A stretch of DNA of 64,000 nucleotides, taken from positions 62,001 to 126,000 of the forward strand of contig PASP01000014.1 in NCBI GenBank assembly GCA_002712005.1, read 5' to 3'. Every line of letters begins with the position of its first letter. The first letter of the stretch is position 1. Both the position numbers and the translations under genes were made by a program. The notes under the pieces were generated by a model. That model did not search any database. It saw only the letters and a list, made by a program, of their open reading frames with translations, and had not been told where the DNA came from. The stretch comes from Halobacteriovoraceae bacterium. Its GTDB lineage: Bacteria > Bdellovibrionota > Bacteriovoracia > Bacteriovoracales > Bacteriovoracaceae. Shown here one piece after another: positions 1 through 64,000 of this stretch.

Positions 1-271
1 TTTGCGTGATTCGATTGGAAAGGTCTTTGAAAACAAGATCCCTCTCCGTTCCGCCAATTCCTAAAGAAACATTTCTGTAGTAGAGGCCAGTTCCTGCAAC
101 TAGCATTACAGCAGGATACTCTCTTTGATTACAGTGTTCAGGAAAGTCGATTTGGATGCCAAAAGAGGTTACACCATCTTTAGTATTTACGATGATTTCT
201 TCGCTAAATGCTGAAGTATTAAATACGCAAAGAATCGTTGTAAGAAATACGATTGATTTCGCTAAACTCAT
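1..271 (-). CDS. Secreted alpha/beta hydrolase-like protein, 3' part beyond window
   Basis: Reading the minus strand from the ATG at 271 gives 90 codons that run off the window edge. The start is preceded by AGGAGGG at good spacing. Residues 1-22 form a signal peptide, so the product is exported. The mature part has a strand followed by PAVMLVAGTG and then an FKDLSNRI helix. This resembles the first core strand, oxyanion loop and following helix of dienelactone-type alpha/beta hydrolases. The nucleophile and rest of the triad are outside the window, so family assignment is tentative. Confidence 0.6.
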   Translation of the reverse strand, partial: MSLAKSIVFLTTILCVFNTSAFSEEIIVNTKDGVTSFGIQIDFPEHCNQREYPAVMLVAGTGLYYRNVSLGIGGTERDLVFKDLSNRITQ

Positions 272-451
272 TGGCCCTCCTAAGTAGAAAGTAACTATCA
301 TGAGGAAAGTTGATTAGACAACAATGTAAGAAGAATTAAGTAAAGGATACAGTAAATTAAAAGGACTTTAAGAAAAGTATAACTATTTCAGTAATTTACA
401 GTCGAAAACAGAGATTGTATTCGACTGCTTATGGTGGGTTTTGAAATACAA

Positions 452-871
452 TTAAGGAAGGTAAACGGTTATACCAACTATTTTCTGTAGGTTAGGGTCT
501 GTCCCTGAGCAAGAGCCAACAGGAGCGCTTTCAAAACTATCTAATGATTCATAACGTGCGCACTGTGTAATGAGTGTTCCTTCATGATTATAGAGCTCAA
601 TTTGAAAAGAATAGTAGCCACCATTGTCTTCTTTTTTAGTCCAAAGAATTCTGGCCGTGTAATCTTCTTTTTGAATGATAAGTCTGCGGCCTGAGTTAAG
701 AGGAGGCTCTTGCATAGAGTATTCTTCAATGGGGTAGAGGGCTTGAGGTAAGCATACAGGATCTAGTTGGCGACAATTTTCTTTGCTCCAGAGTCCGACT
801 TTGAAATCCATTGCATGAATATTTAAGGCCAAAAAGAGTAAGATAATTGCGAATAAGCTTCTATTGATCAT
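452..871 (-). CDS. Small secreted protein of unknown function
   Basis: 139 residues from the ATG at 871. An in-frame ATG at 883 exists, but GGAG lies 6 nt before the 871 start and the protein then begins with a normal signal peptide (MINRSLFAIILLFLALNIHA). The mature part carries several Cys (NCRQLDPVC, QCARYES, GSCSG) that could form disulfides, and alternating hydrophobic strands. I do not recognise a family. It is divergent from smc; the 270 bp between them hold an inverted repeat. Confidence 0.65.
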   Translation of the reverse strand: MINRSLFAIILLFLALNIHAMDFKVGLWSKENCRQLDPVCLPQALYPIEEYSMQEPPLNSGRRLIIQKEDYTARILWTKKEDNGGYYSFQIELYNHEGTLITQCARYESLDSFESAPVGSCSGTDPNLQKIVGITVYLP

Positions 872-942
872 GAGGGTCTCCATAAAAATTTAGTGGGAGA
901 GAAATTACGTTACTTTTTAAGCATTAGCAAAAGCAAGTGTTG

Positions 943-986
943 TGACGCAGACTGGTGATGAAAGAAGGAGTATTTGATCTGCGTCA
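943..986. repeat. Inverted repeat between divergent genes
   Basis: TGACGCAGA (943-951) and TCTGCGTCA (978-986) are perfect 9-bp inverted arms separated by 26 nt. They sit between the minus-strand secreted-protein gene and smc. No U-run follows on either strand, so a terminator is unlikely; an operator or RNA hairpin is possible. Function is not known. Confidence 0.4.
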
Positions 987-1154
987 TGAATGAAGAAAAA
1001 TTGATCTTAAATTGTTTTTTCGCAGACATAGAAAGCTTTTGGGCCTTCAAAAAGCTCAAATAATCTTGTACACTTTGTCATGCATTTTATATGCTAAGGA
1101 ATACACAAACCGACACACAACGCATAACACATACACACAACATAGGAAGAGATT

Positions 1155-4100
1155 GTGAGATTAAAGAGACTAATCATCCAAGGCTTCAAGTCCTTTAAGG
1201 ATAGAACTACGATCAATTTTGATGACGGGATCACCGGTATCGTTGGTCCAAACGGCTGTGGTAAGTCAAATATTGTAGATGCCCTTTTTTGGGTGATGGG
1301 TGAGCAGTCTGCTAAGCACTTACGTGGTAAGTCTATGCGTGATCTGATCTTCTCTGGTTCATCTAAGTATAATCCTGGTGCCTTTGCAGAGGCTACTCTT
1401 GTCCTAGAAAATGATACTGGTAAGCATATTCATATTGGTAATAAAGTAGCTTCTCCTTCAGAGATTCAGTTGACTCGTAAGCTTTATAGAAATGGTGAGA
1501 CTGAATATCGTATTAATGGTGAGCCGGCTCGTCTTAGAGATATTCAAGAAGTATTCATGGATACTGGGGCTGGAGCCAAATCTTATTCTATTATCGCTCA
1601 AGGGGAAATTAATAGACTTGTTCAGGCAAAACCTGAAGAACGTCGTGTGATGATTGAAGAAGTTGCTGGAATTACAAAATTTAAAGCAAGAAAGAGAGAG
1701 TCTCTTCGTAAGATTGAAGCAACTGAGTCAAACCTCTCTCGCTTAAATGATCTTCAGATTGAAATCGAAAAGAACTTACGTTCACTACAGAAGCAAGCCG
1801 AAAAAGCCGAAAGAGCCCGTTCTCTTAAAGAAAAAATCAGAAGAAATGAATTAGTCGTTAACTCTCATAAAGTTTTTGATTTCTTAAAAGCCTACCGCGA
1901 AGACCATCAGCGCTTCAATGAGCTTGAGCTTGAATTAGAGAACTGGAGAGTGGAAAAGAATAGTTTAGAAATTTCACTTGAAGATGAGAGACTTCAAAAA
2001 GATGAGCAAACTTCTAAAATTGAAGAACTTCAGAAAGAATATAACGACGTTTCTCGAACTCTCGCTGCTGCAGAAGAGAAGCTAAATTATCTGGCAAAGA
2101 GTTTAACGGAAAAAGAAAACTTAATTGCTCAAAAAGAAAAAGAAGCTGAAGAAGTAAAAGCAGAAGTTGAAAATAGACAAGAGCGTTTAGAGCAACTTAA
2201 ATCTGATCTTGATAGACTTGAAGATCAAAGAGAAGAAGGTTTCGACTTTTCAGAATTGGAAGAAACGGTTGAGAACTTAAAAGAAGAGCTGGAACTAAGG
2301 TCTGAAAGTTTAGATCAAGCCCGTGAAGAGTTGGAGAATAATCGTGTTGAACTAAATGAAGTTGAGCAAACGGTTTTTAGAAATACTTCTCGACTTGAGG
2401 AATTTGCTGGAAGCCTGCAAGATATTACTACTGAAATTGAAGCCCTTGAGAAACAATACTCTGGAGTTTCAAAGGATATTGCTGACGAAAGAGAAGCCTC
2501 TATTCAAGCGAAGGCCAAAGCTGAAGAATTGGCAGAGGAAGAAGTAACTCTACGTGAGCAAATCGATACCTTAAAGACTGAACTTAAAGGAGAAGAGCAG
2601 GCTCTTACATCAAAACAAAGAGAACTCATTCAAAATGAAAGTAAGCTTCAATCTCTTATAGAAATTAATGAATCACTTGAGGGGACAAAAGAGGGGATTG
2701 CCAAAATACTTGAAGATCATCCTCAAGGTTTTACTCTATTTGGAAATTTAATCAAATGTGATGATCAGTATACCGCTGGAGTACAGTCGTTATTGAAAGA
2801 TTTCCTCAATGTAGCTGTTGGGCACAAGGGAAGCACTGATGAACTTTATACCTGGCTTGAAGGAAATCATGAGCTAGGTTTAGATGTTCTTTTATCCGGT
2901 GATTCATCTGTAGCAACAGAAGAAACGATTGAAAGACTGAAGTTAAAATTTGAGGGAATTGTTAATATTATTGATATTCTTGAAATTGAGTCAGAGCTTA
3001 AAGCTCAGCTTAAGCCATTCCTTCTCGGTTATTACCTCGTTCCGGAGCTTGAGCTAGAAAAGGCAAAGAGCCTATCTGATGAAGTTTCCTTTAAAGCAAT
3101 CTCTTCTTTCAATGGAAAGAGAGTGATTAAGAATGAGAAAGGTGCACTTCTTCTTGATTTTGCATCAGCCAATGAGCAAGGCAATGGAGTTGTTGAAAGA
3201 AATAATAGAATTGCAGAACTCTCTACGATTGTAGATTCTCTTCAAAATGAGATTCCTCTACTTGAAGAGAAAGTTGGATTTAAGAAAGATGATCTTGATA
3301 ACCTTGTTCTTCGTCACGATCAGTTAAGAGATGATCTCTCTGATAAGAAATCAGAAGCAGCTTCTTTAACTTCTGCTCTCGAGTCTAAGTTGGCCAATAT
3401 GGAAGCAGGGCACGCTAGACTGGATATTCTAACTAATCGTAAGTCTGAGATTTCAAAGCAAAGACTTGAATTATTAGAAAATGAAGAATCGATAGGATCT
3501 AAGAAAGAAGAATTAGCTTCTCAGAATGAAGAGCTTGTTTCACGTGTAGAGGAAATTGAAGAGGCTGTGTCTCTTTTACGTGATGACTATTCTCAAAAAA
3601 GAGAAGAGCTACTTGAAAAGCAAGTGGCAGCAAAATCCTTTAATGAAAGAATTGAGAATACAACGAGCCAGTTAAATGATGTCGAAGGTCAGATTGAGCG
3701 ACAAAATCAGAGACTTGATTCCATTGATGAGCAGATTGAAAATTATAAAAATGAAATTGAAACCATAACGAATGATCTGAATGACCTAGAAGAGTCTAAT
3801 CAAAATACAGCAGAATCTCTTCAGGATAAGGAAGATGTTCTTGGTGTATTGAAAGATAACTTTTCTCAACTTCTACTTGCGATGCAAGAGCGTGAAGATA
3901 AAGTTAAAAAACTTAATACCGAAATTAATAAAGCTGAAAAAACGATGGTTGAACTTGAAGGAAAAAGAGTTCGTATTATCGAAGAAGAAGAACAAATCGT
4001 TCGTAACATTTTTGAGAAATACAGAGTTGACCTTCGTCAAGCCATAGCTAACTTCCTAGAGTTTGAAAAAGAAGACCTTGAAGGACTTCATGATCTTACA

Positions 4101-4829
4101 ACTATGTATATTATGGAGACTGAAGAAGGTCCAAAAGATATTGAGGTTGAACCCTATGAGTTTAACCGTCGCTATGGTCAGGATCTTAAAGATTGTGAGT
4201 CAAAATTTAAAAACTTTAGAATGGAATTCAATCGACTTGGTGAGATTAACTGGCAGGCCATTGAAGACTACGAAAGACAAAAGCTACGTTTTGATTTCTT
4301 AAAGATCCAAGAGGAAGAGCTGAAGAAGTCTCTAGAAGATCTTGAAACAGCAATTGCTCATATTGATGAGAAATCTAAGCAAAGATTTAAGATTGCTTTT
4401 GAAGAAGTGGATGTACGCTTTAGAAAAGTTTTCCCAATTATTTTTGGCGGGGGGAGTGCTCAGCTTAAAGTAACCGGCGATATTAATGACCCTGAATGTG
4501 GTATTGAAATTATTGCTCAGCCACCAGGTAAGAAAATGCAGAATATCAACCTAATGTCTGGTGGTGAAAAAGCTATGACAGCAGTAAGTTTGATCTTCTC
4601 TATTTTCCTAGTGAAGCCTAGTCCATTCTGTCTTCTCGATGAGGTTGATGCTCCTCTAGATGACGCTAACGTTGGACGATTTAATGAATTATTAAGAGAA
4701 ATGAGTAAAGAGTCTCAATTCATCCTGATTACGCATAATAAGAAAACAATGGAACTTAATGACACTCTATATGGAGTAACGATGCAAGAGCCAGGTGTTT
4801 CAAAAGCGGTAAGTGTTCAACTTCAATAG
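1155..4829 (+). CDS. smc: Chromosome segregation ATPase SMC
   Basis: SMC, 1224 residues, the usual length. It forms the ring-shaped bacterial condensin that organises the nucleoid together with ScpA/ScpB, neither of which is in this window. Visible parts: N-terminal head with Walker A GPNGCGKSN (residues 31-39), a long coiled coil, the globular hinge at about 520-660 (starting FTLFGNLI), a returning coil, then the C-terminal head with ABC signature LMSGGEKA (about 1132) and Walker B CLLDEVDAPLDD (about 1159). The start is GTG at 1155 with AGGAAG about 8 nt upstream. A TTGTAC-N18-TATGCT promoter may lie at 1066-1095, before a CACA-rich leader. Confidence 0.97.
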   Translation: MRLKRLIIQGFKSFKDRTTINFDDGITGIVGPNGCGKSNIVDALFWVMGEQSAKHLRGKSMRDLIFSGSSKYNPGAFAEATLVLENDTGKHIHIGNKVASPSEIQLTRKLYRNGETEYRINGEPARLRDIQEVFMDTGAGAKSYSIIAQGEINRLVQAKPEERRVMIEEVAGITKFKARKRESLRKIEATESNLSRLNDLQIEIEKNLRSLQKQAEKAERARSLKEKIRRNELVVNSHKVFDFLKAYREDHQRFNELELELENWRVEKNSLEISLEDERLQKDEQTSKIEELQKEYNDVSRTLAAAEEKLNYLAKSLTEKENLIAQKEKEAEEVKAEVENRQERLEQLKSDLDRLEDQREEGFDFSELEETVENLKEELELRSESLDQAREELENNRVELNEVEQTVFRNTSRLEEFAGSLQDITTEIEALEKQYSGVSKDIADEREASIQAKAKAEELAEEEVTLREQIDTLKTELKGEEQALTSKQRELIQNESKLQSLIEINESLEGTKEGIAKILEDHPQGFTLFGNLIKCDDQYTAGVQSLLKDFLNVAVGHKGSTDELYTWLEGNHELGLDVLLSGDSSVATEETIERLKLKFEGIVNIIDILEIESELKAQLKPFLLGYYLVPELELEKAKSLSDEVSFKAISSFNGKRVIKNEKGALLLDFASANEQGNGVVERNNRIAELSTIVDSLQNEIPLLEEKVGFKKDDLDNLVLRHDQLRDDLSDKKSEAASLTSALESKLANMEAGHARLDILTNRKSEISKQRLELLENEESIGSKKEELASQNEELVSRVEEIEEAVSLLRDDYSQKREELLEKQVAAKSFNERIENTTSQLNDVEGQIERQNQRLDSIDEQIENYKNEIETITNDLNDLEESNQNTAESLQDKEDVLGVLKDNFSQLLLAMQEREDKVKKLNTEINKAEKTMVELEGKRVRIIEEEEQIVRNIFEKYRVDLRQAIANFLEFEKEDLEGLHDLTTMYIMETEEGPKDIEVEPYEFNRRYGQDLKDCESKFKNFRMEFNRLGEINWQAIEDYERQKLRFDFLKIQEEELKKSLEDLETAIAHIDEKSKQRFKIAFEEVDVRFRKVFPIIFGGGSAQLKVTGDINDPECGIEIIAQPPGKKMQNINLMSGGEKAMTAVSLIFSIFLVKPSPFCLLDEVDAPLDDANVGRFNELLREMSKESQFILITHNKKTMELNDTLYGVTMQEPGVSKAVSVQLQ

Positions 4830-4840
4830 GTAGGATTGTT

Positions 4841-5458
4841 ATGACAAGTTTTCTTAAGCCACTACTTATTCTGTCTGTCTTGGCCTGAGGTCTTATGGCC
4901 AAGACAAAGACGTCTTTTCTACCTAAGACCTTTCAAGCTCAATTTATTAAAGAAGAGAAAAGTGTTCTCTCGGGAAAGACGTTAAAGTCACAAGGTAATA
5001 TTACTTATCAGTATCCTGGTCGTATAAGAATGGAATCTACTGGAAATGAAAAAACTATTTTCGTTTCGAATCCATTTGAAACTTACTTCTATACTCCACC
5101 TGTATTTGATGATGTTCCTGGGGAACTGACCGTCAATAAAACTAAGAGTGTTCCCATTAGTAAATTTTTCGATTCATTAGAAAAGGGTTTGAAAACTAAT
5201 GCTATCTATGAAGTGAAGGAAAAAGAGGGAAGTGTACTTCTTGCTTTTACTAAAGAAGGTTTAAATCAAATGAAGATTAAATCTGCAAATCTTCACTTTG
5301 ACGGCAAGAAGCTTTTTTCCCATTTAAAGAAAGTTGAGATCACATTAGATAATGATAAGAAGATGACCATTAACCTCAATCATATAAAGGTTAATACAGA
5401 AGTTTCTAAAAATACTTTTGAATTTAAAGCTCCTGAGAATACGAGAATTTCTCGTTAA
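4841..5458 (+). pseudogene. lolA: LolA-like lipoprotein carrier, signal peptide split by in-frame TGA
   Basis: The 187-residue reading frame from 4895 resembles LolA, the periplasmic chaperone that ferries lipoproteins to the outer membrane: an ITYQYPGRIRMES strand, then FVSNPFETYFYTPP. A LolA must be exported, yet this frame starts directly with the mature domain. Twelve nt after smc, at 4841, an ATG in the same frame encodes MTSFLKPLLILSVLA, a perfect signal-peptide start, followed by TGA at 4886-4888 and then GLMAKTKTSF. One stop codon therefore separates the signal sequence from the domain. The untouched gene would encode about 205 residues. As it stands, a product from 4895 would stay in the cytoplasm unless the TGA is read through. 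The 3' end overlaps the convergent slt gene by 4 bp. Confidence 0.75.
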
Positions 5459-7584
5459 TCAAGGAGCTTCTTTTCTAAAAAGTCTCTGTCTATTTTAACT
5501 TCTTTGCCTAGTAATCTTTCATAAGTAATTAAGTTTCTGAATACGAGCTTTAAATACTTCCGTGTTTCTCGATAGGGCACCATTTCGATGAACTCTATAG
5601 GATCTTCCCTAAAGCGAACTTTGTACCAACTATTAACAGGCTTTTTTCCAGCATTGTAGCTAGCAACAGAAGAGAAGAAAGTTCCTCTTCCATTTTCCAA
5701 TAGGTCTTTTAACAAAGCAGTTCCAATGGGAATATTAACCTCAGGCTTATAAAGATCTGTGTAGTGTGAATAGGGGATTCTATATTTCTTTGCATAGCTT
5801 TTCGCTTTTTCTGGTGTAACTTGAAGAATTCCAAAGGCATCTGCCCAGCTTCTCGCATTTTCATTGAATGATGATTCTTGCCTTGCAATTGAGAAAAGAA
5901 AGCTCGCTGGTAGACCAAAACGATTGGCCGCATTTATAAACTCTTCTTTATAGGGAGTTGGTAAAGCCGCTAGAATATGCTCATTTAGTGATTCATCTCG
6001 GACTTCATGGTCAATTTTATAGAATTTGAAGATTCCTCCATCATACCAGCGTGCAAAATGATAGAGAGGGAGGACTTCTTCTATTTTACTTTGACTATTC
6101 TTTTGACTTTGAAGATCTTTCAAAAACTCTTCAGCAAGTTCCCAGTTCTCGTAGGCAACGAGCCAGTCTAAAATAGGATAATCGGTTTGACTTGGAGTAT
6201 AGCGATCTTCCAATGCTATTTTTTCATTAATCGCAGGCAACTTATGTTTTAGTTCTAAAGCACTAATAATCCCATAGTAATCAAAAGAGCTTTCAGACAG
6301 AATCTCATTCCATAAGTCGTTAGCTTCTTCTAATTGACCTAGTTTTTGTAAAGTCTTGGCATACCAAAAGCTAAGTTTTCTCTTGAATGAATTATCGGCA
6401 CTCTTATTGATGGATTGGAGAAAAATATTCTTGGCCTTTTGAAGCTTATAATCGATGTAGTAATTCCATGCAAGATTCCAAGAGAGGTCCTGAAGTGTAT
6501 CTTCATCTATAGATGTCTGTTGAAGTCCTGATAAGAAATATTGTTCAGCATTATCATTATTCTTTTTTTCGAGTTCAATTAGACCTAGTGTTAGGTACGC
6601 CGTTGCCTTGATTGAGGCGGGGGCTATTTCATTTTGAACGACGAGAAGTAATTCTTTAGAAGCCTTTGTTCTATAGTCAACAGTCCAAAAAGCTTTAGAC
6701 ATCTCGATTCTTAATTCCCAATACTTTTTAATAACTTCAGGCTGGATTTGCCAGTGCTTTTGTTTTTCAATCCAATTGATAAGAGACTCAAGCCTCATCG
6801 CAAATGATTTTTTATCCCTTTGTAACTTATAACTAAAGGCATATTGGTAATAGGCTTTGATTCTATTTTCTAGTGGAATGGATTGATTATTAAAATACTT
6901 TCTATAGAAGTTACGAGCCATTTTAAATTTTCTGACTCGAGCATAGTCACGTCCCACATCATAGTATTGATCTATATTGGGTTTTTTAATAAAGCGAGGT
7001 GAAAGATCATTTAATTTAGATTGAACAATTTCTTTCAATTCTGTTTTATTTCCAACTCTTTTTAGAAGTTTGAGAAGATGTTTTTCTTTTTTTTCCTTGG
7101 TTTCAATATAAGACGTATACTCTATTCCGAAATTAACAAGATACTCAAGCTGGTCTTTTTTCTCGGCTAAGTTGATAGAGTTTTCTAGGAAAAGTTTTCT
7201 AAAAGCTGGCTCAACATCTTTGAGAGAAGTATTCAAAATCAAAATATTCTTTAAGCTAATATAATCGCAAACTTTTAAAGACTTGATTAAAGATAACTGA
7301 GCGTTAGGAAATGATTTGTCTCCTGATAAATATTTATAGCGATCGCAGGCAGCTTTATCATTTCCAGCTTTTTCAAAGCTTTCAGCTTGTAGATATATTA
7401 AGGCCTGCCTTTCATTTTCTTCCAAGCGATTGAGATCAATATCTCGTACGAAATTAGGATCAACTTCTAGCTTCTTTCTATATTCAGCGATGAGTTTTTT
7501 AGAAGGAGGATAAGTCAGTGAGCTCGAGCAAGATGTAGAGGTTAACCCTACTAGGCAAAGGATCCAATAAAATAAGTTTTTCAA
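5455..7584 (-). CDS. Slt70-like lytic transglycosylase lipoprotein
   Basis: 709 residues. The N-terminus is a lipoprotein signal ending in the lipobox TSTSC, so the protein is probably anchored in the outer membrane facing the periplasm. Residues 30-520 are helical TPR-like repeats, as in the ring domain of Slt70. The C-terminal SLT domain (about 545-700) has the catalytic Glu in RQESSF (about 569), then GILQVTP and ASYNAGKKPVNSW. Family function: cleaves the MurNAc-GlcNAc bond to leave 1,6-anhydro-MurNAc. In a predator this could act on its own wall or on prey wall; the sequence does not say which. Confidence 0.92.
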   Translation of the reverse strand: MKNLFYWILCLVGLTSTSCSSSLTYPPSKKLIAEYRKKLEVDPNFVRDIDLNRLEENERQALIYLQAESFEKAGNDKAACDRYKYLSGDKSFPNAQLSLIKSLKVCDYISLKNILILNTSLKDVEPAFRKLFLENSINLAEKKDQLEYLVNFGIEYTSYIETKEKKEKHLLKLLKRVGNKTELKEIVQSKLNDLSPRFIKKPNIDQYYDVGRDYARVRKFKMARNFYRKYFNNQSIPLENRIKAYYQYAFSYKLQRDKKSFAMRLESLINWIEKQKHWQIQPEVIKKYWELRIEMSKAFWTVDYRTKASKELLLVVQNEIAPASIKATAYLTLGLIELEKKNNDNAEQYFLSGLQQTSIDEDTLQDLSWNLAWNYYIDYKLQKAKNIFLQSINKSADNSFKRKLSFWYAKTLQKLGQLEEANDLWNEILSESSFDYYGIISALELKHKLPAINEKIALEDRYTPSQTDYPILDWLVAYENWELAEEFLKDLQSQKNSQSKIEEVLPLYHFARWYDGGIFKFYKIDHEVRDESLNEHILAALPTPYKEEFINAANRFGLPASFLFSIARQESSFNENARSWADAFGILQVTPEKAKSYAKKYRIPYSHYTDLYKPEVNIPIGTALLKDLLENGRGTFFSSVASYNAGKKPVNSWYKVRFREDPIEFIEMVPYRETRKYLKLVFRNLITYERLLGKEVKIDRDFLEKKLLD

Positions 7585-7766
7585 CGTCCGTCCTTGGTTA
7601 GAAATCTTGTGCCCTTCATTATAAGGCCCGACTGGAATTTATACAACGTATTGAAAATACATAATTAAAGAGAATTTTGGACAAGTATAAATTTCATAAG
7701 TCTATGATTATTGATGAATATGACTTAATAAGAGGGATTAAAAAATTAATTGAGCTAGGTAAATTT

Positions 7767-9182
7767 ATGAATACAACATCGGATGCATTGCAGTTCTTAG
7801 AAAAGAGCGTTTATTTTACAAGTTTAGGTTGTTCTAAAAATCTTGTGGACTCTCAAGTTATGCTAGGCCATATGGGTCTTGCTGGTTTTACGATTAGCCA
7901 AGAACCAGAAAATGCTGAAGTGATTATTGTGAATACTTGCTCTTTTATTGAAGCCTCTAAAAAGGAAAGTGTTGATACCATTTTAGAATTGGCCGACTTT
8001 AAAAATGAGGAATTAGGAAAATGCAAGGCCCTCGTTGTGAGTGGTTGCTTGGCCCAACGTTATAGTGGAGCACTTGAGCAAGATCTTCCTGAGGTCGATC
8101 TTATTATTGGTACTGGAGAATACAATAAGATTGTTCCTCTACTTAAGGCGATGGAAGACGGTAAGCTTGAAGCTAAAAGTCATGTTGAAATTCCGAAATT
8201 TATCCATACTGAATATGATCCTAGAACTAATACTTCACCATTCTATACAGCATGGTTAAAGATCTCGGAAGGCTGTAATCGTAATTGCACCTTTTGTATT
8301 ATTCCAACCTTACGAGGGAGATTGAGATCTCGTTCTGTTGAATCACTTGTACAGGAAGCGAAGAATCTCGTTAATACGGGAGTTAGAGAATTTAACTTAA
8401 TCTCTCAAGACTTATCTGATTATGGGGTCGATCTTGATGAAAATAATAACCTCTACGAGTTACTAACTGGACTTGAAGAAGTTGAGGGGCTCGACTGGAT
8501 TCGTCTCTTTTATTTTTATCCAGATGAGTTAACAGATGAAGTTATCGATCTTATGGCACGATCTAAGAAGATTTGTTCATACTTAGATATGCCTGTGCAG
8601 CACTTCTCATCTCGCGTACTAAAGAGAATGAATCGTAAAATTACAGGTGAGAAAATTCTTGAACGCATATTAAGACTTAGAGAAAAGAATCCAGGGATTG
8701 TTGTTCGTACTTCAATCATTGTAGGTTTTCCTGGTGAGACAGAGGAAGATTTTCAAGAGCTCATTGAAGGGGTTAAGAAGGCCAGAATTAATCACCTTGG
8801 TATTTTCCGATACTCTGATGAAGAGGGGACACCAGCATATCGATTAAAAGATAAGGTTCCTCAGGAAGTTATAGATGAGCGTTTTGATCGATTATATGAA
8901 GTTCAAAAGGATATCTCTGAAGAGCTCAATGAATCATTTATAGGAAAAACGATCTCTGTATTAGTTGAAGGAAAGCATGAAGAAACCGATCTTCTATTAA
9001 AAGGTCGTCATGAAGGGCAAGCTCCTGACATTGATGGCTGTGTTATCATTAACGAAGTCAACGGGATAGGCTTAGCTGAAGGTGATATTGTTCAGGTTCG
9101 TGTGAATGAGGTTCATGAGTATGATCTCATTGGTGAAGTTGTGGAAGGTGATAAACTGAAAGTCGGTCGAACTCTCAACTAA
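7767..9182 (+). CDS. rimO: Ribosomal protein S12 methylthiotransferase RimO
   Basis: Radical-SAM enzyme that adds a methylthio group to the conserved Asp of ribosomal protein S12. Order of domains: UPF0004 N-terminal domain starting YFTSLGCSKNLVDSQVML, radical SAM core with CNRNCTFC (about 170-177), C-terminal TRAM domain (about 405-471). SLGCxKN and the CxxxCxxC spacing separate it from MiaB. An in-frame TTG at 7677 would add 30 residues; I chose ATG 7767 because AGG lies 7 nt upstream and the length (471) then fits the family. Confidence 0.94.
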   Translation: MNTTSDALQFLEKSVYFTSLGCSKNLVDSQVMLGHMGLAGFTISQEPENAEVIIVNTCSFIEASKKESVDTILELADFKNEELGKCKALVVSGCLAQRYSGALEQDLPEVDLIIGTGEYNKIVPLLKAMEDGKLEAKSHVEIPKFIHTEYDPRTNTSPFYTAWLKISEGCNRNCTFCIIPTLRGRLRSRSVESLVQEAKNLVNTGVREFNLISQDLSDYGVDLDENNNLYELLTGLEEVEGLDWIRLFYFYPDELTDEVIDLMARSKKICSYLDMPVQHFSSRVLKRMNRKITGEKILERILRLREKNPGIVVRTSIIVGFPGETEEDFQELIEGVKKARINHLGIFRYSDEEGTPAYRLKDKVPQEVIDERFDRLYEVQKDISEELNESFIGKTISVLVEGKHEETDLLLKGRHEGQAPDIDGCVIINEVNGIGLAEGDIVQVRVNEVHEYDLIGEVVEGDKLKVGRTLN

Positions 9183-9285
9183 GACTAGTATAAAGCTGCA
9201 ACCTATTTTTTTTCTTATTTTCGAGTAGAATAGTTCCCATAATGAATTAATTGATCTGATTTCAATATTATGGGGAGTCTTTACC

Positions 9286-10092
9286 GTGAAAAAGATTGCA
9301 GTAGCCTTTTTATTTTTATCTTTAAGCACAAGTTCTGTGCAAGCTTCATTTCTTGAAAATCTTAAAGAAAATATGCGTCCTACTTTAAACCGTCTCTTAG
9401 GAGAGGACTTAACAACTAATCTTCTAGGACAGGCTCCAAGTGTCATCGAGTTACCTGAAATTCCAAAAATTAAAAATAATGCAAAGAGTGTAATCGGCCT
9501 GAACACAAAGCCAAAAGTTGAAGTCTCTTACGAAAAAGAGCAGATCGATCGTTTCAACTATATTTTTATTCAAGAGATGGTTAAGTCGGTAAGACAAATG
9601 GAGCCCAGTGGAGAAGAGGTTTCACGCTGGATGAATGTTCTTTCTCAAAATGGTAGTCGAGAAGGAGTTTATAGTGCTCTTGTGCTTGATAATACCTATA
9701 TGGGATTACAGAATCTTGACCGACTTGTCGCTCCTAAGGTGCTGGACTTTACGGTTGATTTTCTAAGTAAGTTTGTTAACAAATCTATATCTAAAGATAA
9801 TCTAGCGAAAGTAAATTTCTTCGTTGTCAAACGTGAGATCGCTGAGCGAACCCTTCAAGTTGTTGATGAGCTCTTCAAAAAGAGCGGAGATGATATTTAT
9901 GATTGGTATGCTGTATTTTCAAGTGATTTGGCCAATAAGTATCCAAAGGCGATGACCAATGAAGTGAGAAAGGTGACAAGTCCTCTAGCTCATAAAGCCT
10001 GGGCTAAAAGTGTTCCAGATCAATTTGTAAAATCTGAAATACTCATTAAGCTCCACGAAGTTTTTAATCATCTTCAATCAAGTCCTCAGTAG
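9286..10092 (+). CDS. Secreted helical protein of unknown function
   Basis: 268 residues from GTG 9286, with GGGGAG 8 nt upstream. Residues 1-20 are a signal peptide ending VQA. The mature part is mostly helical. Residues around 103-128 (RWMNVLSQNGSREGVYSALV) faintly recall the W..L..G.sre.v repeat of DUF4214 proteins, but this is weak. The gene is single, between rimO and the convergent lysR gene, overlapping the latter by 7 bp. Confidence 0.7.
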   Translation: MKKIAVAFLFLSLSTSSVQASFLENLKENMRPTLNRLLGEDLTTNLLGQAPSVIELPEIPKIKNNAKSVIGLNTKPKVEVSYEKEQIDRFNYIFIQEMVKSVRQMEPSGEEVSRWMNVLSQNGSREGVYSALVLDNTYMGLQNLDRLVAPKVLDFTVDFLSKFVNKSISKDNLAKVNFFVVKREIAERTLQVVDELFKKSGDDIYDWYAVFSSDLANKYPKAMTNEVRKVTSPLAHKAWAKSVPDQFVKSEILIKLHEVFNHLQSSPQ

Positions 10093-10922
10093 TTTCCTTC
10101 TTGGATCGTTTGAATGATAGTCTTACTTGAGAAGCTTTTTTGTTTTTCATGACGATAGATGAGGCAAATTCGATCCATATGAGTTGGAGAATCCTTAATC
10201 ATTGATAAGTTCTTGTGAGCTGCTGCAACTCGCTGGGGGAGAAGGCCTACTCCTATTCCTAAGGAGGTCATCTTGGCAATCACTTCGAGATTTTCAGAAG
10301 TGATTTCTTTTTTAAATGCTATTTTTAACTTTTTGATTACGGCCTTACTTTGAAATAAGTTTCCATCGTAAATTAATGTTTCTTTCGCTGACTTAGGTAA
10401 GGATTTTTTTTGGAATAGACCTACTTGGTCTCGGCATAGTTCTTTTATCACAAGATCTGGATGGGCTTTGGGATTGACAACAATTCCAAAATCGATTTTC
10501 CAGCTAATGACTTGTTCTGTGATTTCACGAGAAAGGCCGTGTACCAGTTTCAACGTGAGGCTTTCGTTTTCAGTCATTAATTTTGGCAAAAATTGATCTA
10601 GAGTAAAAAGGGCGACAGAGGGATGAAGCCCTATCGTATACTCACCAGTGACCTTTTCTTCTCTTTCGACGGATATTTTTTGTAACTCATTCCATTGGTT
10701 CATCAAGATATGGGCTTTTGTAACAAATTCTGAACCTAAGTGTGTGAGCTGAACTCCATTTTTTAGCCTTATTAAGAGCTGACCATTAACTTCTTTTTCG
10801 AGTCTTTTAATAGAGTAGCTTAAGGTGGGTTGGGTAATCCCCAATACTTCTGATGCTCTAGTGACGTTTAGAGTTTCAGAAACAGCAAGGAAATATTTAA
10901 TATCATCAAGTTGTAGGGCCAT
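10086..10922 (-). CDS. LysR-family transcriptional regulator
   Basis: 278 residues. N-terminal winged helix-turn-helix (about 1-60) with the typical LNVTRASEVLGITQPTLSYSIKRLEKEVNGQLLIR, followed by a LysR substrate-binding domain (about 90-270). The order and the IGVGLLPQRVAA stretch resemble OxyR/CysB-like members, but the ligand cannot be told. It is divergent from the small secreted protein at 11015, its most likely target under the usual LysR arrangement. No Shine-Dalgarno precedes the ATG; a -10 box lies 6 nt upstream, so the mRNA is probably leaderless. Confidence 0.9.
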   Translation of the reverse strand: MALQLDDIKYFLAVSETLNVTRASEVLGITQPTLSYSIKRLEKEVNGQLLIRLKNGVQLTHLGSEFVTKAHILMNQWNELQKISVEREEKVTGEYTIGLHPSVALFTLDQFLPKLMTENESLTLKLVHGLSREITEQVISWKIDFGIVVNPKAHPDLVIKELCRDQVGLFQKKSLPKSAKETLIYDGNLFQSKAVIKKLKIAFKKEITSENLEVIAKMTSLGIGVGLLPQRVAAAHKNLSMIKDSPTHMDRICLIYRHEKQKSFSSKTIIQTIQEGNY

Positions 10923-10928
10923 AAAAAT

Positions 10929-10956
10929 ATTTTATCACAGCAATGAAAATATACAA
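10929..10956 (-). promoter_or_regulatory. Predicted leaderless promoter of the lysR gene
   Basis: On the minus strand: TTGTAT (10956-10951), 16-nt spacer, TAAAAT (10934-10929), then 6 nt to the ATG at 10922. Transcription would start at or next to the start codon. It also lies in the divergent regulatory region of the gene at 11015. Confidence 0.55.
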
Positions 10957-11014
10957 TTATATTTATTTTAAAGAAAGGGATAGTTATAGGGCATAGATTT
11001 AAAGGGAGGGCACA

Positions 11015-11488
11015 ATGAAAAATCTATTACTATCAGTATTATCTATTTTCTTAATTAACGAAGCAAGCGCATCCAGAGATTTTAATATCAACAAATTTGA
11101 AATTAAATCTCCTATCAGTCTACAGGAACTTAAATGCGTCATACCTGTAGGATTGGAAAGTCCTATTGAGGAGAGAATGCATACTCAAATGACAGACTTC
11201 TATATTATGAATGACAGAGAGGGTTTAATTGAAGTTGAGCACGAATTGGCTTTTGCACAAGGATGCGATCTTGATCGCCTTGATGAACTCAAACAATTGG
11301 CCATAAGAACGCGCTTTGGTTTTGCAGATGCTGTGGTTACCTTAACTAAAGAAACACAAATCAAACCATTTCTATACAACGGAAAGTGTGTACGCAATAT
11401 CGTTGAGTCTCTTGAAATTGATTTTGGTCAGGGAACGCTTTTAAAAACATCGAGAAGAAGTATTTTAAAAGAAGCGACTGGTTGCTAA
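11015..11488 (+). CDS. Small secreted protein, divergent from LysR regulator
   Basis: 157 residues from ATG 11015, with GGGAGG 5 nt upstream. Residues 1-19 form a signal peptide ending in SAS. The mature protein has four Cys (KCVIP, QGCDL, GKCVRN, ATGC-end), suggesting two disulfides in the periplasm or outside. No family recognised. Its position opposite a LysR gene suggests control by that regulator. The last 4 bp overlap the end of epmA. Confidence 0.65.
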   Translation: MKNLLLSVLSIFLINEASASRDFNINKFEIKSPISLQELKCVIPVGLESPIEERMHTQMTDFYIMNDREGLIEVEHELAFAQGCDLDRLDELKQLAIRTRFGFADAVVTLTKETQIKPFLYNGKCVRNIVESLEIDFGQGTLLKTSRRSILKEATGC

Positions 11489-12456
11489 TGATAAAAACTG
11501 GGGGTTTCACTCTCTGGTGAGAGTAGCCCCATTAATAATCTTTCTACACCTAAAGCTATTCCTGCTGATGGAGGAATGCCTTTTGTTAGAGCTTGATAAA
11601 GTATATTAGGCTCGGGGAGCTCGTATTGGTAGAGCTCCCTTTTTCTTAGAGCCTCTTCTTTCATTCTTTCTCTTTGTTCTTCAATTTTAGTGAGCTCATT
11701 AAAGCAATTACACAATTCTATTCCAGATATATAAATTTCAAATCTTTCACAAACTCGTGGATCGTCTTTCTTAAGAGTTGAAAGAGCGGCTAGTGGTGCA
11801 GGGAACTCATCGACCACTACTAAGTCTTTTTGTTGAAAATGAGGTTCAATCAAATTCAAAAAGGCCATATGAAAATAATCTTCCCATGGCCAAAGGTCTT
11901 CATGATGAGGAAGAAGATTGGGGTGAAGTTGGTTAAGTGCATCTTTGAGTTCATTACGTTGATCAATATGAGCATATTCTAAAATGGAAAGACCAACATA
12001 TTCTTTAAAAAGATCATCAACACTGTAGTGCTCTATATTTAGACTTTCTTTAACTTCAATTCCATTTTCTAAGAGATAGATTCTAGTGTGTTCAATGAGA
12101 TTAAGGGTGTCTTCTAAAATTTCATGGTAGTAGCTATTGGCCCGATACCATTCAAGCATAAGAAATTGGAATCGATGTGTTTCAGAGCTAGGCTCATCTC
12201 TAAAGCAATAAGATAAGTTGTATATTTTTTCTAACCCCTCAGAGAGGAGCTTTTTCATGTGAAATTCAGGACTTGTTTGCAGATAGAGGTTCTGAATCGA
12301 GTTTGGTCTATAAACACTTTCCACTTTAAAAGGATGAAGATGAGTCTCCATTCCAGGATGAGTGACCACTGGAGGAGTTGGAGTTTCTAAAAAGTCATTA
12401 ATGGCAAAGAATTTACGAAGAGCTTCAACGGTTTTAAATAGTGGAATATTCGTCAT
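11485..12456 (-). CDS. epmA: Elongation factor P (R)-beta-lysine ligase EpmA
   Basis: 323 residues, the length of EpmA (GenX/PoxA). It is a class II lysyl-tRNA synthetase-like catalytic domain without the tRNA anticodon-binding domain. Class II motifs are visible: motif 1 region FLETPTPPVV, motif 2 FRDEPSSETHRFQFLMLEWYRA, and motif 3 GIALGVERLLMGL near the C-terminus. The family attaches beta-lysine to EF-P and so helps ribosomes through polyproline. The efp gene and epmB are not in this window. Confidence 0.9.
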   Translation of the reverse strand: MTNIPLFKTVEALRKFFAINDFLETPTPPVVTHPGMETHLHPFKVESVYRPNSIQNLYLQTSPEFHMKKLLSEGLEKIYNLSYCFRDEPSSETHRFQFLMLEWYRANSYYHEILEDTLNLIEHTRIYLLENGIEVKESLNIEHYSVDDLFKEYVGLSILEYAHIDQRNELKDALNQLHPNLLPHHEDLWPWEDYFHMAFLNLIEPHFQQKDLVVVDEFPAPLAALSTLKKDDPRVCERFEIYISGIELCNCFNELTKIEEQRERMKEEALRKRELYQYELPEPNILYQALTKGIPPSAGIALGVERLLMGLLSPESETPSFYH

Positions 12457-12589
12457 AAACAGGCCTTAGACTATGCAAATCAGATGAACTCTACTTTGTG
12501 CTTCAGCTTGATTTTTAGCGCAATAGGGGTACTATGGCCAAACCTTCGTGACATTAAATAATCTAAATAAATAATATGAGGTTTCAACT

Positions 12590-13822
12590 ATGTTAGAGCT
12601 ATTACAGGAGCTTTATAATACTTTAGGTATCGACGCTGTCGCCAATATTGGTGACCTTGTAGGTATCGTTTCTACTCTTGTTCTTGTTGGAGCAGGAAGT
12701 GCTCAAATCTTTGGTAGTAAAGAAGATAAATCCACCCCCAAAGAACTCGAAGAAGAGATTTCTTCAAAAATAGAATCAGAGAAAGAAGAGACAACTACTC
12801 CAGTCACTAAGGAGATAGAGCCCTCTGTAGCGGAAGTGATTACAGAAGAAGAGCCAGCTCCTTTAGAAACTGAGAAAGTAGATGAAGGTCCGTCTTGGTC
12901 TGAGCGCTTAAAGAAAGGACTTAGCCGTTCTCGTTCCCAAGTTTGGGGTAAAATGGGAGGTCTTTTTAAAGGGAAAGGTCTTTCTGATGAGGATCTTGAA
13001 GAGATTGAAGAGCTTCTCTATGGAGCAGATATTGGACCTAAAACAGCTATGGAGCTTACGGAAGCCCTAACGGAGAAGGCGAAAGATGAAGAATTCGGTG
13101 AAAAGGAATTTAAAAACTTTCTCCATCAATTCCTAAAAGAAAAAATGGAGCCTGTTCAGGCCGGAGTAGATCTCTCTTTATATGAATTTAATCCTGAAAA
13201 TAAAGGAAAGACTAAAGTCATTATGGTGGTTGGGGTTAATGGTGCAGGAAAAACCACGACAATTGGAAAGTTAGCTACAAAGCTTACTCAACAAGGGGCC
13301 AAAGTTGTGGTGGGTGCTTGTGATACCTTTAGAGCTGCTGCGGTTGATCAACTTCAGGTTTGGTGTGATCGTTCAGGAGCTACTATGATTCGTGCCAAAG
13401 AGGGGGCTAATCCTAGTGGAGTAGGTTATGATGCGTTACAAACTGCACTGAATGAAGAAGCTGACTATTGTATACTAGATACTGCGGGGCGTTTGCATAC
13501 TAAAGGAAATTTGATGGAGGAATTAACCAAGTCCAAAAATGTCCTTAAGAAGCTTGATGAAACAGCTCCTCATCACACACTTCTCGTTATCGATGCGATA
13601 ACTGGTCAGAATGCCATTCGTCAGGCCGAGGAATTTAATAAGGCATTGGACTTAAGTGGTTTAATTTTCACTAAGTGCGATGGTTCATCCAAAGCCGGTA
13701 GCGCAATATCGATTGTGCAGAGCCTTCAGGTGCCGATAACTTATATTGGTGTGGGCGAGAGCGTCGAAGATCTAAATATTTTTGATCTTGATGAATATTT
13801 GAATGCACTGCTTGATTTGTGA
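12590..13822 (+). CDS. ftsY: Signal recognition particle receptor FtsY
   Basis: 410 residues. Residues 22-40 are a hydrophobic stretch (VGIVSTLVLVGAGSAQIFG) that may anchor the protein, unlike E. coli FtsY. An acidic linker (about 45-100) follows, then the N domain and the GTPase G domain: G1 GVNGAGKTTT (about 213-222), DTFRAAAVDQL, DTAGR (about 296), TKCDGSSKAG. It docks SRP-bound ribosomes at the inner membrane for co-translational insertion. It ends in tandem stops TGA TAA and is followed by zapA. Confidence 0.96.
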   Translation: MLELLQELYNTLGIDAVANIGDLVGIVSTLVLVGAGSAQIFGSKEDKSTPKELEEEISSKIESEKEETTTPVTKEIEPSVAEVITEEEPAPLETEKVDEGPSWSERLKKGLSRSRSQVWGKMGGLFKGKGLSDEDLEEIEELLYGADIGPKTAMELTEALTEKAKDEEFGEKEFKNFLHQFLKEKMEPVQAGVDLSLYEFNPENKGKTKVIMVVGVNGAGKTTTIGKLATKLTQQGAKVVVGACDTFRAAAVDQLQVWCDRSGATMIRAKEGANPSGVGYDALQTALNEEADYCILDTAGRLHTKGNLMEELTKSKNVLKKLDETAPHHTLLVIDAITGQNAIRQAEEFNKALDLSGLIFTKCDGSSKAGSAISIVQSLQVPITYIGVGESVEDLNIFDLDEYLNALLDL

Positions 13823-13887
13823 TAAGATAGCTATAGAACAAGGTTTGGGACCTTTAAACTAAATTTTTAGTTTACTAGATTTCGGCC

Positions 13888-13915
13888 TTGGCGTACGCTT
13901 ATAGATGCGTATAAT
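13888..13915 (+). promoter_or_regulatory. Strong predicted promoter giving leaderless zapA mRNA
   Basis: TTGGCG (13888-13893), 16-nt spacer, perfect TATAAT (13910-13915), then 6 nt to the zapA ATG at 13922. There is no Shine-Dalgarno between. The predicted start of transcription coincides with the ATG. An A/T hairpin (AAACTAAA...TTTAGTTT, about 13857-13874) lies just upstream and may weakly separate ftsY transcription from this promoter. Confidence 0.65.
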
Positions 13916-13921
13916 TTAAAT

Positions 13922-14230
13922 ATGGATAAACAATTGAGTGAAATTGAATTTGAAATCCTAGGTTACAAAGTTAAGCTTCGTGAGAAAGACGGTGATAAGT
14001 CATCTGTATCTCCTCACGATGTAGTAGACCTCGTGAGAAGAGAGTCTAATAAAATAATGGATAAAGCTCCCCAGCTATCTTCAGGTGAAGTAGCCCTCCT
14101 CGTTGCTTTGCAACTGGCACAAGAAAATTTAGAAATTTCAAAAAGCTATAAAGAAGAGCTCGATAACTTAAAAGAGAAAGCTGGCGAAGCCCTCAATTTG
14201 ATTGAGGATGTTTCTCCAACGACGATGTAA
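13922..14230 (+). CDS. zapA: Cell division protein ZapA
   Basis: 102 residues, typical for ZapA. The N-terminal part (ILGYKVKLREKDGD) is the beta-strand FtsZ-binding head and the C-terminal half is a coiled coil (about 45-95). The family promotes bundling of FtsZ protofilaments at the division site. The gene order zapA-fau is the one common in proteobacteria. In many gammaproteobacteria 6S RNA lies between these two genes, but here the gap is only 15 nt, so no 6S RNA fits. Confidence 0.88.
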   Translation: MDKQLSEIEFEILGYKVKLREKDGDKSSVSPHDVVDLVRRESNKIMDKAPQLSSGEVALLVALQLAQENLEISKSYKEELDNLKEKAGEALNLIEDVSPTTM

Positions 14231-14245
14231 TTTATTTTTCAATCA

Positions 14246-14869
14246 ATGAACTCACTGGATTTTGATGTGAGTAAAAGCTCTAAGGCTGATTTGAGAAGGA
14301 TTAAGAAAGAAGAAATTCTTAGTCTACCTCATGAGGTAAGAGTTAAAAAAGATATTCAAATAGGAGAGTGGCTAAAAGCCTATCTCGAATACTATTGGAA
14401 AAATTCTCCCTCTCAGAAAAATCAATCCATACTAAATTTAGGAGTTTATTCTCCCTTAAAAGATGAAGTCGTTTGGGACTCTGCGCTTGTTGACCTAGGT
14501 TTTATCAAGCTTTGTTACCCGAGCTATTTATCCGAAGGGAGAATGGTATTTCGCCAATGCTCTCAGGAGGATCTGATATATACCCGTGATTTTGGGGTAT
14601 CAATTGGAGCTCCCAGTATAGATGCTATTGAAGAAGTACCAGATATTTGCCTTATTCCTGGACTATGTTTCACTCGTGAAGGTCATCGTTTAGGGAGAGG
14701 GAAAGGTTATTATGATCGATATTTAGAGAATTTCTCTGGAGTAAAAATCGGTATAGCCTATAGTGAGCAGTTTGAAGCTGAGCTTCCTTGCGAGGAGCAT
14801 GATCAACTCTTAGATGGAGTGATTTCAGAGCAAGGAGTTCTTATAGCTGGAGAATTGTTAAGTTTATGA
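14246..14869 (+). CDS. fau: 5-formyltetrahydrofolate cyclo-ligase
   Basis: 207 residues (MTHFS/YgfA). ATP-dependent conversion of 5-formyl-THF to 5,10-methenyl-THF in folate recycling. Visible motifs: N-terminal SKADLRRIKKEEILSLP, and the C-terminal substrate/ATP loop PGLCFTREGHRLGRGKGYYDRYL that marks the family. No clear Shine-Dalgarno precedes the ATG; it follows the zapA stop by 15 nt, so translation is probably coupled. Confidence 0.92.
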   Translation: MNSLDFDVSKSSKADLRRIKKEEILSLPHEVRVKKDIQIGEWLKAYLEYYWKNSPSQKNQSILNLGVYSPLKDEVVWDSALVDLGFIKLCYPSYLSEGRMVFRQCSQEDLIYTRDFGVSIGAPSIDAIEEVPDICLIPGLCFTREGHRLGRGKGYYDRYLENFSGVKIGIAYSEQFEAELPCEEHDQLLDGVISEQGVLIAGELLSL

Positions 14870-14921
14870 GGTTTAGCCTTATTTCTTAAAGAGAAATAAG
14901 TGGTTTTAAGGAGATAGTAAA

Positions 14922-16481
14922 ATGGATATGACAGTTATTTTGGCCTCTATCCTTTTTCTTGTTTTGGGTGCAGGACTTGGTTTCTTTATTAGAAATCGTC
15001 AGGCCCAAGTTGAGCTCAAAGAAAGAGAGCAACGTGGAGACCAAATCATTGAAAAAGCTAAAGAGTCTGCCAATGACATTAAGTACAAGGCAAGAAAAGA
15101 AGCTAAAGAGATTATTAAAGAAGAGCGACAGCAATTTGAAAACGAAATGCGTAATCGCGAGAAAGAGTTTAAGTCTACAGAGAGAGAATTGACTCAAAAA
15201 GAAGCGAAGCTTGAATCTAAGCTCGAACAGACTCAAGAAAAAATGGAAACACTAACTCGACGTGAAGATGAAGTTGGTGAACTCAAGAAAAGAGTTGAAA
15301 AAGAAATCGAAAAGTATAGAGAACGTCAAAATGAAATCTCTGTAAAGCTAAGTGAAGTTGCGAGTATGACTCGTGACCAAGCTAAATCAGAACTCTTAAA
15401 AACCATGGAAGAAGAAGCTCGTGTCGACTTCGCAAAAATGGCCAAAAGAATCGAAGAGGAAGTTAAAGAGAACGCCGAAAATGAAGCTAAGAAAGTTGTA
15501 GGCGTAGCTATCCAAAGATTTGCTGGTGAGTATGTTGCGGAAAAAACAATTTCGACAGTAGATCTTCCTTCCGATGATGTTAAGGGACGTCTGATTGGAC
15601 GTGAGGGTCGAAATATTCGTGCCTTTGAACAGATTTGTGGTGTGGATCTTATTATTGATGACACTCCTGAAGTTGTCGTAATTTCTTCTTTCAATGTGAT
15701 TAGAAGAGAAATTGCGAGAAGAACGATTGAAAAACTTATTGCTGATGGACGTATCCACCCAGCAAAAATTGAAGAATTCCATGATAAGGCCAAGAGTGAA
15801 ATGGATAAGCAGCTTCTTGATCTAGGTCAGAAAGCTCAAATGGAAATTGGAGTTCACGGTATTCACCCTGAAATCCTTAAGCTTGTAGGAGCGCTAAACT
15901 GGCGTACTTCTTACACACAAAACCAATATCAGCATGCTATTGAAGCCGCCTTTATGTGTGGAGCGATGGCCGCTGAAATGGGTCTAAATGTTAAGCAAGC
16001 AAGAAGAGCAGCTCTTCTTCACGACATCGGTAAAGTTCTTGATGCTTCGGCTGAAGGTTCTCACGCTGTTATCGGTGCCGACTTTGCTAAAAAATATGGG
16101 GAAGCTCCTGATATCGTTCATGCGATTCGTGCCCACCACGATGATGAGAAACCAGAATCAGTTCTTGCTCACTTAGTGGCAGCAGCTGATGCTCTTTCTG
16201 GTGCTCGTCCTGGTGCTCGTAAGGCCATGATGGAATCTTATGTTTCTCGTCTTACTGATATCGAAGAGATCGTAAATTCTTTCGATGGAGTAACTCGTTC
16301 CTATGCAATCTCTGGTGGTCGTGAGGTTAGAGTTTTCGTAGAAAACGAAAATGTAACCGATGAACAAACAGTTCTTCTATCCAGAGATATTGCAAAGAAA
16401 ATTGAAGAGGAAATGTCTTATCCTGGAACGATCAAAATTACGGTTCTAAGAGAGACAAAAGCAGTTGGTGTTGCTCGCTAA
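14922..16481 (+). CDS. rny: Ribonuclease Y
   Basis: 519 residues. N-terminal membrane helix (about 4-24, VILASILFLVLGAGLGFFI), a long charged coiled coil (about 25-190), a KH RNA-binding domain (LIGREGRNIRAFEQICGVDLIIDDTPE, about 225-250), then an HD phosphohydrolase domain with the LLHDIGK motif (about 367). The family is a membrane-bound endoribonuclease that starts mRNA decay. AAGGAG lies 8 nt before the ATG. The gene ends in a strong terminator. Confidence 0.97.
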   Translation: MDMTVILASILFLVLGAGLGFFIRNRQAQVELKEREQRGDQIIEKAKESANDIKYKARKEAKEIIKEERQQFENEMRNREKEFKSTERELTQKEAKLESKLEQTQEKMETLTRREDEVGELKKRVEKEIEKYRERQNEISVKLSEVASMTRDQAKSELLKTMEEEARVDFAKMAKRIEEEVKENAENEAKKVVGVAIQRFAGEYVAEKTISTVDLPSDDVKGRLIGREGRNIRAFEQICGVDLIIDDTPEVVVISSFNVIRREIARRTIEKLIADGRIHPAKIEEFHDKAKSEMDKQLLDLGQKAQMEIGVHGIHPEILKLVGALNWRTSYTQNQYQHAIEAAFMCGAMAAEMGLNVKQARRAALLHDIGKVLDASAEGSHAVIGADFAKKYGEAPDIVHAIRAHHDDEKPESVLAHLVAAADALSGARPGARKAMMESYVSRLTDIEEIVNSFDGVTRSYAISGGREVRVFVENENVTDEQTVLLSRDIAKKIEEEMSYPGTIKITVLRETKAVGVAR

Positions 16482-16507
16482 TTGTTGATTAAAAATTTCT
16501 TTTAAAT

Positions 16508-16540
16508 AAAAAAATGCCCCTGAATAGGGGCTTTTTTATT
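16508..16540 (+). terminator. Intrinsic terminator after rny
   Basis: GCCCCT (16516-16521), loop GAAT, AGGGGC (16526-16531), then a T-run; an A-run precedes the stem. The A-run and T-run make it bidirectional, so it can also end the convergent peptidase transcript whose stop codon is at 16542. Confidence 0.9.
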
Positions 16541-16541
16541 T

Positions 16542-17216
16542 TTAAAGACACTCTTGTACACGATTTCCAGCATCAAACCATGACTCGAAAAAATCAAAAG
16601 CTCTTTTACATGCTTTTGGAGTGGAAGAGTTCTTTGTCAGAAGGGCAGGTTCAGTAACAAAGGCAGTAAAGACTTCTGCGAATTGTTCATTAAATCGGTT
16701 ATCAGAATAACCAGAAACAAGGCAGTACCCATAACCTTTCATGTGGTTTCTATAGAGTTGGTAAGAACCATTATTTCCTATAAGGTGAGCGAGCTCATGA
16801 ACATGTTGGGCAACACTTTCACCATGTTGTTTGTGTCCATTTCTGCGAATAAGAATATGATCCCATCTTTGTCCACTAGAACCATTTCCACTAACAATTC
16901 TGATTTGATAAGGGTCTCTTCTTTTCCAAGTGGCACTTCTTAAAGGCTCATCACCGTTAAGATAATGCATCCATGTTAAAGCGGCACCGAGAGTTCTTGT
17001 TTCAATTGGACCTGCACCAACAAGCTTCAGCTTTTGGAGTCTAATAATATCGCGAGCTTCAGTTAGAGAAACACGAGATACGGGATAACATCCTTTAGAA
17101 GGTTTATCGTAATTTTTTAGCGAGTAGGGATAAGGGCTTTTGGCTTGGGCTTGAGAAAGTCCTGAAAAGCCGATAACTGCTAAAGTCAGTCCGAGGATCG
17201 TCTTTTTTAAAGTCAT
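16542..17216 (-). CDS. Predicted secreted zinc metallopeptidase (HELAH)
   Basis: 224 residues with a signal peptide ending AQAKS (about 1-25). The mature part has HVHELAHLIGNN (about 138-149), an HExxH zinc motif, and about 35 residues later NEQFAEVF, whose Glu could be the third zinc ligand as in gluzincin-type peptidases. Several Cys are present. Substrate unknown. I infer a secreted or periplasmic protease; the exact peptidase family was not identified. Transcribed alone. Confidence 0.7.
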   Translation of the reverse strand: MTLKKTILGLTLAVIGFSGLSQAQAKSPYPYSLKNYDKPSKGCYPVSRVSLTEARDIIRLQKLKLVGAGPIETRTLGAALTWMHYLNGDEPLRSATWKRRDPYQIRIVSGNGSSGQRWDHILIRRNGHKQHGESVAQHVHELAHLIGNNGSYQLYRNHMKGYGYCLVSGYSDNRFNEQFAEVFTAFVTEPALLTKNSSTPKACKRAFDFFESWFDAGNRVQECL

Positions 17217-17400
17217 CTACTACCCTTTGTTGAGGTTAGGGGGGGAGTGTTTTAGTTATAAGGGATTTAGAGATAAATAGGGTTTCTTTTGAAATATTCA
17301 CCACCCCGTCAAATGATTAAACAGTTATAGTTAACTGTCTTTTCAGTAGGTTAGACTAATGGAATCTCTTGCCTGTCCTGAGTTTAGAATTTATTTAGGC

Positions 17401-17406
17401 TATACT
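17401..17406 (+). promoter_or_regulatory. Predicted -10 box for leaderless M15 peptidase gene
   Basis: TATACT at 17401-17406 lies 6 nt before the ATG at 17413, with no Shine-Dalgarno. No convincing -35 is seen. The same -10/6 nt/start layout occurs upstream of zapA and the gene at 60762, which supports 17413 as the real start. Confidence 0.4.
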
Positions 17407-17412
17407 TTGAGC

Positions 17413-18429
17413 ATGATGACTAAAAAGAAAAGTAACTCCATTTTTTCAAGTTTCCTCTTAGGCTCACTCATAATGAGTTCATGCTCTTTATATGAGCATG
17501 ATAATTCCACTGAGCAATTAAAAGCGGGCAGTCACAAGATTGTAGATCGTGAAAGACCAGATAGTTACTATGTTAATTCTCACTCCTGTAAAGTGACTCA
17601 TGATTCTAGTGTGCCAAAGAAAGTTGTTAATCTTAATTTAACTCATAAACATAGAAATATAGATTTTGAAAAAAGATCTCCTTCTTCTGTTAAGTCTCTT
17701 TATAAGATGGCCAAGACAGCAGCTTGCCCTGACCTAACAACAGGTGAGATTGATGATCTTAAGACTCTCGTTGATCGACTTGATGGAAGAGATCTATACG
17801 ATCCAACGAACTATGAAGATTCAGCTCAAGGATTACAAAATTATATTGATGATGTTGGAGTCATCGATAAATTCAGTGCTGCTGAGATGATCTCTCCCAA
17901 TCATCCAGGACATGCACAAACATGTGGCTTTAAAACCTTGCTTCCACCCCAGTGTCGTTGGGCAGCAGGAGCGGCTCAGGGATTAGTTGCGAGTAAATTA
18001 AGAGAAGTAATTAATGATGGGGACCCGTATGGGGCTAAGAAAATCACATTAAGAAACTGGTATCGACCAAGATGTTATAATAGTAAGGTGGGCGGCGCTT
18101 CCGCAAGTGACCATATCCAAGCTCGTGGTTTTGATCTGGATTTTGAAACACCTGATGATCGGGCCAAAGCTCAAAAATACTTATGCCAAATGTATAAGAA
18201 AAAGAAGTTCAATCTCCAAGTTGGAATTGGCTGTCAGACTCTTCATGTGGGAATCGGCTCACCAAAGAGATTATCTGCTTATGGGCCAGATGGTTCACGC
18301 TTTTGGACTTACGGATCACTGCAAAGATGTTCATTAAAAAGAGTGTCTGGGGATGATTGTTGGTTAGTGAATCGTAACGGACATAAGAGAATCCACACAG
18401 ATGCTAAGAGCTATAGCGGCGGTCTCTAG
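17413..18429 (+). CDS. M15-like peptidase lipoprotein
   Basis: 338 residues from ATG 17413 (an in-frame ATG at 17359 would bury the signal sequence). N-terminus MMTKKKSNSIFSSFLLGSLIMSSC is a lipoprotein signal with Cys after MSS. The C-terminal half has ASDHIQARGFDLDF (about 230-243) and LHVGIG (about 276), matching the zinc-binding SxHxxGxAxD and HxH-type motifs of M15 D-Ala-D-Ala peptidases. These cut peptidoglycan cross-links or stem peptides. Many Cys suggest disulfides in the periplasm. Confidence 0.75.
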   Translation: MMTKKKSNSIFSSFLLGSLIMSSCSLYEHDNSTEQLKAGSHKIVDRERPDSYYVNSHSCKVTHDSSVPKKVVNLNLTHKHRNIDFEKRSPSSVKSLYKMAKTAACPDLTTGEIDDLKTLVDRLDGRDLYDPTNYEDSAQGLQNYIDDVGVIDKFSAAEMISPNHPGHAQTCGFKTLLPPQCRWAAGAAQGLVASKLREVINDGDPYGAKKITLRNWYRPRCYNSKVGGASASDHIQARGFDLDFETPDDRAKAQKYLCQMYKKKKFNLQVGIGCQTLHVGIGSPKRLSAYGPDGSRFWTYGSLQRCSLKRVSGDDCWLVNRNGHKRIHTDAKSYSGGL

Positions 18430-18529
18430 TCTCATTCTCTCAGCTTTATTCTTTCTCCAAATTCATACTCGATTTTTAGTCGAAAGGGCCTTATTATATT
18501 TTATAAGTGCTTGAATTTTGGAGGTCTAA

Positions 18530-19213
18530 TTGAAAACACGATATGCTTTGGTGACTGGCTCATCTAGCGGACTAGGCTTAGAGATGACTCAGTATCTTCT
18601 TGAAGAAGGTTATGTCGTCTTTGGCGCGAGTCGAAGTGGAACAGATATAGATCATGAAAACTTTGTTGATCTCGATGTCGATATTACAAAAGAAGAGTCT
18701 GTTCAGGAAATGTATGATGAGATTGGTAAGGATACCTACGGACTCCATCTCATTATTAATAATGCTGGAATCTATGAAATGGGTCCAGTGGTTGAAACTG
18801 AATCAGAAGTTTTCTCTGATCACCTCCTAACCAATATTCTAGGACCCTTTCATATTCTGAAATATGGACATGACTTTGTTATCGAAGAAGTTACTCATGT
18901 GATTAATCTGTCATCGATTGCAGGGAAGAGAGGGTATGAGAATACTTCAGCCTACTGTGCCTCTAAATTTGGTTTGAATGGTTTGATTGAATCGTGTCGT
19001 GAGGAATGGAAGCCCTTAGGTGTACGCTTTACAACGCTTATGCCTGGTGCTGTTGATACTCCTCTATGGGATAGTCTTAGTGATGATCTCGACAGAGAAA
19101 AAATGCTAGATCCCGAAGACTTTTTACATGTGTTTGATATGGTTGTGAAAAGTCCCAATAATATGCAATTTCCAGACATTACTTTTATGCACAAGAGTGG
19201 ATATATCGATTAG
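18530..19213 (+). CDS. Short-chain dehydrogenase/reductase
   Basis: 227 residues from TTG 18530, with GGAGG 5 nt upstream. Classical SDR fold: nucleotide-binding TGSSSGLG near the N-terminus, NNAG (about 74), Ser in NLSSIAG, and catalytic YCASK (Tyr142, Lys146). Cytoplasmic NAD(P)-dependent oxidoreductase; the substrate cannot be predicted. Its stop overlaps the end of the convergent YqjE-like gene. Confidence 0.88.
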   Translation: MKTRYALVTGSSSGLGLEMTQYLLEEGYVVFGASRSGTDIDHENFVDLDVDITKEESVQEMYDEIGKDTYGLHLIINNAGIYEMGPVVETESEVFSDHLLTNILGPFHILKYGHDFVIEEVTHVINLSSIAGKRGYENTSAYCASKFGLNGLIESCREEWKPLGVRFTTLMPGAVDTPLWDSLSDDLDREKMLDPEDFLHVFDMVVKSPNNMQFPDITFMHKSGYID

Positions 19214-19698
19214 TGATAGTAGATACTAGGGTATTCTGGTGTTTTGACTTTGACTGAATGAGGATGATGATACTTTGCCATTCTCATTTTATTTTGTTCA
19301 CTTCTTAGTTCATTGAGTAGAGGTTTGAAAATTTCTTTTGCACTTGAAGTCGAAACATTTTGTTTCGCTTGAGTGATCCTCTTATACTTCTCAACTCTAT
19401 CGATACCCCTTTGGGAAACATAGATTATGCCTGCTAGGGCACAAATCAGTAACATAGTACCGGTTAAGCTATAGAGAGCTACTGGGCTCAGGTTGAAATA
19501 GCTGGATAGAGATAAGAGTAAGAAACTAAGCCCTAACGTTACAGCAACTAAGCAAGCTATCAATGAACAAATCAATACGATTAATACTGAAGAGTCTTCA
19601 ATAATAGCTTTACCTAAGACAGATTTCATAGATTCTTTCTGTTCTTCAGCCATTTTATCTTTGGCCATTTTTAAAAGTGTGTAAGTTAGGGCTTTCAT
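19210..19698 (-). CDS. YqjE-like inner-membrane protein (phage holin superfamily III type)
   Basis: 162 residues with two adjacent hydrophobic helices (about 38-65 and 75-97), a positively charged cytoplasmic N-terminus and a charged C-terminal tail. The layout and the partner gene upstream (ElaB/YqjD type, 26 nt away) match the yqjD-yqjE pair of enterobacteria. The family is linked to stationary-phase envelope biology. Assignment is from architecture and context. Confidence 0.6.
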   Translation of the reverse strand: MKALTYTLLKMAKDKMAEEQKESMKSVLGKAIIEDSSVLIVLICSLIACLVAVTLGLSFLLLSLSSYFNLSPVALYSLTGTMLLICALAGIIYVSQRGIDRVEKYKRITQAKQNVSTSSAKEIFKPLLNELRSEQNKMRMAKYHHPHSVKVKTPEYPSIYYH

Positions 19699-19724
19699 AA
19701 CGTGTCCTTATTTTAGAATGAACT

Positions 19725-19991
19725 CTATTTAAGAATCTTAGAAACAAGGGCACCAGCTAGAAATCCTAATGCACCAGCTCCGAGAGCTGTATGAACAGGA
19801 TATTCCTTAGAAAACTCTACTGATTTAGAAACAGCATTTTTTCCAGCGGCAATCGCTCGGTCAGAATACTCTACTGCTTGGTCAGATAAGTGATCAATTG
19901 TTTTACTTGCAGCTTCTAGACGAGAATTAGCTTGGTTACGAATTTCATCTGGGCTTACGTGGTTACTACTATTTAAGTTTTGAGCGGCCAT
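19725..19991 (-). CDS. ElaB/YqjD-type (DUF883) membrane-anchored protein
   Basis: 88 residues: an amphipathic, Ala-rich helix followed by one C-terminal membrane helix with the characteristic YPVHTALGAGALGFLAGALVSK. In E. coli, ElaB/YqjD proteins are tail-anchored, bind ribosomes and appear in stationary phase. GGAG is at good distance before the ATG. Co-transcribed with the YqjE-like gene downstream. Confidence 0.8.
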   Translation of the reverse strand: MAAQNLNSSNHVSPDEIRNQANSRLEAASKTIDHLSDQAVEYSDRAIAAGKNAVSKSVEFSKEYPVHTALGAGALGFLAGALVSKILK

Positions 19992-20132
19992 AAAATCTCC
20001 TTTTGTTATTCATGATTTTTTCTATAAACTATAGAAACAAGATCATATTCCCAAAAATAGGGAATCTGATCATCACTGAGATTTTTAGAAAGTTTTTAGA
20101 TATCTACATAAATAAAGAGTCAGGAATTTAAA

Positions 20133-20609
20133 ATGGAAGATTATGAACAAAATAAGCATACTGACCGATACACCCAAGATTCGCAATATTCACAAAACTC
20201 GAAAGATAAACTTGTAAGATATTACAAATACGGACTTATCCCCATACTCATTCTATGGTTAATTTTAACATTTGTAACAACGCCCATGTCAGGAGCCTTT
20301 TTTCTGATGGGATTTATGTGGCCTTACTTATATTACACTCCTGGCTTTGAAGATAAAGCCCAGTCTAAAGCTTATCGTTATTCGTTCCTGGGAAATATCT
20401 TTAAATTTCAGAGTTGGATTTTTTCGCTTATGGGAAATCAGCCAAAAAGATGGATGGTTTCATTTGCTCGTTTAATTATTCCCTTACTTCTTTCTGGAGT
20501 TATCAGCATTTTAAATCCAAGTTGGTCGCCGCTTTGGAGTATTTTGGGATGGTTAACTTTCGAAGGATTTATTTGGTTGAATGAGAAAAAAGATCTTCAA
20601 TTACTGTAA
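20133..20609 (+). CDS. Membrane protein of unknown function
   Basis: 158 residues. A polar, Gln/Tyr-rich N-terminus (1-28) is followed by three or four hydrophobic stretches (about 34-68, 108-125, 128-150). AGGAA lies 8 nt before the ATG. No family recognised. It is divergent from the ElaB-like gene and converges on the broken dus gene, overlapping it by 9 bp. Confidence 0.6.
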   Translation: MEDYEQNKHTDRYTQDSQYSQNSKDKLVRYYKYGLIPILILWLILTFVTTPMSGAFFLMGFMWPYLYYTPGFEDKAQSKAYRYSFLGNIFKFQSWIFSLMGNQPKRWMVSFARLIIPLLLSGVISILNPSWSPLWSILGWLTFEGFIWLNEKKDLQLL

Positions 20610-21593
20610 TTGAGCCAAATGATTTTGAAACTCAACAAGAGAGCGTGATCGTAGAAAACGACTTCGAACTATCTCTCCTTCCTCGTAATCATCAAAGAGG
20701 TAGCGCGAAAAAGCTTTAAAGCGTTTAAGGATTTGTTCATCATCTAAACCTTTACGAATATAGTTTCGCTCCAACAGATGAAAGTAGTAATCCATATAGC
20801 TTTTTCTTTGTCTGTGGATATACTCATCATTCAAATTATTCATTTGATCTTTATATTATTCGTAGAGAGTGGCCATCCAAGGTGTCTTTAAAGCTCCTCG
20901 TCCCATCATAATGGCATGGCAGCCTGTTTGTTGAAACATAGCGTGGATATCATGTAGACTCCAGCAATCACCATTTCCGATTAAAGGGATATCGACGGCT
21001 TCTACAGCTTTACGAATATATTCCCAGTCCGCTCTTCCCTCATAGAGTTGATCACGAGTTCTTGCATGAAGAGTTATGGCATCAACTCCCTCATGTTCAA
21101 GAAGTTTGAGAATAGAGTAAAAGTCTTTGTCATTACTATAGCCAATTCTAATTTTAGCAGTAAAAACCCCATCAAAATTATTTCTGATTTCACGAACAAT
21201 ATGAGAAAGAGAATTAAGGTCACTTAAAAGATAAGCTCCACCAAGATGGCCATTAACTTTTTTTGATGGGCAACCAACATTAAGATCTAAGTGTTCAAAT
21301 CCTAGAGCTCGTATTCGCTTTACGTGAGTTGCCGTACTGGATTTCATGGTGGTTAAAATTTGATATGAAGTTCTCTTAAGCGCTTTGGGCATGAGCTTTT
21401 CTTCAATGCCAAAATGGTCCATGATTTTCTTATCAGAATAGACTCCTTGTGAAGGAATACGTAGGAAATCAGTAGATAGATAATTCCATTCAGGGAAAGC
21501 TTCTTCGATGGCCATGCGATAGGGACCGTCGGTGATACCTTCCATTGGGGCAAATATAAGAGAGCCTTTAGGGACTCGACTTGAAAAATTCAT
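20601..21593 (-). pseudogene. dus: tRNA-dihydrouridine synthase, split by in-frame TAA
   Basis: The first 245 codons encode the FMN TIM barrel of a Dus enzyme: FAPMEGITDG, catalytic Cys in LNVGCPSKKVNGHLGG, LHARTRDQLYEGRADW, IGNGDC, MMGRGAL. The frame stops at TAA (20858-20856). In the same frame, translation continues as YKDQMNNLNDEYIH... for 84 codons, with a helical KRFKAFSRYLFDD...RSRSLVEFQNHL that matches the C-terminal tRNA-recognition domain. The intact protein would be about 330 residues, the family length. Dus reduces uridines in the tRNA D-loop. The truncated barrel alone would lack the tRNA-binding domain. Confidence 0.85.
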
Positions 21594-21666
21594 CAGAGCT
21601 TTATTGCCTAAAACGACGCGTCTTGTAAAGGTGACAGGTAAAGCTTTTCTATGCTAATAAGCGCTT

Positions 21667-22119
21667 ATGAAATCAATTTTAATTTCTCTACTTGTCCCAT
21701 TTCGACTGAGTAAAAATGGTTTAGAGCTTTGGATGCAAACTCGTGGGGAGGATGGACCGCTCAACGGGCTCCTTGAATTTCCTGGGTGGAAAATAGAGGC
21801 TGGTGAGAGCTTTAGAGAAGCTGCGATTCGTGAGTTCGAAGAGGAGACTGGAGCCAAAGTTGGTAAGGTCGACTCTTTTAAAAATTACTCCCATGAGTAT
21901 CCGGATCGTTCTGTTAAACTCTTCGTCTTTCTTTCTCAGATGCCTCAGACTTGTGAACTCGATGAAGATGGGTGGAGAAGAATTGATTTTGATGGACCAC
22001 TTCGTGGTCTAGAAGATAAGATTTTGAGTGCCAATCATCTTTTGGTTTCAGATTTAAGCCGTTATTTCCAAGAGATTTGGGAAGACGGAAGTTGGAGTGA
22101 GCTGTGGCCGCCATTATAA
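21667..22119 (+). CDS. Nudix hydrolase with altered Nudix box
   Basis: 150 residues with a MutT-like fold. The Nudix box runs from residue 41 to 62 and contains E47 and REFEEETG, as required for metal binding. However, the first invariant Gly of GX5EX7REUXEEXGU is Trp41 (PGWKIEAGE where PGGKIE-GE is expected). The codon is TGG; GGG is one base away. It heads a tight operon: its stop overlaps the next start (TAATG). Substrate unknown; a role in nucleotide-pool cleaning is possible but not shown. Confidence 0.85.
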   Translation: MKSILISLLVPFRLSKNGLELWMQTRGEDGPLNGLLEFPGWKIEAGESFREAAIREFEEETGAKVGKVDSFKNYSHEYPDRSVKLFVFLSQMPQTCELDEDGWRRIDFDGPLRGLEDKILSANHLLVSDLSRYFQEIWEDGSWSELWPPL

Positions 22120-22871
22120 TGTTAGCAGAATTTTTTCTTGTCTCTATTGGTCTTGGAGTAGGTATATTTAGTTTTCTTGCCGATACCAAGGCGACAGGTG
22201 CAGGTTTTTTAAAGGTTGTTGCAGGTCTTTGCGGAGCCTCTTTATTACTGGGTCTTATTCTTCATTTAACTTATGGAGCTGTTTTTGATCCCCTCTCTAA
22301 GATTTACTATATTGCTATTTTTGCTTTTGCCCTAACATACTTCTTTCATAAGGATGATAAGTCGTGGTTTATGTGGGTTCTCTTTCTCATTCAAAACTTA
22401 TCCCTTACTTTTCTCCTTTTTAAAATGAATAACGGAAATTTAGAGCATTTCCTCTTTGCCTTTACTTCGATCATGATGCTTGGAAGTGTGACATACGCAA
22501 TGGTGATGGGTCACTGGTACTTAGTGACCCCCAAATTGTCGGAGAACCCCTTAAAGTACGCTCTCTATTTTTCTTGGATTTTTTTGGCAATCAAAATGGG
22601 ATGGACCATTTTTGGATACTTAGAGCAGCCAGATTTCTTTATACAAGGGACTACCGATGGCGGAGGGTATGCATTCAACTGGATGATGTTGACGATGCGC
22701 ATCGGTTGGGGGTATGTGGTACTTGGAATTATGAGTATTTTTGCTTACCGACTTGTGGCCATGAGATCTATTCAGAGTGCTACCGGAATGCTTTACGCAA
22801 TGACCTTCTTTGTGTTTGTAAGTGAACTTATTTCTAACTATATGTTTTTAGAATATGGATTACAGATATGA
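22119..22871 (+). CDS. Multi-pass membrane protein of unknown function
   Basis: 250 residues from ATG 22119, which shares its first base with the Nudix stop codon (TAATG coupling). About seven hydrophobic helices, with conserved-looking polar residues inside the membrane region (HLTYG, MGHWYLV). No family recognised. It ends in ATGA overlapping the next gene, so the three genes Nudix, membrane protein and zinc-ribbon protein are one translationally coupled operon. Confidence 0.7.
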   Translation: MLAEFFLVSIGLGVGIFSFLADTKATGAGFLKVVAGLCGASLLLGLILHLTYGAVFDPLSKIYYIAIFAFALTYFFHKDDKSWFMWVLFLIQNLSLTFLLFKMNNGNLEHFLFAFTSIMMLGSVTYAMVMGHWYLVTPKLSENPLKYALYFSWIFLAIKMGWTIFGYLEQPDFFIQGTTDGGGYAFNWMMLTMRIGWGYVVLGIMSIFAYRLVAMRSIQSATGMLYAMTFFVFVSELISNYMFLEYGLQI

Positions 22872-23335
22872 GTGACAAAAAATCAATGACCTTAACCCTA
22901 ACTTGCCCTAGTTGCGAATCCGCTATTGATGTTCTTCCTACTCAGGATGCTCATCATGCACAATGTGATATTTGCCAAGAACAAGTTCCTGTGGCCTTCA
23001 ATGAAGACCATATGAATGGAGTGCTCAAAGATTGTCCTTGCTGTAGCCGAAAAGACTTTTATAAGCAAAGGGACTTTAATCGTAAGATTGGGGTGATCCT
23101 CTTTGTAATCGCAGCGATTGCTTCGATATGGACTTATGGCCTGAGTTTAATTGCTCTGTGGTTAGTTGATTTTTTCTTATTTCAAAAGCTTCCAAGTATA
23201 GCCATTTGTTATAAGTGCCAAACGATTTTTAGAAATGTTGCCAATATTGAAGAAATTCATGATTTCAACCATGAGATGAATGATCGAATCGTGTATTCGG
23301 ATCACAACTTTCATGGGGAGCAATTGGAGCATTAA
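22868..23335 (+). CDS. Zinc-ribbon membrane protein of unknown function
   Basis: 155 residues. Two N-terminal CxxC pairs (CPSCES, CDICQE) and a third pair DCPCCSR form likely zinc ribbons, followed by a hydrophobic region (about 71-112) and a further CYKCQ pair. The last gene of the Nudix operon (ATGA overlap). Probably inner membrane with cytoplasmic zinc fingers; function unknown. Confidence 0.7.
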   Translation: MSDKKSMTLTLTCPSCESAIDVLPTQDAHHAQCDICQEQVPVAFNEDHMNGVLKDCPCCSRKDFYKQRDFNRKIGVILFVIAAIASIWTYGLSLIALWLVDFFLFQKLPSIAICYKCQTIFRNVANIEEIHDFNHEMNDRIVYSDHNFHGEQLEH

Positions 23336-23635
23336 AATAGCTTAAGTGCCCGATATTGCTTGCTGTATTATCTGGACTTGAATTTAGAAACGCTGTAAAA
23401 TATATAGTAAATCGGCTTTATTGATTTTTAATTTTTTAAAGATGAATAAATTCCGGTATGACTTTAAAAATATCTTTTTTAACGATAAATATGTCATGAC
23501 CAAAAGTATTCTTAATACTAGGTGCTAATGCTCTCATGACAAAACAAGGGAAGGACTTATAGAACCTCCGTCATTCACCGGCCTTGATTTAAATCTGGCC
23601 ACCCTCATTAAAATTTCTATCCAGGACTTTATATT
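23336..23635. other. 300-bp intergenic region / long leader before CNNM gene
   Basis: A candidate promoter TTGAAT-N17-TATATA lies at 23378-23406, which would give a leader of about 220 nt. The leader holds GTCATGAC (23493-23500) and TCATGAC (23534-23540) as inverted arms around a small hairpin AGTATT/AATACT (23505-23519), and a GGCC...GGCC palindrome with an A/T centre at 23580-23600. No ORF or tRNA seen. The structure could be regulatory, but I could not match it to a known riboswitch. Confidence 0.4.
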
Positions 23636-25015
23636 ATGTTAGCCGAATGGAACGTCAGCGTCTCTGAGATGTTACTTTTATTGGTTTGTTTTATAGGCTC
23701 TGGTTTTTTCTCTGGGTCCGAGGCTGTCCTTATGTCTCTTGGAATTGACCGCGCTAAGCAGTTGATTGAGCAAGGGGGATCAAAGTCAAAGGCCATGGAG
23801 TTTATGATTGAAAAACCCAATGAGCTCTTAACAACTATCCTTGTGGGAAATAACGTTGTTAATATTTTAGCGGCCTCGGTAACAACCTCTATTGCAACCC
23901 GTATTTTCAAAAGTGATGCTGTTGGAATATCGACAGGGGTGGTGACCATTATTATTTTAATCTTTGGGGAAATCATTCCAAAGACTTTTGCACGAGCACA
24001 TGCTGAAAAGCTATCTGTGTTTATCATCTATGTTCTTAGACTTAAATACTATGTTCTCTACCCAATCATTCAAGGAATGGTGGTTATCATCAAAGCTGTT
24101 CTTGGCGAAAATGCTGAGTTAACAGGTCGTCTTGTTACTAAGAATGATATTGAATATATGATTAGTAAGGCGGAACAAGATAAAACGATGGATTCTAAAC
24201 AGCTTGATTTATTAAACTCAATTTTAGAGTTTCCTACAATCAAAGTTAAGGACATCATGATCCCTCGCCTTGAAGTAAAATATATCCAAAAAGATTTTGG
24301 CTTCAGAGAAATTATTGATTTTGTAGATGTCGATAACTATAGCCGTTATCCTGTTTGTGATGGGGAATTAGAAAATACAATTGGTTTTCTTCATGTAAAA
24401 GATCTGGCCTTTGTAAGAGGGGAAACTAAGCAGAGCTTTGATGTAACTCAACATTTGAAAGAGCCTTTCTTTGTATACGAGCATATGAAAATCCAAGCGG
24501 TTTTTGATTATATGAACCGTAAGCATGTGCATTTGGCCCTCGTTAAAGATGAAAATGGAGTTGTGGTAGGAATTATCACTCTTGAAGACATCATTGAAGA
24601 GATTGTTGGTGAAATTCAAGATGAGCATGATGATGAAGAGCAGGCCATTGTTCAAGAACAATTAGAAAAAGACTTGAATGAAGGGATCAATATTGAAGGT
24701 ACCCTTTCTCTTCGTGATCTCTACAGTGAATACGATTTAAAAATTCCTCTCAATGATAACTATTCAACAGTTGCTGGTTTTCTTCTTGATATGTTAGGTA
24801 ACAACTTTCCTGAAGAGGGGCAGATTATTGTCTGGGAAGGTTATAGTTTTGAACTAACGAGAGTTGAAGATTATGAAATCAGAGAAATTCGCGTGAAGAA
24901 TGTTGATGGAGAGAGACATATCTTTAATAAACGTGAAGCCAATGGTCAGTCTGATAAATCAGATCAAAACCAAGAGAATCTTAATAAATCATTAGCTGCT
25001 GATTTCGAATCCTAA
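23636..25015 (+). CDS. CNNM/CorC-family transporter-like protein
   Basis: 459 residues. N-terminal CNNM (DUF21) membrane domain (about 1-190) with GSGFFSGSEAVLMSLGIDRAKQL and ILTTILVGNNVVNILAA-like helices, a CBS pair (about 205-325, IMIPRLEV...GIITLEDIIEEIVGEI), and a CorC_HlyC C-terminal domain (about 345-430). The family is linked to Mg2+/Co2+ transport. It follows a long structured leader. The C-terminal tail is polar and Asn/Gln-rich. Confidence 0.9.
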   Translation: MLAEWNVSVSEMLLLLVCFIGSGFFSGSEAVLMSLGIDRAKQLIEQGGSKSKAMEFMIEKPNELLTTILVGNNVVNILAASVTTSIATRIFKSDAVGISTGVVTIIILIFGEIIPKTFARAHAEKLSVFIIYVLRLKYYVLYPIIQGMVVIIKAVLGENAELTGRLVTKNDIEYMISKAEQDKTMDSKQLDLLNSILEFPTIKVKDIMIPRLEVKYIQKDFGFREIIDFVDVDNYSRYPVCDGELENTIGFLHVKDLAFVRGETKQSFDVTQHLKEPFFVYEHMKIQAVFDYMNRKHVHLALVKDENGVVVGIITLEDIIEEIVGEIQDEHDDEEQAIVQEQLEKDLNEGINIEGTLSLRDLYSEYDLKIPLNDNYSTVAGFLLDMLGNNFPEEGQIIVWEGYSFELTRVEDYEIREIRVKNVDGERHIFNKREANGQSDKSDQNQENLNKSLAADFES

Positions 25016-25019
25016 TTCT

Positions 25020-26372
25020 CTATACTGTTCTTGAAAACCTCTGGTCATTCGACTGGAGGTTGGGATCAAAAATCATAGCGATATTTCTCAAAAAAATCTG
25101 ACCTAGTTTGGTAAGATTCATCTCTTTATTTTTCCATTCAATTAACCCATCTTTATTCATCATGATTAATTTTTCCATTACAAGTCTTCCAAAGGAAGCT
25201 TCATAGGGACTCGTGTCCACTTGGGTGTGACCCTTACAAAAGAGATTCTGAATCATTCGCGAGATGATGAGATCTTGATCTGACATGGTATGCCCATGAA
25301 AGAGAGGGAGTTGGCCACGATCTAAAGCATCGTAATATTTTTTTAAATCCTTATGGTTTTGAACAAAGAATTGAGGAGATTGAGAAATGGAACTTACTCC
25401 AAGACCCAAAGTCACGGGAGAGACTTGAGTGGTGTAGCCCATAAAGTTTCTTTTGAGCTGTCCTTCGCTATAGGCTTGCCACAAGGAAGTTTGTTCAAGA
25501 GAGAAATGGTCTAATCCAATTTCTTTATACTTCATCTGATCAAGTTCTACTCTTGCGTAATCGTAGAGAGTTCTTTTCTCAAAACCTTTAGGGATAGAGT
25601 ATTTTTCAAGTAGTTTTTGAGCTGGTGCTACCCAAGGAACATGAGCATAGCCATAGAGCGCTATAGTTTCTGGTTTTAATTTCTTTACGAGTTGAATTGT
25701 TCTCTTGATAGAATCCCTTGTTTGCAGAGGTAGGCCATAAATGAGATCAAAATTAATTTCTTTAGCTCCTGCATTTCTTAAAAGTGAGACTGATTCTTCA
25801 ACCATCTCAAAAGGCTGAATGCGGCCACAAGCTTTTTGTACTTCGGGATCAAAATCTTGAACTCCTAAACTAAATCGAGTGAAATTAAAGTCTTTAAAAA
25901 TATTTATATGTTCTCTCTGTGTGACTCTTGGATCAATCTCAGCAGCTCCTTTAAAACTTTTTGAAGTAAAGGGTTCAAAGAGAGAAAGGAGCTGCTGAAG
26001 ATCTATTGGGTCTAGGAAGGTTGGGGTACCTCCACCAAGATGAATCGAATTGATTTTGAGAGTTTGATGGGAGTTTTCTTCTATATTTCGAAGATAGATC
26101 TCCCATTCTTTTTTAAGGTAGCCTACGTATTCTCTACCCCAAGAGCGATCTCTTTTAATGAGGCGATTGCAGCCACAATAGCGACAAAGTGATTGGCAAA
26201 AAGGGATATGAATATAGAGATCAATCCCATCCTTAAAATCTCTATTTAGGGCCTGAAGCCATTTTTCTTTTTTTGGAAGCCCATTCCAGTGGGGGACCGC
26301 TGGATAGCTTGTGTAGCGTGGACCAGGAGAGTCGTATTTTTGAATAAGTTCGATGAGATTTTCTTCTTTCAT
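25020..26372 (-). CDS. hemN: Oxygen-independent coproporphyrinogen III oxidase HemN
   Basis: 450 residues, HemN length. Radical-SAM motif in YIHIPFCQSLCRYCGCNR (about 52-69), including the extra Cys typical of true HemN, then HLGGGTPTFL, FSLGVQDF and INFDLIYGLP. It makes protoporphyrinogen IX from coproporphyrinogen III without oxygen in haem synthesis. Haem use fits the c-type cytochrome operon at 36-38 kb. Converges on the CNNM gene with 4 bp between stops. Confidence 0.95.
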   Translation of the reverse strand: MKEENLIELIQKYDSPGPRYTSYPAVPHWNGLPKKEKWLQALNRDFKDGIDLYIHIPFCQSLCRYCGCNRLIKRDRSWGREYVGYLKKEWEIYLRNIEENSHQTLKINSIHLGGGTPTFLDPIDLQQLLSLFEPFTSKSFKGAAEIDPRVTQREHINIFKDFNFTRFSLGVQDFDPEVQKACGRIQPFEMVEESVSLLRNAGAKEINFDLIYGLPLQTRDSIKRTIQLVKKLKPETIALYGYAHVPWVAPAQKLLEKYSIPKGFEKRTLYDYARVELDQMKYKEIGLDHFSLEQTSLWQAYSEGQLKRNFMGYTTQVSPVTLGLGVSSISQSPQFFVQNHKDLKKYYDALDRGQLPLFHGHTMSDQDLIISRMIQNLFCKGHTQVDTSPYEASFGRLVMEKLIMMNKDGLIEWKNKEMNLTKLGQIFLRNIAMIFDPNLQSNDQRFSRTV

Positions 26373-26440
26373 AAATCGAGATTAAAGTGATTCTAGAAAA
26401 AAGATTATGATCTATATTATATTTTTAAATGAGATTAGCT

Positions 26441-26797
26441 TTAGGGGGCCGGGACAATTTCGAGGTCACCATCTTCGTCTATAAATTTACTTTGGCAACT
26501 AAGGCGAATAATTTTGTTCTCGATAAAGGAATCACCAAACTTTTGTCGATAATTAGAAAAAATATTTTTTAAAGTTTGAATCTCCTTTTCACTGGGAGGA
26601 GAGAGAAATTGCTCTCCTTTAAGTACGACCATTCGGCAGGCTCCACAAGATCCGCTGAGGCAACCATGCGGAAGTTTGTGGCCATGGGCTGCGATTTCAT
26701 CATAAAGCGTCTCGCCAACTTGAACTTCTAGTACAACTTCCACTTCTTCGCTGACCAAACCATCCTTATTTTTCTCTTTTACTGACACGGTGGGCAT
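26441..26797 (-). CDS. 2Fe-2S ferredoxin
   Basis: 118 residues with the plant-type/adrenodoxin-type [2Fe-2S] pattern: CLSGSCGACRM (Cys at about 46, 51, 54) and a final Cys in RLSCQSK (about 100). Small electron carrier in the cytoplasm. It lies upstream of hemN in the same direction, separated by 68 nt, so it might supply electrons to that or other enzymes; this is inference from position only. Confidence 0.85.
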   Translation of the reverse strand: MPTVSVKEKNKDGLVSEEVEVVLEVQVGETLYDEIAAHGHKLPHGCLSGSCGACRMVVLKGEQFLSPPSEKEIQTLKNIFSNYRQKFGDSFIENKIIRLSCQSKFIDEDGDLEIVPAP

Positions 26798-26929
26798 ACA
26801 GAAACCATCCTCAAAATTCTAAAGTGAGCTTGCTTTTTTAGTAGTTTGGCATAGAAGGTAATCGAGAAAAAGGTTGTTTCTTTTGCCCACTCCCATTATG
26901 AATAAGTATCTAAAACTATCAGGAGTTAT

Positions 26930-28057
26930 ATGATGTTTGATTTTGAAACTCTTTATTCTGAAGGTCATGAAGAAGTTGTATTCTTCAGTGATCCTTCTTG
27001 TAACCTTAAGGCCATTGTGGCCATTCACGACACTACTCTTGGACCAGCTCTTGGTGGTACCAGAATGTGGCCATATGCTTCTATGGATGAAGCCGTAACA
27101 GACGTACTACGTCTATCTAAAGGTATGACTTATAAGAACGCTGTTTCTGGTCTTAACTTAGGTGGTGGTAAAGCTGTTATTATCGGTGACCCTCAAAAAG
27201 ATAAATCAGAAGCTCTATTTAGATCTTATGGTAAATTTATCGAATCACTTAACGGAAGATATATTACAGCTGAAGATGTAAATATTGGTGTAGAAGATAT
27301 CGAGCACATGTTTACAGAAACAAACTATGTAACCGGTGTATCACAAACTCACGGTGGTTCTGGTAATCCATCTCCTTATACTGCTCGTGGTGTATTTCGT
27401 GGAATTGAAGCTTCATGTACTCAAGTCTTTGGAGAGAGAAGTGTTAAGGATAAAGTTGTTGCCTTACAAGGTGCAGGTTCTGTAGGTCGTTACCTAGGTG
27501 AACTTCTCTATAAGTCAGGAGCAAAAGTTTTCTTCACTGATATCAACAAGAAGAATATTGAACTTTTCAAAGAAATGGTTCCTAACGCTGAGCTTGTAGG
27601 TGTTGATGATATCTATGATGTTGACTGCGATATCTATGCTCCTTGTGCGCTAGGTGCAACAGTTAATGATAATACGATTGAAAGATTAAAGTGTAAGATT
27701 GTTGCAGGTGCTGCTAACAACCAACTTGCTGAAAAACGTCACGGAGATATCCTTAAAGAAAAAGGTGTTCTCTATGCTCCAGATTATCTTATCAATGCTG
27801 GTGGTGTAATGAACGTTTCTATCGAGTTCGAAGGTTGGTCAGATACTAAGGCCACTCGAATGGTAGATACTATCTACGATACAACAATGAAGATTTTCCA
27901 AATTTCAGAAGAACAAAATATTCCAGTATACAAAGCCACGGATGTTCTTGCTGAAAGTCGTCTTACTTCGATTAAGAATATTCAAGGTAAATATCTTGGT
28001 TCTAATCAAGCTAAGAATCATAGATTCCCAGGTCGTAAGACACTCGCTGAGCAATAA
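26930..28057 (+). CDS. ldh: Leucine dehydrogenase
   Basis: 375 residues. Glu/Leu/Phe/Val dehydrogenase family: GPALGGTRMWPY, SKGMTYKNAVSGLNLGGGKAVI with the two catalytic Lys, then the NAD-binding QGAGSVGRYLGELL. Deaminates leucine (and valine, isoleucine) to the 2-oxo acid with NAD+. The fused 2-oxoacid dehydrogenase E1 at 29.5 kb would use this product. Two ATG codons in tandem start the gene; AGGAG lies 7-10 nt upstream. A terminator follows. Confidence 0.9.
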   Translation: MMFDFETLYSEGHEEVVFFSDPSCNLKAIVAIHDTTLGPALGGTRMWPYASMDEAVTDVLRLSKGMTYKNAVSGLNLGGGKAVIIGDPQKDKSEALFRSYGKFIESLNGRYITAEDVNIGVEDIEHMFTETNYVTGVSQTHGGSGNPSPYTARGVFRGIEASCTQVFGERSVKDKVVALQGAGSVGRYLGELLYKSGAKVFFTDINKKNIELFKEMVPNAELVGVDDIYDVDCDIYAPCALGATVNDNTIERLKCKIVAGAANNQLAEKRHGDILKEKGVLYAPDYLINAGGVMNVSIEFEGWSDTKATRMVDTIYDTTMKIFQISEEQNIPVYKATDVLAESRLTSIKNIQGKYLGSNQAKNHRFPGRKTLAEQ

Positions 28058-28100
28058 TCTCAAAGAGTCGGAATTTATTGCCGAATTTATGAAAAATCAA

Positions 28101-28132
28101 AAGGTCTCCTTATTTAGGAGGCCTTTTTTTTT
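28101..28132 (+). terminator. Intrinsic terminator after leucine dehydrogenase
   Basis: AAGGTCTCCT (28101-28110) and AGGAGGCCTT (28116-28125) form a stem with one G-U pair and a five-base loop, followed by eight or more T. Confidence 0.9.
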
Positions 28133-28196
28133 GGTTTTTTTATTTATGAAGGGCAAATGATGCTCCTTAATCAATTGAGTTAAAAAGCTTGATAGA

Positions 28197-29330
28197 ATGG
28201 GGGTGATGAAGATTTTGGCCTTTATTCTATTTACTATTACTTTCCTTGCAGGAGCCCTCTTTCCTACATCTTATGTATGGGGTGCTGTGGATTTTAGAGA
28301 TGCCATCTATCCCGAGTTAGCAACTTCTGCTCGTGCCTTGGGGATGGGAAATGCTTATGTCGCTAAAGCGGATGATGCTTCGGCAGCCTTTTATAATCCA
28401 GCCGGATTGGGCACGGTAAGACAGGCACATTTCCATTTGAGCAATCTCCATCTAGAAGTAAATAAGGACTGGGTGGACTTAGGAACTGGTGGAAAAATCA
28501 CAGATGCTTTTTCTAACTTTTCGAAAGGCTTTAGCGTAGATGGAACTCGAAATTTACTAAAGGATCACCCGGGTAAATTCTCTCATTCACGTTTTCACTT
28601 CATGCCTAACTTTACGGCCCGCTATATTTCTTTTGGCTATCTCTATTCCACGCAAACGAGGGGAGCTTATGGTACTCAGGCGGGAGCTCAATTTGAATAT
28701 GCGAAAAGAACGGATCATGGACCTTACTTGGGGCTTAATCTTTCGATGTTTGGTGGAGTCTTTAAAATTGGAGTAACTGGAACCTATTTAACGAGAAAAG
28801 AGTCCTACGGCCAAAGTGATCCAAATACGGCCATTGACTTGCAAGATGGAGATTATCAAAAAGGTTCAGCTCTCATTTTAACTGCGGGAACAAAATTAAC
28901 TCTTCCTTTTTATGCCCTTCCAACCTTTGCTATCAAAATGAATAATGCTTCCTCTCAAAGTTTTAGTGCAGCTAGTGGATTTGGTGGTGCCCCTGATCAG
29001 ATAAAACCTTCGGTTGATGTTGGCTTCTCTTTGACTCCTCAGATTGGAAAGACAACCCGTATTCACTGGGAGTTCAATTATAAGGATGCGACTGGAGAAT
29101 ACGATGATATCGGATCCTCTCGTAAGTATGCACTAGGCATGGAGTTAGACTTCAGAAGAACGATATTTATTCGTCTCGGTTATGGTGATGGATTTGGTTC
29201 TGGGGGGATTGGCCTCAAAACAAGAAAGCTCCAATTTGATCTCACAACCTATGCAGTTGACCTAACGGACTCTGATTTTCGAGGAGATGAAGATCGAAGA
29301 TTCGTTCTTTCCTTGTCTTCTGGTTTCTAG
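28197..29330 (+). CDS. Outer-membrane beta-barrel protein (OmpP1/UPF0164-like)
   Basis: 377 residues with a signal peptide ending VWG-A. The N-terminal mature motif TSARALGMGNAYVAKADDASAAFYNPAGLG is the hallmark of OmpP1/FadL and UPF0164-type barrels. The remainder alternates strands and ends in a C-terminal aromatic strand (RRFVLSLSSGF), as expected for BAM-dependent insertion. Role probably small-molecule transport or outer-membrane structure. The start could be 28197 or the ATG at 28206. Confidence 0.75.
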   Translation: MGVMKILAFILFTITFLAGALFPTSYVWGAVDFRDAIYPELATSARALGMGNAYVAKADDASAAFYNPAGLGTVRQAHFHLSNLHLEVNKDWVDLGTGGKITDAFSNFSKGFSVDGTRNLLKDHPGKFSHSRFHFMPNFTARYISFGYLYSTQTRGAYGTQAGAQFEYAKRTDHGPYLGLNLSMFGGVFKIGVTGTYLTRKESYGQSDPNTAIDLQDGDYQKGSALILTAGTKLTLPFYALPTFAIKMNNASSQSFSAASGFGGAPDQIKPSVDVGFSLTPQIGKTTRIHWEFNYKDATGEYDDIGSSRKYALGMELDFRRTIFIRLGYGDGFGSGGIGLKTRKLQFDLTTYAVDLTDSDFRGDEDRRFVLSLSSGF

Positions 29331-29502
29331 AGAGAAAAGTCCTCTAATATTTTCAGATATTTATCCCTTTACAACAGTACGGTCGTTTGTAAGTACTTGA
29401 AACATTTACATTTTGCGTTTAGACAAATTCCCTCGTGCAAGGTAGAGTCATTCAAATTTATTTCTAAATATGACTATCTGCATATATACCAAGGGGTTAC
29501 TC

Positions 29503-31692
29503 ATGCCTAACGCAAATAAAGAAAGTGCGACAGAAAATCAGTCCGGTAAACTTTCCAAATCACTAATTGAAGCTAAGTTAAAACTAGCAAAGAAATATGG
29601 TCTTAAAAAAGAAGACCTCGTAGGAATGCTTCGTAATGTTTATCTCTCACGAAAGTTAGATGACACTGAAATTTCTATGAAAAAGCAAACTAAGGCCTAC
29701 TTCCAAATTTCTAGTGCTGGTCATGAAGGAATTCTTACGGCAGCCGCTAATGTTTTAAAGCCTGCTCATGATTGGTTTATTTGTTATTACCGTGACCGTG
29801 CTCTCTGTACTGGTTTAGGTGTGACTCCTTATGAAATGCTTTGCCAGGCCAACGGGAATATTGGAGATACGAGCTCTCATGGTCGTCAAATGCCTGCCCA
29901 CTGGGGAAATGTAAAACTTAATATTGTTAATAAGTCTTCTTGTACAGGGACTCAGTTCTTGCAAGCTGTGGGTCTAGCAGAAGCTGGAAAGTATCTTGAA
30001 GAACTGGATCAGAATGGTATTGATCTCGAAGGTCGTAAGTATGAGAAAGACGAGATTGTATACGTATCTACCGGTGATGGAACAACCTCTCAAGGTGAGT
30101 TCTGGGAAGGTGTTACAACGGCTTGTGTAAATAAGTTACCTGTTCTCTTTATGGTGGAAGACAATGGATATGCCATTTCAGTTCCAACAGAAGTTCAAAC
30201 TCCAGGTGGGTCTATCTCTAAAGCACTAAGTAACTTTCCTGGCTTAAAGATTTTTGAATGTGATGGTAACTGTCCTATTGAGTCTTACGCCACAATGAAG
30301 GAAGCTGAAGCTTACCTTCGTGATGGAAATGGTCCTGTCTTAGTTCACGCCCATGTAACTAGACCTTACTCTCACTCGATGTCTGATGACCAAACGATGT
30401 ATAGAACAAAAGAAGAGTTAGAGAGAGAAAAGGAACAAGATGTATTTAATAGTTATCCTAAGCTTCTTGTAGAAGGTGGGATAATGTCTGAAGAAGAAAA
30501 AGACTCTCTACTTAAAGAAGTTTCAGATGAGTGTCGTCAGGCCATGAAAGAGGCAATCGATACACCTTGGCCAGATAAATCAACTGCTATGGATCATCTC
30601 TATTCTGAAGATGTTGATATAACAAGTTCAGATTTTGAGCATGCAGGAACATTCGAAGGTAAAGAAGATGTTCCAATGGCCGGAACAATTAATAAAACTT
30701 TAAGAGATGAATTTAAGAAAAATCCATTCCTACGTATGTGGGGAGAGGATGTTGCAGACTTTTCTCAATTAGAAAAACTTGAAAATCCTGACCTAAAAGG
30801 AAAGGGTGGAGTATTTAAAATTACTTCAGGAGTTCAGAGAGCTTCACGTGAAGGACAAGTTTTTAATTCTCCACTGGCTGAAGCAAATGTTGTTGGTCGT
30901 GCTATCGGTCAGGCGATGAGAGGTATTAAGCCAGTCGTAGAAATTCAATTTTTCGACTATATTTGGACGGCCTATATGCAAATTAAAAATGAGGCCGCTA
31001 CTACTCGCTATCGTTCAGGTGGAGACTTTTCGAATCCTCTCGTTATCCGTGTTCCTATTGGTGGATACTTAAGAGGGGGATCTATTTATCACTCACAAAC
31101 TGGTGAATCTCTCTACACTCATATTCCAGGATTGAGAGTTGCTTACCCATCTAATGCTGCAGACGCTGCTGGTCTTTTAAGAACGGCCATTAAAGCTGAT
31201 GATCCGGTTATGTTCCTAGAGCATAAACACCTTTATTATCAAGGTTACAATCGTTCTGCTGATCCAGGTGAGAACTATATGATTCCTTTTGGAAAAGCAC
31301 GAGTCGCTAAAGAGGGGAAGGATGCAACGGTTGTTACTTGGGGTGCTCTTGTTCAGAAATCAATTGATGCCGCTAAGAAATTAGAAGCTCAAGGTTATAG
31401 CGTAGAAGTTATCGATATTCGTACTCTGGCTCCCTTTGATATGGATGCTATTAAAGAGTCTCTTAAAAAGACGAACCGTCTTCTTATTGCCCATGAGGAA
31501 CACAAAACTTCTGGCTTTGCTGGTGAAATCGCTGCAAGAGTTAATGAAGAGTGTTTCGAAGAACTTGATGCTCCAATCAAAAGAGTCACTAGTCTTGATG
31601 TTCATGTGGCCTATTGTCCACAACTTGAAGAGGTTATTCTTCCACAGACAGATGATGTTACTAAAGCTTTAGAGGAATTATTGAAATACTAG
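29503..31692 (+). CDS. Branched-chain 2-oxoacid dehydrogenase E1, alpha-beta fusion
   Basis: 729 residues from ATG 29503 (AGGGG 8 nt upstream; the longer in-frame start at 29470 has no SD). Residues about 30-380 are E1 alpha with TPP-binding GDGTTSQGEFWEGV (about 190) and VEDNGYAIS; residues about 395-725 are E1 beta (transketolase pyrimidine and C-terminal domains), including PVVEIQFFDYIW and VVTWGALV. This is the fused form of 2-oxoisovalerate dehydrogenase, which decarboxylates branched-chain 2-oxo acids and passes the acyl group to E2 lipoate. E2 and E3 are not in the window. A TTACAA-N12-TTGTAA palindrome (29369-29392) upstream may be an operator. Confidence 0.9.
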   Translation: MPNANKESATENQSGKLSKSLIEAKLKLAKKYGLKKEDLVGMLRNVYLSRKLDDTEISMKKQTKAYFQISSAGHEGILTAAANVLKPAHDWFICYYRDRALCTGLGVTPYEMLCQANGNIGDTSSHGRQMPAHWGNVKLNIVNKSSCTGTQFLQAVGLAEAGKYLEELDQNGIDLEGRKYEKDEIVYVSTGDGTTSQGEFWEGVTTACVNKLPVLFMVEDNGYAISVPTEVQTPGGSISKALSNFPGLKIFECDGNCPIESYATMKEAEAYLRDGNGPVLVHAHVTRPYSHSMSDDQTMYRTKEELEREKEQDVFNSYPKLLVEGGIMSEEEKDSLLKEVSDECRQAMKEAIDTPWPDKSTAMDHLYSEDVDITSSDFEHAGTFEGKEDVPMAGTINKTLRDEFKKNPFLRMWGEDVADFSQLEKLENPDLKGKGGVFKITSGVQRASREGQVFNSPLAEANVVGRAIGQAMRGIKPVVEIQFFDYIWTAYMQIKNEAATTRYRSGGDFSNPLVIRVPIGGYLRGGSIYHSQTGESLYTHIPGLRVAYPSNAADAAGLLRTAIKADDPVMFLEHKHLYYQGYNRSADPGENYMIPFGKARVAKEGKDATVVTWGALVQKSIDAAKKLEAQGYSVEVIDIRTLAPFDMDAIKESLKKTNRLLIAHEEHKTSGFAGEIAARVNEECFEELDAPIKRVTSLDVHVAYCPQLEEVILPQTDDVTKALEELLKY

Positions 31693-31701
31693 GAGTCTAA
31701 A

Positions 31702-32709
31702 ATGAAATACGCATGTCTAATCGTTTGGTTTTTCTTAATTCAATCTTTTACGCATGCGATTTCTGAAGAGGGATATCAGGAGAAGTGGGAAAAAGAAGTT
31801 TTCCCATTCTTTCTTGATCATACTGAGTTTAAATACATGATGTCTCATGATAATAAACTTCAGCTCCATTATGGACTTCTCTTTAATAAGACCTCAAACT
31901 CAAATCAAAAACTAATCCTTTTACTTCCCGGACGTAGTGAACCTTTTTATAAATATTCTGAATTAGCTTATGACCTTTACCAAGAAGGTTATAGTATTGC
32001 TTTCTTTGATCACCGCGGACAGGGTGGCTCCGAGAGAGTATTAAAAAACTCTGAAAAGGGACATGTGAAAAGTTTTAAGTACTATGTTCACGACTTAGAA
32101 AAGTTTATGGATGAAGTTATTTCTCCTTATTCCTTTAAAAAGAGATATCTGATTGCCCATTCCATGGGAGCTGCAGCTTCTATGATGTTAATGGCAAAGA
32201 GAAATGATCTCTTTGATAAAGCAGTTCTTTCTTCTCCTATGCTTGAACCTAATACTGGTAAATTTAAGCCTTCAGTTGCTCTTGCGTATGGAACGGCTTT
32301 ACGTCTTTTGGGTAAGGGTGAACAGTGGGCGCCCGGAGAATCTGGTTATGAAACCGGAGAGTTCGAAAATAATCGCGTCACCCAGAGTAAGGCGAGATGG
32401 GAGATGTCAACTTATCTCTATGAAAATTATGATGAATTTAAAATGGGTGGAGTAACGGTTGATTGGATCACAACTTCTTTGGGAACGAATAATCGTTTTG
32501 TATTCAAATATAGAAAAGTGAAAACTCCCGTTCTTCTTTTGAGGGCCGGAAATGATTCTGTTGTCTTTACCCGACGTCATGAAAAGTTCTGCGCAAAAGC
32601 GCAAAAGTGTACTTTAGTTGATTATCCTTCTGCAAAACATGAAGTCCTTATGGAAGTTGATTCTATAAGAAATGATATTCTTGAAAGGACTTTTAAGTTT
32701 TTTAAATAG
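31702..32709 (+). CDS. Secreted alpha/beta hydrolase, lysophospholipase-like
   Basis: 335 residues with a signal peptide ending THA-IS. Alpha/beta hydrolase fold like PldB/monoglyceride lipase: DHRGQGGSER after the third strand, nucleophile elbow AHSMGAAAS, late acid in RAGNDSVVF and catalytic His in AKHEVLME. Only 9 nt after the E1 gene, with GGAG as SD, so the two are co-transcribed. Exported lipid hydrolysis would suit a predator, but the substrate is unknown. Confidence 0.8.
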   Translation: MKYACLIVWFFLIQSFTHAISEEGYQEKWEKEVFPFFLDHTEFKYMMSHDNKLQLHYGLLFNKTSNSNQKLILLLPGRSEPFYKYSELAYDLYQEGYSIAFFDHRGQGGSERVLKNSEKGHVKSFKYYVHDLEKFMDEVISPYSFKKRYLIAHSMGAAASMMLMAKRNDLFDKAVLSSPMLEPNTGKFKPSVALAYGTALRLLGKGEQWAPGESGYETGEFENNRVTQSKARWEMSTYLYENYDEFKMGGVTVDWITTSLGTNNRFVFKYRKVKTPVLLLRAGNDSVVFTRRHEKFCAKAQKCTLVDYPSAKHEVLMEVDSIRNDILERTFKFFK

Positions 32710-33687
32710 CTACTTATAGCAATGACCTATCCATTCATCTCCCTTAAGGCGAGAGTAACAACGCATTCCATTTTCATAATCTAACCTTACTCCATTTTTG
32801 AGTAGGGTTTTCTCTTTGTATCCAAGAGGAACAGGGGCTCTATAAGACGGAAGTTTTGGATTATAGAGATCACTAACCGTAATAAGAAGCCCAAGGGTAA
32901 GAGCTATTCTTTTTAATTTTCCATTTCTTGTGATGAGAAAAGGAAGGAAAGTACTTAATGGAATCAGGACCTCTGGACCTCTAATTTGATTGAGAAATAA
33001 CAGGAGCTCTTTCCAAATTCCCGTTAAAAACCCGATATTAAAAATAAATTCGATGAGTATGAGGGGAAAGATAAGGAAAGAGAGTCCTGTTAGAAAGTAT
33101 CCGTAGAGAGGGCCTAAGAGATAGAACTGCTGATTAAACCAAAAACTCACTAAGAACTGACCGACTAAGAGAAAGAACGCCTTTCTTATTACGGGTCCTG
33201 GGCATAGGAGTATTCCTAAGAATAGAAAGGATAGGGTGTAGCTCATAGGGTTTAAGAAATATTGATAAGAAAGAAGAAGAAAACTGATCAAAAATGAATG
33301 GTGGGTTGAGATTTTAATCCAAGGGTTATGTCTGAGTGCAGCAAAAACGAGCATCCTTTGAAAGCTATCAATATGGTGAAAACGTAAAGATAAAATATAA
33401 AAAGAGAGGAGAAGGAGAAACCTTGCAGCCCTTCCTTTAAGAAAGAGGAATATAAGTGTACTGAAAACACTAAGATGCAGGCCGGATGGAGTCATAAAGT
33501 GTTGAATTCCTAAAGCTCTATGAGCTTTAAGAAGGGGCTTGGAAAGAGGGGCTTTAATTCCAAATAAGTATGAAGTTTGTAGAGGGTCACCTTGAATTTT
33601 AGGAAGTGACCTTGATTTCGTATAGTCCTTATCTGGAGCAAAGATGAAAAGAAGAAAAGTGAGAATAATGATAGATCGAGCTTGCAT
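32710..33687 (-). CDS. ComEC/Rec2 competence-core-like membrane protein
   Basis: About 325 residues from ATG 33687 (an upstream in-frame TTG at 33768 exists; neither start has a good SD). Many hydrophobic helices. The segment HRALGIQHFMTPSGLHLSVFSTLI matches the G(L/I)xHLLAxSGLH motif of the ComEC competence domain, and SFQRMLVFAALR matches the following PSxxRA helix. The metallo-beta-lactamase and OB domains of full ComEC are absent. It could be a reduced DNA-uptake channel or a relative with another role. Confidence 0.65.
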   Translation of the reverse strand: MQARSIIILTFLLFIFAPDKDYTKSRSLPKIQGDPLQTSYLFGIKAPLSKPLLKAHRALGIQHFMTPSGLHLSVFSTLIFLFLKGRAARFLLLLSFYILSLRFHHIDSFQRMLVFAALRHNPWIKISTHHSFLISFLLLSYQYFLNPMSYTLSFLFLGILLCPGPVIRKAFFLLVGQFLVSFWFNQQFYLLGPLYGYFLTGLSFLIFPLILIEFIFNIGFLTGIWKELLLFLNQIRGPEVLIPLSTFLPFLITRNGKLKRIALTLGLLITVSDLYNPKLPSYRAPVPLGYKEKTLLKNGVRLDYENGMRCYSRLKGDEWIGHCYK

Positions 33688-33787
33688 GGTCAGGGATATA
33701 CAAGGATTCAAAGGTGTAATATGGCATAAGGCGTGGTAAACATTGAGCAAGAAAATATGGGGACTCAATAAAAGGAGACTTTGTCCT

Positions 33788-34633
33788 ATGAAATTGACTC
33801 AATTGGCCCTTGAGAAAGATATGGCCCAATACTTTGCCGAGGATGATCTTTCACGAAATCTTTTTTATATGAAGTCTCTACCTGAAGATCAGGTAAGTTG
33901 TGATCTCTATATTAAAAGTGACCTCGTACTGGCTGGTCTTCCCTGGTTTCAAGCGGCATTTCATTACCTAGGGGAAAGTGACTTTGCAGCTAAGGCCATT
34001 CACGAGTATGAAGGGAAGCGCTTAAAGAAGGGAACAAAGATCAGCTTAGGTCAGATGAGTTTCGCAAAGGCTTTAACGGGTGAGAGGATTGCCTTAAATC
34101 TACTTCAGCGGGCATCTAATATTGCCACCTACACTTCTCAATATGTGGAAAAGGCAGATAAATATAATATTTCCATTTTAGATACGAGAAAAACCACTCC
34201 CGGTTTACGGATGTTGGAGAAATATGCGGTTCGAGTTGGTGGCGGTAAAAATCATCGCTTCGGTCAAACTGATTTATGGATGGTAAAAGACAATCATAAA
34301 ACTTTCTTTGGTGGAGTTCGAGAAGCCATCCAATTTTTCAAAGATATGGGAAGTTTCTATAACGAGATAGAACTTGAAGTTCATAGTGAAAAAGAATTTG
34401 AGGAAGCGCTGGAGTTAGGAGTGAGACATGTGATGCTCGATAACTTTAGCCCTGAAATGATTAAAAATATCCTTCCCAATAAAAAGGAAGGAATGACCAT
34501 TGAAGTTTCTGGTGGTGTTAGACTCTCTACCTTGGATAAGTATTTGATCCAAGGGGTAGATGCAATTAGTGTAGGAGCTCTAACTTATGATGCTCCAGCT
34601 GTAGATATTTCATTTAAATATCAAAGGATTTAG
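33788..34633 (+). CDS. nadC: Nicotinate-nucleotide pyrophosphorylase (NadC)
   Basis: 281 residues from ATG 33788 (AGGAG 11 nt upstream). Quinolinate phosphoribosyltransferase: YVEKADKYNISILDTRKTTPGLRMLEKYAVRVGGGKNHRFGQTD contains the DTRKTTPGLR and GG..NHR catalytic and substrate residues; EVSGGV and SVGALTYDAPAVDISFK end the barrel. Converts quinolinate plus PRPP to nicotinate mononucleotide in NAD synthesis. It is followed directly by nadB; nadA is not in the window. Confidence 0.95.
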   Translation: MKLTQLALEKDMAQYFAEDDLSRNLFYMKSLPEDQVSCDLYIKSDLVLAGLPWFQAAFHYLGESDFAAKAIHEYEGKRLKKGTKISLGQMSFAKALTGERIALNLLQRASNIATYTSQYVEKADKYNISILDTRKTTPGLRMLEKYAVRVGGGKNHRFGQTDLWMVKDNHKTFFGGVREAIQFFKDMGSFYNEIELEVHSEKEFEEALELGVRHVMLDNFSPEMIKNILPNKKEGMTIEVSGGVRLSTLDKYLIQGVDAISVGALTYDAPAVDISFKYQRI

Positions 34634-34635
34634 GG

Positions 34636-36207
34636 GTGAGTACATTTGAATTTGATGCTCTCGTAATTGGTTCAGGAATTGCTGGCCTAGTTTGTGCTAG
34701 TGAATTAGCTGAAAAAAATCTAAAGGTTGGAATTATTACTCGTGAATACGATCCCAAGAAGTCCAATACTGTATGGGCCCAAGGGGGAACCATTTATCCC
34801 AGTGAGGGAGAAATTCATAGAGACTTGGTCCATGATATTCAAGTTGCCTCTGCTGGAACTTCAAATATAGCAGCGGCTGAAATTCTCGAAAAACGATCAG
34901 GTAAAATTTTGAAGGAAGTTTTACTCGATAAAGCTAAAACTGATTTTGAAAGAGATAAAGAGGGAAATCTTTGTTTCACAAAAGAAGCCGCCCATTCCTT
35001 TCCTCGTATCCTTTTTAAAGGAGATTATACCGGAAAAGAGATTCAAATTTCTTTATTGAATTTTCTAAAAGATAAGAAGCGTTTTCCCAATGTTAGTTTT
35101 CTTCAAGGACATACGGCCATTGATCTTATTACTCCGCTCCACCACGGAATCTCATTGCAGCAACGTTATGAAGATAACAAGGTATTAGGAGCTTATGTTT
35201 ATAATCGAGATCAGGGAGTTGTTCATAAAGTTTTGGCGAAAGTAACAGTCTTAGCTACTGGTGGGGTAGGATCTTTATATTTACACCATTCGAATTCAGA
35301 AGGTGCACGTGGTGACGGGCATGCAATGGCCAAAAGGGCTGGTGCTGTCTTAACTAATATGGAATTTATTCAATTTCATCCTACGACTTTCTTTGATAGC
35401 TCAAGTCATCGCCGTTTTTTGATCAGTGAAGCTGTGAGAGGAGAAGGGGGAGTCTTGTTAAACTCTTTAGGGGAAGCCTTTATGGAAAGGTATCACCCTG
35501 ATAGAGAGCTTGCTCCGAGAGATATTGTATCGCGCTCGATTGATGAAGAGATGATTCGCACCAAACATGATTGTGCCTATCTCGATATTTCTTTTAAAGA
35601 TCCTAATTGGATTAAAGAACGTTTTCCAACCATTTATGAGCATTGTCTTGCTAAGAAAATAGATATTACTCAAGAGCCTATCCCTGTCGTACCGGCTGCG
35701 CACTATACTTGTGGGGGAGTGAAAACGGATCTTTTGGGAAGAACAAATTTAGATCGCTTATATGCAGTTGGTGAAGTTGCCTGTACAGGCTTACATGGAG
35801 CGAACCGACTAGCATCGACAAGTTTAGCTGAAGGTGTTGTTTGGGGTTATATTGCAGCAGAATCCATCACGGGGAAAATATCTGAATGGGATATTTATGA
35901 TAGCAATAGAATTAAAGGATGGAGAAATGGAACTGCTCCTGCGGACCCAGCTTTGATTCAGCAAGATATGTTAACTCTGAAGCAGACGATGTGGAACTAT
36001 GTAGGTCTAACCCGTACCTCAAACCGACTCAAAAGAGGTTCGGCCATGTTTAAAGAGCTTCATGAAGAAATTCAGAAGTTTTATAAAAATGCTCTGCTCA
36101 GTGATGAACTCATTGGTTTAAGAAATGGGGTTGAGGTAGCCTACCAAGTTCTTATATCTTCTATGAGAAATACAGAGTCAGTAGGCTGTTTTTATCGAAA
36201 AGATTAA
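34636..36207 (+). CDS. nadB: L-aspartate oxidase (NadB)
   Basis: 523 residues from GTG 34636, 2 nt after nadC stops. FAD-binding GSGIAGLVCASELAE at the N-terminus, NTVWAQGG, TGGVGSLYLHHSNSEGARGDGHAMAKRAGA, FIQFHPTTF, and HYTCGGVKTDLLGRTNLDRLYAVGEVACTGLHGANRLASTSLAEG. Oxidises L-aspartate to iminoaspartate, the first step of NAD synthesis, feeding NadA and then NadC. Its operon partner nadC makes the pathway role firm. Confidence 0.95.
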   Translation: MSTFEFDALVIGSGIAGLVCASELAEKNLKVGIITREYDPKKSNTVWAQGGTIYPSEGEIHRDLVHDIQVASAGTSNIAAAEILEKRSGKILKEVLLDKAKTDFERDKEGNLCFTKEAAHSFPRILFKGDYTGKEIQISLLNFLKDKKRFPNVSFLQGHTAIDLITPLHHGISLQQRYEDNKVLGAYVYNRDQGVVHKVLAKVTVLATGGVGSLYLHHSNSEGARGDGHAMAKRAGAVLTNMEFIQFHPTTFFDSSSHRRFLISEAVRGEGGVLLNSLGEAFMERYHPDRELAPRDIVSRSIDEEMIRTKHDCAYLDISFKDPNWIKERFPTIYEHCLAKKIDITQEPIPVVPAAHYTCGGVKTDLLGRTNLDRLYAVGEVACTGLHGANRLASTSLAEGVVWGYIAAESITGKISEWDIYDSNRIKGWRNGTAPADPALIQQDMLTLKQTMWNYVGLTRTSNRLKRGSAMFKELHEEIQKFYKNALLSDELIGLRNGVEVAYQVLISSMRNTESVGCFYRKD

Positions 36208-36210
36208 TCT

Positions 36211-37332
36211 CTAATGATAAAGGTGCATTTGAAAAGAAAGTCTATCCTCTAAATTATTGGGGTCATTCATATACTTTCTTTTTTGAAACTCAGCCCTTAG
36301 TTCAACGTGAGGAATGGGAAGAAATTGAAATCACGTTCCAGGTGCTAAAATAAGAGTATCACTATTTTCTAAATTATTCTGTGAGTGCTCGAAAACGAGA
36401 TAGGGCATAAAACCTTTAAATAATTTATACCCATATTGATGATCTCCGTATAAGGCTTTTGTCTTAGGGGTTAGAGAGTCGCCTGTTTTATTGGCCTTAT
36501 TTTCGTAAACGATCTCGCTTCTTCCCACGATATTTTTGAACAGGGGAAATACAGCATGAGCACTAAAGAGATCTCTAATATAAGATTTAGATTCCCCTTT
36601 GAGAAGACTAATCCCTACTCGTGAATTACCACCCATATAGTGAGTTAAATTTAGGGCTAAGTTTCTTTTTTCATCATCTTCATTTTTATTCGTCCACATA
36701 TTACCAACAGAAGAGGAAAGATTGATTTCTCCCCATTCAAAAAACTTAGTGAGGTCTAAGTTATAACTTTCCGAATAGGAACCAAATCCAGTAGAGCTTT
36801 TGGTGAATCGTGAGTGATTGGGATGATTGATACCAAAGTTTTGGCGAAACTTACCAACACGAACCTGAACGTCTGGAGCAGCTGCCCATTGGATGTAATG
36901 TCTTTCGCTTAAAAACTTACGTTTGTCTGGCGTATTGTCAGGTCCTTCCTTTGTTCCTAAAGTCGCTACAACAAAAGCTTGTGCATACTGAATTGCAAAT
37001 TCAACATTATTTTGCATGGTAAACTGACGCTTCAATTTAACTTGATCATTTTCACCATGAATTTGTATCACTCTGTGCTGTCCACCAAACTTTATGTTGG
37101 GAGTGTTTTTGGCCAATCCATAGTAGGGGTCTTCAAAGTGACTAAAGAGCGTCCAGGTACTCATAAGTTCTTTCGAAAGGCTACGGCCATAGTCATTGAG
37201 AACGCCTCCTCCTGAGGCTGAGACGTGACAGGCCATACAGTTGGGATAGCCTTTTGTGACGTTTTCAACGAAACCAAAAGAATAGGAAGAAGAGAAAAGG
37301 ATTAAGACAAAGAAAATGATTTTGTTCAGCAT
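36211..37332 (-). pseudogene. Haem-motif outer-membrane barrel, split by in-frame TGA near 3' end
   Basis: Signal peptide (about 1-20), then GYPNCMACHVSASGGGVLNDYGRSLSKE, a CxxCH c-type haem site at the start of the mature protein, followed by a long beta-strand region. The reading frame ends after residue 333 (LILAPGT) at TGA (36333-36331). The same frame continues for 39 codons as FQFLPIPHVELRAEFQKRKY... ending SFQMHLYH and TAG at 36211, which reads as the final barrel strands. The expected residue at the TGA is Gly or an aromatic (GT-x-FQF). Without the tail the barrel would lack its C-terminal strand. Third gene of the cytochrome/YceI operon; probably part of extracytoplasmic electron transfer. 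Confidence 0.75.
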
Positions 37333-37334
37333 AA

Positions 37335-37865
37335 TTACTCATCCAAAGAGAAGGTCGAATCCACTTTTATTTTTACATTTTTGGCAGCTGTGATTCCTTG
37401 AAAAGAAGGAAGTTCAATATTGAAGTCTGTAAGAATCACTTCAAAGTCTGACTCTACTTTTAAACGACTCTTATCTCCTTCAACCTTCACTTCCAGAGGA
37501 ATCTCTCTTGTTTGTCCATGAAGAGTTAGTTTGGCCTTAATGTTCTGACCTTCCTTGAGCTCTTTTAGAGGTATGTTGGTAAAACTTAAAAGTGCTTTTG
37601 GATATTTTGCAACTTCAAGGTATTTTTCTTTAAGATGTCCATCCCTTGTTTCGATACCTGAATTTAATTTGCTTAAAGGGACTTCTATATTTCCAGTTAA
37701 CATTCCTTCTTTAAGGGTTAGGTCAGCTTTTTCTATAGGGAGAATGCCTGTTGCTTTTATAAAGGCAGGACGACCTACTGCTGTAAAGTTAACCTCTGAA
37801 TCAATAACCTTGGTCGCTGCATTTAAGTTAAGTTGAAATAGCGCCATGAGAATAATTGCTTTCAT
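37335..37865 (-). CDS. YceI-family periplasmic protein
   Basis: 176 residues with a short signal peptide (ending NAA). YceI lipocalin-like fold: SEVNFTAVG, VPLSKLNSGIETRDGHLKEKYLEVAKYPKALLSF, LHGQTREIPLEVKV. The family binds long polyisoprenoid or quinone-like lipids in the periplasm. It lies between a dihaem cytochrome and a haem-motif barrel, with gaps of 13 and 2 nt, so it may handle an electron-carrying isoprenoid; that is inference. Confidence 0.85.
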   Translation of the reverse strand: MKAIILMALFQLNLNAATKVIDSEVNFTAVGRPAFIKATGILPIEKADLTLKEGMLTGNIEVPLSKLNSGIETRDGHLKEKYLEVAKYPKALLSFTNIPLKELKEGQNIKAKLTLHGQTREIPLEVKVEGDKSRLKVESDFEVILTDFNIELPSFQGITAAKNVKIKVDSTFSLDE

Positions 37866-37878
37866 ATCTAATCCTTTG

Positions 37879-38577
37879 TTAGTTAGGGAGACCTTGCTCT
37901 ACCCATTGAATGACAATATTAATTTCTTCTGTAGTTAGTTTGTCTAATCCTGACCAAGTTGGTGGCATTGGGTTTGAATTACTTTCAAGCCGTTTAATAA
38001 GCTCACTTTCTTCGACATCTTCAAAGTCATTGAGTAATTCATCCCTTTGATCGAAGAAATTTTGACGAGTGGCCAAGGGAAGGAAACTTTCTTCTCCATG
38101 ACATTGAAGACATTTTGGAAAGAATACTTTCTGTGAAAGAGATCTCCAGGTGGGTTCTAAAATATCCGGCTGTGTTGGTGGATTGGGGTCTCCATCATCT
38201 GGCCGAGTTGCTCCAGAGGATCCATCCGGATCACTGTTTGGAGTAGTATTGGGTGCTCCAGCTGCTAACCAATTTCGCATGAGAGTTTTTAACTCATTAC
38301 TTAAGGGGGCTGAGTTCTTCGGCATACGACCGGAACTTATCGCTCCCATAGCTGATTCTTTCACAGCATTGAAGGTGTCATAAGAGCCATAAGAGCTGTG
38401 ACAAGCAATGCAATGAGGCTCTAATATTTGCGACTTGATATCAGCAAATAAGATCGCATTTTCTTCTCCATCAACAGGTCGAGTACCGTCAATTCCGTCT
38501 CCGCCTTCCTTTGTTTCGAATGAGTTTCCACATGAACATAGGACTATAAGTAATGCATAGAGTTTTCTTAATTTCAT
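37879..38577 (-). CDS. Dihaem c-type cytochrome lipoprotein
   Basis: 232 residues. Lipoprotein signal with Cys in LIVLCSCG. Two CxxCH haem sites: CIACH (about 57-61) and CLQCH (about 156-160), with distal Met candidates in GRMPKNSAP and NPMPPTWSG. A low-complexity Asp/Pro-rich linker (about 108-138) joins the two halves. The first gene of the operon with YceI and the haem-motif barrel, divergent from the TPR regulator. Periplasmic electron carrier. Confidence 0.85.
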   Translation of the reverse strand: MKLRKLYALLIVLCSCGNSFETKEGGDGIDGTRPVDGEENAILFADIKSQILEPHCIACHSSYGSYDTFNAVKESAMGAISSGRMPKNSAPLSNELKTLMRNWLAAGAPNTTPNSDPDGSSGATRPDDGDPNPPTQPDILEPTWRSLSQKVFFPKCLQCHGEESFLPLATRQNFFDQRDELLNDFEDVEESELIKRLESNSNPMPPTWSGLDKLTTEEINIVIQWVEQGLPN

Positions 38578-38648
38578 TTTTCTTCTCCCAGTCTTCTTAA
38601 GACATATTCATATTGCTACACACAAATGAAGAAATAAATTTACAAGAA

Positions 38649-38679
38649 TTGACAAAAATATGCATAAATATGCAATAAT
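38649..38679 (+). promoter_or_regulatory. Predicted promoter of the TPR regulator (leaderless)
   Basis: TTGACA (38649-38654), then an extended -10 TGCAATAAT (38671-38679), with 19 nt between -35 and -10. The -10 ends 6 nt before the GTG start at 38686 and no Shine-Dalgarno is present. A direct repeat AATATGCA overlaps the spacer. It faces the divergent cytochrome operon. Confidence 0.5.
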
Positions 38680-38685
38680 GAGAGT

Positions 38686-40413
38686 GTGATACGGAAAAGA
38701 AAGGCCCTCTTTGAGGCTGCTAACTATTCGAAAATTATAGAGATGGGAGCTCCTAAGCAAGGAGAGTCTCGAGTTTATTGGGTTGGAGCCCATGTCTTTA
38801 CTGGGCGAGAAGAGCAGGCTCGTCATATTCACCGCCAAATGACGCAAGAGCAGTCCTCTAGGGCCCCCCTTGAAGAAATGATTGAGGCGAGCTTCTATTT
38901 GCTACTGACCTCATTGAGAAGATCTCATTATGGCGATATGAAAAGAGATTTCTGGAAGCTTTTTCAACTTTGTTTAAAAAAGAGGAATTCATTTTCTAAG
39001 TTCTTTCTTAATCAAGCGATAGGTCTGTTACGTTACTACAAGGGAGAGTTTGCTAAATCATTTTATTTTTCTCAAAGAGCTTTTGATTGTGCTCTTCATC
39101 GAAAGAGGGATTATTTTCTCATGCTTTCTTTAGATTTGATGGCGCATTCTCAATGTATGATGGAGAGCTATTCAAAAGGTATTTCTTATTTTGAAGAATC
39201 TCTTCGCTTTGCTGAAAAAATTAAAAACAATCAGAATAAAAAAGTTATCGAACTCTCTATTATGACTTATCAGATTGAAGCTGGGCAAGATTTAATTCAG
39301 GTTGAGTTGCAACTCAATGATTGGATGGAAAATATTAGAGTAGATGATTATTTTACCTTTACCAATGCTTGCCTGCTAAAAGCCAAGATCTTTCAATTAA
39401 AAGGACTTTTTGGTGAGGCTGAGAAAATACTGAATGAAATAGGTAATGATGTATTTACACTCAATCAGGGAAGACAAATTTTAAATTATAATCTCTGCTT
39501 GAGCATTTCTCGATGTGTAATTGATCAGCCTGAACGGAGTCTGAGTTTGATTAAGACTTCTACACGCCTTTGTAACCAGGGACAAGATTACTACTTTCTC
39601 CATCGTTTTAAAGAACTCGAGAGTTTTGTTTCTCGAAAAATGAGTAAAGAATTTTCCGCTAAAGAACTGAAGAAGTTATCGCTTCTTACGGGAAGAAAAA
39701 TAAAGAAACGTTTTCCACTAAGTTTTCTCCCCGAAGATTTTGTACTTTCTCTTATTAGAAAAGAGAGGAGTTATCCCATTAGCTTTGAGCTACTCAATGA
39801 TCTTAACTCCAGAGGGCTTCTTGGACTTTTAAAATTAGCAGAGATTTATAAATCAAAGGATGAATTTGTTGATTTTACTCTATCTGGAAGGCGTATATTA
39901 TTTTACATGGAGGATAACTTTACTTGGGTTGAAGGACTTAGCTCTATGCAATGGGAGCTACTTCAATTGCTCCTAACTCAAGAAAATTGGACAAGAAAAG
40001 ACTTGTTTGAAGCATTTTGGCAGGTTCCCTATGATTCGTTTGTTCACGATAATAAGCTCTATGTGACATTAAAGCGCTTAAGAGAAAAACTTGGAGTTGC
40101 TGCAAATGTGGTGAAATTAGATAGAGGTTTCATTCGTTGTCGCAGCTTAAAGGTCTGGTCAAAATCACAGGATGTTTTGAAAAAAAAGAAGCTAAGTCGT
40201 CATTATAATGACTACTTAGAAGAGGGACTTAATCCAAGGCAGTTACAATTATTGAGAGAAACAAGCTCTGGATCTATTGTAACTCCCCGAGAATACTCAG
40301 AAAAATTTTCTATATCAAGAAATACCGTAACAGGAGATCTAAAAGAGCTAGTAAGAAAAGGTTATTTGAAAAAGTTTGGCAAAAATAAAGGGACATTTTA
40401 CTGTAGGGATTGA
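38686..40413 (+). CDS. TPR protein with two winged-helix domains, probable regulator
   Basis: 575 residues from GTG 38686. Residues about 40-330 are TPR-like helical repeats. Residues about 400-485 look like an OmpR/SARP-type winged helix (LSSMQWELLQLLLTQENWTRKDLFEAFW...DNKLYVTLKRLREKLG). The C-terminus (about 510-575) is a second winged helix of DeoR/Fic-associated type (LNPRQLQLLRE...VTPREYSEKFSISRNTVTGDLKELVRKGYLKKFG). Two DNA-binding domains in one protein are unusual. It is divergent from the cytochrome operon, which it may control. Confidence 0.75.
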   Translation: MIRKRKALFEAANYSKIIEMGAPKQGESRVYWVGAHVFTGREEQARHIHRQMTQEQSSRAPLEEMIEASFYLLLTSLRRSHYGDMKRDFWKLFQLCLKKRNSFSKFFLNQAIGLLRYYKGEFAKSFYFSQRAFDCALHRKRDYFLMLSLDLMAHSQCMMESYSKGISYFEESLRFAEKIKNNQNKKVIELSIMTYQIEAGQDLIQVELQLNDWMENIRVDDYFTFTNACLLKAKIFQLKGLFGEAEKILNEIGNDVFTLNQGRQILNYNLCLSISRCVIDQPERSLSLIKTSTRLCNQGQDYYFLHRFKELESFVSRKMSKEFSAKELKKLSLLTGRKIKKRFPLSFLPEDFVLSLIRKERSYPISFELLNDLNSRGLLGLLKLAEIYKSKDEFVDFTLSGRRILFYMEDNFTWVEGLSSMQWELLQLLLTQENWTRKDLFEAFWQVPYDSFVHDNKLYVTLKRLREKLGVAANVVKLDRGFIRCRSLKVWSKSQDVLKKKKLSRHYNDYLEEGLNPRQLQLLRETSSGSIVTPREYSEKFSISRNTVTGDLKELVRKGYLKKFGKNKGTFYCRD

Positions 40414-40460
40414 CGCTAATGCCTTAAAAGGGCTAGAAATGCAATAAAAGGGGTTCTTCA

Positions 40461-40955
40461 ATGAAAAAGGTTATGCATACTATTTCGACATTCCTTCTCT
40501 TTCTTTCTTTGAGTGTTTGCGCCAAAGGAGTTGAACTTAAAGGCCAGTACGATGTTCCGGTTAGTGATGATGAACTTCTTAACTTTTCTAAATTTCCACT
40601 AAGTGGAATCGAGCTAGAAGAAGATAGGTTTAAATACTTACTTCCTGAGGATTTAGCAGAAACTTATGGTGAGAAATTAACCTTTAAAAAAGTATCAACT
40701 GTAAATGGAGTTACTGAATTTGAATCAGAATTTGGTATAGCTCAATGTAAATTCATGGATCAGCCCATTACACGTTGTGATATTGATTACAATAAGAAGC
40801 TTGCAGATATTCTTATGAGCACAAAAGAGCAAGTTCGCCAGCGTTTAATCGAACAAGGGATTGAAGGAGAAGCCTTGGCCAAGAGAATGATGGTTGTAGA
40901 TGGATTCTCTGGTGATCCAATAGGAATACTCTTTATTTTTAATCCTACTTATTAA
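40461..40955 (+). CDS. Secreted protein of unknown function
   Basis: 164 residues with a signal peptide ending VCA-KG. Mature part acidic, with one Cys pair (AQCKF, TRCDID). AAGGGG lies 7 nt before the ATG. It follows the TPR regulator by 47 nt. No family recognised. Confidence 0.65.
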   Translation: MKKVMHTISTFLLFLSLSVCAKGVELKGQYDVPVSDDELLNFSKFPLSGIELEEDRFKYLLPEDLAETYGEKLTFKKVSTVNGVTEFESEFGIAQCKFMDQPITRCDIDYNKKLADILMSTKEQVRQRLIEQGIEGEALAKRMMVVDGFSGDPIGILFIFNPTY

Positions 40956-40967
40956 AAAAGAGAAAGG

Positions 40968-40997
40968 CCTCCTCCCATTATAGAAAATGAGAGGAGG
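40968..40997 (-). terminator. Possible terminator of the pentapeptide-repeat gene
   Basis: CCTCCTC (40968-40974) and GAGGAGG (40991-40997) form a 7-bp GC-rich stem with a partly paired loop. On the minus strand it is followed by a T-rich stretch, so it fits the end of the minus-strand transcript from 41159-41785. It may also end the plus-strand gene before it, where no T-run is seen. Confidence 0.45.
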
Positions 40998-41065
40998 GGA
41001 TAGATTAGGTAGTGAAGTGCCTAGAGAGAATTCCTTTTCCCTTATTCTAGTGGGGGTGAATGGTT

Positions 41066-41116
41066 ACAAGTCCTTAGTAAAGATAGGTTGATTAGCAGAT
41101 CAATCCTTGGACTTGT
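41066..41116. repeat. Long two-part hairpin between convergent genes
   Basis: ACAAGTCC (41066-41073) pairs with GGACTTGT (41109-41116), and inside it AGGTTGAT pairs with ATCAATCCT around a TAGCAG loop. It lies between two convergent genes and is not followed by a clear T-run. Possible 3' UTR structure or small RNA. Confidence 0.4.
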
Positions 41117-41158
41117 ATTTTGGGGTTATAGATCTTTAGCTAATCTCATTTTTTTTCA

Positions 41159-41785
41159 TTAGGCGGCCTTTTTCTTAGAGAAGACTTCTTCAATTATTCC
41201 AAATAGGCCAAGTTTCAAGCTTGCAGTTTGCTCATCTTCATCACCAATTGAGTGGTCGGAGCTGGCGGCAACTTGAGAATTGTTATCTGCAAGAACCTCT
41301 TCCCAAGTGAGAATCTCAGGCTTTGTGCAGTTAAACTCTTTATTGTGATCACCTTTTTGAATAACATGATCAACAATTCCTTCATAAGTGCAGTAAGCAA
41401 AGCTACTCTTGCTCACTCCAGATATCTGAAACGTGCATCCTTCGAATGTGCAATTGTTGAAATTGCAATGTTGAATTTGCGTAAATTCGAAAGTGCAATT
41501 TTTAAAATTCACATTTAGAAATGTGCAATTTTCCATTTTGCTGGCGTAGAACGCACAAGACTCGAAGAGAACATCGGTGAAAGTGGTGAGAGAAAACAGA
41601 GAGCCAGAAAGGGCTAAGCTGTTAAAATGATTACCGGTGAAGTTCTCATTTTCAATAACTTCATATTGACCTTGTGTAGTCTCTTCTGAAGTTGCTTGGC
41701 CCCCATTGATGTCCGACATTGAAGTTGCGGTAGTGGATTCAGTCAATGAAAGTTGGATATCAATGAATTGGGTTAATGTGTTCAT
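41159..41785 (-). CDS. Pentapeptide-repeat protein
   Basis: 208 residues from ATG 41785, chosen because GGAGAG lies 6 nt upstream (the longer in-frame TTG at 41899 has no SD). The middle (about 80-155) is a series of five-residue repeats with F/L at the centre (SLFSLTTFTDVLFESCAF..., NCTFLNVNFKNCTFEF...), expected to fold as a right-handed quadrilateral beta helix. No signal peptide. Such proteins range from gyrase-protecting DNA mimics to scaffold proteins; the role here is unknown. Divergent from the XRE regulator across a TTGCA-rich region. Confidence 0.75.
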   Translation of the reverse strand: MNTLTQFIDIQLSLTESTTATSMSDINGGQATSEETTQGQYEVIENENFTGNHFNSLALSGSLFSLTTFTDVLFESCAFYASKMENCTFLNVNFKNCTFEFTQIQHCNFNNCTFEGCTFQISGVSKSSFAYCTYEGIVDHVIQKGDHNKEFNCTKPEILTWEEVLADNNSQVAASSDHSIGDEDEQTASLKLGLFGIIEEVFSKKKAA

Positions 41786-41885
41786 AATGATCTCTCCAAG
41801 CCTTGTGGTTTCATCTAGCGTTTGTGTTGCAGTGCTAGATATGCTTTCATAATAAAATATTTGACCAGTTGCGTCAAGAATTAAA

Positions 41886-41978
41886 ATTGCACCGTGCAAT
41901 AAAAAAATAGATTTTCACGTAATATTAGAGGGTTGCATGTTGCATTGTGTTGTTGCAATACTCAAGTTCCTCGTTGCA
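41886..41978. promoter_or_regulatory. TTGCA/TGCAA box array in divergent promoter region
   Basis: Within 93 bp: ATTGCA-N3-TGCAAT (41886-41900, inverted pair), then TTGCA at 41933, 41940, 41953 and 41974. This density is far above chance in AT-rich DNA. It separates the pentapeptide gene and the XRE regulator, so an operator array bound by the adjacent regulator is likely. Inference; no known motif matched. Confidence 0.5.
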
Positions 41979-42031
41979 ATCTCCGATAAGTCTTTAAAAG
42001 GTCGATAATGACCATTTTTGAGGTGATATTT

Positions 42032-42643
42032 ATGTCGCAATTTAAGAAAGATTTAGTTGCAGATTTCCTAGGAACCGTCAGGAAGTATATGCAGATAAGA
42101 GGGCCAATGACTCAAAGAGAGTTGGCCGAGGCTACCGATACTGGTGTTTCGACCATGAGTCGCTTTCTTAATCAGCAAACGCAAGAATTAAATCCTAACT
42201 TAATTGCGAATATTACAGCGAAATTGAATATGCCTCTTTATGAGATCATTGATTTTGTCGATGAGGGATATGTAGACGAGTTTGAAAGGCTTGTGAAGTT
42301 TTATAAAGGGGAAGAGGCCACTCAGACTTCTCAGATGAGAAGAAGAGCGGATGATCCTCCTGCAGGGGAATCTGGAGATGCAATTTTTGAGGCTCTTAAA
42401 GAAGGGGGCTCACAGGTTAGAACCCAGGCCAATGTTCGCGTAGGGAGAAAGAATACAAAGCTAGTCTATGAGCCTGAGGGAGATTCTGATGATGTCCTCA
42501 AGCAAAAAGTTAAAAACTTATCTCTTAAACAGCAAGGTTTTCTCAATGAGTTTTTAAACCTTGATAGTGATGGAAGAGATCTTGTTGCTGATGTGGGTAG
42601 AAATATAATTGCTTACCTTAAACACAAAGGAATAGATTTTTGA
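42032..42643 (+). CDS. XRE-type helix-turn-helix regulator
   Basis: 203 residues from ATG 42032 (GAGGTGAT 6-12 nt upstream; an in-frame ATG at 42008 has none). N-terminal helix-turn-helix MTQRELAEATDTGVSTMSRFLNQQ (about 24-48). The middle is polar and disordered, and the C-terminus is helical (LSLKQQGFLNEFLNLDSDGRDLVADVGRNIIAYLK). Divergent from the pentapeptide gene; likely binds the TTGCA boxes. The stop overlaps the start of the VWA gene (TTGA), so they are co-translated. Confidence 0.75.
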   Translation: MSQFKKDLVADFLGTVRKYMQIRGPMTQRELAEATDTGVSTMSRFLNQQTQELNPNLIANITAKLNMPLYEIIDFVDEGYVDEFERLVKFYKGEEATQTSQMRRRADDPPAGESGDAIFEALKEGGSQVRTQANVRVGRKNTKLVYEPEGDSDDVLKQKVKNLSLKQQGFLNEFLNLDSDGRDLVADVGRNIIAYLKHKGIDF

Positions 42644-43452
42644 TTAGAAACTTTCAGAAATTATTAAGCCTAGTATTGTTGATGATATTTAATCATCTAG
42701 GCTTTGCTGAAGTTGAATCAATTGACGTTTACTTTCTTTCAAGACCAACAGGCGCGAGTATATATTCGCTACCTCTTTTTAAGCCCCAATTTAAAGGACT
42801 TTATACGCAAAATGAAATGAATGAAGACTGTCTTCCCATGGGAGATGGATGCTTTCATCCTCAATATGGCTACATTGAAGATGAAAAAGACCTTGATCAA
42901 AAAAAGCAAGAAGCAGATATCGAAAAAGCTAAACCAATAAAATTAAAAACAATTAATTCTCAAGAAGTAGATCTGATCAACTGTGATGATGAGTACTACT
43001 TTGACCTTTATTGTGGAAAGGCTAAGAAAGAGAAGGCTAAGCAGAAAACTTCTGAAACTGAGATCTGGATTGATACCAGCTCCAGTATGAGACTGGTGGA
43101 TTATTCATCAGAAGACGCATATTGTGATCGAAGAAGATTTGTCGTTAACTTCAGGCAGAGCTGTAAAAAAGATATTTCATTTAATATTTTTAATACAGCA
43201 AAGAAGAGGCTGAGTACTTTGGATAATTTATGTATTAATCATGGAACTAACGATGGGGATCGAGTTGTTCAATGGTTAAAAAGCTCTGAAGCCAAACATG
43301 TAGTGATTATTACTGATATGGAAGAATACGTAGGAGCATTTAGAGAATATTTAGATAGCCGCGGAGCCAATATTCATGGAATTGGTGTCGATCCGTTACT
43401 CGCTACTGAATTGGTGAATTTAAAAGAAGAATTTAAAGCTTTTTGTAAGTAG
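42640..43452 (+). CDS. Secreted VWA-like protein
   Basis: 270 residues from TTG 42640, overlapping the regulator stop by 4 bp. Signal peptide ending GFA-EV. The C-terminal half (about 138-268) looks like a von Willebrand A domain: EIWIDTSSSMR gives the DxSxS metal-site motif and HVVIITDMEE the later strand. An acidic Lys-rich linker precedes it. Metal-dependent adhesion or protein binding outside the inner membrane is likely. Coupling to a cytoplasmic XRE regulator is unusual. Confidence 0.65.
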   Translation: MIRNFQKLLSLVLLMIFNHLGFAEVESIDVYFLSRPTGASIYSLPLFKPQFKGLYTQNEMNEDCLPMGDGCFHPQYGYIEDEKDLDQKKQEADIEKAKPIKLKTINSQEVDLINCDDEYYFDLYCGKAKKEKAKQKTSETEIWIDTSSSMRLVDYSSEDAYCDRRRFVVNFRQSCKKDISFNIFNTAKKRLSTLDNLCINHGTNDGDRVVQWLKSSEAKHVVIITDMEEYVGAFREYLDSRGANIHGIGVDPLLATELVNLKEEFKAFCK

Positions 43453-43496
43453 ACAAGACTAGATATATATCATTCTTTTTTGTAGTATCTGGCTCG

Positions 43497-44573
43497 ATGA
43501 AAAAATCATTATATGAATGGAGTTCTTCTGAATTTTCTCACTTGCCTTGGAGAAAAAACAGAACTCTATATAAAACATTAGTTTCAGAAATTATGTTGCA
43601 ACAAACAAATGTTTCAACCGTTCTCAAGCATTTTGAACGCTTCTTAAGTGTATATCCAAATGTCCAGTCCTTAGCATCTTCTACCGAGGAAGAGGTTTGT
43701 TCTCATTGGCAAGGTTTAGGTTATTATCGAAGAGCTCGTAATTTGAGAAAGGCTGCGATTTCAATTGTTGATGATTTTAACGGAAAATTTCCTAAGAAAT
43801 TTGAAGATCTCATTTCAATACCAGGTATTGGTGCTTATACGGCCAATGCTCTTATAGCGATAGGAAGAAATGAATCTGCGTTAGCTCTTGATGCAAACTT
43901 AGAACGAGTCTTTTCGAGAGTCTATGGAATTAAAGAGTATAAAGGTCCAAAACTCTTAAAGATGATTCAAAGCCGAGAAGAAGAAATTTTAAAAGATTTT
44001 AAAATAAATACTTTTGGGGCAAGAGTCATTAATGAGTCAGTGATGGATTTGGGTCGTGTTTACTGTCAGGCTAAAAAAGCAGACTGCTTACTTTGTCCGA
44101 TTAAAAATAAATGCACCGTATTCACGAAAGGTCTCGACCCTCTAAGCTTTCCCTTAGTAAAAGAAAAAAAGAAAAAGTTCTTTGAACTTAAATTGCTTAG
44201 GATCGTTGTGAAGGAGGGGAATAAGCTCTATGCCTATGTTAAAAATGATGAGCAGTGGCTTAGTGGTCAATGGGAAATTCCAACCTTTGTTCTCTATTCT
44301 GAAGACATGTCTTTAAAGCAATATCCCATACTAGATATTGAAGAAGACGATGAATATCACGATGACTATGAAGAGCTGAAAATGATTAAGACGGCCATCA
44401 CTAAGTATAAAATTTCAAATTATATAAAGGTCATGGATAAAGCTAGGTTTAAGAGCTTTCTAAAAGATCACAAATTCAAATTATCAAGTTACTCAAGAGT
44501 TCCTTTTCTCGTTGATGAGTATCATTTTTCGAGTACTACCCTTAAATGTTTAACTGCAATTTCAGATAGTTAA
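43497..44573 (+). CDS. mutY: A/G-specific adenine glycosylase MutY
   Basis: 358 residues. Catalytic Glu in VSEIMLQQT, helix-hairpin-helix SIPGIGAYTANALIA, catalytic Asp in LALDANLERVF, and the 4Fe-4S loop C-X6-C-X2-C-X5-C (YCQAKKADCLLCPIKNKC). The C-terminal half would be the Nudix-like 8-oxoG sensing domain. It removes A opposite 8-oxoG and so prevents G-to-T changes. All key residues are present, so it looks functional. No clear Shine-Dalgarno precedes the ATG. Confidence 0.92.
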   Translation: MKKSLYEWSSSEFSHLPWRKNRTLYKTLVSEIMLQQTNVSTVLKHFERFLSVYPNVQSLASSTEEEVCSHWQGLGYYRRARNLRKAAISIVDDFNGKFPKKFEDLISIPGIGAYTANALIAIGRNESALALDANLERVFSRVYGIKEYKGPKLLKMIQSREEEILKDFKINTFGARVINESVMDLGRVYCQAKKADCLLCPIKNKCTVFTKGLDPLSFPLVKEKKKKFFELKLLRIVVKEGNKLYAYVKNDEQWLSGQWEIPTFVLYSEDMSLKQYPILDIEEDDEYHDDYEELKMIKTAITKYKISNYIKVMDKARFKSFLKDHKFKLSSYSRVPFLVDEYHFSSTTLKCLTAISDS

Positions 44574-44734
44574 ATAGCTGCTGCCCACTTTTTAAGTCAC
44601 TTTTTAAACCGCGTTTTAAATATAAATACCTAAAAGTACATCCGATTAGGAAGATGGCTTTAAGAAAAACGTCTTTTTTGTCGATAATAGTAATTAGAGA
44701 GAGACTTATATCAAAAATTGACTAGGGTTAAGCT

Positions 44735-46252
44735 GTGAAAGGTAATAAGAAAATTATTGTTGGGATTATGGTAATGGCATTTTCGAATGCACCAGTTCAT
44801 GCAGATTTTACTTCTTGGATTCAAAAAATTTTTGGAATTCAACCTATCAATAAAGATGAATATGAATTAACGAGAAGAGGCTATCGACGAAAAAATAATT
44901 CCCAATCGAGTCCTGAAGGGGTTAGAGGAAATGATAGTCGTGATCCGTCGAATATGACTGCTCTCTTTCACAATAGACAGGACCCCTATCAAATGAGTTC
45001 TCCTCCATTTAGAGCACCTGTTGGAAGCATATGGGTAAAGAAAGGATTTACTTGGAAGTTAGTATCTAACGAAGAATTTGTAGAAGAAAAGCAAGCCGAA
45101 ATTAGAAATGGCTACGCTGATGTTTTAGGTGCTCGTTTACCAATTAAAAAAAGTATCTATGTTTATAATTTAGATGATGGCCAAGAAACGATGCTAAGAG
45201 CAAATGAAAATTATAGCATCCAAGTTTCGGGTTATGGCCCAAGAGAAAGTATTCGTATTAAGGTTTATGACAGTTCAGGAAGTGAGTTGCCTGGTGACTT
45301 CATTACCATTTCAAATAATGTTACAGAAGGAACAGAAAAGGCCATCGCTGATCAAGCTTTAAAAGCTATTGAAGAAATTCGAGATGCTGGAGATATTACT
45401 CCTTTTTGTCGAACAGATTCAGACTATGGTGTTGTAGCGGATGCAGTTGTTGAGGAAGATATCGATGATTCTGCAGCTCCTGATGTTTCGGCTCGACCCG
45501 TTGCTCGTCCTACTCAAAGATTAGATGATTACAAAGAAGGTTGTGAAGCTTTAGCGGATGGTATTACAAGTGGTGATGCTGCTCGATTAAAAGTTTGTGC
45601 CAATACTTTACTTTCATTTGTTAATGGCGGCACCCGTAATATGTGCCAGAAACTAGATAAGATATTCAGTCTTAATGAACAAGAGCAAGATTTTATAGGT
45701 ATGCTTATGGCCACAAAGGCTGAGGCTCCTGGTGGATTGGCAGGAGGTTCAGCCGATCACCTCATGATTATGAAATCTCTCGATAATCGTAGGGCAGCTG
45801 TGAGAAGAAGAGGTTGGGCAGAGCCCATATCAATTGCAGATATTGCATTTCAATTTGATCAGTATTCTGCATTTAATGATCATAATAATGACAATCAATT
45901 TGATGCTCCTGGATTCTTAAGAAATTCAGGATATGAAAAACTTGTTGATTCATTTGTGGCCTTTCACAGTGCTGAATGGAGACCACCTGGTGTTATCGAT
46001 AATGTGACTCATTATTATTCACCCCCTGCGATGATTCCTCGAAATTCAACCCCAAGCTGGGTTAGAAGTGGTATTCGCAATAATGGTGCACGTGAGGTAA
46101 CTTCTGAAATTAGAGTTAACGGACAACCTGTGGTGAATTCTAGAAACTCATCACACGGATATCATAAATTCTATGTTGGAATTGATGGGCGTAATAACTA
46201 TAATGCAAGCAGGGACACCAGAAGACAGATCATTGATCAATGTCGTTACTAG
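44735..46252 (+). CDS. Secreted protein with possible SleB-like hydrolase C-terminus
   Basis: 505 residues from GTG 44735, signal peptide ending VHA-DF. The N-terminal third is polar; a segment with YNLDDGQETMLRANENYSIQ may be a beta domain. The C-terminal third (about 370-500) has DNVTHYYSPPAMIP...PSWVRSG and HGYHKFYVG, which recalls the cell-wall hydrolase SleB/Hydrolase_2 pattern. That match is weak. Exported; a role in wall cleavage is possible only. Confidence 0.5.
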   Translation: MKGNKKIIVGIMVMAFSNAPVHADFTSWIQKIFGIQPINKDEYELTRRGYRRKNNSQSSPEGVRGNDSRDPSNMTALFHNRQDPYQMSSPPFRAPVGSIWVKKGFTWKLVSNEEFVEEKQAEIRNGYADVLGARLPIKKSIYVYNLDDGQETMLRANENYSIQVSGYGPRESIRIKVYDSSGSELPGDFITISNNVTEGTEKAIADQALKAIEEIRDAGDITPFCRTDSDYGVVADAVVEEDIDDSAAPDVSARPVARPTQRLDDYKEGCEALADGITSGDAARLKVCANTLLSFVNGGTRNMCQKLDKIFSLNEQEQDFIGMLMATKAEAPGGLAGGSADHLMIMKSLDNRRAAVRRRGWAEPISIADIAFQFDQYSAFNDHNNDNQFDAPGFLRNSGYEKLVDSFVAFHSAEWRPPGVIDNVTHYYSPPAMIPRNSTPSWVRSGIRNNGAREVTSEIRVNGQPVVNSRNSSHGYHKFYVGIDGRNNYNASRDTRRQIIDQCRY

Positions 46253-46261
46253 GATAAAAGT

Positions 46262-46718
46262 ATGAATAGATTCAAAAAAAATATTGATGGCCTTAACTTT
46301 TTTAATCGTATCTCAGCTGAGTTTCGCTCAGGGGTCAGCTGTTTTAGGTGATGAAGTTAATGAATGGGATATCTATAAAGACAAGTACGGAAAATATCTT
46401 GGTTTAAAAGAAGTCCGAATGAAAATGATAAAATTAAGAACAGTTGGGCCTGATGTGGAACTTATAAAAGTTACTTCCCCAGAAAAAGCACCACATCTTG
46501 CTCTTATAGAATATAAGGCCGGTTCAGCGGGAACGAGTAAAATTGTTCACGTTTATCGTGCTGTCATCTACGATTTGAAAAAACAGCGTTTTGTTGGTCA
46601 GGCTCCCTTAAGAAGAGAGTCTGCTGATGGAAAAAAATTAGAGGCAAAGTGGTCTTATGAAAATGGACTACTGACAATTAAAGATCCTAGAGAAGGAAAA
46701 CTAGAGTTTAAACTTTAG
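46262..46718 (+). pseudogene. Small secreted protein, frameshift in A8 tract of signal peptide
   Basis: From ATG 46262, MNRFKK is followed by a run of eight A and the frame then goes wrong. With one A fewer, the gene reads MNRFKKILMALTFLIVSQLSFAQ..., a textbook signal peptide, joined to the 140-residue body that is otherwise open only from a TTG at 46284. The body (WDIYKDKYGKYLGLKEVRMKMIKL...) has no recognised family. The mature protein would be about 130 residues. The lesion could be a sequence error, a real frameshift or slippage at the A-tract. Confidence 0.6.
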
Positions 46719-46806
46719 TATTCGAGGTCTTGCAAACCCCTTGATTTATTGACATACCGTGGTCGATTCACTCAGACTAATTAGGAAACTAATTAAGGAG
46801 TTTGAA

Positions 46807-47274
46807 TTGAGAAACCTGAGTATTTTTGTCTTTTTAATGGCAGCCCTTGCCACTTCTTGTACCTCCATTAATCGCTCACATATGAATGCTTCTATTGGGA
46901 TTTCTATTAGCTCTCCAATGGATGCACGTATTGATGTTGATATGACCAAGAAATTAGTAGGTTATGCTTCAGGTGGGTATCTCTTTCATTTATTAAGAGT
47001 GAGCGGAGATAATAAATTTGCTGATGGGATTCAGTATAATAGTCCAGGCAACTCAGATCCTAACTTCCTAGAGACATTAACTGCGGGCTTGAGTAAGGTT
47101 GATTCGGTTAAGTCTGCCGCTGCTTATAACGCCATCAGAACTTCAGATGCCGATGTTCTTATTAATCCTCAATATGTAATTGAAGAAAGTAACTGGAATC
47201 CGTTTTATAAATTAATCAAAGTTAAGGTTACTGGTTATCCTGGTAAAGTTATTTCAATTAAAAATAAAAGGTAA
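46807..47274 (+). CDS. Small lipoprotein of unknown function
   Basis: 155 residues from TTG 46807, chosen because AAGGAG lies 6 nt upstream and the protein then starts with a lipoprotein signal ending LATSC. The mature part contains SGGYLFHLLRVSGDNKFADGIQY and DADVLINPQYVIEESN. I do not recognise a family. It is followed after 6 nt by the next secreted-protein gene, so they form one operon. Confidence 0.6.
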   Translation: MRNLSIFVFLMAALATSCTSINRSHMNASIGISISSPMDARIDVDMTKKLVGYASGGYLFHLLRVSGDNKFADGIQYNSPGNSDPNFLETLTAGLSKVDSVKSAAAYNAIRTSDADVLINPQYVIEESNWNPFYKLIKVKVTGYPGKVISIKNKR

Positions 47275-47280
47275 CAAGAA

Positions 47281-47898
47281 TTGACTAAGGCCTATCTTTC
47301 TTTTTCTCTATTTATAATCTTAGTAAGTAGTTCCACTTTTGCTGCTTTAGATTTAGATACAAAGCTCATTGCCAGAGTTTTAGGTGTATCTGATTCTAAG
47401 AGGACATTATTGGTTAATAGAGGAAGAGAACATGGGTTGGCCTTAAATCAGCATGCTAAAATTTCGCTTCCCAGTGGCGTGGTTGCCAGGGCTGTCGTGG
47501 TAAGAAATGCTCCTTCACGCTCTGTTTGGTCTGTGTATCGCTTTTATGCAAAAGATAGCATAACCGCTAAAACCGTTTACACATTCAAGATTTCATCACC
47601 AGTTAGCTTAACAACCGATGAATCCAAGGCCATCGGTGCGTTAGCCGAAAAAGTAGAAAAAAAGAAAGAGAAAATTCCTCAATCCGTTGAATTAGAGAGA
47701 AAGCAAAAGAAGATTATGAAGTCGATTATCAACTCAGAGAATGTTGTGAGCCAGTATGATAATGTAGACTACTCAAAGCTTAATGAATCTGGTCTAGAGC
47801 AGAAGAAGAAAGATGAAGATATTGATTGGAGTGCTTTGAACTGAAAAAAAGATGCAGAGAGCTTCGATGACTCATTAGATTACAGTAGCTTACGTTAG
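47281..47898 (+). CDS. Secreted protein, in-frame TGA 17 codons before likely end
   Basis: From TTG 47281 the frame runs 187 residues to TGA (47842-47844): signal peptide ending STFA-AL, a small beta domain with NRGREHGLALNQHAKISLPSG (about 46-66), then a coiled coil. The tail has repeated (D/N)(Y/W)S-L units: VDYSKLNE, IDWSALN. After the TGA the same frame continues KKDAESFDDSLDYSSLR to TAG (47896-47898), which repeats the unit a third time. The 17 codons look like the real C-terminus. Function unknown. Confidence 0.55.
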
Positions 47899-47972
47899 TG
47901 TCTATTCTGTAATGTTTACCTATTCATTCAAAAAAAATCCTAGGGACTTATAAATTTCATTAAAATAGGCCC

Positions 47973-48548
47973 ATGAAAAATCTAATAAAATTAATTTGCC
48001 TTATGGGCTTACTCCTCTCTACTCAAGTCTGTGCACAGGAGATCACTCGAATAATCGTTCTAAAAGATAAACGTGAACTTCAGTTGTGGAGCGGAAAAGA
48101 AATTTACAAAACTTATAATATAAAATTATCTTCTGCCTATAATAATCCTCTTTTTAGCCCTGGACCTAAGCGTAGAGAAGGGGATATGCAAACTCCCGTA
48201 GGTTTTTACAAGATTTCTAAAAAAAGACAAAGAACTCGTTTTCCAAAGTCATTACTTATTAGTTACCCCAATTGGAAAGACAAACATAATGCAAAAGTAT
48301 TAGGGATTCCTGAGGATGAAATCGGTGGAATGATTCTCATACATGGAAACCCATATAAGCCAACGAAATCAGTAATTGAGTGGGCAGCGAAAATTGGTAT
48401 TTCTGAAGAAACGGTTGATCAGTGGGCGAGAGACTATTTTTATCCTCTATTTGATTGGACTGACGGATGTGTAGCTGTAAGTGATGCAGAGATGGATGAG
48501 ATCTTTGAACTTGTAGATCAAGGCACACCGATTAATATTTATCCCTAA
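47973..48548 (+). CDS. L,D-transpeptidase (YkuD family)
   Basis: 191 residues with a signal peptide ending VCA-QE. YkuD domain: GDMQTPVGFYKI, IHGNPYKP (catalytic His region) and DWTDGCVAVSDAEMDEIF with the nucleophile Cys in the S/T-x-GC motif. It is closer to YafK/ErfK-type murein enzymes. Acts in the periplasm on peptidoglycan peptides or lipoprotein attachment; in this group such enzymes may also modify prey wall. Confidence 0.88.
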   Translation: MKNLIKLICLMGLLLSTQVCAQEITRIIVLKDKRELQLWSGKEIYKTYNIKLSSAYNNPLFSPGPKRREGDMQTPVGFYKISKKRQRTRFPKSLLISYPNWKDKHNAKVLGIPEDEIGGMILIHGNPYKPTKSVIEWAAKIGISEETVDQWARDYFYPLFDWTDGCVAVSDAEMDEIFELVDQGTPINIYP

Positions 48549-48627
48549 AATGTTTACAAAATAAATAAATAAAAATGTATTTAATGATAACTTCCTTTTT
48601 CGATTGAGAATATTTAAGGGGGTTATC

Positions 48628-49236
48628 ATGTTCAAGAATATTTCTTCATTATTACTATTATTCATACTTTTTATTTCAAACTCATATTCATCAGAAAAAA
48701 ATTGTGCATCATTTTCTAGAGCTGTTGTTACAGACCAGAAGAATTTAACTTATGCACTCGCATTTGATTACTTACAAATCAATCCAGCTCTTGTGATCTC
48801 ACTAGGAACAGATCAGTATGAGTCCTGGAGGGGAGACTTAAATCAATGTGTTGTTGATATTTATCATTTTGCTGAGTTTGAACTCACTTACAAATCTCCA
48901 ATACCAGGAGAAAGATGTACAGTTACTATAGATGCTTATGTACTCGATCATTTTTCAACGACAAATGAAAGAGAAATTAAACCTCGAAATGTGGCTAGAA
49001 AGTGTTACCAAGAAAATGCTGAACAAATGGCCATCTCTAAACAATGTGCGGCTGCTCCGAAATGTCCAATTTCTAATGATGGAATTTATATTCAAGACTA
49101 CTCAAATAATTGTGAGTGTATCCTTCTAGATAAAGTTATCGAATTTGAAGATGTCGTTAATGAGTATGAAGACTTTTATAATCCTGATGTTGATTATAGA
49201 AAACCTCATGATATCGAGGACTTATTTAATAATTGA
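48628..49236 (+). CDS. Secreted Cys-rich protein of unknown function
   Basis: 202 residues from ATG 48628 (GGGGG 6 nt upstream; an in-frame start at 48604 is poorer). Signal peptide ending SYS-SE. Mature part has many Cys (NCASF, QCVVD, RCTVT, KCYQE, QCAAAPKCPIS, NNCECI), indicating disulfide-bonded extracellular or periplasmic folding. No family recognised. The gene is followed by the three-part inverted repeat at 49258-49432. Confidence 0.6.
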   Translation: MFKNISSLLLLFILFISNSYSSEKNCASFSRAVVTDQKNLTYALAFDYLQINPALVISLGTDQYESWRGDLNQCVVDIYHFAEFELTYKSPIPGERCTVTIDAYVLDHFSTTNEREIKPRNVARKCYQENAEQMAISKQCAAAPKCPISNDGIYIQDYSNNCECILLDKVIEFEDVVNEYEDFYNPDVDYRKPHDIEDLFNN

Positions 49237-49257
49237 TTTTTTGACGTTAAATTGACA

Positions 49258-49432
49258 GTGAACCCATGAACTTGACCTTTGGATTTGGCATACTAATTAC
49301 AGGCAAGAGAGATGGGTTCACTACTTGAATAAATAAAATCCCGAATTGTCTCCCTAACTCCTTCCTGGTTCCTAAGGGCTCTGTTGCCGAATTTGTCCTT
49401 TATAACCGAAAAAAGCATAAAGTAGTGAACCC
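49258..49432. repeat. Three-part mutually exclusive inverted repeat
   Basis: Element A AGTGAACCCAT (49258-49268) pairs perfectly (11 bp) with B1 ATGGGTTCACT (49312-49322). The same B region as GGGTTCACTACTT (49314-49326) pairs perfectly (13 bp) with C AAGTAGTGAACCC (49420-49432). A-B and B-C cannot form together. Between B and C two CCGAATTTGTC-like words repeat. No ORF lies here. The layout suggests an RNA switch or attenuator, or three operator half-sites in DNA. Confidence 0.6.
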
Positions 49433-49480
49433 TTCCTGCCTTTGACTCAAATATTGTAATTCTTTTTTTTTCGAATTTCG

Positions 49481-49489
49481 TGATATGAT
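49481..49489 (+). promoter_or_regulatory. Extended -10 for small gene at 49496
   Basis: TGATATGAT (TGn plus TATGAT at 49484-49489) lies 6 nt before the TTG at 49496. No -35 with normal spacing and no Shine-Dalgarno. Fits the leaderless layout seen elsewhere in the window. Confidence 0.4.
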
Positions 49490-49495
49490 GTGCTC

Positions 49496-49819
49496 TTGAA
49501 TAGAATAATATTTTTAATCACATTATTTCTAACTTTATCTCTTTCTCAATTTCATGAAAGAGTTGATCAGCCCGTCCATTCTGTACAGACAACTTATAAA
49601 TCTGAACTTGGTCTTCCGCTTTTTAATTCAATTGAAAAACAGAGTTCCCGTGCACAGAATCTTTTCTCTGGATTTTCTCCTTATGTAGAATTAAGAGACA
49701 CGCCCTTATTGGGAAGTCTTCAGTATCTCTATTTCCAATATCATGAAGAGAGTCTTCTCAAATTAAAGCACTCTTATCTCTACAGTCATTCAGGCTTAAG
49801 CCCTCCCTTTTTAAGCTAA
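49496..49819 (+). CDS. Small secreted or membrane-anchored protein
   Basis: About 107 residues from TTG 49496 (an in-frame GTG at 49490 adds two residues). Hydrophobic N-terminus MNRIIFLITLFLTLSLSQF could be a signal peptide or anchor. The rest has no recognised family. Weak start context makes this call uncertain, but the signal sequence supports a real gene. Confidence 0.45.
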   Translation: MNRIIFLITLFLTLSLSQFHERVDQPVHSVQTTYKSELGLPLFNSIEKQSSRAQNLFSGFSPYVELRDTPLLGSLQYLYFQYHEESLLKLKHSYLYSHSGLSPPFLS

Positions 49820-49863
49820 ATATAGCCAATGAAATTCAGTTATTTTAGCTAGAGGAGGAATCC

Positions 49864-49995
49864 ATGTCAGATTCTAGAGATAGCGAAAATAAGAAAGCAA
49901 GAAAACTAAATGGGAATTTAGGACTTTATCTCTTTATTCTATTCTTTGCTTTCAGATTTTTCGGTGCCATCATATTTGAAACTCTTTCAAAATAG
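49864..49995 (+). CDS. 43-residue single-pass membrane protein
   Basis: A small gene with an excellent Shine-Dalgarno (GAGGAGG 5-11 nt before the ATG at 49864). A charged N-terminus (about 1-18) is followed by a membrane helix LYLFILFFAFRFFGAIIF and a short tail, ending in TAG at 49993. Position before the DUF3124 lipoprotein suggests co-transcription. Function unknown. Confidence 0.6.
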   Translation: MSDSRDSENKKARKLNGNLGLYLFILFFAFRFFGAIIFETLSK

Positions 49996-50057
49996 TAAGG
50001 CCAAAAGAATATCGGGAGGGAAGTAAACCTCCCTTTATTTCACAAAAGGAAAGATAT

Positions 50058-50573
50058 ATGAAGAAAACAATATTTATTTTAGCCGTATTGGTTTTTCAAG
50101 TTTCTTGTGTTGATCAAAAGGTGCAAGAAGCTCCAAAAGAAATTCCAATGGCCACTGAATTTAAGCCTGCAGAAGGGGTTCGAAAATTAATGGGACAAAA
50201 GCTTTATGTTCCGATCTATTCCAGTATCTACAGTCAATTTGAAGAGAACTTACTCCACCTAACTGCTATTTTAAGCTTGAGAAATACTTCATTTAAAGAA
50301 AAGATCACCATATTAAATGTTGATTATTACGATACCAATGGAAAGTTGATCAAGCGCTATATAGATAAGCCTTTTACTTTGGGTGTCCTCTCGACTAAGG
50401 ACTTTGTAATCGCTGAAAATGATCTTCAAGGGGGAACGGGAGCAAACTTTATCGTTGAATGGTCTTCAGATAAAAAGGTTTCTACACCACTCGTAGAGTC
50501 CGTCATGATGGGGATTTCAGGTACGAAGGGCTTTTCCTTTAGTTCAAGAAGCAAAGAAATTGAAGCCCATTAA
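50058..50573 (+). CDS. DUF3124 lipoprotein
   Basis: 171 residues. Lipoprotein signal with Cys in FQVSC. The mature part matches DUF3124: YVPIYSSIY, LTAILSLRNTS, VDYYDTNGKLIKRYI, GVLSTKDFVIAENDLQGGTGANFIVEW, VESVMMGISGTKGFSFSSR. Function of the family is not known. The stop is 3 nt from the 3' end of the convergent rnpB. Confidence 0.8.
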   Translation: MKKTIFILAVLVFQVSCVDQKVQEAPKEIPMATEFKPAEGVRKLMGQKLYVPIYSSIYSQFEENLLHLTAILSLRNTSFKEKITILNVDYYDTNGKLIKRYIDKPFTLGVLSTKDFVIAENDLQGGTGANFIVEWSSDKKVSTPLVESVMMGISGTKGFSFSSRSKEIEAH

Positions 50574-50576
50574 AAA

Positions 50577-50872
50577 GACCGAGAGTAGGTGTAAGCCGGG
50601 TTCTGTCGAGAAACACCATTCATCTAGGCCATGGGTTACCCCACAGCTCGAGCATCCTACCCGTCTACACAGACTGGCCGCCTGATGAGTAGACCTATTT
50701 GGATTTGCACCACGTAGAGTTTACCTGATTTCACTACAGCCGAACTGTACTTGCTTTCTGTTGCACTTGTCCTCACCTCACGGTGGACGGGCATTACCCG
50801 CTACGCTGCCATATAGTGCCCGGACTTTCCTCCCGCGCCGAAGCGCCGGCGATGTTTTCCCACTCTCGGTAA
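50577..50872 (-). ncRNA. rnpB: RNase P RNA
   Basis: On the minus strand the 5' ACCGAGAGTGGG pairs with the 3' CTACTCTCGGT as helix P1. Bacterial type A core words are present: GAGGAAAGTCCGGGC near the 5' side, ACAGAAAG...TTCGGCT in the middle, and GAACCCGGCTTA near the 3' end. The gene is about 295 nt, shorter than the 377 nt of E. coli, so peripheral helices are probably reduced. A TATACT -10 (50880-50875) lies just upstream of the 5' end. It is the RNA component that matures tRNA 5' ends. Confidence 0.93.
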
Positions 50873-50918
50873 AAAGTATATGCCACAGAGCGTCTTCGTT
50901 AGTCAACTATCAATCGAT

Positions 50919-50947
50919 TTGTTATGAATACTAAACTAAATTATCTA
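50919..50947 (+). promoter_or_regulatory. Predicted promoter of the TolC-RND operon
   Basis: TTGTTA (50919-50924), 17-nt spacer, TATCTA (50942-50947), about 30 nt before the ATG at 50978. It is divergent from the rnpB promoter. Confidence 0.5.
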
Positions 50948-50977
50948 TATCGACGGGCATTTATCTAGGTTGCTTTA

Positions 50978-52408
50978 ATGAAGAAGTTTTTGGTTCTGTT
51001 AACCTTTTTTCACTCTGTATTTACACATGCTGGACTTAACCAACTTGCACGTGAGTTTCTAGAGAGAAACTCTATCGTTGCTGAGGCAAAGTCCAATATC
51101 ATTTTAGCTCAGCTTGATATCGAAAGCTGGAGCGCTTCCAGAACAACAACGATTAATTGGATTAGTGACTATAATAATAATTCTCTTGAATCATATTCAG
51201 CATTTGCTGCTCAGTTTGCTGGTGGTGCCTTTAGGCAGCCTATCGAGATTCAAACCCATGGCCTGACCCTATCAAAAGAATTCAACTGGGGTGGAAGTTT
51301 AAGCTTTGAAAATACATTTAATGCAATTGAAGCCCAAGGAACTCAAAAGATTTATGGTTTCACTCAAGGTCTGACATTTAAACAAAATATTGGAAGAGAT
51401 TTATTTGGAAGAAATTTTAAAATAGAAGGGGAGGCTTTGGAATCGACATTAAAAGCTTCTACATTCAAATCACAAAATGACATCGATCAATCCTTACTCA
51501 ATTTAATTAATAACTATTATTCAGCTTCTCTTTATAAGTCTTTAGTTGATTTACAAAATGAAGCACTTAAAAGAGCGCAGAGAAGATTAGATCTAATCAA
51601 GAAACGAGTTCGTGACGGTTTAAGAGAAAGAGTCGATATGATTCAGGCACGTATATCTCTACTTAAGGCCCGTGAAAGTGTGAAATCCGCTCGGCAAAAT
51701 TTAATTTCAAATTTAGAATCCTTATCAACAGCTGTTCACCGTAATGTTGATAATAGCGATATCATAGGTTTGACGGAAAAAAGATTTAAAGCACATCAAG
51801 TCGTTCAGGGAGAAGTTAAAGATAATCTCAATTTAAAAACTCTAGAGTTTCAGGTTGAAGCCTTAGGAAAGAGTTTGAAAAGTAGAGAGAATAATCTATT
51901 ACCGGAAATTAACTTCCAAGCCTCTTTAAAGAATAATAATTATGACCCGGGAATGGGGGAAGGGATTCGCGGAGGAACTTTTGGAAAACCTAATGACGAA
52001 GTTGCAGTGGGTGTTAATCTCACGTGGCCAATAGGTGGAAAACCTCAAAAGGTTGAAGAAACAAGAGCCCGTGTTCAGTATGAAACGGCCAAACTCAAAA
52101 AAGAGAGACTGGCCATTGATATCGTACAAATTGAAAAATCCTTAGTCGATCAAGTGAAAGTACTCGAGGAAAACTTAAAGAGTTCTAATTTAAGAATCAA
52201 ATTAGCAGATAATGCGTTAGAAGAGTATACAAAGCTCTATGAAAGAGGTCGCGCAGATCTAGATCAACTGATTGCTGCAGAAGAAACACTTATTCAAACT
52301 CAGATAAATCATATTCAGTATCAGTCTCAGCGAGAACAGTTGAGTTATCAGCTATCGTTCATCTATGGAGACCTTGCAAAAGAGTTGGGCGCAGGGGAGA
52401 AAAAGTAA
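50978..52408 (+). CDS. TolC-family outer-membrane efflux protein
   Basis: 476 residues with a signal peptide ending THA-GL. Two halves, each with beta strands and long coiled-coil helices, as in TolC: ALKRAQRRLDLIKKRVRDGLRERVDMIQARISLLKARES in the first half and ALEEYTKLYERGRADLDQLIAAEETLIQTQ in the second. It forms a trimeric outer-membrane duct. The stop codon overlaps the RND start (TAATG). No adaptor gene lies between or beside them. Confidence 0.9.
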   Translation: MKKFLVLLTFFHSVFTHAGLNQLAREFLERNSIVAEAKSNIILAQLDIESWSASRTTTINWISDYNNNSLESYSAFAAQFAGGAFRQPIEIQTHGLTLSKEFNWGGSLSFENTFNAIEAQGTQKIYGFTQGLTFKQNIGRDLFGRNFKIEGEALESTLKASTFKSQNDIDQSLLNLINNYYSASLYKSLVDLQNEALKRAQRRLDLIKKRVRDGLRERVDMIQARISLLKARESVKSARQNLISNLESLSTAVHRNVDNSDIIGLTEKRFKAHQVVQGEVKDNLNLKTLEFQVEALGKSLKSRENNLLPEINFQASLKNNNYDPGMGEGIRGGTFGKPNDEVAVGVNLTWPIGGKPQKVEETRARVQYETAKLKKERLAIDIVQIEKSLVDQVKVLEENLKSSNLRIKLADNALEEYTKLYERGRADLDQLIAAEETLIQTQINHIQYQSQREQLSYQLSFIYGDLAKELGAGEKK

Positions 52409-55400
52409 TGAAGAAAATGATGGAGTTTTTTCTCGATAGACCTCTTCTTGTTAATCTAATCAGTGTTGCCATAATTTTAGTGGGCTCACTATCTTTGTAT
52501 GGTCTACAGAAAGAAACATTTCCGCCCATTGATTTTGACTATATTTTAATAAGTGCAAGCTACCCAGGTTCTTCTGCTGAAGATGTTGAAAAGCTTGTAA
52601 CCATTCCACTCGAAAGAGAAATTAAATCAGTTGATGGGATTAAGAATTTAAATGCGATCTCCTCTGAGGGGTCATCGATCATTTATTTAGAAGTTCAGCC
52701 AGATGCTGAACTTGATACCGTCTTAGAGGATACCAAAAATGCCGTAGATTTGGTGAATGACTTACCTGAAGATGTGGATGTTCCTGTCGTTCGCTCATTA
52801 AATAATAAGCAAAGGGCCATCATAAAAGTAACAGTGACTGGCGACAATTATGAAGTTCTTAAAGAGACTTCAAAAAAGCTTCGGGATGAGATTGAGGGAG
52901 TTGATGGTGTCGCTATCGTAGATCTAAATGGGTATAGAGTAGATGAAATCCGTATTGAAGTAGATCCTTTAAAACTGAATAGATATGAAGTAACCGTAGG
53001 TGAGATCTATCAAGCAGTTCGACTTAGAAATCTAAACTTATCAGCTGGTAAAATTGAAGATCCCAGTGGGGATATTATTGTTCGTACAGTCGCAGAATTT
53101 GAGACGGTTGAGGACATTGAGAAGGTCGTTATTGTTTCTAATAATTCAGGTCGAAGAATTCTTTTGAGTGATGTGGCTAAAGTGAAAAGAATCCCTGAGG
53201 AAAGTGGTGTTATTCAGCGGTCTAATGGAAAGCAAGCCATCTTTTTAAATGTTAAGGCCAGAGAAAAAGCGGATATTTTAGATACAGCTAGCGAAGTGAA
53301 AGAGAGAACTGAAAAGTTCTTTAAGAAAGAAAATCTCAAAGATATTGAATACCGTTACACTGATGATATGTCTTACTATGTTTCAAGGCGATTGGATGTT
53401 TTAAAAGACAATGGAATTATGGGGATGTTACTTGTTTTTGTGACGCTCATGTTATTTCTCAACTTTAAAACTTCATTAATTACATCACTGGGAGCTCCAG
53501 TCGCTTTTATGGTTGCCTTCTCTTTAATGGAAGTAATGGGGGTATCGGTTAATTTGATGTCAATGTTTGCTCTCATTCTTGTTCTTGGGATGCTGGTTGA
53601 TGATTCTATTATTGTAGCTGAATATTATTATCAAAAACTTGAAGATGGGTTGAGTCCTCATGAAGCCGCTCGACAAGCTGCATTTTCAACAATTAAACCC
53701 GTAACCGCTACGATTGCCACTACTATGGTGGCATTTGGTTCTCTCTTTTTTATGGGAGGGATTATGGGTAAATTTCTTTGGCCAGTTCCAGCAGTTGTTA
53801 TAATCTGTCTCTTGGCATCTCTCTTAGAATGTTTCTTTATTCTTCCTTCCCATTTATCTGACTTCTGTAATTTAAGTAAGAAACATAGTGGTAAGAGATG
53901 GTATGACGGATGGACTGAATACTATGGGATATTTTTAAAGAAAATATTGAATTTTCCATGGACTGTTCTTGTGGTGTTTACACTCGTCTTGGGGGGCTCG
54001 ATCTTCATGGCAACAAAAATGGATTTTGAGCTATTTCCTGGCGATGATGTAAGGACTGTTTTTGTTCAATTGAAGGGAAAGGTGTGGACTCCTTTAACTG
54101 AGACAGATAAAGCGATTTTTAAACTCGAAGAATTATCGATGAAGCTTTTAAATGAAGAAGAAATGGACCAAGTTCGCTCTCAAGTGGGAGTCTTTATCGG
54201 AGATAATGGTGATAAAAGAGGAAGTCATTACGGCTCGATTATTCTCTATTTTACTCCTCCTGGTGATCGAGAACGCTCAACGGATGATATTTTAAGTGTT
54301 ATTTCAAAAGAAGCGAGTGCAATATTACCAGGGTGGGAAGTGACAACTACGAAAGTTTCCGGAGGTCCACCTAAGGGGAAAGCTGTCGATATTGAATTGA
54401 CGAGCAACTCCCTAAAAGACTTAAAAGCTGCTGCAGGATTAGTTCAAAAAGCCTTAGAGAACAAAGAGGGAATTATTGCTCCTGAGATTGATTTTGAGAA
54501 AGGTAAACAACAAGTTGTAATTGATGTCATTGATGAGGAAGCCAGTCGATTAGGGCTTTCAACTCAACAGATTGCTCTCGAAATCCGTAGGCTTCTTTCT
54601 GGAGATTCAATCACTGAAATCCGAGAGTCAGATGAAGATATAGAGATAAAAGTCTTCCTAGAAGAGAAGTCGAGATCTAAAGTGGATACTCTCATGCAAC
54701 TGCATCTTATCAATAACGCTGGCAGAAGAATTCCTCTTAAGCGAGTGGTGAAGCTTCATCAACAACCCGGTGCTTTCGTTATTAGAAGATTAAATCGTAA
54801 ACGCGTAATCTCTGTAACTGCAGATATCGATAAGAAAATAACTACACCAGTAAAAGTGGCCAGTACATTTGGAGAAGAACTCAAACTTGTCTTAAAAGAC
54901 TACCCAAGTGTTAGCTGGAAGTTTGGTGGAGAAAATGAAGATACTCAAGAATCTATGATGAGACTGGCTAAGTCTGGAGTTATGGCCTTAAGTGCTATTT
55001 TTATTATTCTTGTTATCATGTTCAACTCTTTACTTCATCCTGTTGTGGTTATGTCGGCAATACCTTTAGGTTTAATTGGCGTGATTTGGACTTTCAAGGT
55101 TGCGAATCAATCACTTGGGTTCATGGCCTTAATGGGGGTTGTTGCACTTATAGGAGTTGTTGTTAATGACTCTATTGTTCTCGTAACCTTTATTAATGAT
55201 ACTCGTGATAAGGTTAAAGATTTAAAAGAAGCCGTCTATATAGCCTCTAAATCTCGTTTTAGAGCCGTTATCCTAACAACCTTTACTACTGTGGCCGGAC
55301 TCATACCAATCGCACACCCAGAAGTAGCCTATTTATTGTCATTTGGAAGTAATACAGATTCGGATCCCTTTATTCAGCCTATGGCCTTAAGCTTTGCCTG

Positions 55401-55551
55401 GGGGCTTTTGTTTGCTTCAATGGTTACTTTAATCTTTGTCCCTTGTAATTATTTAGCTTTTGAGGGACTTAAATTAAAGATCAAGAATTTGAGAAAAAGT
55501 AAAGAAGCGGAAGCAGAAGATTCTACTGATGTTACGCCTCAAGAGGGATAA
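52408..55551 (+). CDS. RND efflux transporter permease
   Basis: 1047 residues, typical AcrB-like length and order: TM1, porter domain, TM2-6, TM7, porter domain, TM8-12. Proton-relay Asp pair in GMLVDDSIIVAEYY; FPPIDFDYILISASYPGSSAEDVEKLV and VVNDSIVLVTFIN are family motifs. Uses the proton gradient to move compounds from periplasm or inner membrane to the TolC duct. Normally an adaptor (HlyD-type) is encoded beside it; none is here. Converges on the zinc-ribbon gene, overlapping by 20 bp. Confidence 0.92.
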   Translation: MKKMMEFFLDRPLLVNLISVAIILVGSLSLYGLQKETFPPIDFDYILISASYPGSSAEDVEKLVTIPLEREIKSVDGIKNLNAISSEGSSIIYLEVQPDAELDTVLEDTKNAVDLVNDLPEDVDVPVVRSLNNKQRAIIKVTVTGDNYEVLKETSKKLRDEIEGVDGVAIVDLNGYRVDEIRIEVDPLKLNRYEVTVGEIYQAVRLRNLNLSAGKIEDPSGDIIVRTVAEFETVEDIEKVVIVSNNSGRRILLSDVAKVKRIPEESGVIQRSNGKQAIFLNVKAREKADILDTASEVKERTEKFFKKENLKDIEYRYTDDMSYYVSRRLDVLKDNGIMGMLLVFVTLMLFLNFKTSLITSLGAPVAFMVAFSLMEVMGVSVNLMSMFALILVLGMLVDDSIIVAEYYYQKLEDGLSPHEAARQAAFSTIKPVTATIATTMVAFGSLFFMGGIMGKFLWPVPAVVIICLLASLLECFFILPSHLSDFCNLSKKHSGKRWYDGWTEYYGIFLKKILNFPWTVLVVFTLVLGGSIFMATKMDFELFPGDDVRTVFVQLKGKVWTPLTETDKAIFKLEELSMKLLNEEEMDQVRSQVGVFIGDNGDKRGSHYGSIILYFTPPGDRERSTDDILSVISKEASAILPGWEVTTTKVSGGPPKGKAVDIELTSNSLKDLKAAAGLVQKALENKEGIIAPEIDFEKGKQQVVIDVIDEEASRLGLSTQQIALEIRRLLSGDSITEIRESDEDIEIKVFLEEKSRSKVDTLMQLHLINNAGRRIPLKRVVKLHQQPGAFVIRRLNRKRVISVTADIDKKITTPVKVASTFGEELKLVLKDYPSVSWKFGGENEDTQESMMRLAKSGVMALSAIFIILVIMFNSLLHPVVVMSAIPLGLIGVIWTFKVANQSLGFMALMGVVALIGVVVNDSIVLVTFINDTRDKVKDLKEAVYIASKSRFRAVILTTFTTVAGLIPIAHPEVAYLLSFGSNTDSDPFIQPMALSFAWGLLFASMVTLIFVPCNYLAFEGLKLKIKNLRKSKEAEAEDSTDVTPQEG

Positions 55552-56245
55552 ATAATCTCGAACATTGGCTACAAGTCTCAATAGATTGGAAGGTCTCAAG
55601 ACGGTCTTGAGCCATTTGATCTATATGAAAATGGCAGAATTCACAAGTGTTGTTGATGACACGTACTAGTGGTCGCTTATATCTGAACTTTTCTCGGATA
55701 GATAGGAAAGTAGATACGAGATGCGGTTGAGTATCCTTGATAAGTAGTTGGATTCGTTTTTCATATTGGCCTATAGGGACATTCTCAGTTTTTCTAATCT
55801 CTGAGACCTCTTCTTCAATTTCTTTTAAAGTATTAAGAGACCCCTTAAGAAAGCCTTCAATTTTTTTCTTTTCTTCTTCTAAGAGTTCTAACTTCTCAAG
55901 TTTCTCTAAGCTTTCTTCTTGCAGTTGATCAACTTGTGGGGTGAGGGTCATAATTGTATTTTCTAGAGCTGTTGCCTCTTTTTGATTTGAAGCTAAGGGA
56001 AGATGTTCTTTACTTGTATTAAGCTTTTTTTCGAGATCAAATAATTTTACTTCCATTTGGTTGAGCTCATCTTGGATAGACTTTTCTTTATCTTCAATTT
56101 CTTTTAAATCTTGATCTTTTTGCTTTCTCTTTTGAACGATGAAATCAATACGACTTTCTTCTTCCTTGATTTTGTCAAGGTGGACTTTAATCATATTATC
56201 TAGAGAATGAATCTCTTTCAGGTTAGAATAATCATTAAGTTTCAT
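55532..56245 (-). CDS. Coiled-coil protein with C4 zinc ribbon
   Basis: 237 residues. Residues about 10-165 are a long helical hairpin rich in Glu/Lys. The C-terminus has CEFCHFHI and CSQCSRLF, two CxxC pairs forming a C4 zinc ribbon (zf-RING_7/CT398 type). Members of this family are widespread and often annotated as nucleic-acid binding, with roles not well defined. Divergent from aroC. Confidence 0.8.
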   Translation of the reverse strand: MKLNDYSNLKEIHSLDNMIKVHLDKIKEEESRIDFIVQKRKQKDQDLKEIEDKEKSIQDELNQMEVKLFDLEKKLNTSKEHLPLASNQKEATALENTIMTLTPQVDQLQEESLEKLEKLELLEEEKKKIEGFLKGSLNTLKEIEEEVSEIRKTENVPIGQYEKRIQLLIKDTQPHLVSTFLSIREKFRYKRPLVRVINNTCEFCHFHIDQMAQDRLETFQSIETCSQCSRLFIPLEA

Positions 56246-56366
56246 TATGTAGGTCCTCTGTTCGAATGGGCAGTATAGCTAAATTTGAAAGTGAAATATA
56301 GAGAAGACCTTGAGAAATATCGTTTGGTATGAATAATTCTTAAAATTAAACGAGCAGGAGAATAAA

Positions 56367-57386
56367 ATGAGAGGAAACTCTTTCGGGAAAATGTTGTCCA
56401 TCACATCTTTTGGTGAATCTCATGGGGTTGGGATTGGAGTTGTTGTAGATGGGGTTCCTTCTGGTCTCGATTTTTCATTAGATGATTTAACAAATGAACT
56501 ACTGAGAAGAGCACCTGGTCAAGTTGCAGGTACCACTTCTCGAAAAGAGTCAGATCAGCCAGAGGTGCTATCGGGGATTTTTGAAGGAAAAACCTTGGGT
56601 TCTCCTATTGCCGTTCTCATTCGTAATACGAATCAACGCAGTAAAGACTATGACAAATTGAAAGATGAGTATAGACCTGGTCATGCTGATGAAACCTATA
56701 TAAAGAAATTTGGAATACGTGATCATCGTGGCGGTGGACGTTCCTCTGGAAGAGAGACTATTGCTCGTGTCATTGGTGGATATTTTGCCTCTCTTGTTTT
56801 AGATGACGTCATCGTAAAAGGATTCATGATTAAAATGGGGCCCTTTGAGGCAAGTGAATTACCGAAGAGTGAAGATTTAAAACGTAATTTTGCTCCCTAT
56901 TACTTTCCTTGTGCAGAGACGGAAAAAAAAGAGAAAGATATAGAAATTAGAAATTATCTTTTAGACTTGAAAAAGAATGGGGATAGCCGTGGAGGTAAAG
57001 TTTCTATCATTGCTAAAGGAGTACCTGCTGGTTTAGGTGAGCCGGCTTTTGACAAACTTAAAGCAGATTTGGCCAAAGGGCTTCTCTCTATTGGCGCTGT
57101 CGTTTCTTTTAGCTTTGGGCTTGGGGAAGAGATGGCAAATTGGGAAGGTTCTAAGGTTTCTCAAGATAGGGCCCACTTTGGAGGAATTGAAGGGGGAATC
57201 TCTAATGGCGAAGAACTCGTCCTCAATATTACTTTCAAACCGACAAGTACTGTAGGTGAAAAGGCTAAAGAGGGGAGACATGATCCTTGTATTATTCCAA
57301 GGGCCATACCTGTCGCAGAGGCGATGGTTAAATTAGTACTTGCAGATCATTTATTAAGACAAAGAGCTTATGAAAACAGAAATTAA
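56367..57386 (+). CDS. aroC: Chorismate synthase
   Basis: 339 residues. Family motifs: SFGESHGVGIGVVVDGVPSGL at the N-terminus, RRAPGQ, RPGHADETYIKKFGIRDHRGGGRSSGRETIARV (the chorismate synthase signature), GGIEGGISNGE, RHDPCIIPRAIPVAEAM. Makes chorismate from EPSP with reduced FMN, the last common step of aromatic synthesis. AGGAG precedes the ATG by 6 nt. The end overlaps the aroB start by 17 bp, so aroC-aroB-aroA are one operon. Confidence 0.95.
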   Translation: MRGNSFGKMLSITSFGESHGVGIGVVVDGVPSGLDFSLDDLTNELLRRAPGQVAGTTSRKESDQPEVLSGIFEGKTLGSPIAVLIRNTNQRSKDYDKLKDEYRPGHADETYIKKFGIRDHRGGGRSSGRETIARVIGGYFASLVLDDVIVKGFMIKMGPFEASELPKSEDLKRNFAPYYFPCAETEKKEKDIEIRNYLLDLKKNGDSRGGKVSIIAKGVPAGLGEPAFDKLKADLAKGLLSIGAVVSFSFGLGEEMANWEGSKVSQDRAHFGGIEGGISNGEELVLNITFKPTSTVGEKAKEGRHDPCIIPRAIPVAEAMVKLVLADHLLRQRAYENRN

Positions 57387-58412
57387 AATCATTGAAAAAG
57401 AAAAGATATTAAATGACATCGATGCTCTCGATACGGACCTGATTCTAGTGGTTGTTGATAGTAGAGTATGGCAACTCTATGGCAAAGACTTTGAAAATAA
57501 ATTACCTTCTCATAAGAACTTTATTCTATTTAAATCCTTAGAGGGTGAAAAAACAAAATGTTTTGAAGAATTTGAAAGTGGTCTTGAATTCTTTTTAGAA
57601 AAAGGAATCCATAGAAATGCTCACCTTGTAGCGATAGGGGGGGAGCAACAAGCGATTTTGCTGGTTATATTGCAGCTAGCATATTAAGGGGCATAAGCTG
57701 GTCCATTGTTCCAACGACTATTCTTAGCATGGTGGATGCCTCTATCGGTGGCAAGACAGGGATTAACTCTAAGCATGGAAAGAATCTCGTTGGGGCTTTT
57801 CATATGCCAGATAGGGTTTGGATTGATGACTCTTTTTTATCTACCTTAGACCGGGGTGAGTATAAGAGCGGCTTAGGAGAGATTCTAAAATATGGTTTCT
57901 TAGATGAGAATGTAACTAAACTCTTAGAAGGTGAAACGGCTTTAAAAAAGGTAATTGAAGCATGTGCAAAGTCTAAAGAGCGAATTGTTCAAGAAGACTT
58001 CAAAGAGTCTGGAGTAAGAATAAGTCTTAATTTAGGACATACCTACGGTCATGCACTAGAGAAAATTTATGATCTAAGTCATGGTGAAGCTGTCTTTTGG
58101 GGTATGGCCTTAATTTTTAAGCTTCATCACACTAAGGATGAAAAGAATGTGCAGGAGTGTTTAAGTTATTTGCGTACTTGGTCAAAGAATTTAGGTGTCG
58201 ATTTTGGAGACCCTCCTTGGTTAAATAAAACCTTTCCAGTAGCAAAAATCATGAACTATCTAAGCAAAGATAAGAAGAAAGCAAGCAGTGGCACAGTTAA
58301 AATTGTTAAAGTTAAGGAACTCGGGAAGTTTTCTACTGAGACGATTTCGTTAGAGAGTATCAAAACTAATTTAGAGGAAAGAGCAAATGAGCTTAGAACT
58401 TTCAACTTTTGA
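57370..58412 (+). pseudogene. aroB: 3-dehydroquinate synthase, one G missing in a poly-G run
   Basis: The first 90 codons read normally up to HLVAIGG, then the frame fails at seven G (57636-57642). With eight G, the sequence becomes [31 protein letters not shown], the conserved NAD-binding loop of AroB, and runs on unbroken: SMVDASIGGKTGINSKHGKNLVGAFHMP, LNLGHTYGHALE. The repaired gene would encode 347 residues, the family length. The enzyme makes 3-dehydroquinate in the shikimate path. It sits between intact aroC and aroA. The lesion may be sequence error, real loss or slippage at G7/G8. Confidence 0.9.
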
Positions 58413-59628
58413 AGTGAAACCCTCTTCGATAAATAAAGAAATAAAGGTTCCTTCTTCAAAATCTTATGCAAATCGTTTGCTCATTCTTGCTGCCATTGAT
58501 AAAGATCCTGTGGTGATTCGAAATATTCCTCTTTCTTCCGATGTTATTAAGATGGTTGAATGTTTAAAGATCATCGGCTTAGATATTAAAGTTAAAGATG
58601 ATTCGATTGAAGTTAAGAATTCATTTCCCGAATGTGAGCAAGTTACTAGTGAGGCTGTCTGTTTAGAGACGGGAGATGGTGGAACAACAAATCGGTTTAT
58701 TCTTCCTCTCTTAGCGAGAGGGAAAAATAGATATATTTTAATACCAGAAGGACATATGAGAGTCAGACCAATGTCTCCTCTTGTCGATGCTTTGAAGCAG
58801 CTGGGTTGTGAACTAGAGTATAGTGTTGATCCTTCTCAAGAATGGATTACAGTGAAAGGCCCTATCCATGTAAAGAAGGAAGTTGAAGTCGATTGTTCAG
58901 AGTCGACTCAGTTTATTACAGGACTGTCTTTGGCAACTGTAGATAAGGAAATTACAGTTAAGCCTTATCGCCTTGAGGTTTCACTTCCTTATTGGAGACT
59001 GACTCTTCATTTGTTGGAATCATACCGAAAAAAAGAACTCGATTATATAAATCCGGTGGATTTTAGTTCTTTAACTTATCCATTGGCCCTCGCTGCGGTA
59101 AATGGAAAAGTTCTGGTGAAAAATGCGAAAGAAGTTGATATTTACCAAGCGGACTCAAAGTTTATTCAGTGCTTAAAGGATATGGGAGCCGAAATAAGTT
59201 TTGGCCCTGAAGGGCTATTTTGTAAAAGTAGAGAACTTGCTGCTATTGAATTTGATGGTTATCAATGTCCAGATGCGATACCAACTCTTCTATATTTGTG
59301 TTCTTTTGCTAAGGGAAAGTCACGTATTTATAATTTAGAAGTCTTAACTCACAAAGAATGTGACCGCTTTTCTGAAATGATTCGTATCTTAGAGGCCTTT
59401 GGTGTTTCATTTGAAGTGAACTATAACGATTTCGAGATAATGATTGTAGGCAAAAGTGCTAAATCTCACTTCGTTGAATTTACTCCAGAAAAGGACCATC
59501 GAATGGTCATGGTGAGCTACCTTTTTATGAGAAGTTTAGCTGGAGGCATTCTGCATAATAGTGAACATGTTAAAAAATCATTCGCAAACTTCTTTGAGGT
59601 TATGAGTTCGCCAAATGAGTTAAGTTAA
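58387..59628 (+). CDS. aroA: 3-phosphoshikimate 1-carboxyvinyltransferase (EPSP synthase)
   Basis: 413 residues. Motifs: KVPSSKSYANRLLILAAI (substrate Lys/Ser), ETGDGGTTNRFILPLLA (GNAGT-like loop), RPMSPLVDALKQLG, CSESTQFITGL, PDAIPTLLYLCSFAKGKS, THKECDRFSEMIRILEAFG (KExDR) and DHRMVMVSYLF near the end. Adds enolpyruvate to shikimate-3-phosphate. The start overlaps the end of aroB by 26 bp. Length is slightly short of E. coli (427), with no sign of damage. Confidence 0.93.
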   Translation: MSLELSTFEVKPSSINKEIKVPSSKSYANRLLILAAIDKDPVVIRNIPLSSDVIKMVECLKIIGLDIKVKDDSIEVKNSFPECEQVTSEAVCLETGDGGTTNRFILPLLARGKNRYILIPEGHMRVRPMSPLVDALKQLGCELEYSVDPSQEWITVKGPIHVKKEVEVDCSESTQFITGLSLATVDKEITVKPYRLEVSLPYWRLTLHLLESYRKKELDYINPVDFSSLTYPLALAAVNGKVLVKNAKEVDIYQADSKFIQCLKDMGAEISFGPEGLFCKSRELAAIEFDGYQCPDAIPTLLYLCSFAKGKSRIYNLEVLTHKECDRFSEMIRILEAFGVSFEVNYNDFEIMIVGKSAKSHFVEFTPEKDHRMVMVSYLFMRSLAGGILHNSEHVKKSFANFFEVMSSPNELS

Positions 59629-60618
59629 ACATTTCTTTCTTAAAGGATGGATTAACTTTTCTAAGTCGTTTATCTCCCATCGTTTTGAGTCTTTCCATGC
59701 GGGAAGTACGTCTAGTGAGAATTGAATACCACTTTCAAAGGGAACTCTTGGTTGCCAATTACAGTCAAACTGGAATTTAGAAATATCAGCCCAACTCTTT
59801 TGTGGCCAAATATTTTTAACCGGTAGGACTTCTCTTTTTAGTTTGAGAAGAGTGCAGAGCTGATACAGGCTAAAAGATTTTCCCGAGCCAATATTGTAGA
59901 GAGCTTGGGAAGATCCCTCTTCAGCAGCGGTTAGAAAAGCATTCGCTACATCAGTGCAGAATATAAAGTCTCTTTCCTGAGATTCAGAGCCTAGTATAAT
60001 CGCTTTAGAATTATTAAATTTGTGAGACATGAGTTGGGTAAACTCATTACCAGGAAAGTTTGAAGAGACTGAACGAGGGCCATAGGCATTAAAGATTCGT
60101 AACGAAATCGCTTTGAATCCATAAAGCTGACCCCAGTGAAAGATACTTTGCTCTGCCATGTGTTTGGAAAGAGCTGATGGGGATTGAGGATTAGGTCTAT
60201 CTTTTTCAAGAGTTGGAGTTTGTGCGTTTCCATATATAGAAGAACTTGATGCAAAAACAAATGCTTTAAGCTGTGACTGTAAACTTGCCTGAAGAACTTT
60301 TAAGCTTCCTTGAACATTAGTTTCAAAGAAGGGTTCTGGGTTATGTAAACTGGTAAGATCACATTCTTGTCCTGCAAGGTGAAAAACATAATCAATATTT
60401 CTGAAGAGGGGATGGTCCTGAGAAAGGCTACGAATATCTAGATTATGCCTCTATAGAAGTTTTGCATCAGACCAATGGGAGAGATTGTCCCATGTACCAT
60501 TACTTAGATTATCAATTGCAATCACATGATGCTTATTCTTCAAAAGAAGATCGACAACGTGACTTCCTAAAAAGCCCGCTGCACCAGTAACTATAGAAGT
60601 GTATGGATTTTTTGACAT
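59620..60618 (-). pseudogene. NAD-dependent sugar epimerase (GalE-like), split by in-frame TAG
   Basis: From ATG 60618: [19 protein letters not shown] gives the Rossmann GxxGxxG, then [10 protein letters not shown]. The frame hits TAG at codon 56 (60453-60451) and continues in the same frame: RHNLDIRS, DYVFHLAGQ, ETNVQGSLKVLQAS, FASSSSIYG, then LRIFNAYGPR and RDFIFCTDVANAFL to the C-terminus. It is an extended SDR of the UDP-glucose 4-epimerase type, about 331 residues if intact. The catalytic YxxxK is PSALSK here, with Ser in place of Tyr. Such enzymes feed surface polysaccharide. The two lesions together suggest real decay. Confidence 0.8.
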
Positions 60619-60635
60619 ATAATCTCAATTTTTAT

Positions 60636-60657
60636 TTAAAGTCTTTTCGGACTTTAA
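60636..60657. repeat. Palindrome upstream of the epimerase gene
   Basis: TTAAAGTC (60636-60643), loop TTTTCG, GACTTTAA (60650-60657): a perfect 8-bp stem. No T-run on either strand. It lies 18 nt upstream of the epimerase start and could be an operator. Confidence 0.4.
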
Positions 60658-60727
60658 GAAGAAAATAATAAAGGGAAATAATTAAGCTAAGTGGAAGTAA
60701 TTACAGAGATATTCCATTCAGATTTAA

Positions 60728-60755
60728 TTGTCAGTTGAGATTAATAAGCTATAAT
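60728..60755 (+). promoter_or_regulatory. Strong predicted promoter giving leaderless mRNA
   Basis: TTGTCA (60728-60733), 16-nt spacer, perfect TATAAT (60750-60755), then 6 nt to the ATG at 60762. No Shine-Dalgarno. Same geometry as the zapA promoter. Confidence 0.65.
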
Positions 60756-60761
60756 AGCTAA

Positions 60762-61520
60762 ATGAAAGCCTTTATTCTCTTCTTTATTCTTTGTAGTTAT
60801 CCTTGGCAGATATTGTTAGCGAATGAAAACGTACAAGAAAATGAAGAGCCTCTTATTAAAATTAGATTAGGTTTAGAAGTGACTCCTGGACTACTCCAAG
60901 TTGATGGGGATGGATTAATCGATCGTGCTTTAAGAGAGATTGAAAGCAAAAGTCCAATTAGATTTAAAAGAACCTACTTATCCTATACTCGAGCTAAAAT
61001 TGAAATGGAGAAGGGGAATTTGGATCTGATCGGTCTTACTCCTCATCGTCATGAGACTAAAAGTTTCTATAAGTATGCGCGAGAGCTCGACTGGAACTTT
61101 AGCACCAATTTAATACTCCTTTGTAGTTCTGAAAAAGCACTAGATTTAAAAAAGGGAGAGCTTGTAGGAACCCTATCTGGTAATGAAGAGTTTATTTCTG
61201 AAATTGCAGGGGTGGATATTGAATCGTTCCGAGAGGGAAGCTTAGAATCTATACTTTTAAGAGTTAAGAAAAAAAGAATTCCTTGTGTTTCTTTTGAAGA
61301 GATATCGACTCTCAAGATTGCGATGAGCTTGAAGATGGATGGGCTCTATTTCAGAAAATTAGGTGAAGTGCGAGGAAGTTTTGCCATTATGAATAAAAAG
61401 GGCTCAGATAAACTCAAAAAAACCTTAGAAGATGTTTTTAATAAGGTGGATTGGGACAACTACTTAAAGGGTGTGAAAAGGCTTCCAGAGGGAAAAAGAA
61501 AAGGAAAAGTGACCTTCTAA
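60762..61520 (+). CDS. Family 3 solute-binding-like secreted protein
   Basis: 252 residues with a signal peptide ending LLA-NE. The fold pattern resembles periplasmic amino-acid-binding proteins (SBP family 3): IRLGLEVTPGLLQVDGDGLIDRALREIE, KIEMEKGNLDLIGLTPHRHETKSFYKYA, then a second lobe. No transporter genes lie beside it, so it may be a stand-alone sensor or an orphan binding protein. The mRNA is predicted to be leaderless. Confidence 0.65.
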   Translation: MKAFILFFILCSYPWQILLANENVQENEEPLIKIRLGLEVTPGLLQVDGDGLIDRALREIESKSPIRFKRTYLSYTRAKIEMEKGNLDLIGLTPHRHETKSFYKYARELDWNFSTNLILLCSSEKALDLKKGELVGTLSGNEEFISEIAGVDIESFREGSLESILLRVKKKRIPCVSFEEISTLKIAMSLKMDGLYFRKLGEVRGSFAIMNKKGSDKLKKTLEDVFNKVDWDNYLKGVKRLPEGKRKGKVTF

Positions 61521-61658
61521 GGTCAGTTATTTCACCAAGAAATCAAGTAGTTACCCGATATATCAACAAAATGTGTAAATAACACAACAAATATTCATCA
61601 TTCGGTACAGGAAAAAAACGAGAACCTCTAGGAAAATATATAAGTAATTGGAGGTTTT

Positions 61659-62435
61659 ATGAAAAACACAATTCAGGTACTCGTTGTTTTATTTTCAGTT
61701 GTTCTATCGGTTTCATTTATTGGCTTTAATAGAAGTCTTAACGAATCAGAAATGACCGAAGCAAATTCGAAAGCTTCTGGATGGCTAAAGAAACAACTAC
61801 AAAATAATGAATATGGTAAATTTCTATCAGCTATAGAATTAGATGAAGATGCAGAGTTAACCAAAGTTACTCTTGAGGTTAGAAGTTTAGTAGACTCATT
61901 TGACTGTAGCTCATTAAATAAAGTAATCACAATCGGTGAAGATGAAGTTGAAGCGATTCAAGACTTCAAAGTTGGTATTAAAAATTGTGCAACCGCAGTT
62001 TCTGAAAATTTAACTCAAAACCCAGAAAATGTAGTTGTCGACTTTAACAGAATGGTAGATGACTATAAAAGAGCTCTCGCGGAGTTGGAGTATCCCTCTG
62101 ATGAGGTTTTAAGACAAGACTTTGAAATTATTTTCTATAGATATTCACACCTTATTCGTCAGACTGAAAACACAGTATTAGAACCAATGACAAATTACAT
62201 CTTAGGGGATAGTGCTATGAGAGCGAATAATGAGAACCTTTTCATGGTTGGACCAGTTCTTCTATCTAAGATTGTCTTTAAGTACAAGGACTCAATTGAG
62301 ATAACTCAATATGCTTGGGTTAGACTTCAAGAAAGTATTAGATTTGGATATACAGGGTCTTCTGGGGACAATACCCCTAGATCATGGAGTACTTTACTAA
62401 AAGATATGTCTTATATTGTTACAAGCAACACTTAA
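61659..62435 (+). CDS. Secreted or anchored helical protein of unknown function
   Basis: 258 residues. Hydrophobic N-terminus (about 4-24) acts as signal peptide or anchor. The rest is predicted helical and acidic, with a Cys pair (FDCSSL, KNCATAV). TTGGAGG lies 7 nt before the ATG. It is followed 40 nt later by another helical protein gene with GGAGGG, so the two are probably one operon. No family recognised. Confidence 0.6.
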   Translation: MKNTIQVLVVLFSVVLSVSFIGFNRSLNESEMTEANSKASGWLKKQLQNNEYGKFLSAIELDEDAELTKVTLEVRSLVDSFDCSSLNKVITIGEDEVEAIQDFKVGIKNCATAVSENLTQNPENVVVDFNRMVDDYKRALAELEYPSDEVLRQDFEIIFYRYSHLIRQTENTVLEPMTNYILGDSAMRANNENLFMVGPVLLSKIVFKYKDSIEITQYAWVRLQESIRFGYTGSSGDNTPRSWSTLLKDMSYIVTSNT

Positions 62436-62475
62436 AAAAATTAAGGATTAATATTAAAACTCAAAGGAGGGAGAA

Positions 62476-62850
62476 ATGAATTTAAGTCAAGAAATCCACA
62501 GAGAAACTTATAGAGAATCACAATGGCCACAACTCTTTGATAAGGATGATTACTTTAGACTAAAAGTAATTGAGCTAAAAGAAAAGAGAGCTTCAAGAAG
62601 ATTGACAGATATTGAACATGAAATGGTTGTGTTAGAAAAAGCCATGGAAGAATCCGGGACGGGGCCACAAATTATCTATAAATCTGTGCTCGATACATTA
62701 AATAAAAAATTCTCTGAAATAGATGACCAAATATTAGCACTAGAAAATGGATCTTTAAAAGACGAGGAAGAGCTAATCGAAAAGATTGAATTTAATCTAG
62801 ATGCACTAGAAGAGAAAATTGATGTATTCGCTCATTTCTTTAACACCTAA
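62476..62850 (+). CDS. Small helical cytoplasmic protein of unknown function
   Basis: 124 residues, highly charged, no signal peptide. Likely two long helices forming a coiled coil (about 50-120). AGGAGGG lies 6 nt before the ATG. The stop is 1 nt from that of the convergent hybrid kinase. No family recognised. Confidence 0.6.
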   Translation: MNLSQEIHRETYRESQWPQLFDKDDYFRLKVIELKEKRASRRLTDIEHEMVVLEKAMEESGTGPQIIYKSVLDTLNKKFSEIDDQILALENGSLKDEEELIEKIEFNLDALEEKIDVFAHFFNT

Positions 62851-62851
62851 T

Positions 62852-64000
62852 TTACGCCGCTAAATTACAATAATGAGTAATACACTTAAGTAACGTTTCT
62901 TTTTTTACAGGTTTTACTAAATATTGGTCAAAGAATTTATTGAGAGATTTTTCTTTGGCGTTCGCAGTTAAAGCGATGATAGGAATGGGTGAATAATGAT
63001 TATCTTTAAGGAATTGTTTAATATAGGTCGTTGCTTCAATTCAATTAAGTTTAGGCATTTGGATGTCCATAAAGATTAAATCAATATCCTTATGTGATCT
63101 TATTTTTTCGAGTGCTTGGCGGCCATTATTAGCAAAAATTACTTCTAAGTTCTTATTGCTTAAATAATGTTGAATTAGATCTTGCGACTCAGGACAATCC
63201 TCTGCGATGAGCACCTTAATTTTAGTAAAATAATTTTCCTGATATTTTTTTAAAATCTTTTCCTCTTGAAACCCATTGAATTCATCTTTAAGTTCTGTTG
63301 GGTAATAAGGCTTATATAGAGCCCCTTGGAAGGCAAAGTTTTGAATCGCATTATTTTGTAGCAGTTTCTTTGATCGATGGCATAATCTAAAAACTTGACG
63401 TTTCATTGTGGAGTCAATTTCTTCAAACATTTGATATACTTTTCTCTGTCCAATTTGCAAGTTTTCATCAACGAAAACAAAGTCAAAATAACCTAGGTTG
63501 TTAAACTTGAGTTCGTTATGGAATTCATCGATAGACTCTAATCTCTTTATCATTTTAACATTATGATAGTTCAGATATTTACAAAGAACTCTCGTATTCA
63601 TCATATCAGGATCAAATATAAGGACATTCGCGCCTTCTAGCTGGTTGGAGAATTCGTTTTCATCAATTTCTTTTTCGGGAAGATATTCTAAGGTGAGTTG
63701 TATCGTAAATATCGTCCCTTTTCCGATTTCACTACTTACAGAAATTGAACCATTCATTTCTTCAATAATTCTCTTTGTAACGCTAAGAGATAATTCTGTT
63801 TCTCTACTCTTTCCAGGACGCTTTTCGTTACTAGAGTAGAAGTGATTAAATAGGTGAGGGATTTTTTCTTCCTTGATTCCGCTACCAGTATCACGTATTG
63901 TTATGGCCATTTCCACCGAGTGATTGAGAAGATCACGTTCTAAGATTTTTGTTTTTAAAAGAATAGATCCATTCTTAGTATATTTATATGAATTCTCAAG
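62852..64000 (-). pseudogene. Hybrid histidine kinase C-terminal part, receiver split by in-frame TGA
   Basis: The gene enters from beyond 64000. In order: HATPase_c with N box ENSYKYTKNG, G1 box IRDTGSGI, F box HLFNHFYS, but a G2 region reading RETELSLSVTK where GTGLGLS is expected; then a degenerate receiver (FDPDMMN, FVDENL, KPYYP) and a second, normal receiver (LIAEDCPES, IFMDIQMPKLN). At TGA (63043-63041) the frame stops and then continues IEATTYIKQF...IIALTANA...YLVKPVKK... for 62 codons to TAA. The stop sits exactly at the conserved Gly of the MPxLNGIEA motif, GGA being one base from TGA. Kinase activity is doubtful because of the G2 loss. Confidence 0.85.

Follow-up and report, generated by a model that had tools for sequence, protein, structure and literature searches.

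A predicted structured small RNA gene convergent with rnpB in a genus of Bacteriovoracaceae

Background

Several described RNAs invite comparison with the element reported here. In Xanthomonas, sX13 is a 115-nt small RNA that acts independently of Hfq, via C-rich loops (PMC3771888). Our element is of similar size, has stable stems exposing C-rich motifs, and is proposed to act in the same Hfq-free manner (PMC3771888). However, sX13 forms three separate stem-loops beside polA, whereas here one long helix closes a single large loop beside rnpB; the likeness is one of size, exposed motifs and proposed action and not of shown homology. The element also recalls 6S RNA (RF00013), another free-standing gene whose ends are joined by a long helix. 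The genome under study has its 6S match elsewhere, however (G000:C4:82416-82601, away from the element), and the element itself does not match the 6S model.

In the predatory relative Bdellovibrio bacteriovorus, RNA-seq identified attack-phase small RNAs and merRNA, which are intergenic and 98-655 nt long (PMC3627812). Our element is likewise intergenic, but the Bdellovibrio RNAs come from another bacterial family and were identified by RNA-seq; the element is likened to them by description. Moreover, merRNA includes a c-di-GMP riboswitch, and our locus shows no match to one. Our literature search turned up no publication on the noncoding RNAs of this bacterial group. The prediction would add a genus-restricted and previously undescribed family of structured small RNAs, of an ordinary kind, to a Bdellovibrio-like lineage whose riboregulators have barely been studied.

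Results and discussion

A predicted small RNA gene facing rnpB

The window, as we call the 64-kb stretch of DNA analysed, contains three short segments, A, B and C. A sequence-only reading of this DNA had claimed that A and C both match B perfectly, and this was borne out: arm A (AGTGAACCCAT, 49257-49267, + strand) pairs with ATGGGTTCACT (49312-49322) at 11 of 11 positions, and arms B (GGGTTCACTACTT, 49314-49326, +) and C (AAGTAGTGAACCC, 49420-49432, +) form 13 of 13 Watson-Crick pairs. The arms had been located correctly except for the start of the whole, which had been set one base off, since A begins at 49257. The A-B match alone is unremarkable, because perfect 11-bp inverted repeats at most 150 nt apart arise at about four independent places in the window, in line with the few that its size leads one to expect. 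The B-C pairing is the highest-GC long-range stem of at least 12 bp in the window, with 6 GC pairs versus 1-5 in seven others. Given B, a match of A's length appeared in the promoter-like block described below in 1 of 20,000 dinucleotide shuffles, a figure that applies to an arm picked by eye from a large window.

Positions 49301-49446 (+) very probably constitute a structured small RNA gene, whose start is predicted to within about 2 nt and whose 3' end is uncertain. The window RNA would measure about 145 nt, and the other six copies about 105-125 nt. Its fold has a z-score of -3.0, and none of 200 shuffled sequences was as stable. Arms B and C are the 5' and 3' sides of the main closing helix, outside which AGGCA (49301-49305, +) pairs with TGCCT (49437-49441, +) in a short outer stem, formed in other species by GGGC with GCCU or GCCC. 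All seven folds have the same plan: a short outer stem and an internal bulge, followed by a main helix of 13-18 bp and a C-rich interior, with a small hairpin toward the interior's 3' side in the folds of most copies.

The interior in the window (49327-49419, +) is C-rich and G-poor and contains six UCC. It includes GTCTCCC (49348-49354, +), CTCCTTCC (49358-49365, +) and the hairpin core TTGCCGAA (49384-49391, +). Across the five closest relatives CTTCTCCC, ATGTCC, GATTT and GCCGA show no change, and in five of the seven species the UCC count exceeds that of composition shuffles. A T-run 3' of the outer stem (49463-49471, +) may serve in termination; no strong intrinsic terminator was found. 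As for peptide coding, no open reading frame is common to all seven copies.

Rfam 15 gave no family at an E-value of 5-10 or better in window positions 49240-49480. At loci L022 and L023, from two relatives, only rnpB was credible among the Rfam matches; a chance lncRNA match (E 1.5), which scores far under the threshold of its family, overlaps the end of the element in L023 by a few bases.

The convergent neighbour in the window is rnpB, encoding the class A RNase P RNA (50576-50868, -; RF00010, 221 bits). In five relatives the first gene 3' of the element is rnpB, read from the opposite strand, and in G001, G002, G003, G005 and G006 its 3' end lies about 20-60 bp past the element. In the window the distance is 1.1 kb, so this copy is not a tail of rnpB. 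A 109-amino acid open reading frame, with no Pfam or NCBIfam match, and a gene for a DUF3124 protein occupy the intervening positions 49490-50573.

Conservation and covariation

The element occurs in every one of the seven species sampled from a Bacteriovoracaceae genus (the window genome and G001 to G006, the whole of our sample for the genus), always convergent with rnpB. A DNA search of 39 genomes matched only about 50 nt on the 5' side of the arms, in G001 and G006, both members of this genus. In both, the sequence 3' of the matched block is different but keeps the plan of the element: a long inverted repeat around a C-rich interior, adjoining rnpB. Collecting the rnpB loci of the family allowed us to recognise the element by sequence in G001, G002, G003, G005 and G006, while that of G004 was recognised by a 15-bp stem at the corresponding place.

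Stem letters vary widely among these species, and compensatory changes maintain the pairing: each of the six relatives has a corresponding helix of 13-18 bp made of other letters. In an alignment of five relatives, four pairs have changed on both sides and 92.6% of cells are paired; 2-4 of 500 shuffles match the observed pairing, and shifting the register leaves only 23-60% paired. When the window and G004 are added, nearly every helix position differs in pair type and is still paired, with the register chosen by eye for both. For this reason the independent test is a covariance model, R2, built from the five relatives without the window and G004. R2 recovers G004 with 21.6 bits (E 5e-5 in 83 kb) and the window copy at 49301-49449 (+) with 12.0 bits (E 4e-4 in a search limited to a 321-nt locus), both on the predicted strand and beginning within one base of the independently predicted start. 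The window copy is too diverged for detection by a genome-wide covariance search, so its membership rests on its locus, promoter-like block, plan and local R2 score taken together. Comparison of the seven species shows that helix, interior motifs, upstream block and locus are all conserved. The sequence of the helix turns over fast while its pairing persists.

The pairing conserved in relatives is that of B with C, not that of A with B. The A-B match is private to the window species; in each of the six relatives the longest complement measures 4-6 nt.

A promoter-like block upstream

On the 5' side of the predicted RNA lies a putative promoter, AAATTGACA...CATGAACTTGACC...GGCATACTAA (49249-49296, +; about 48-52 nt). 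It comprises TTGAC boxes at 49252-49257 and 49272-49277, with a spacing of 20 bp, and a -10-like hexamer CATACT (49289-49294), a CATAYT box. The block is 82-83% identical over about 50 nt in G001 and G006, is recognisable in all seven species, and was found once per genome, allowing 0-1 mismatch, in five genomes. No good -35 element stands 16-18 bp from the CATACT box, and promoter prediction gives no promoter here. The arrangement of TTGAC and CATAYT boxes is unlike sigma-70 spacing and may imply an activator. Arm A lies within this block, and the predicted start is 34 nt 3' of it; A would then be promoter DNA, outside the RNA fold.

A match to the block in G009 (L024) was rejected as it falls inside a coding gene. 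In G001, a short tandem repeat of GGTGGCA units stands immediately 5' of the block (L022, about 1560-1600).

Proposed function and alternative readings

With modest confidence, we favour the view that the locus as a whole is a promoter-driven small RNA that acts in trans without Hfq, through pairing of UCC motifs with ribosome-binding sites. The RNA would be transcribed from about 49301 under its own promoter; the long B-C helix and the short outer stem would join its 5' and 3' ends and display the C-rich interior as a loop, in which repeated UCC motifs would pair with purine-rich ribosome-binding sites of mRNAs and repress their translation. The closing helix would be a scaffold for stability, its sequence free to change. 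We infer this mode of pairing from the UCC-rich, G-poor interior, which is the complement of purine-rich sites. The element does combine a free-standing structured RNA showing covariation with C-rich, UCC-bearing motifs predicted to be unpaired. Against a model Shine-Dalgarno sequence, however, the duplex energy of the interior was not stronger than that of dinucleotide shuffles, the best P-value being 0.05 in G004. Taking the structured small RNA gene as given, we regard this mechanism as tentative, a little short of an even chance. Neither Hfq nor ProQ was found by Pfam matches in any of the seven genus genomes (G000 to G006), while CsrA is present in all seven.

Could the locus encode something else? 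The lack of an Hfq match in the genus, together with a long helix that brings both ends together and encloses a large unpaired region, and with pairing targets that are unproven, would also suit a structural RNA that does not act by base pairing and binds a protein or the polymerase, like a second 6S RNA. This is unlikely, as the 6S model matches once per genus genome, elsewhere, the region has no Rfam match, and the interior is one-sided and C-rich, unlike a promoter-like bubble. The presence of CsrA raises a different question, that of the strand. UCC on the + strand is GGA on the minus strand, whose interior carries 3-6 GGA and which runs on in the direction of rnpB, so that a minus-strand transcript, either a read-through tail of rnpB or a separate RNA, could sequester CsrA through a GGA-rich loop in the manner of the CsrB and RsmY sponges. 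We consider this quite unlikely. Read on the + strand, the helices contain 7 G-U against 1 A-C (one-sided P = 0.035, on as few as eight events), and an excess of G-U over A-C is expected if the + strand is the RNA. In addition, a conserved block adjoins the + element on its 5' side and none adjoins the other side, and in the window 1.1 kb with opposite-strand genes separates the element from rnpB.

The sequence-only reading had interpreted the three arms as switch-like, or else B and C as the ends of a MITE-like element. The structured RNA with its B-C stem is strongly supported by our analysis, whereas the mutually exclusive use of A and C is not. In the window itself the two pairings are perfect and mutually exclusive, and a 221-nt fold beginning 5' of A does use A-B. 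Yet A lies 5' of the predicted start, A-B is missing in six of six relatives and Rfam is negative. With rnpB next on the opposite strand in five relatives, these copies have no gene in cis that they could attenuate. The lack of A-B in relatives and of a sense-strand gene next downstream in most of them excludes a riboswitch or attenuator for the family, and makes one controlling the downstream gene at 49490 in the window highly improbable. The other interpretation takes B and C as terminal repeats of a MITE, and their 13-bp perfect inverted ends and 119-bp span have that appearance. Its probability is negligible: the genome holds one copy, seven species carry the element at the same, orthologous place with ends that have diverged, and there is no target duplication. 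A search for further genomic copies of the 13-mer found 81 matches with at most 2 mismatches, fewer than the 169 of a reversed control.

Origin of the three-part repeat

The perfect match of A to B, private to this species, may be a trace of mutation. At A, the sister species G001 differs little (AGAGAACCCAT) but it has another stem, so A probably predates B and C in the window. Template switching has been documented for RNA genes (PMC8794818), and a switch from A to B to C would explain all three arms: A, in the promoter, would have been copied as its reverse complement into B, and B would then have templated C. One or two events would then have exchanged the entire RNA helix without loss of pairing, with the three-part repeat as the footprint. 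We think it unlikely that such a mutation from the promoter rewrote both helix arms in this species, but if true it would be a concrete bacterial case of how paired stems change on both sides at once (PMC8794818).

Distribution outside the genus

Among 30 rnpB loci checked, all five from within the genus have a GC-containing stem of at least 12 bp at the element's place. The 25 from other genera include three (L047, L062 and L068) with any stem of that length, AT-rich in each case, and none with the architecture of the element. When 84,980 named species were scanned with a sequence pattern, the five close copies were recovered, all from MAGs of Bacteriovoracaceae or Bacteriovoracales. Eight further matches are about the number expected by chance for such a pattern, and none of the five examined among them resembled the element. 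Plasmids gave no match. Covariance matches outside the genus (E 0.001-0.1 per genome) were rejected as chance hits, seven of the eight best examined lying within open reading frames.

A distinct intergenic, small RNA-like stretch was seen in G008, of genus g3 (L081, 1501-1597, -). Upstream of it stands a sigma-54-like box, TTGGCAC-N5-TTGCT, and the stretch has UCUCC motifs and a T-run preceded by a strong hairpin; the model gives weak matches in two further g3 genomes, which may be orthologues of this stretch.
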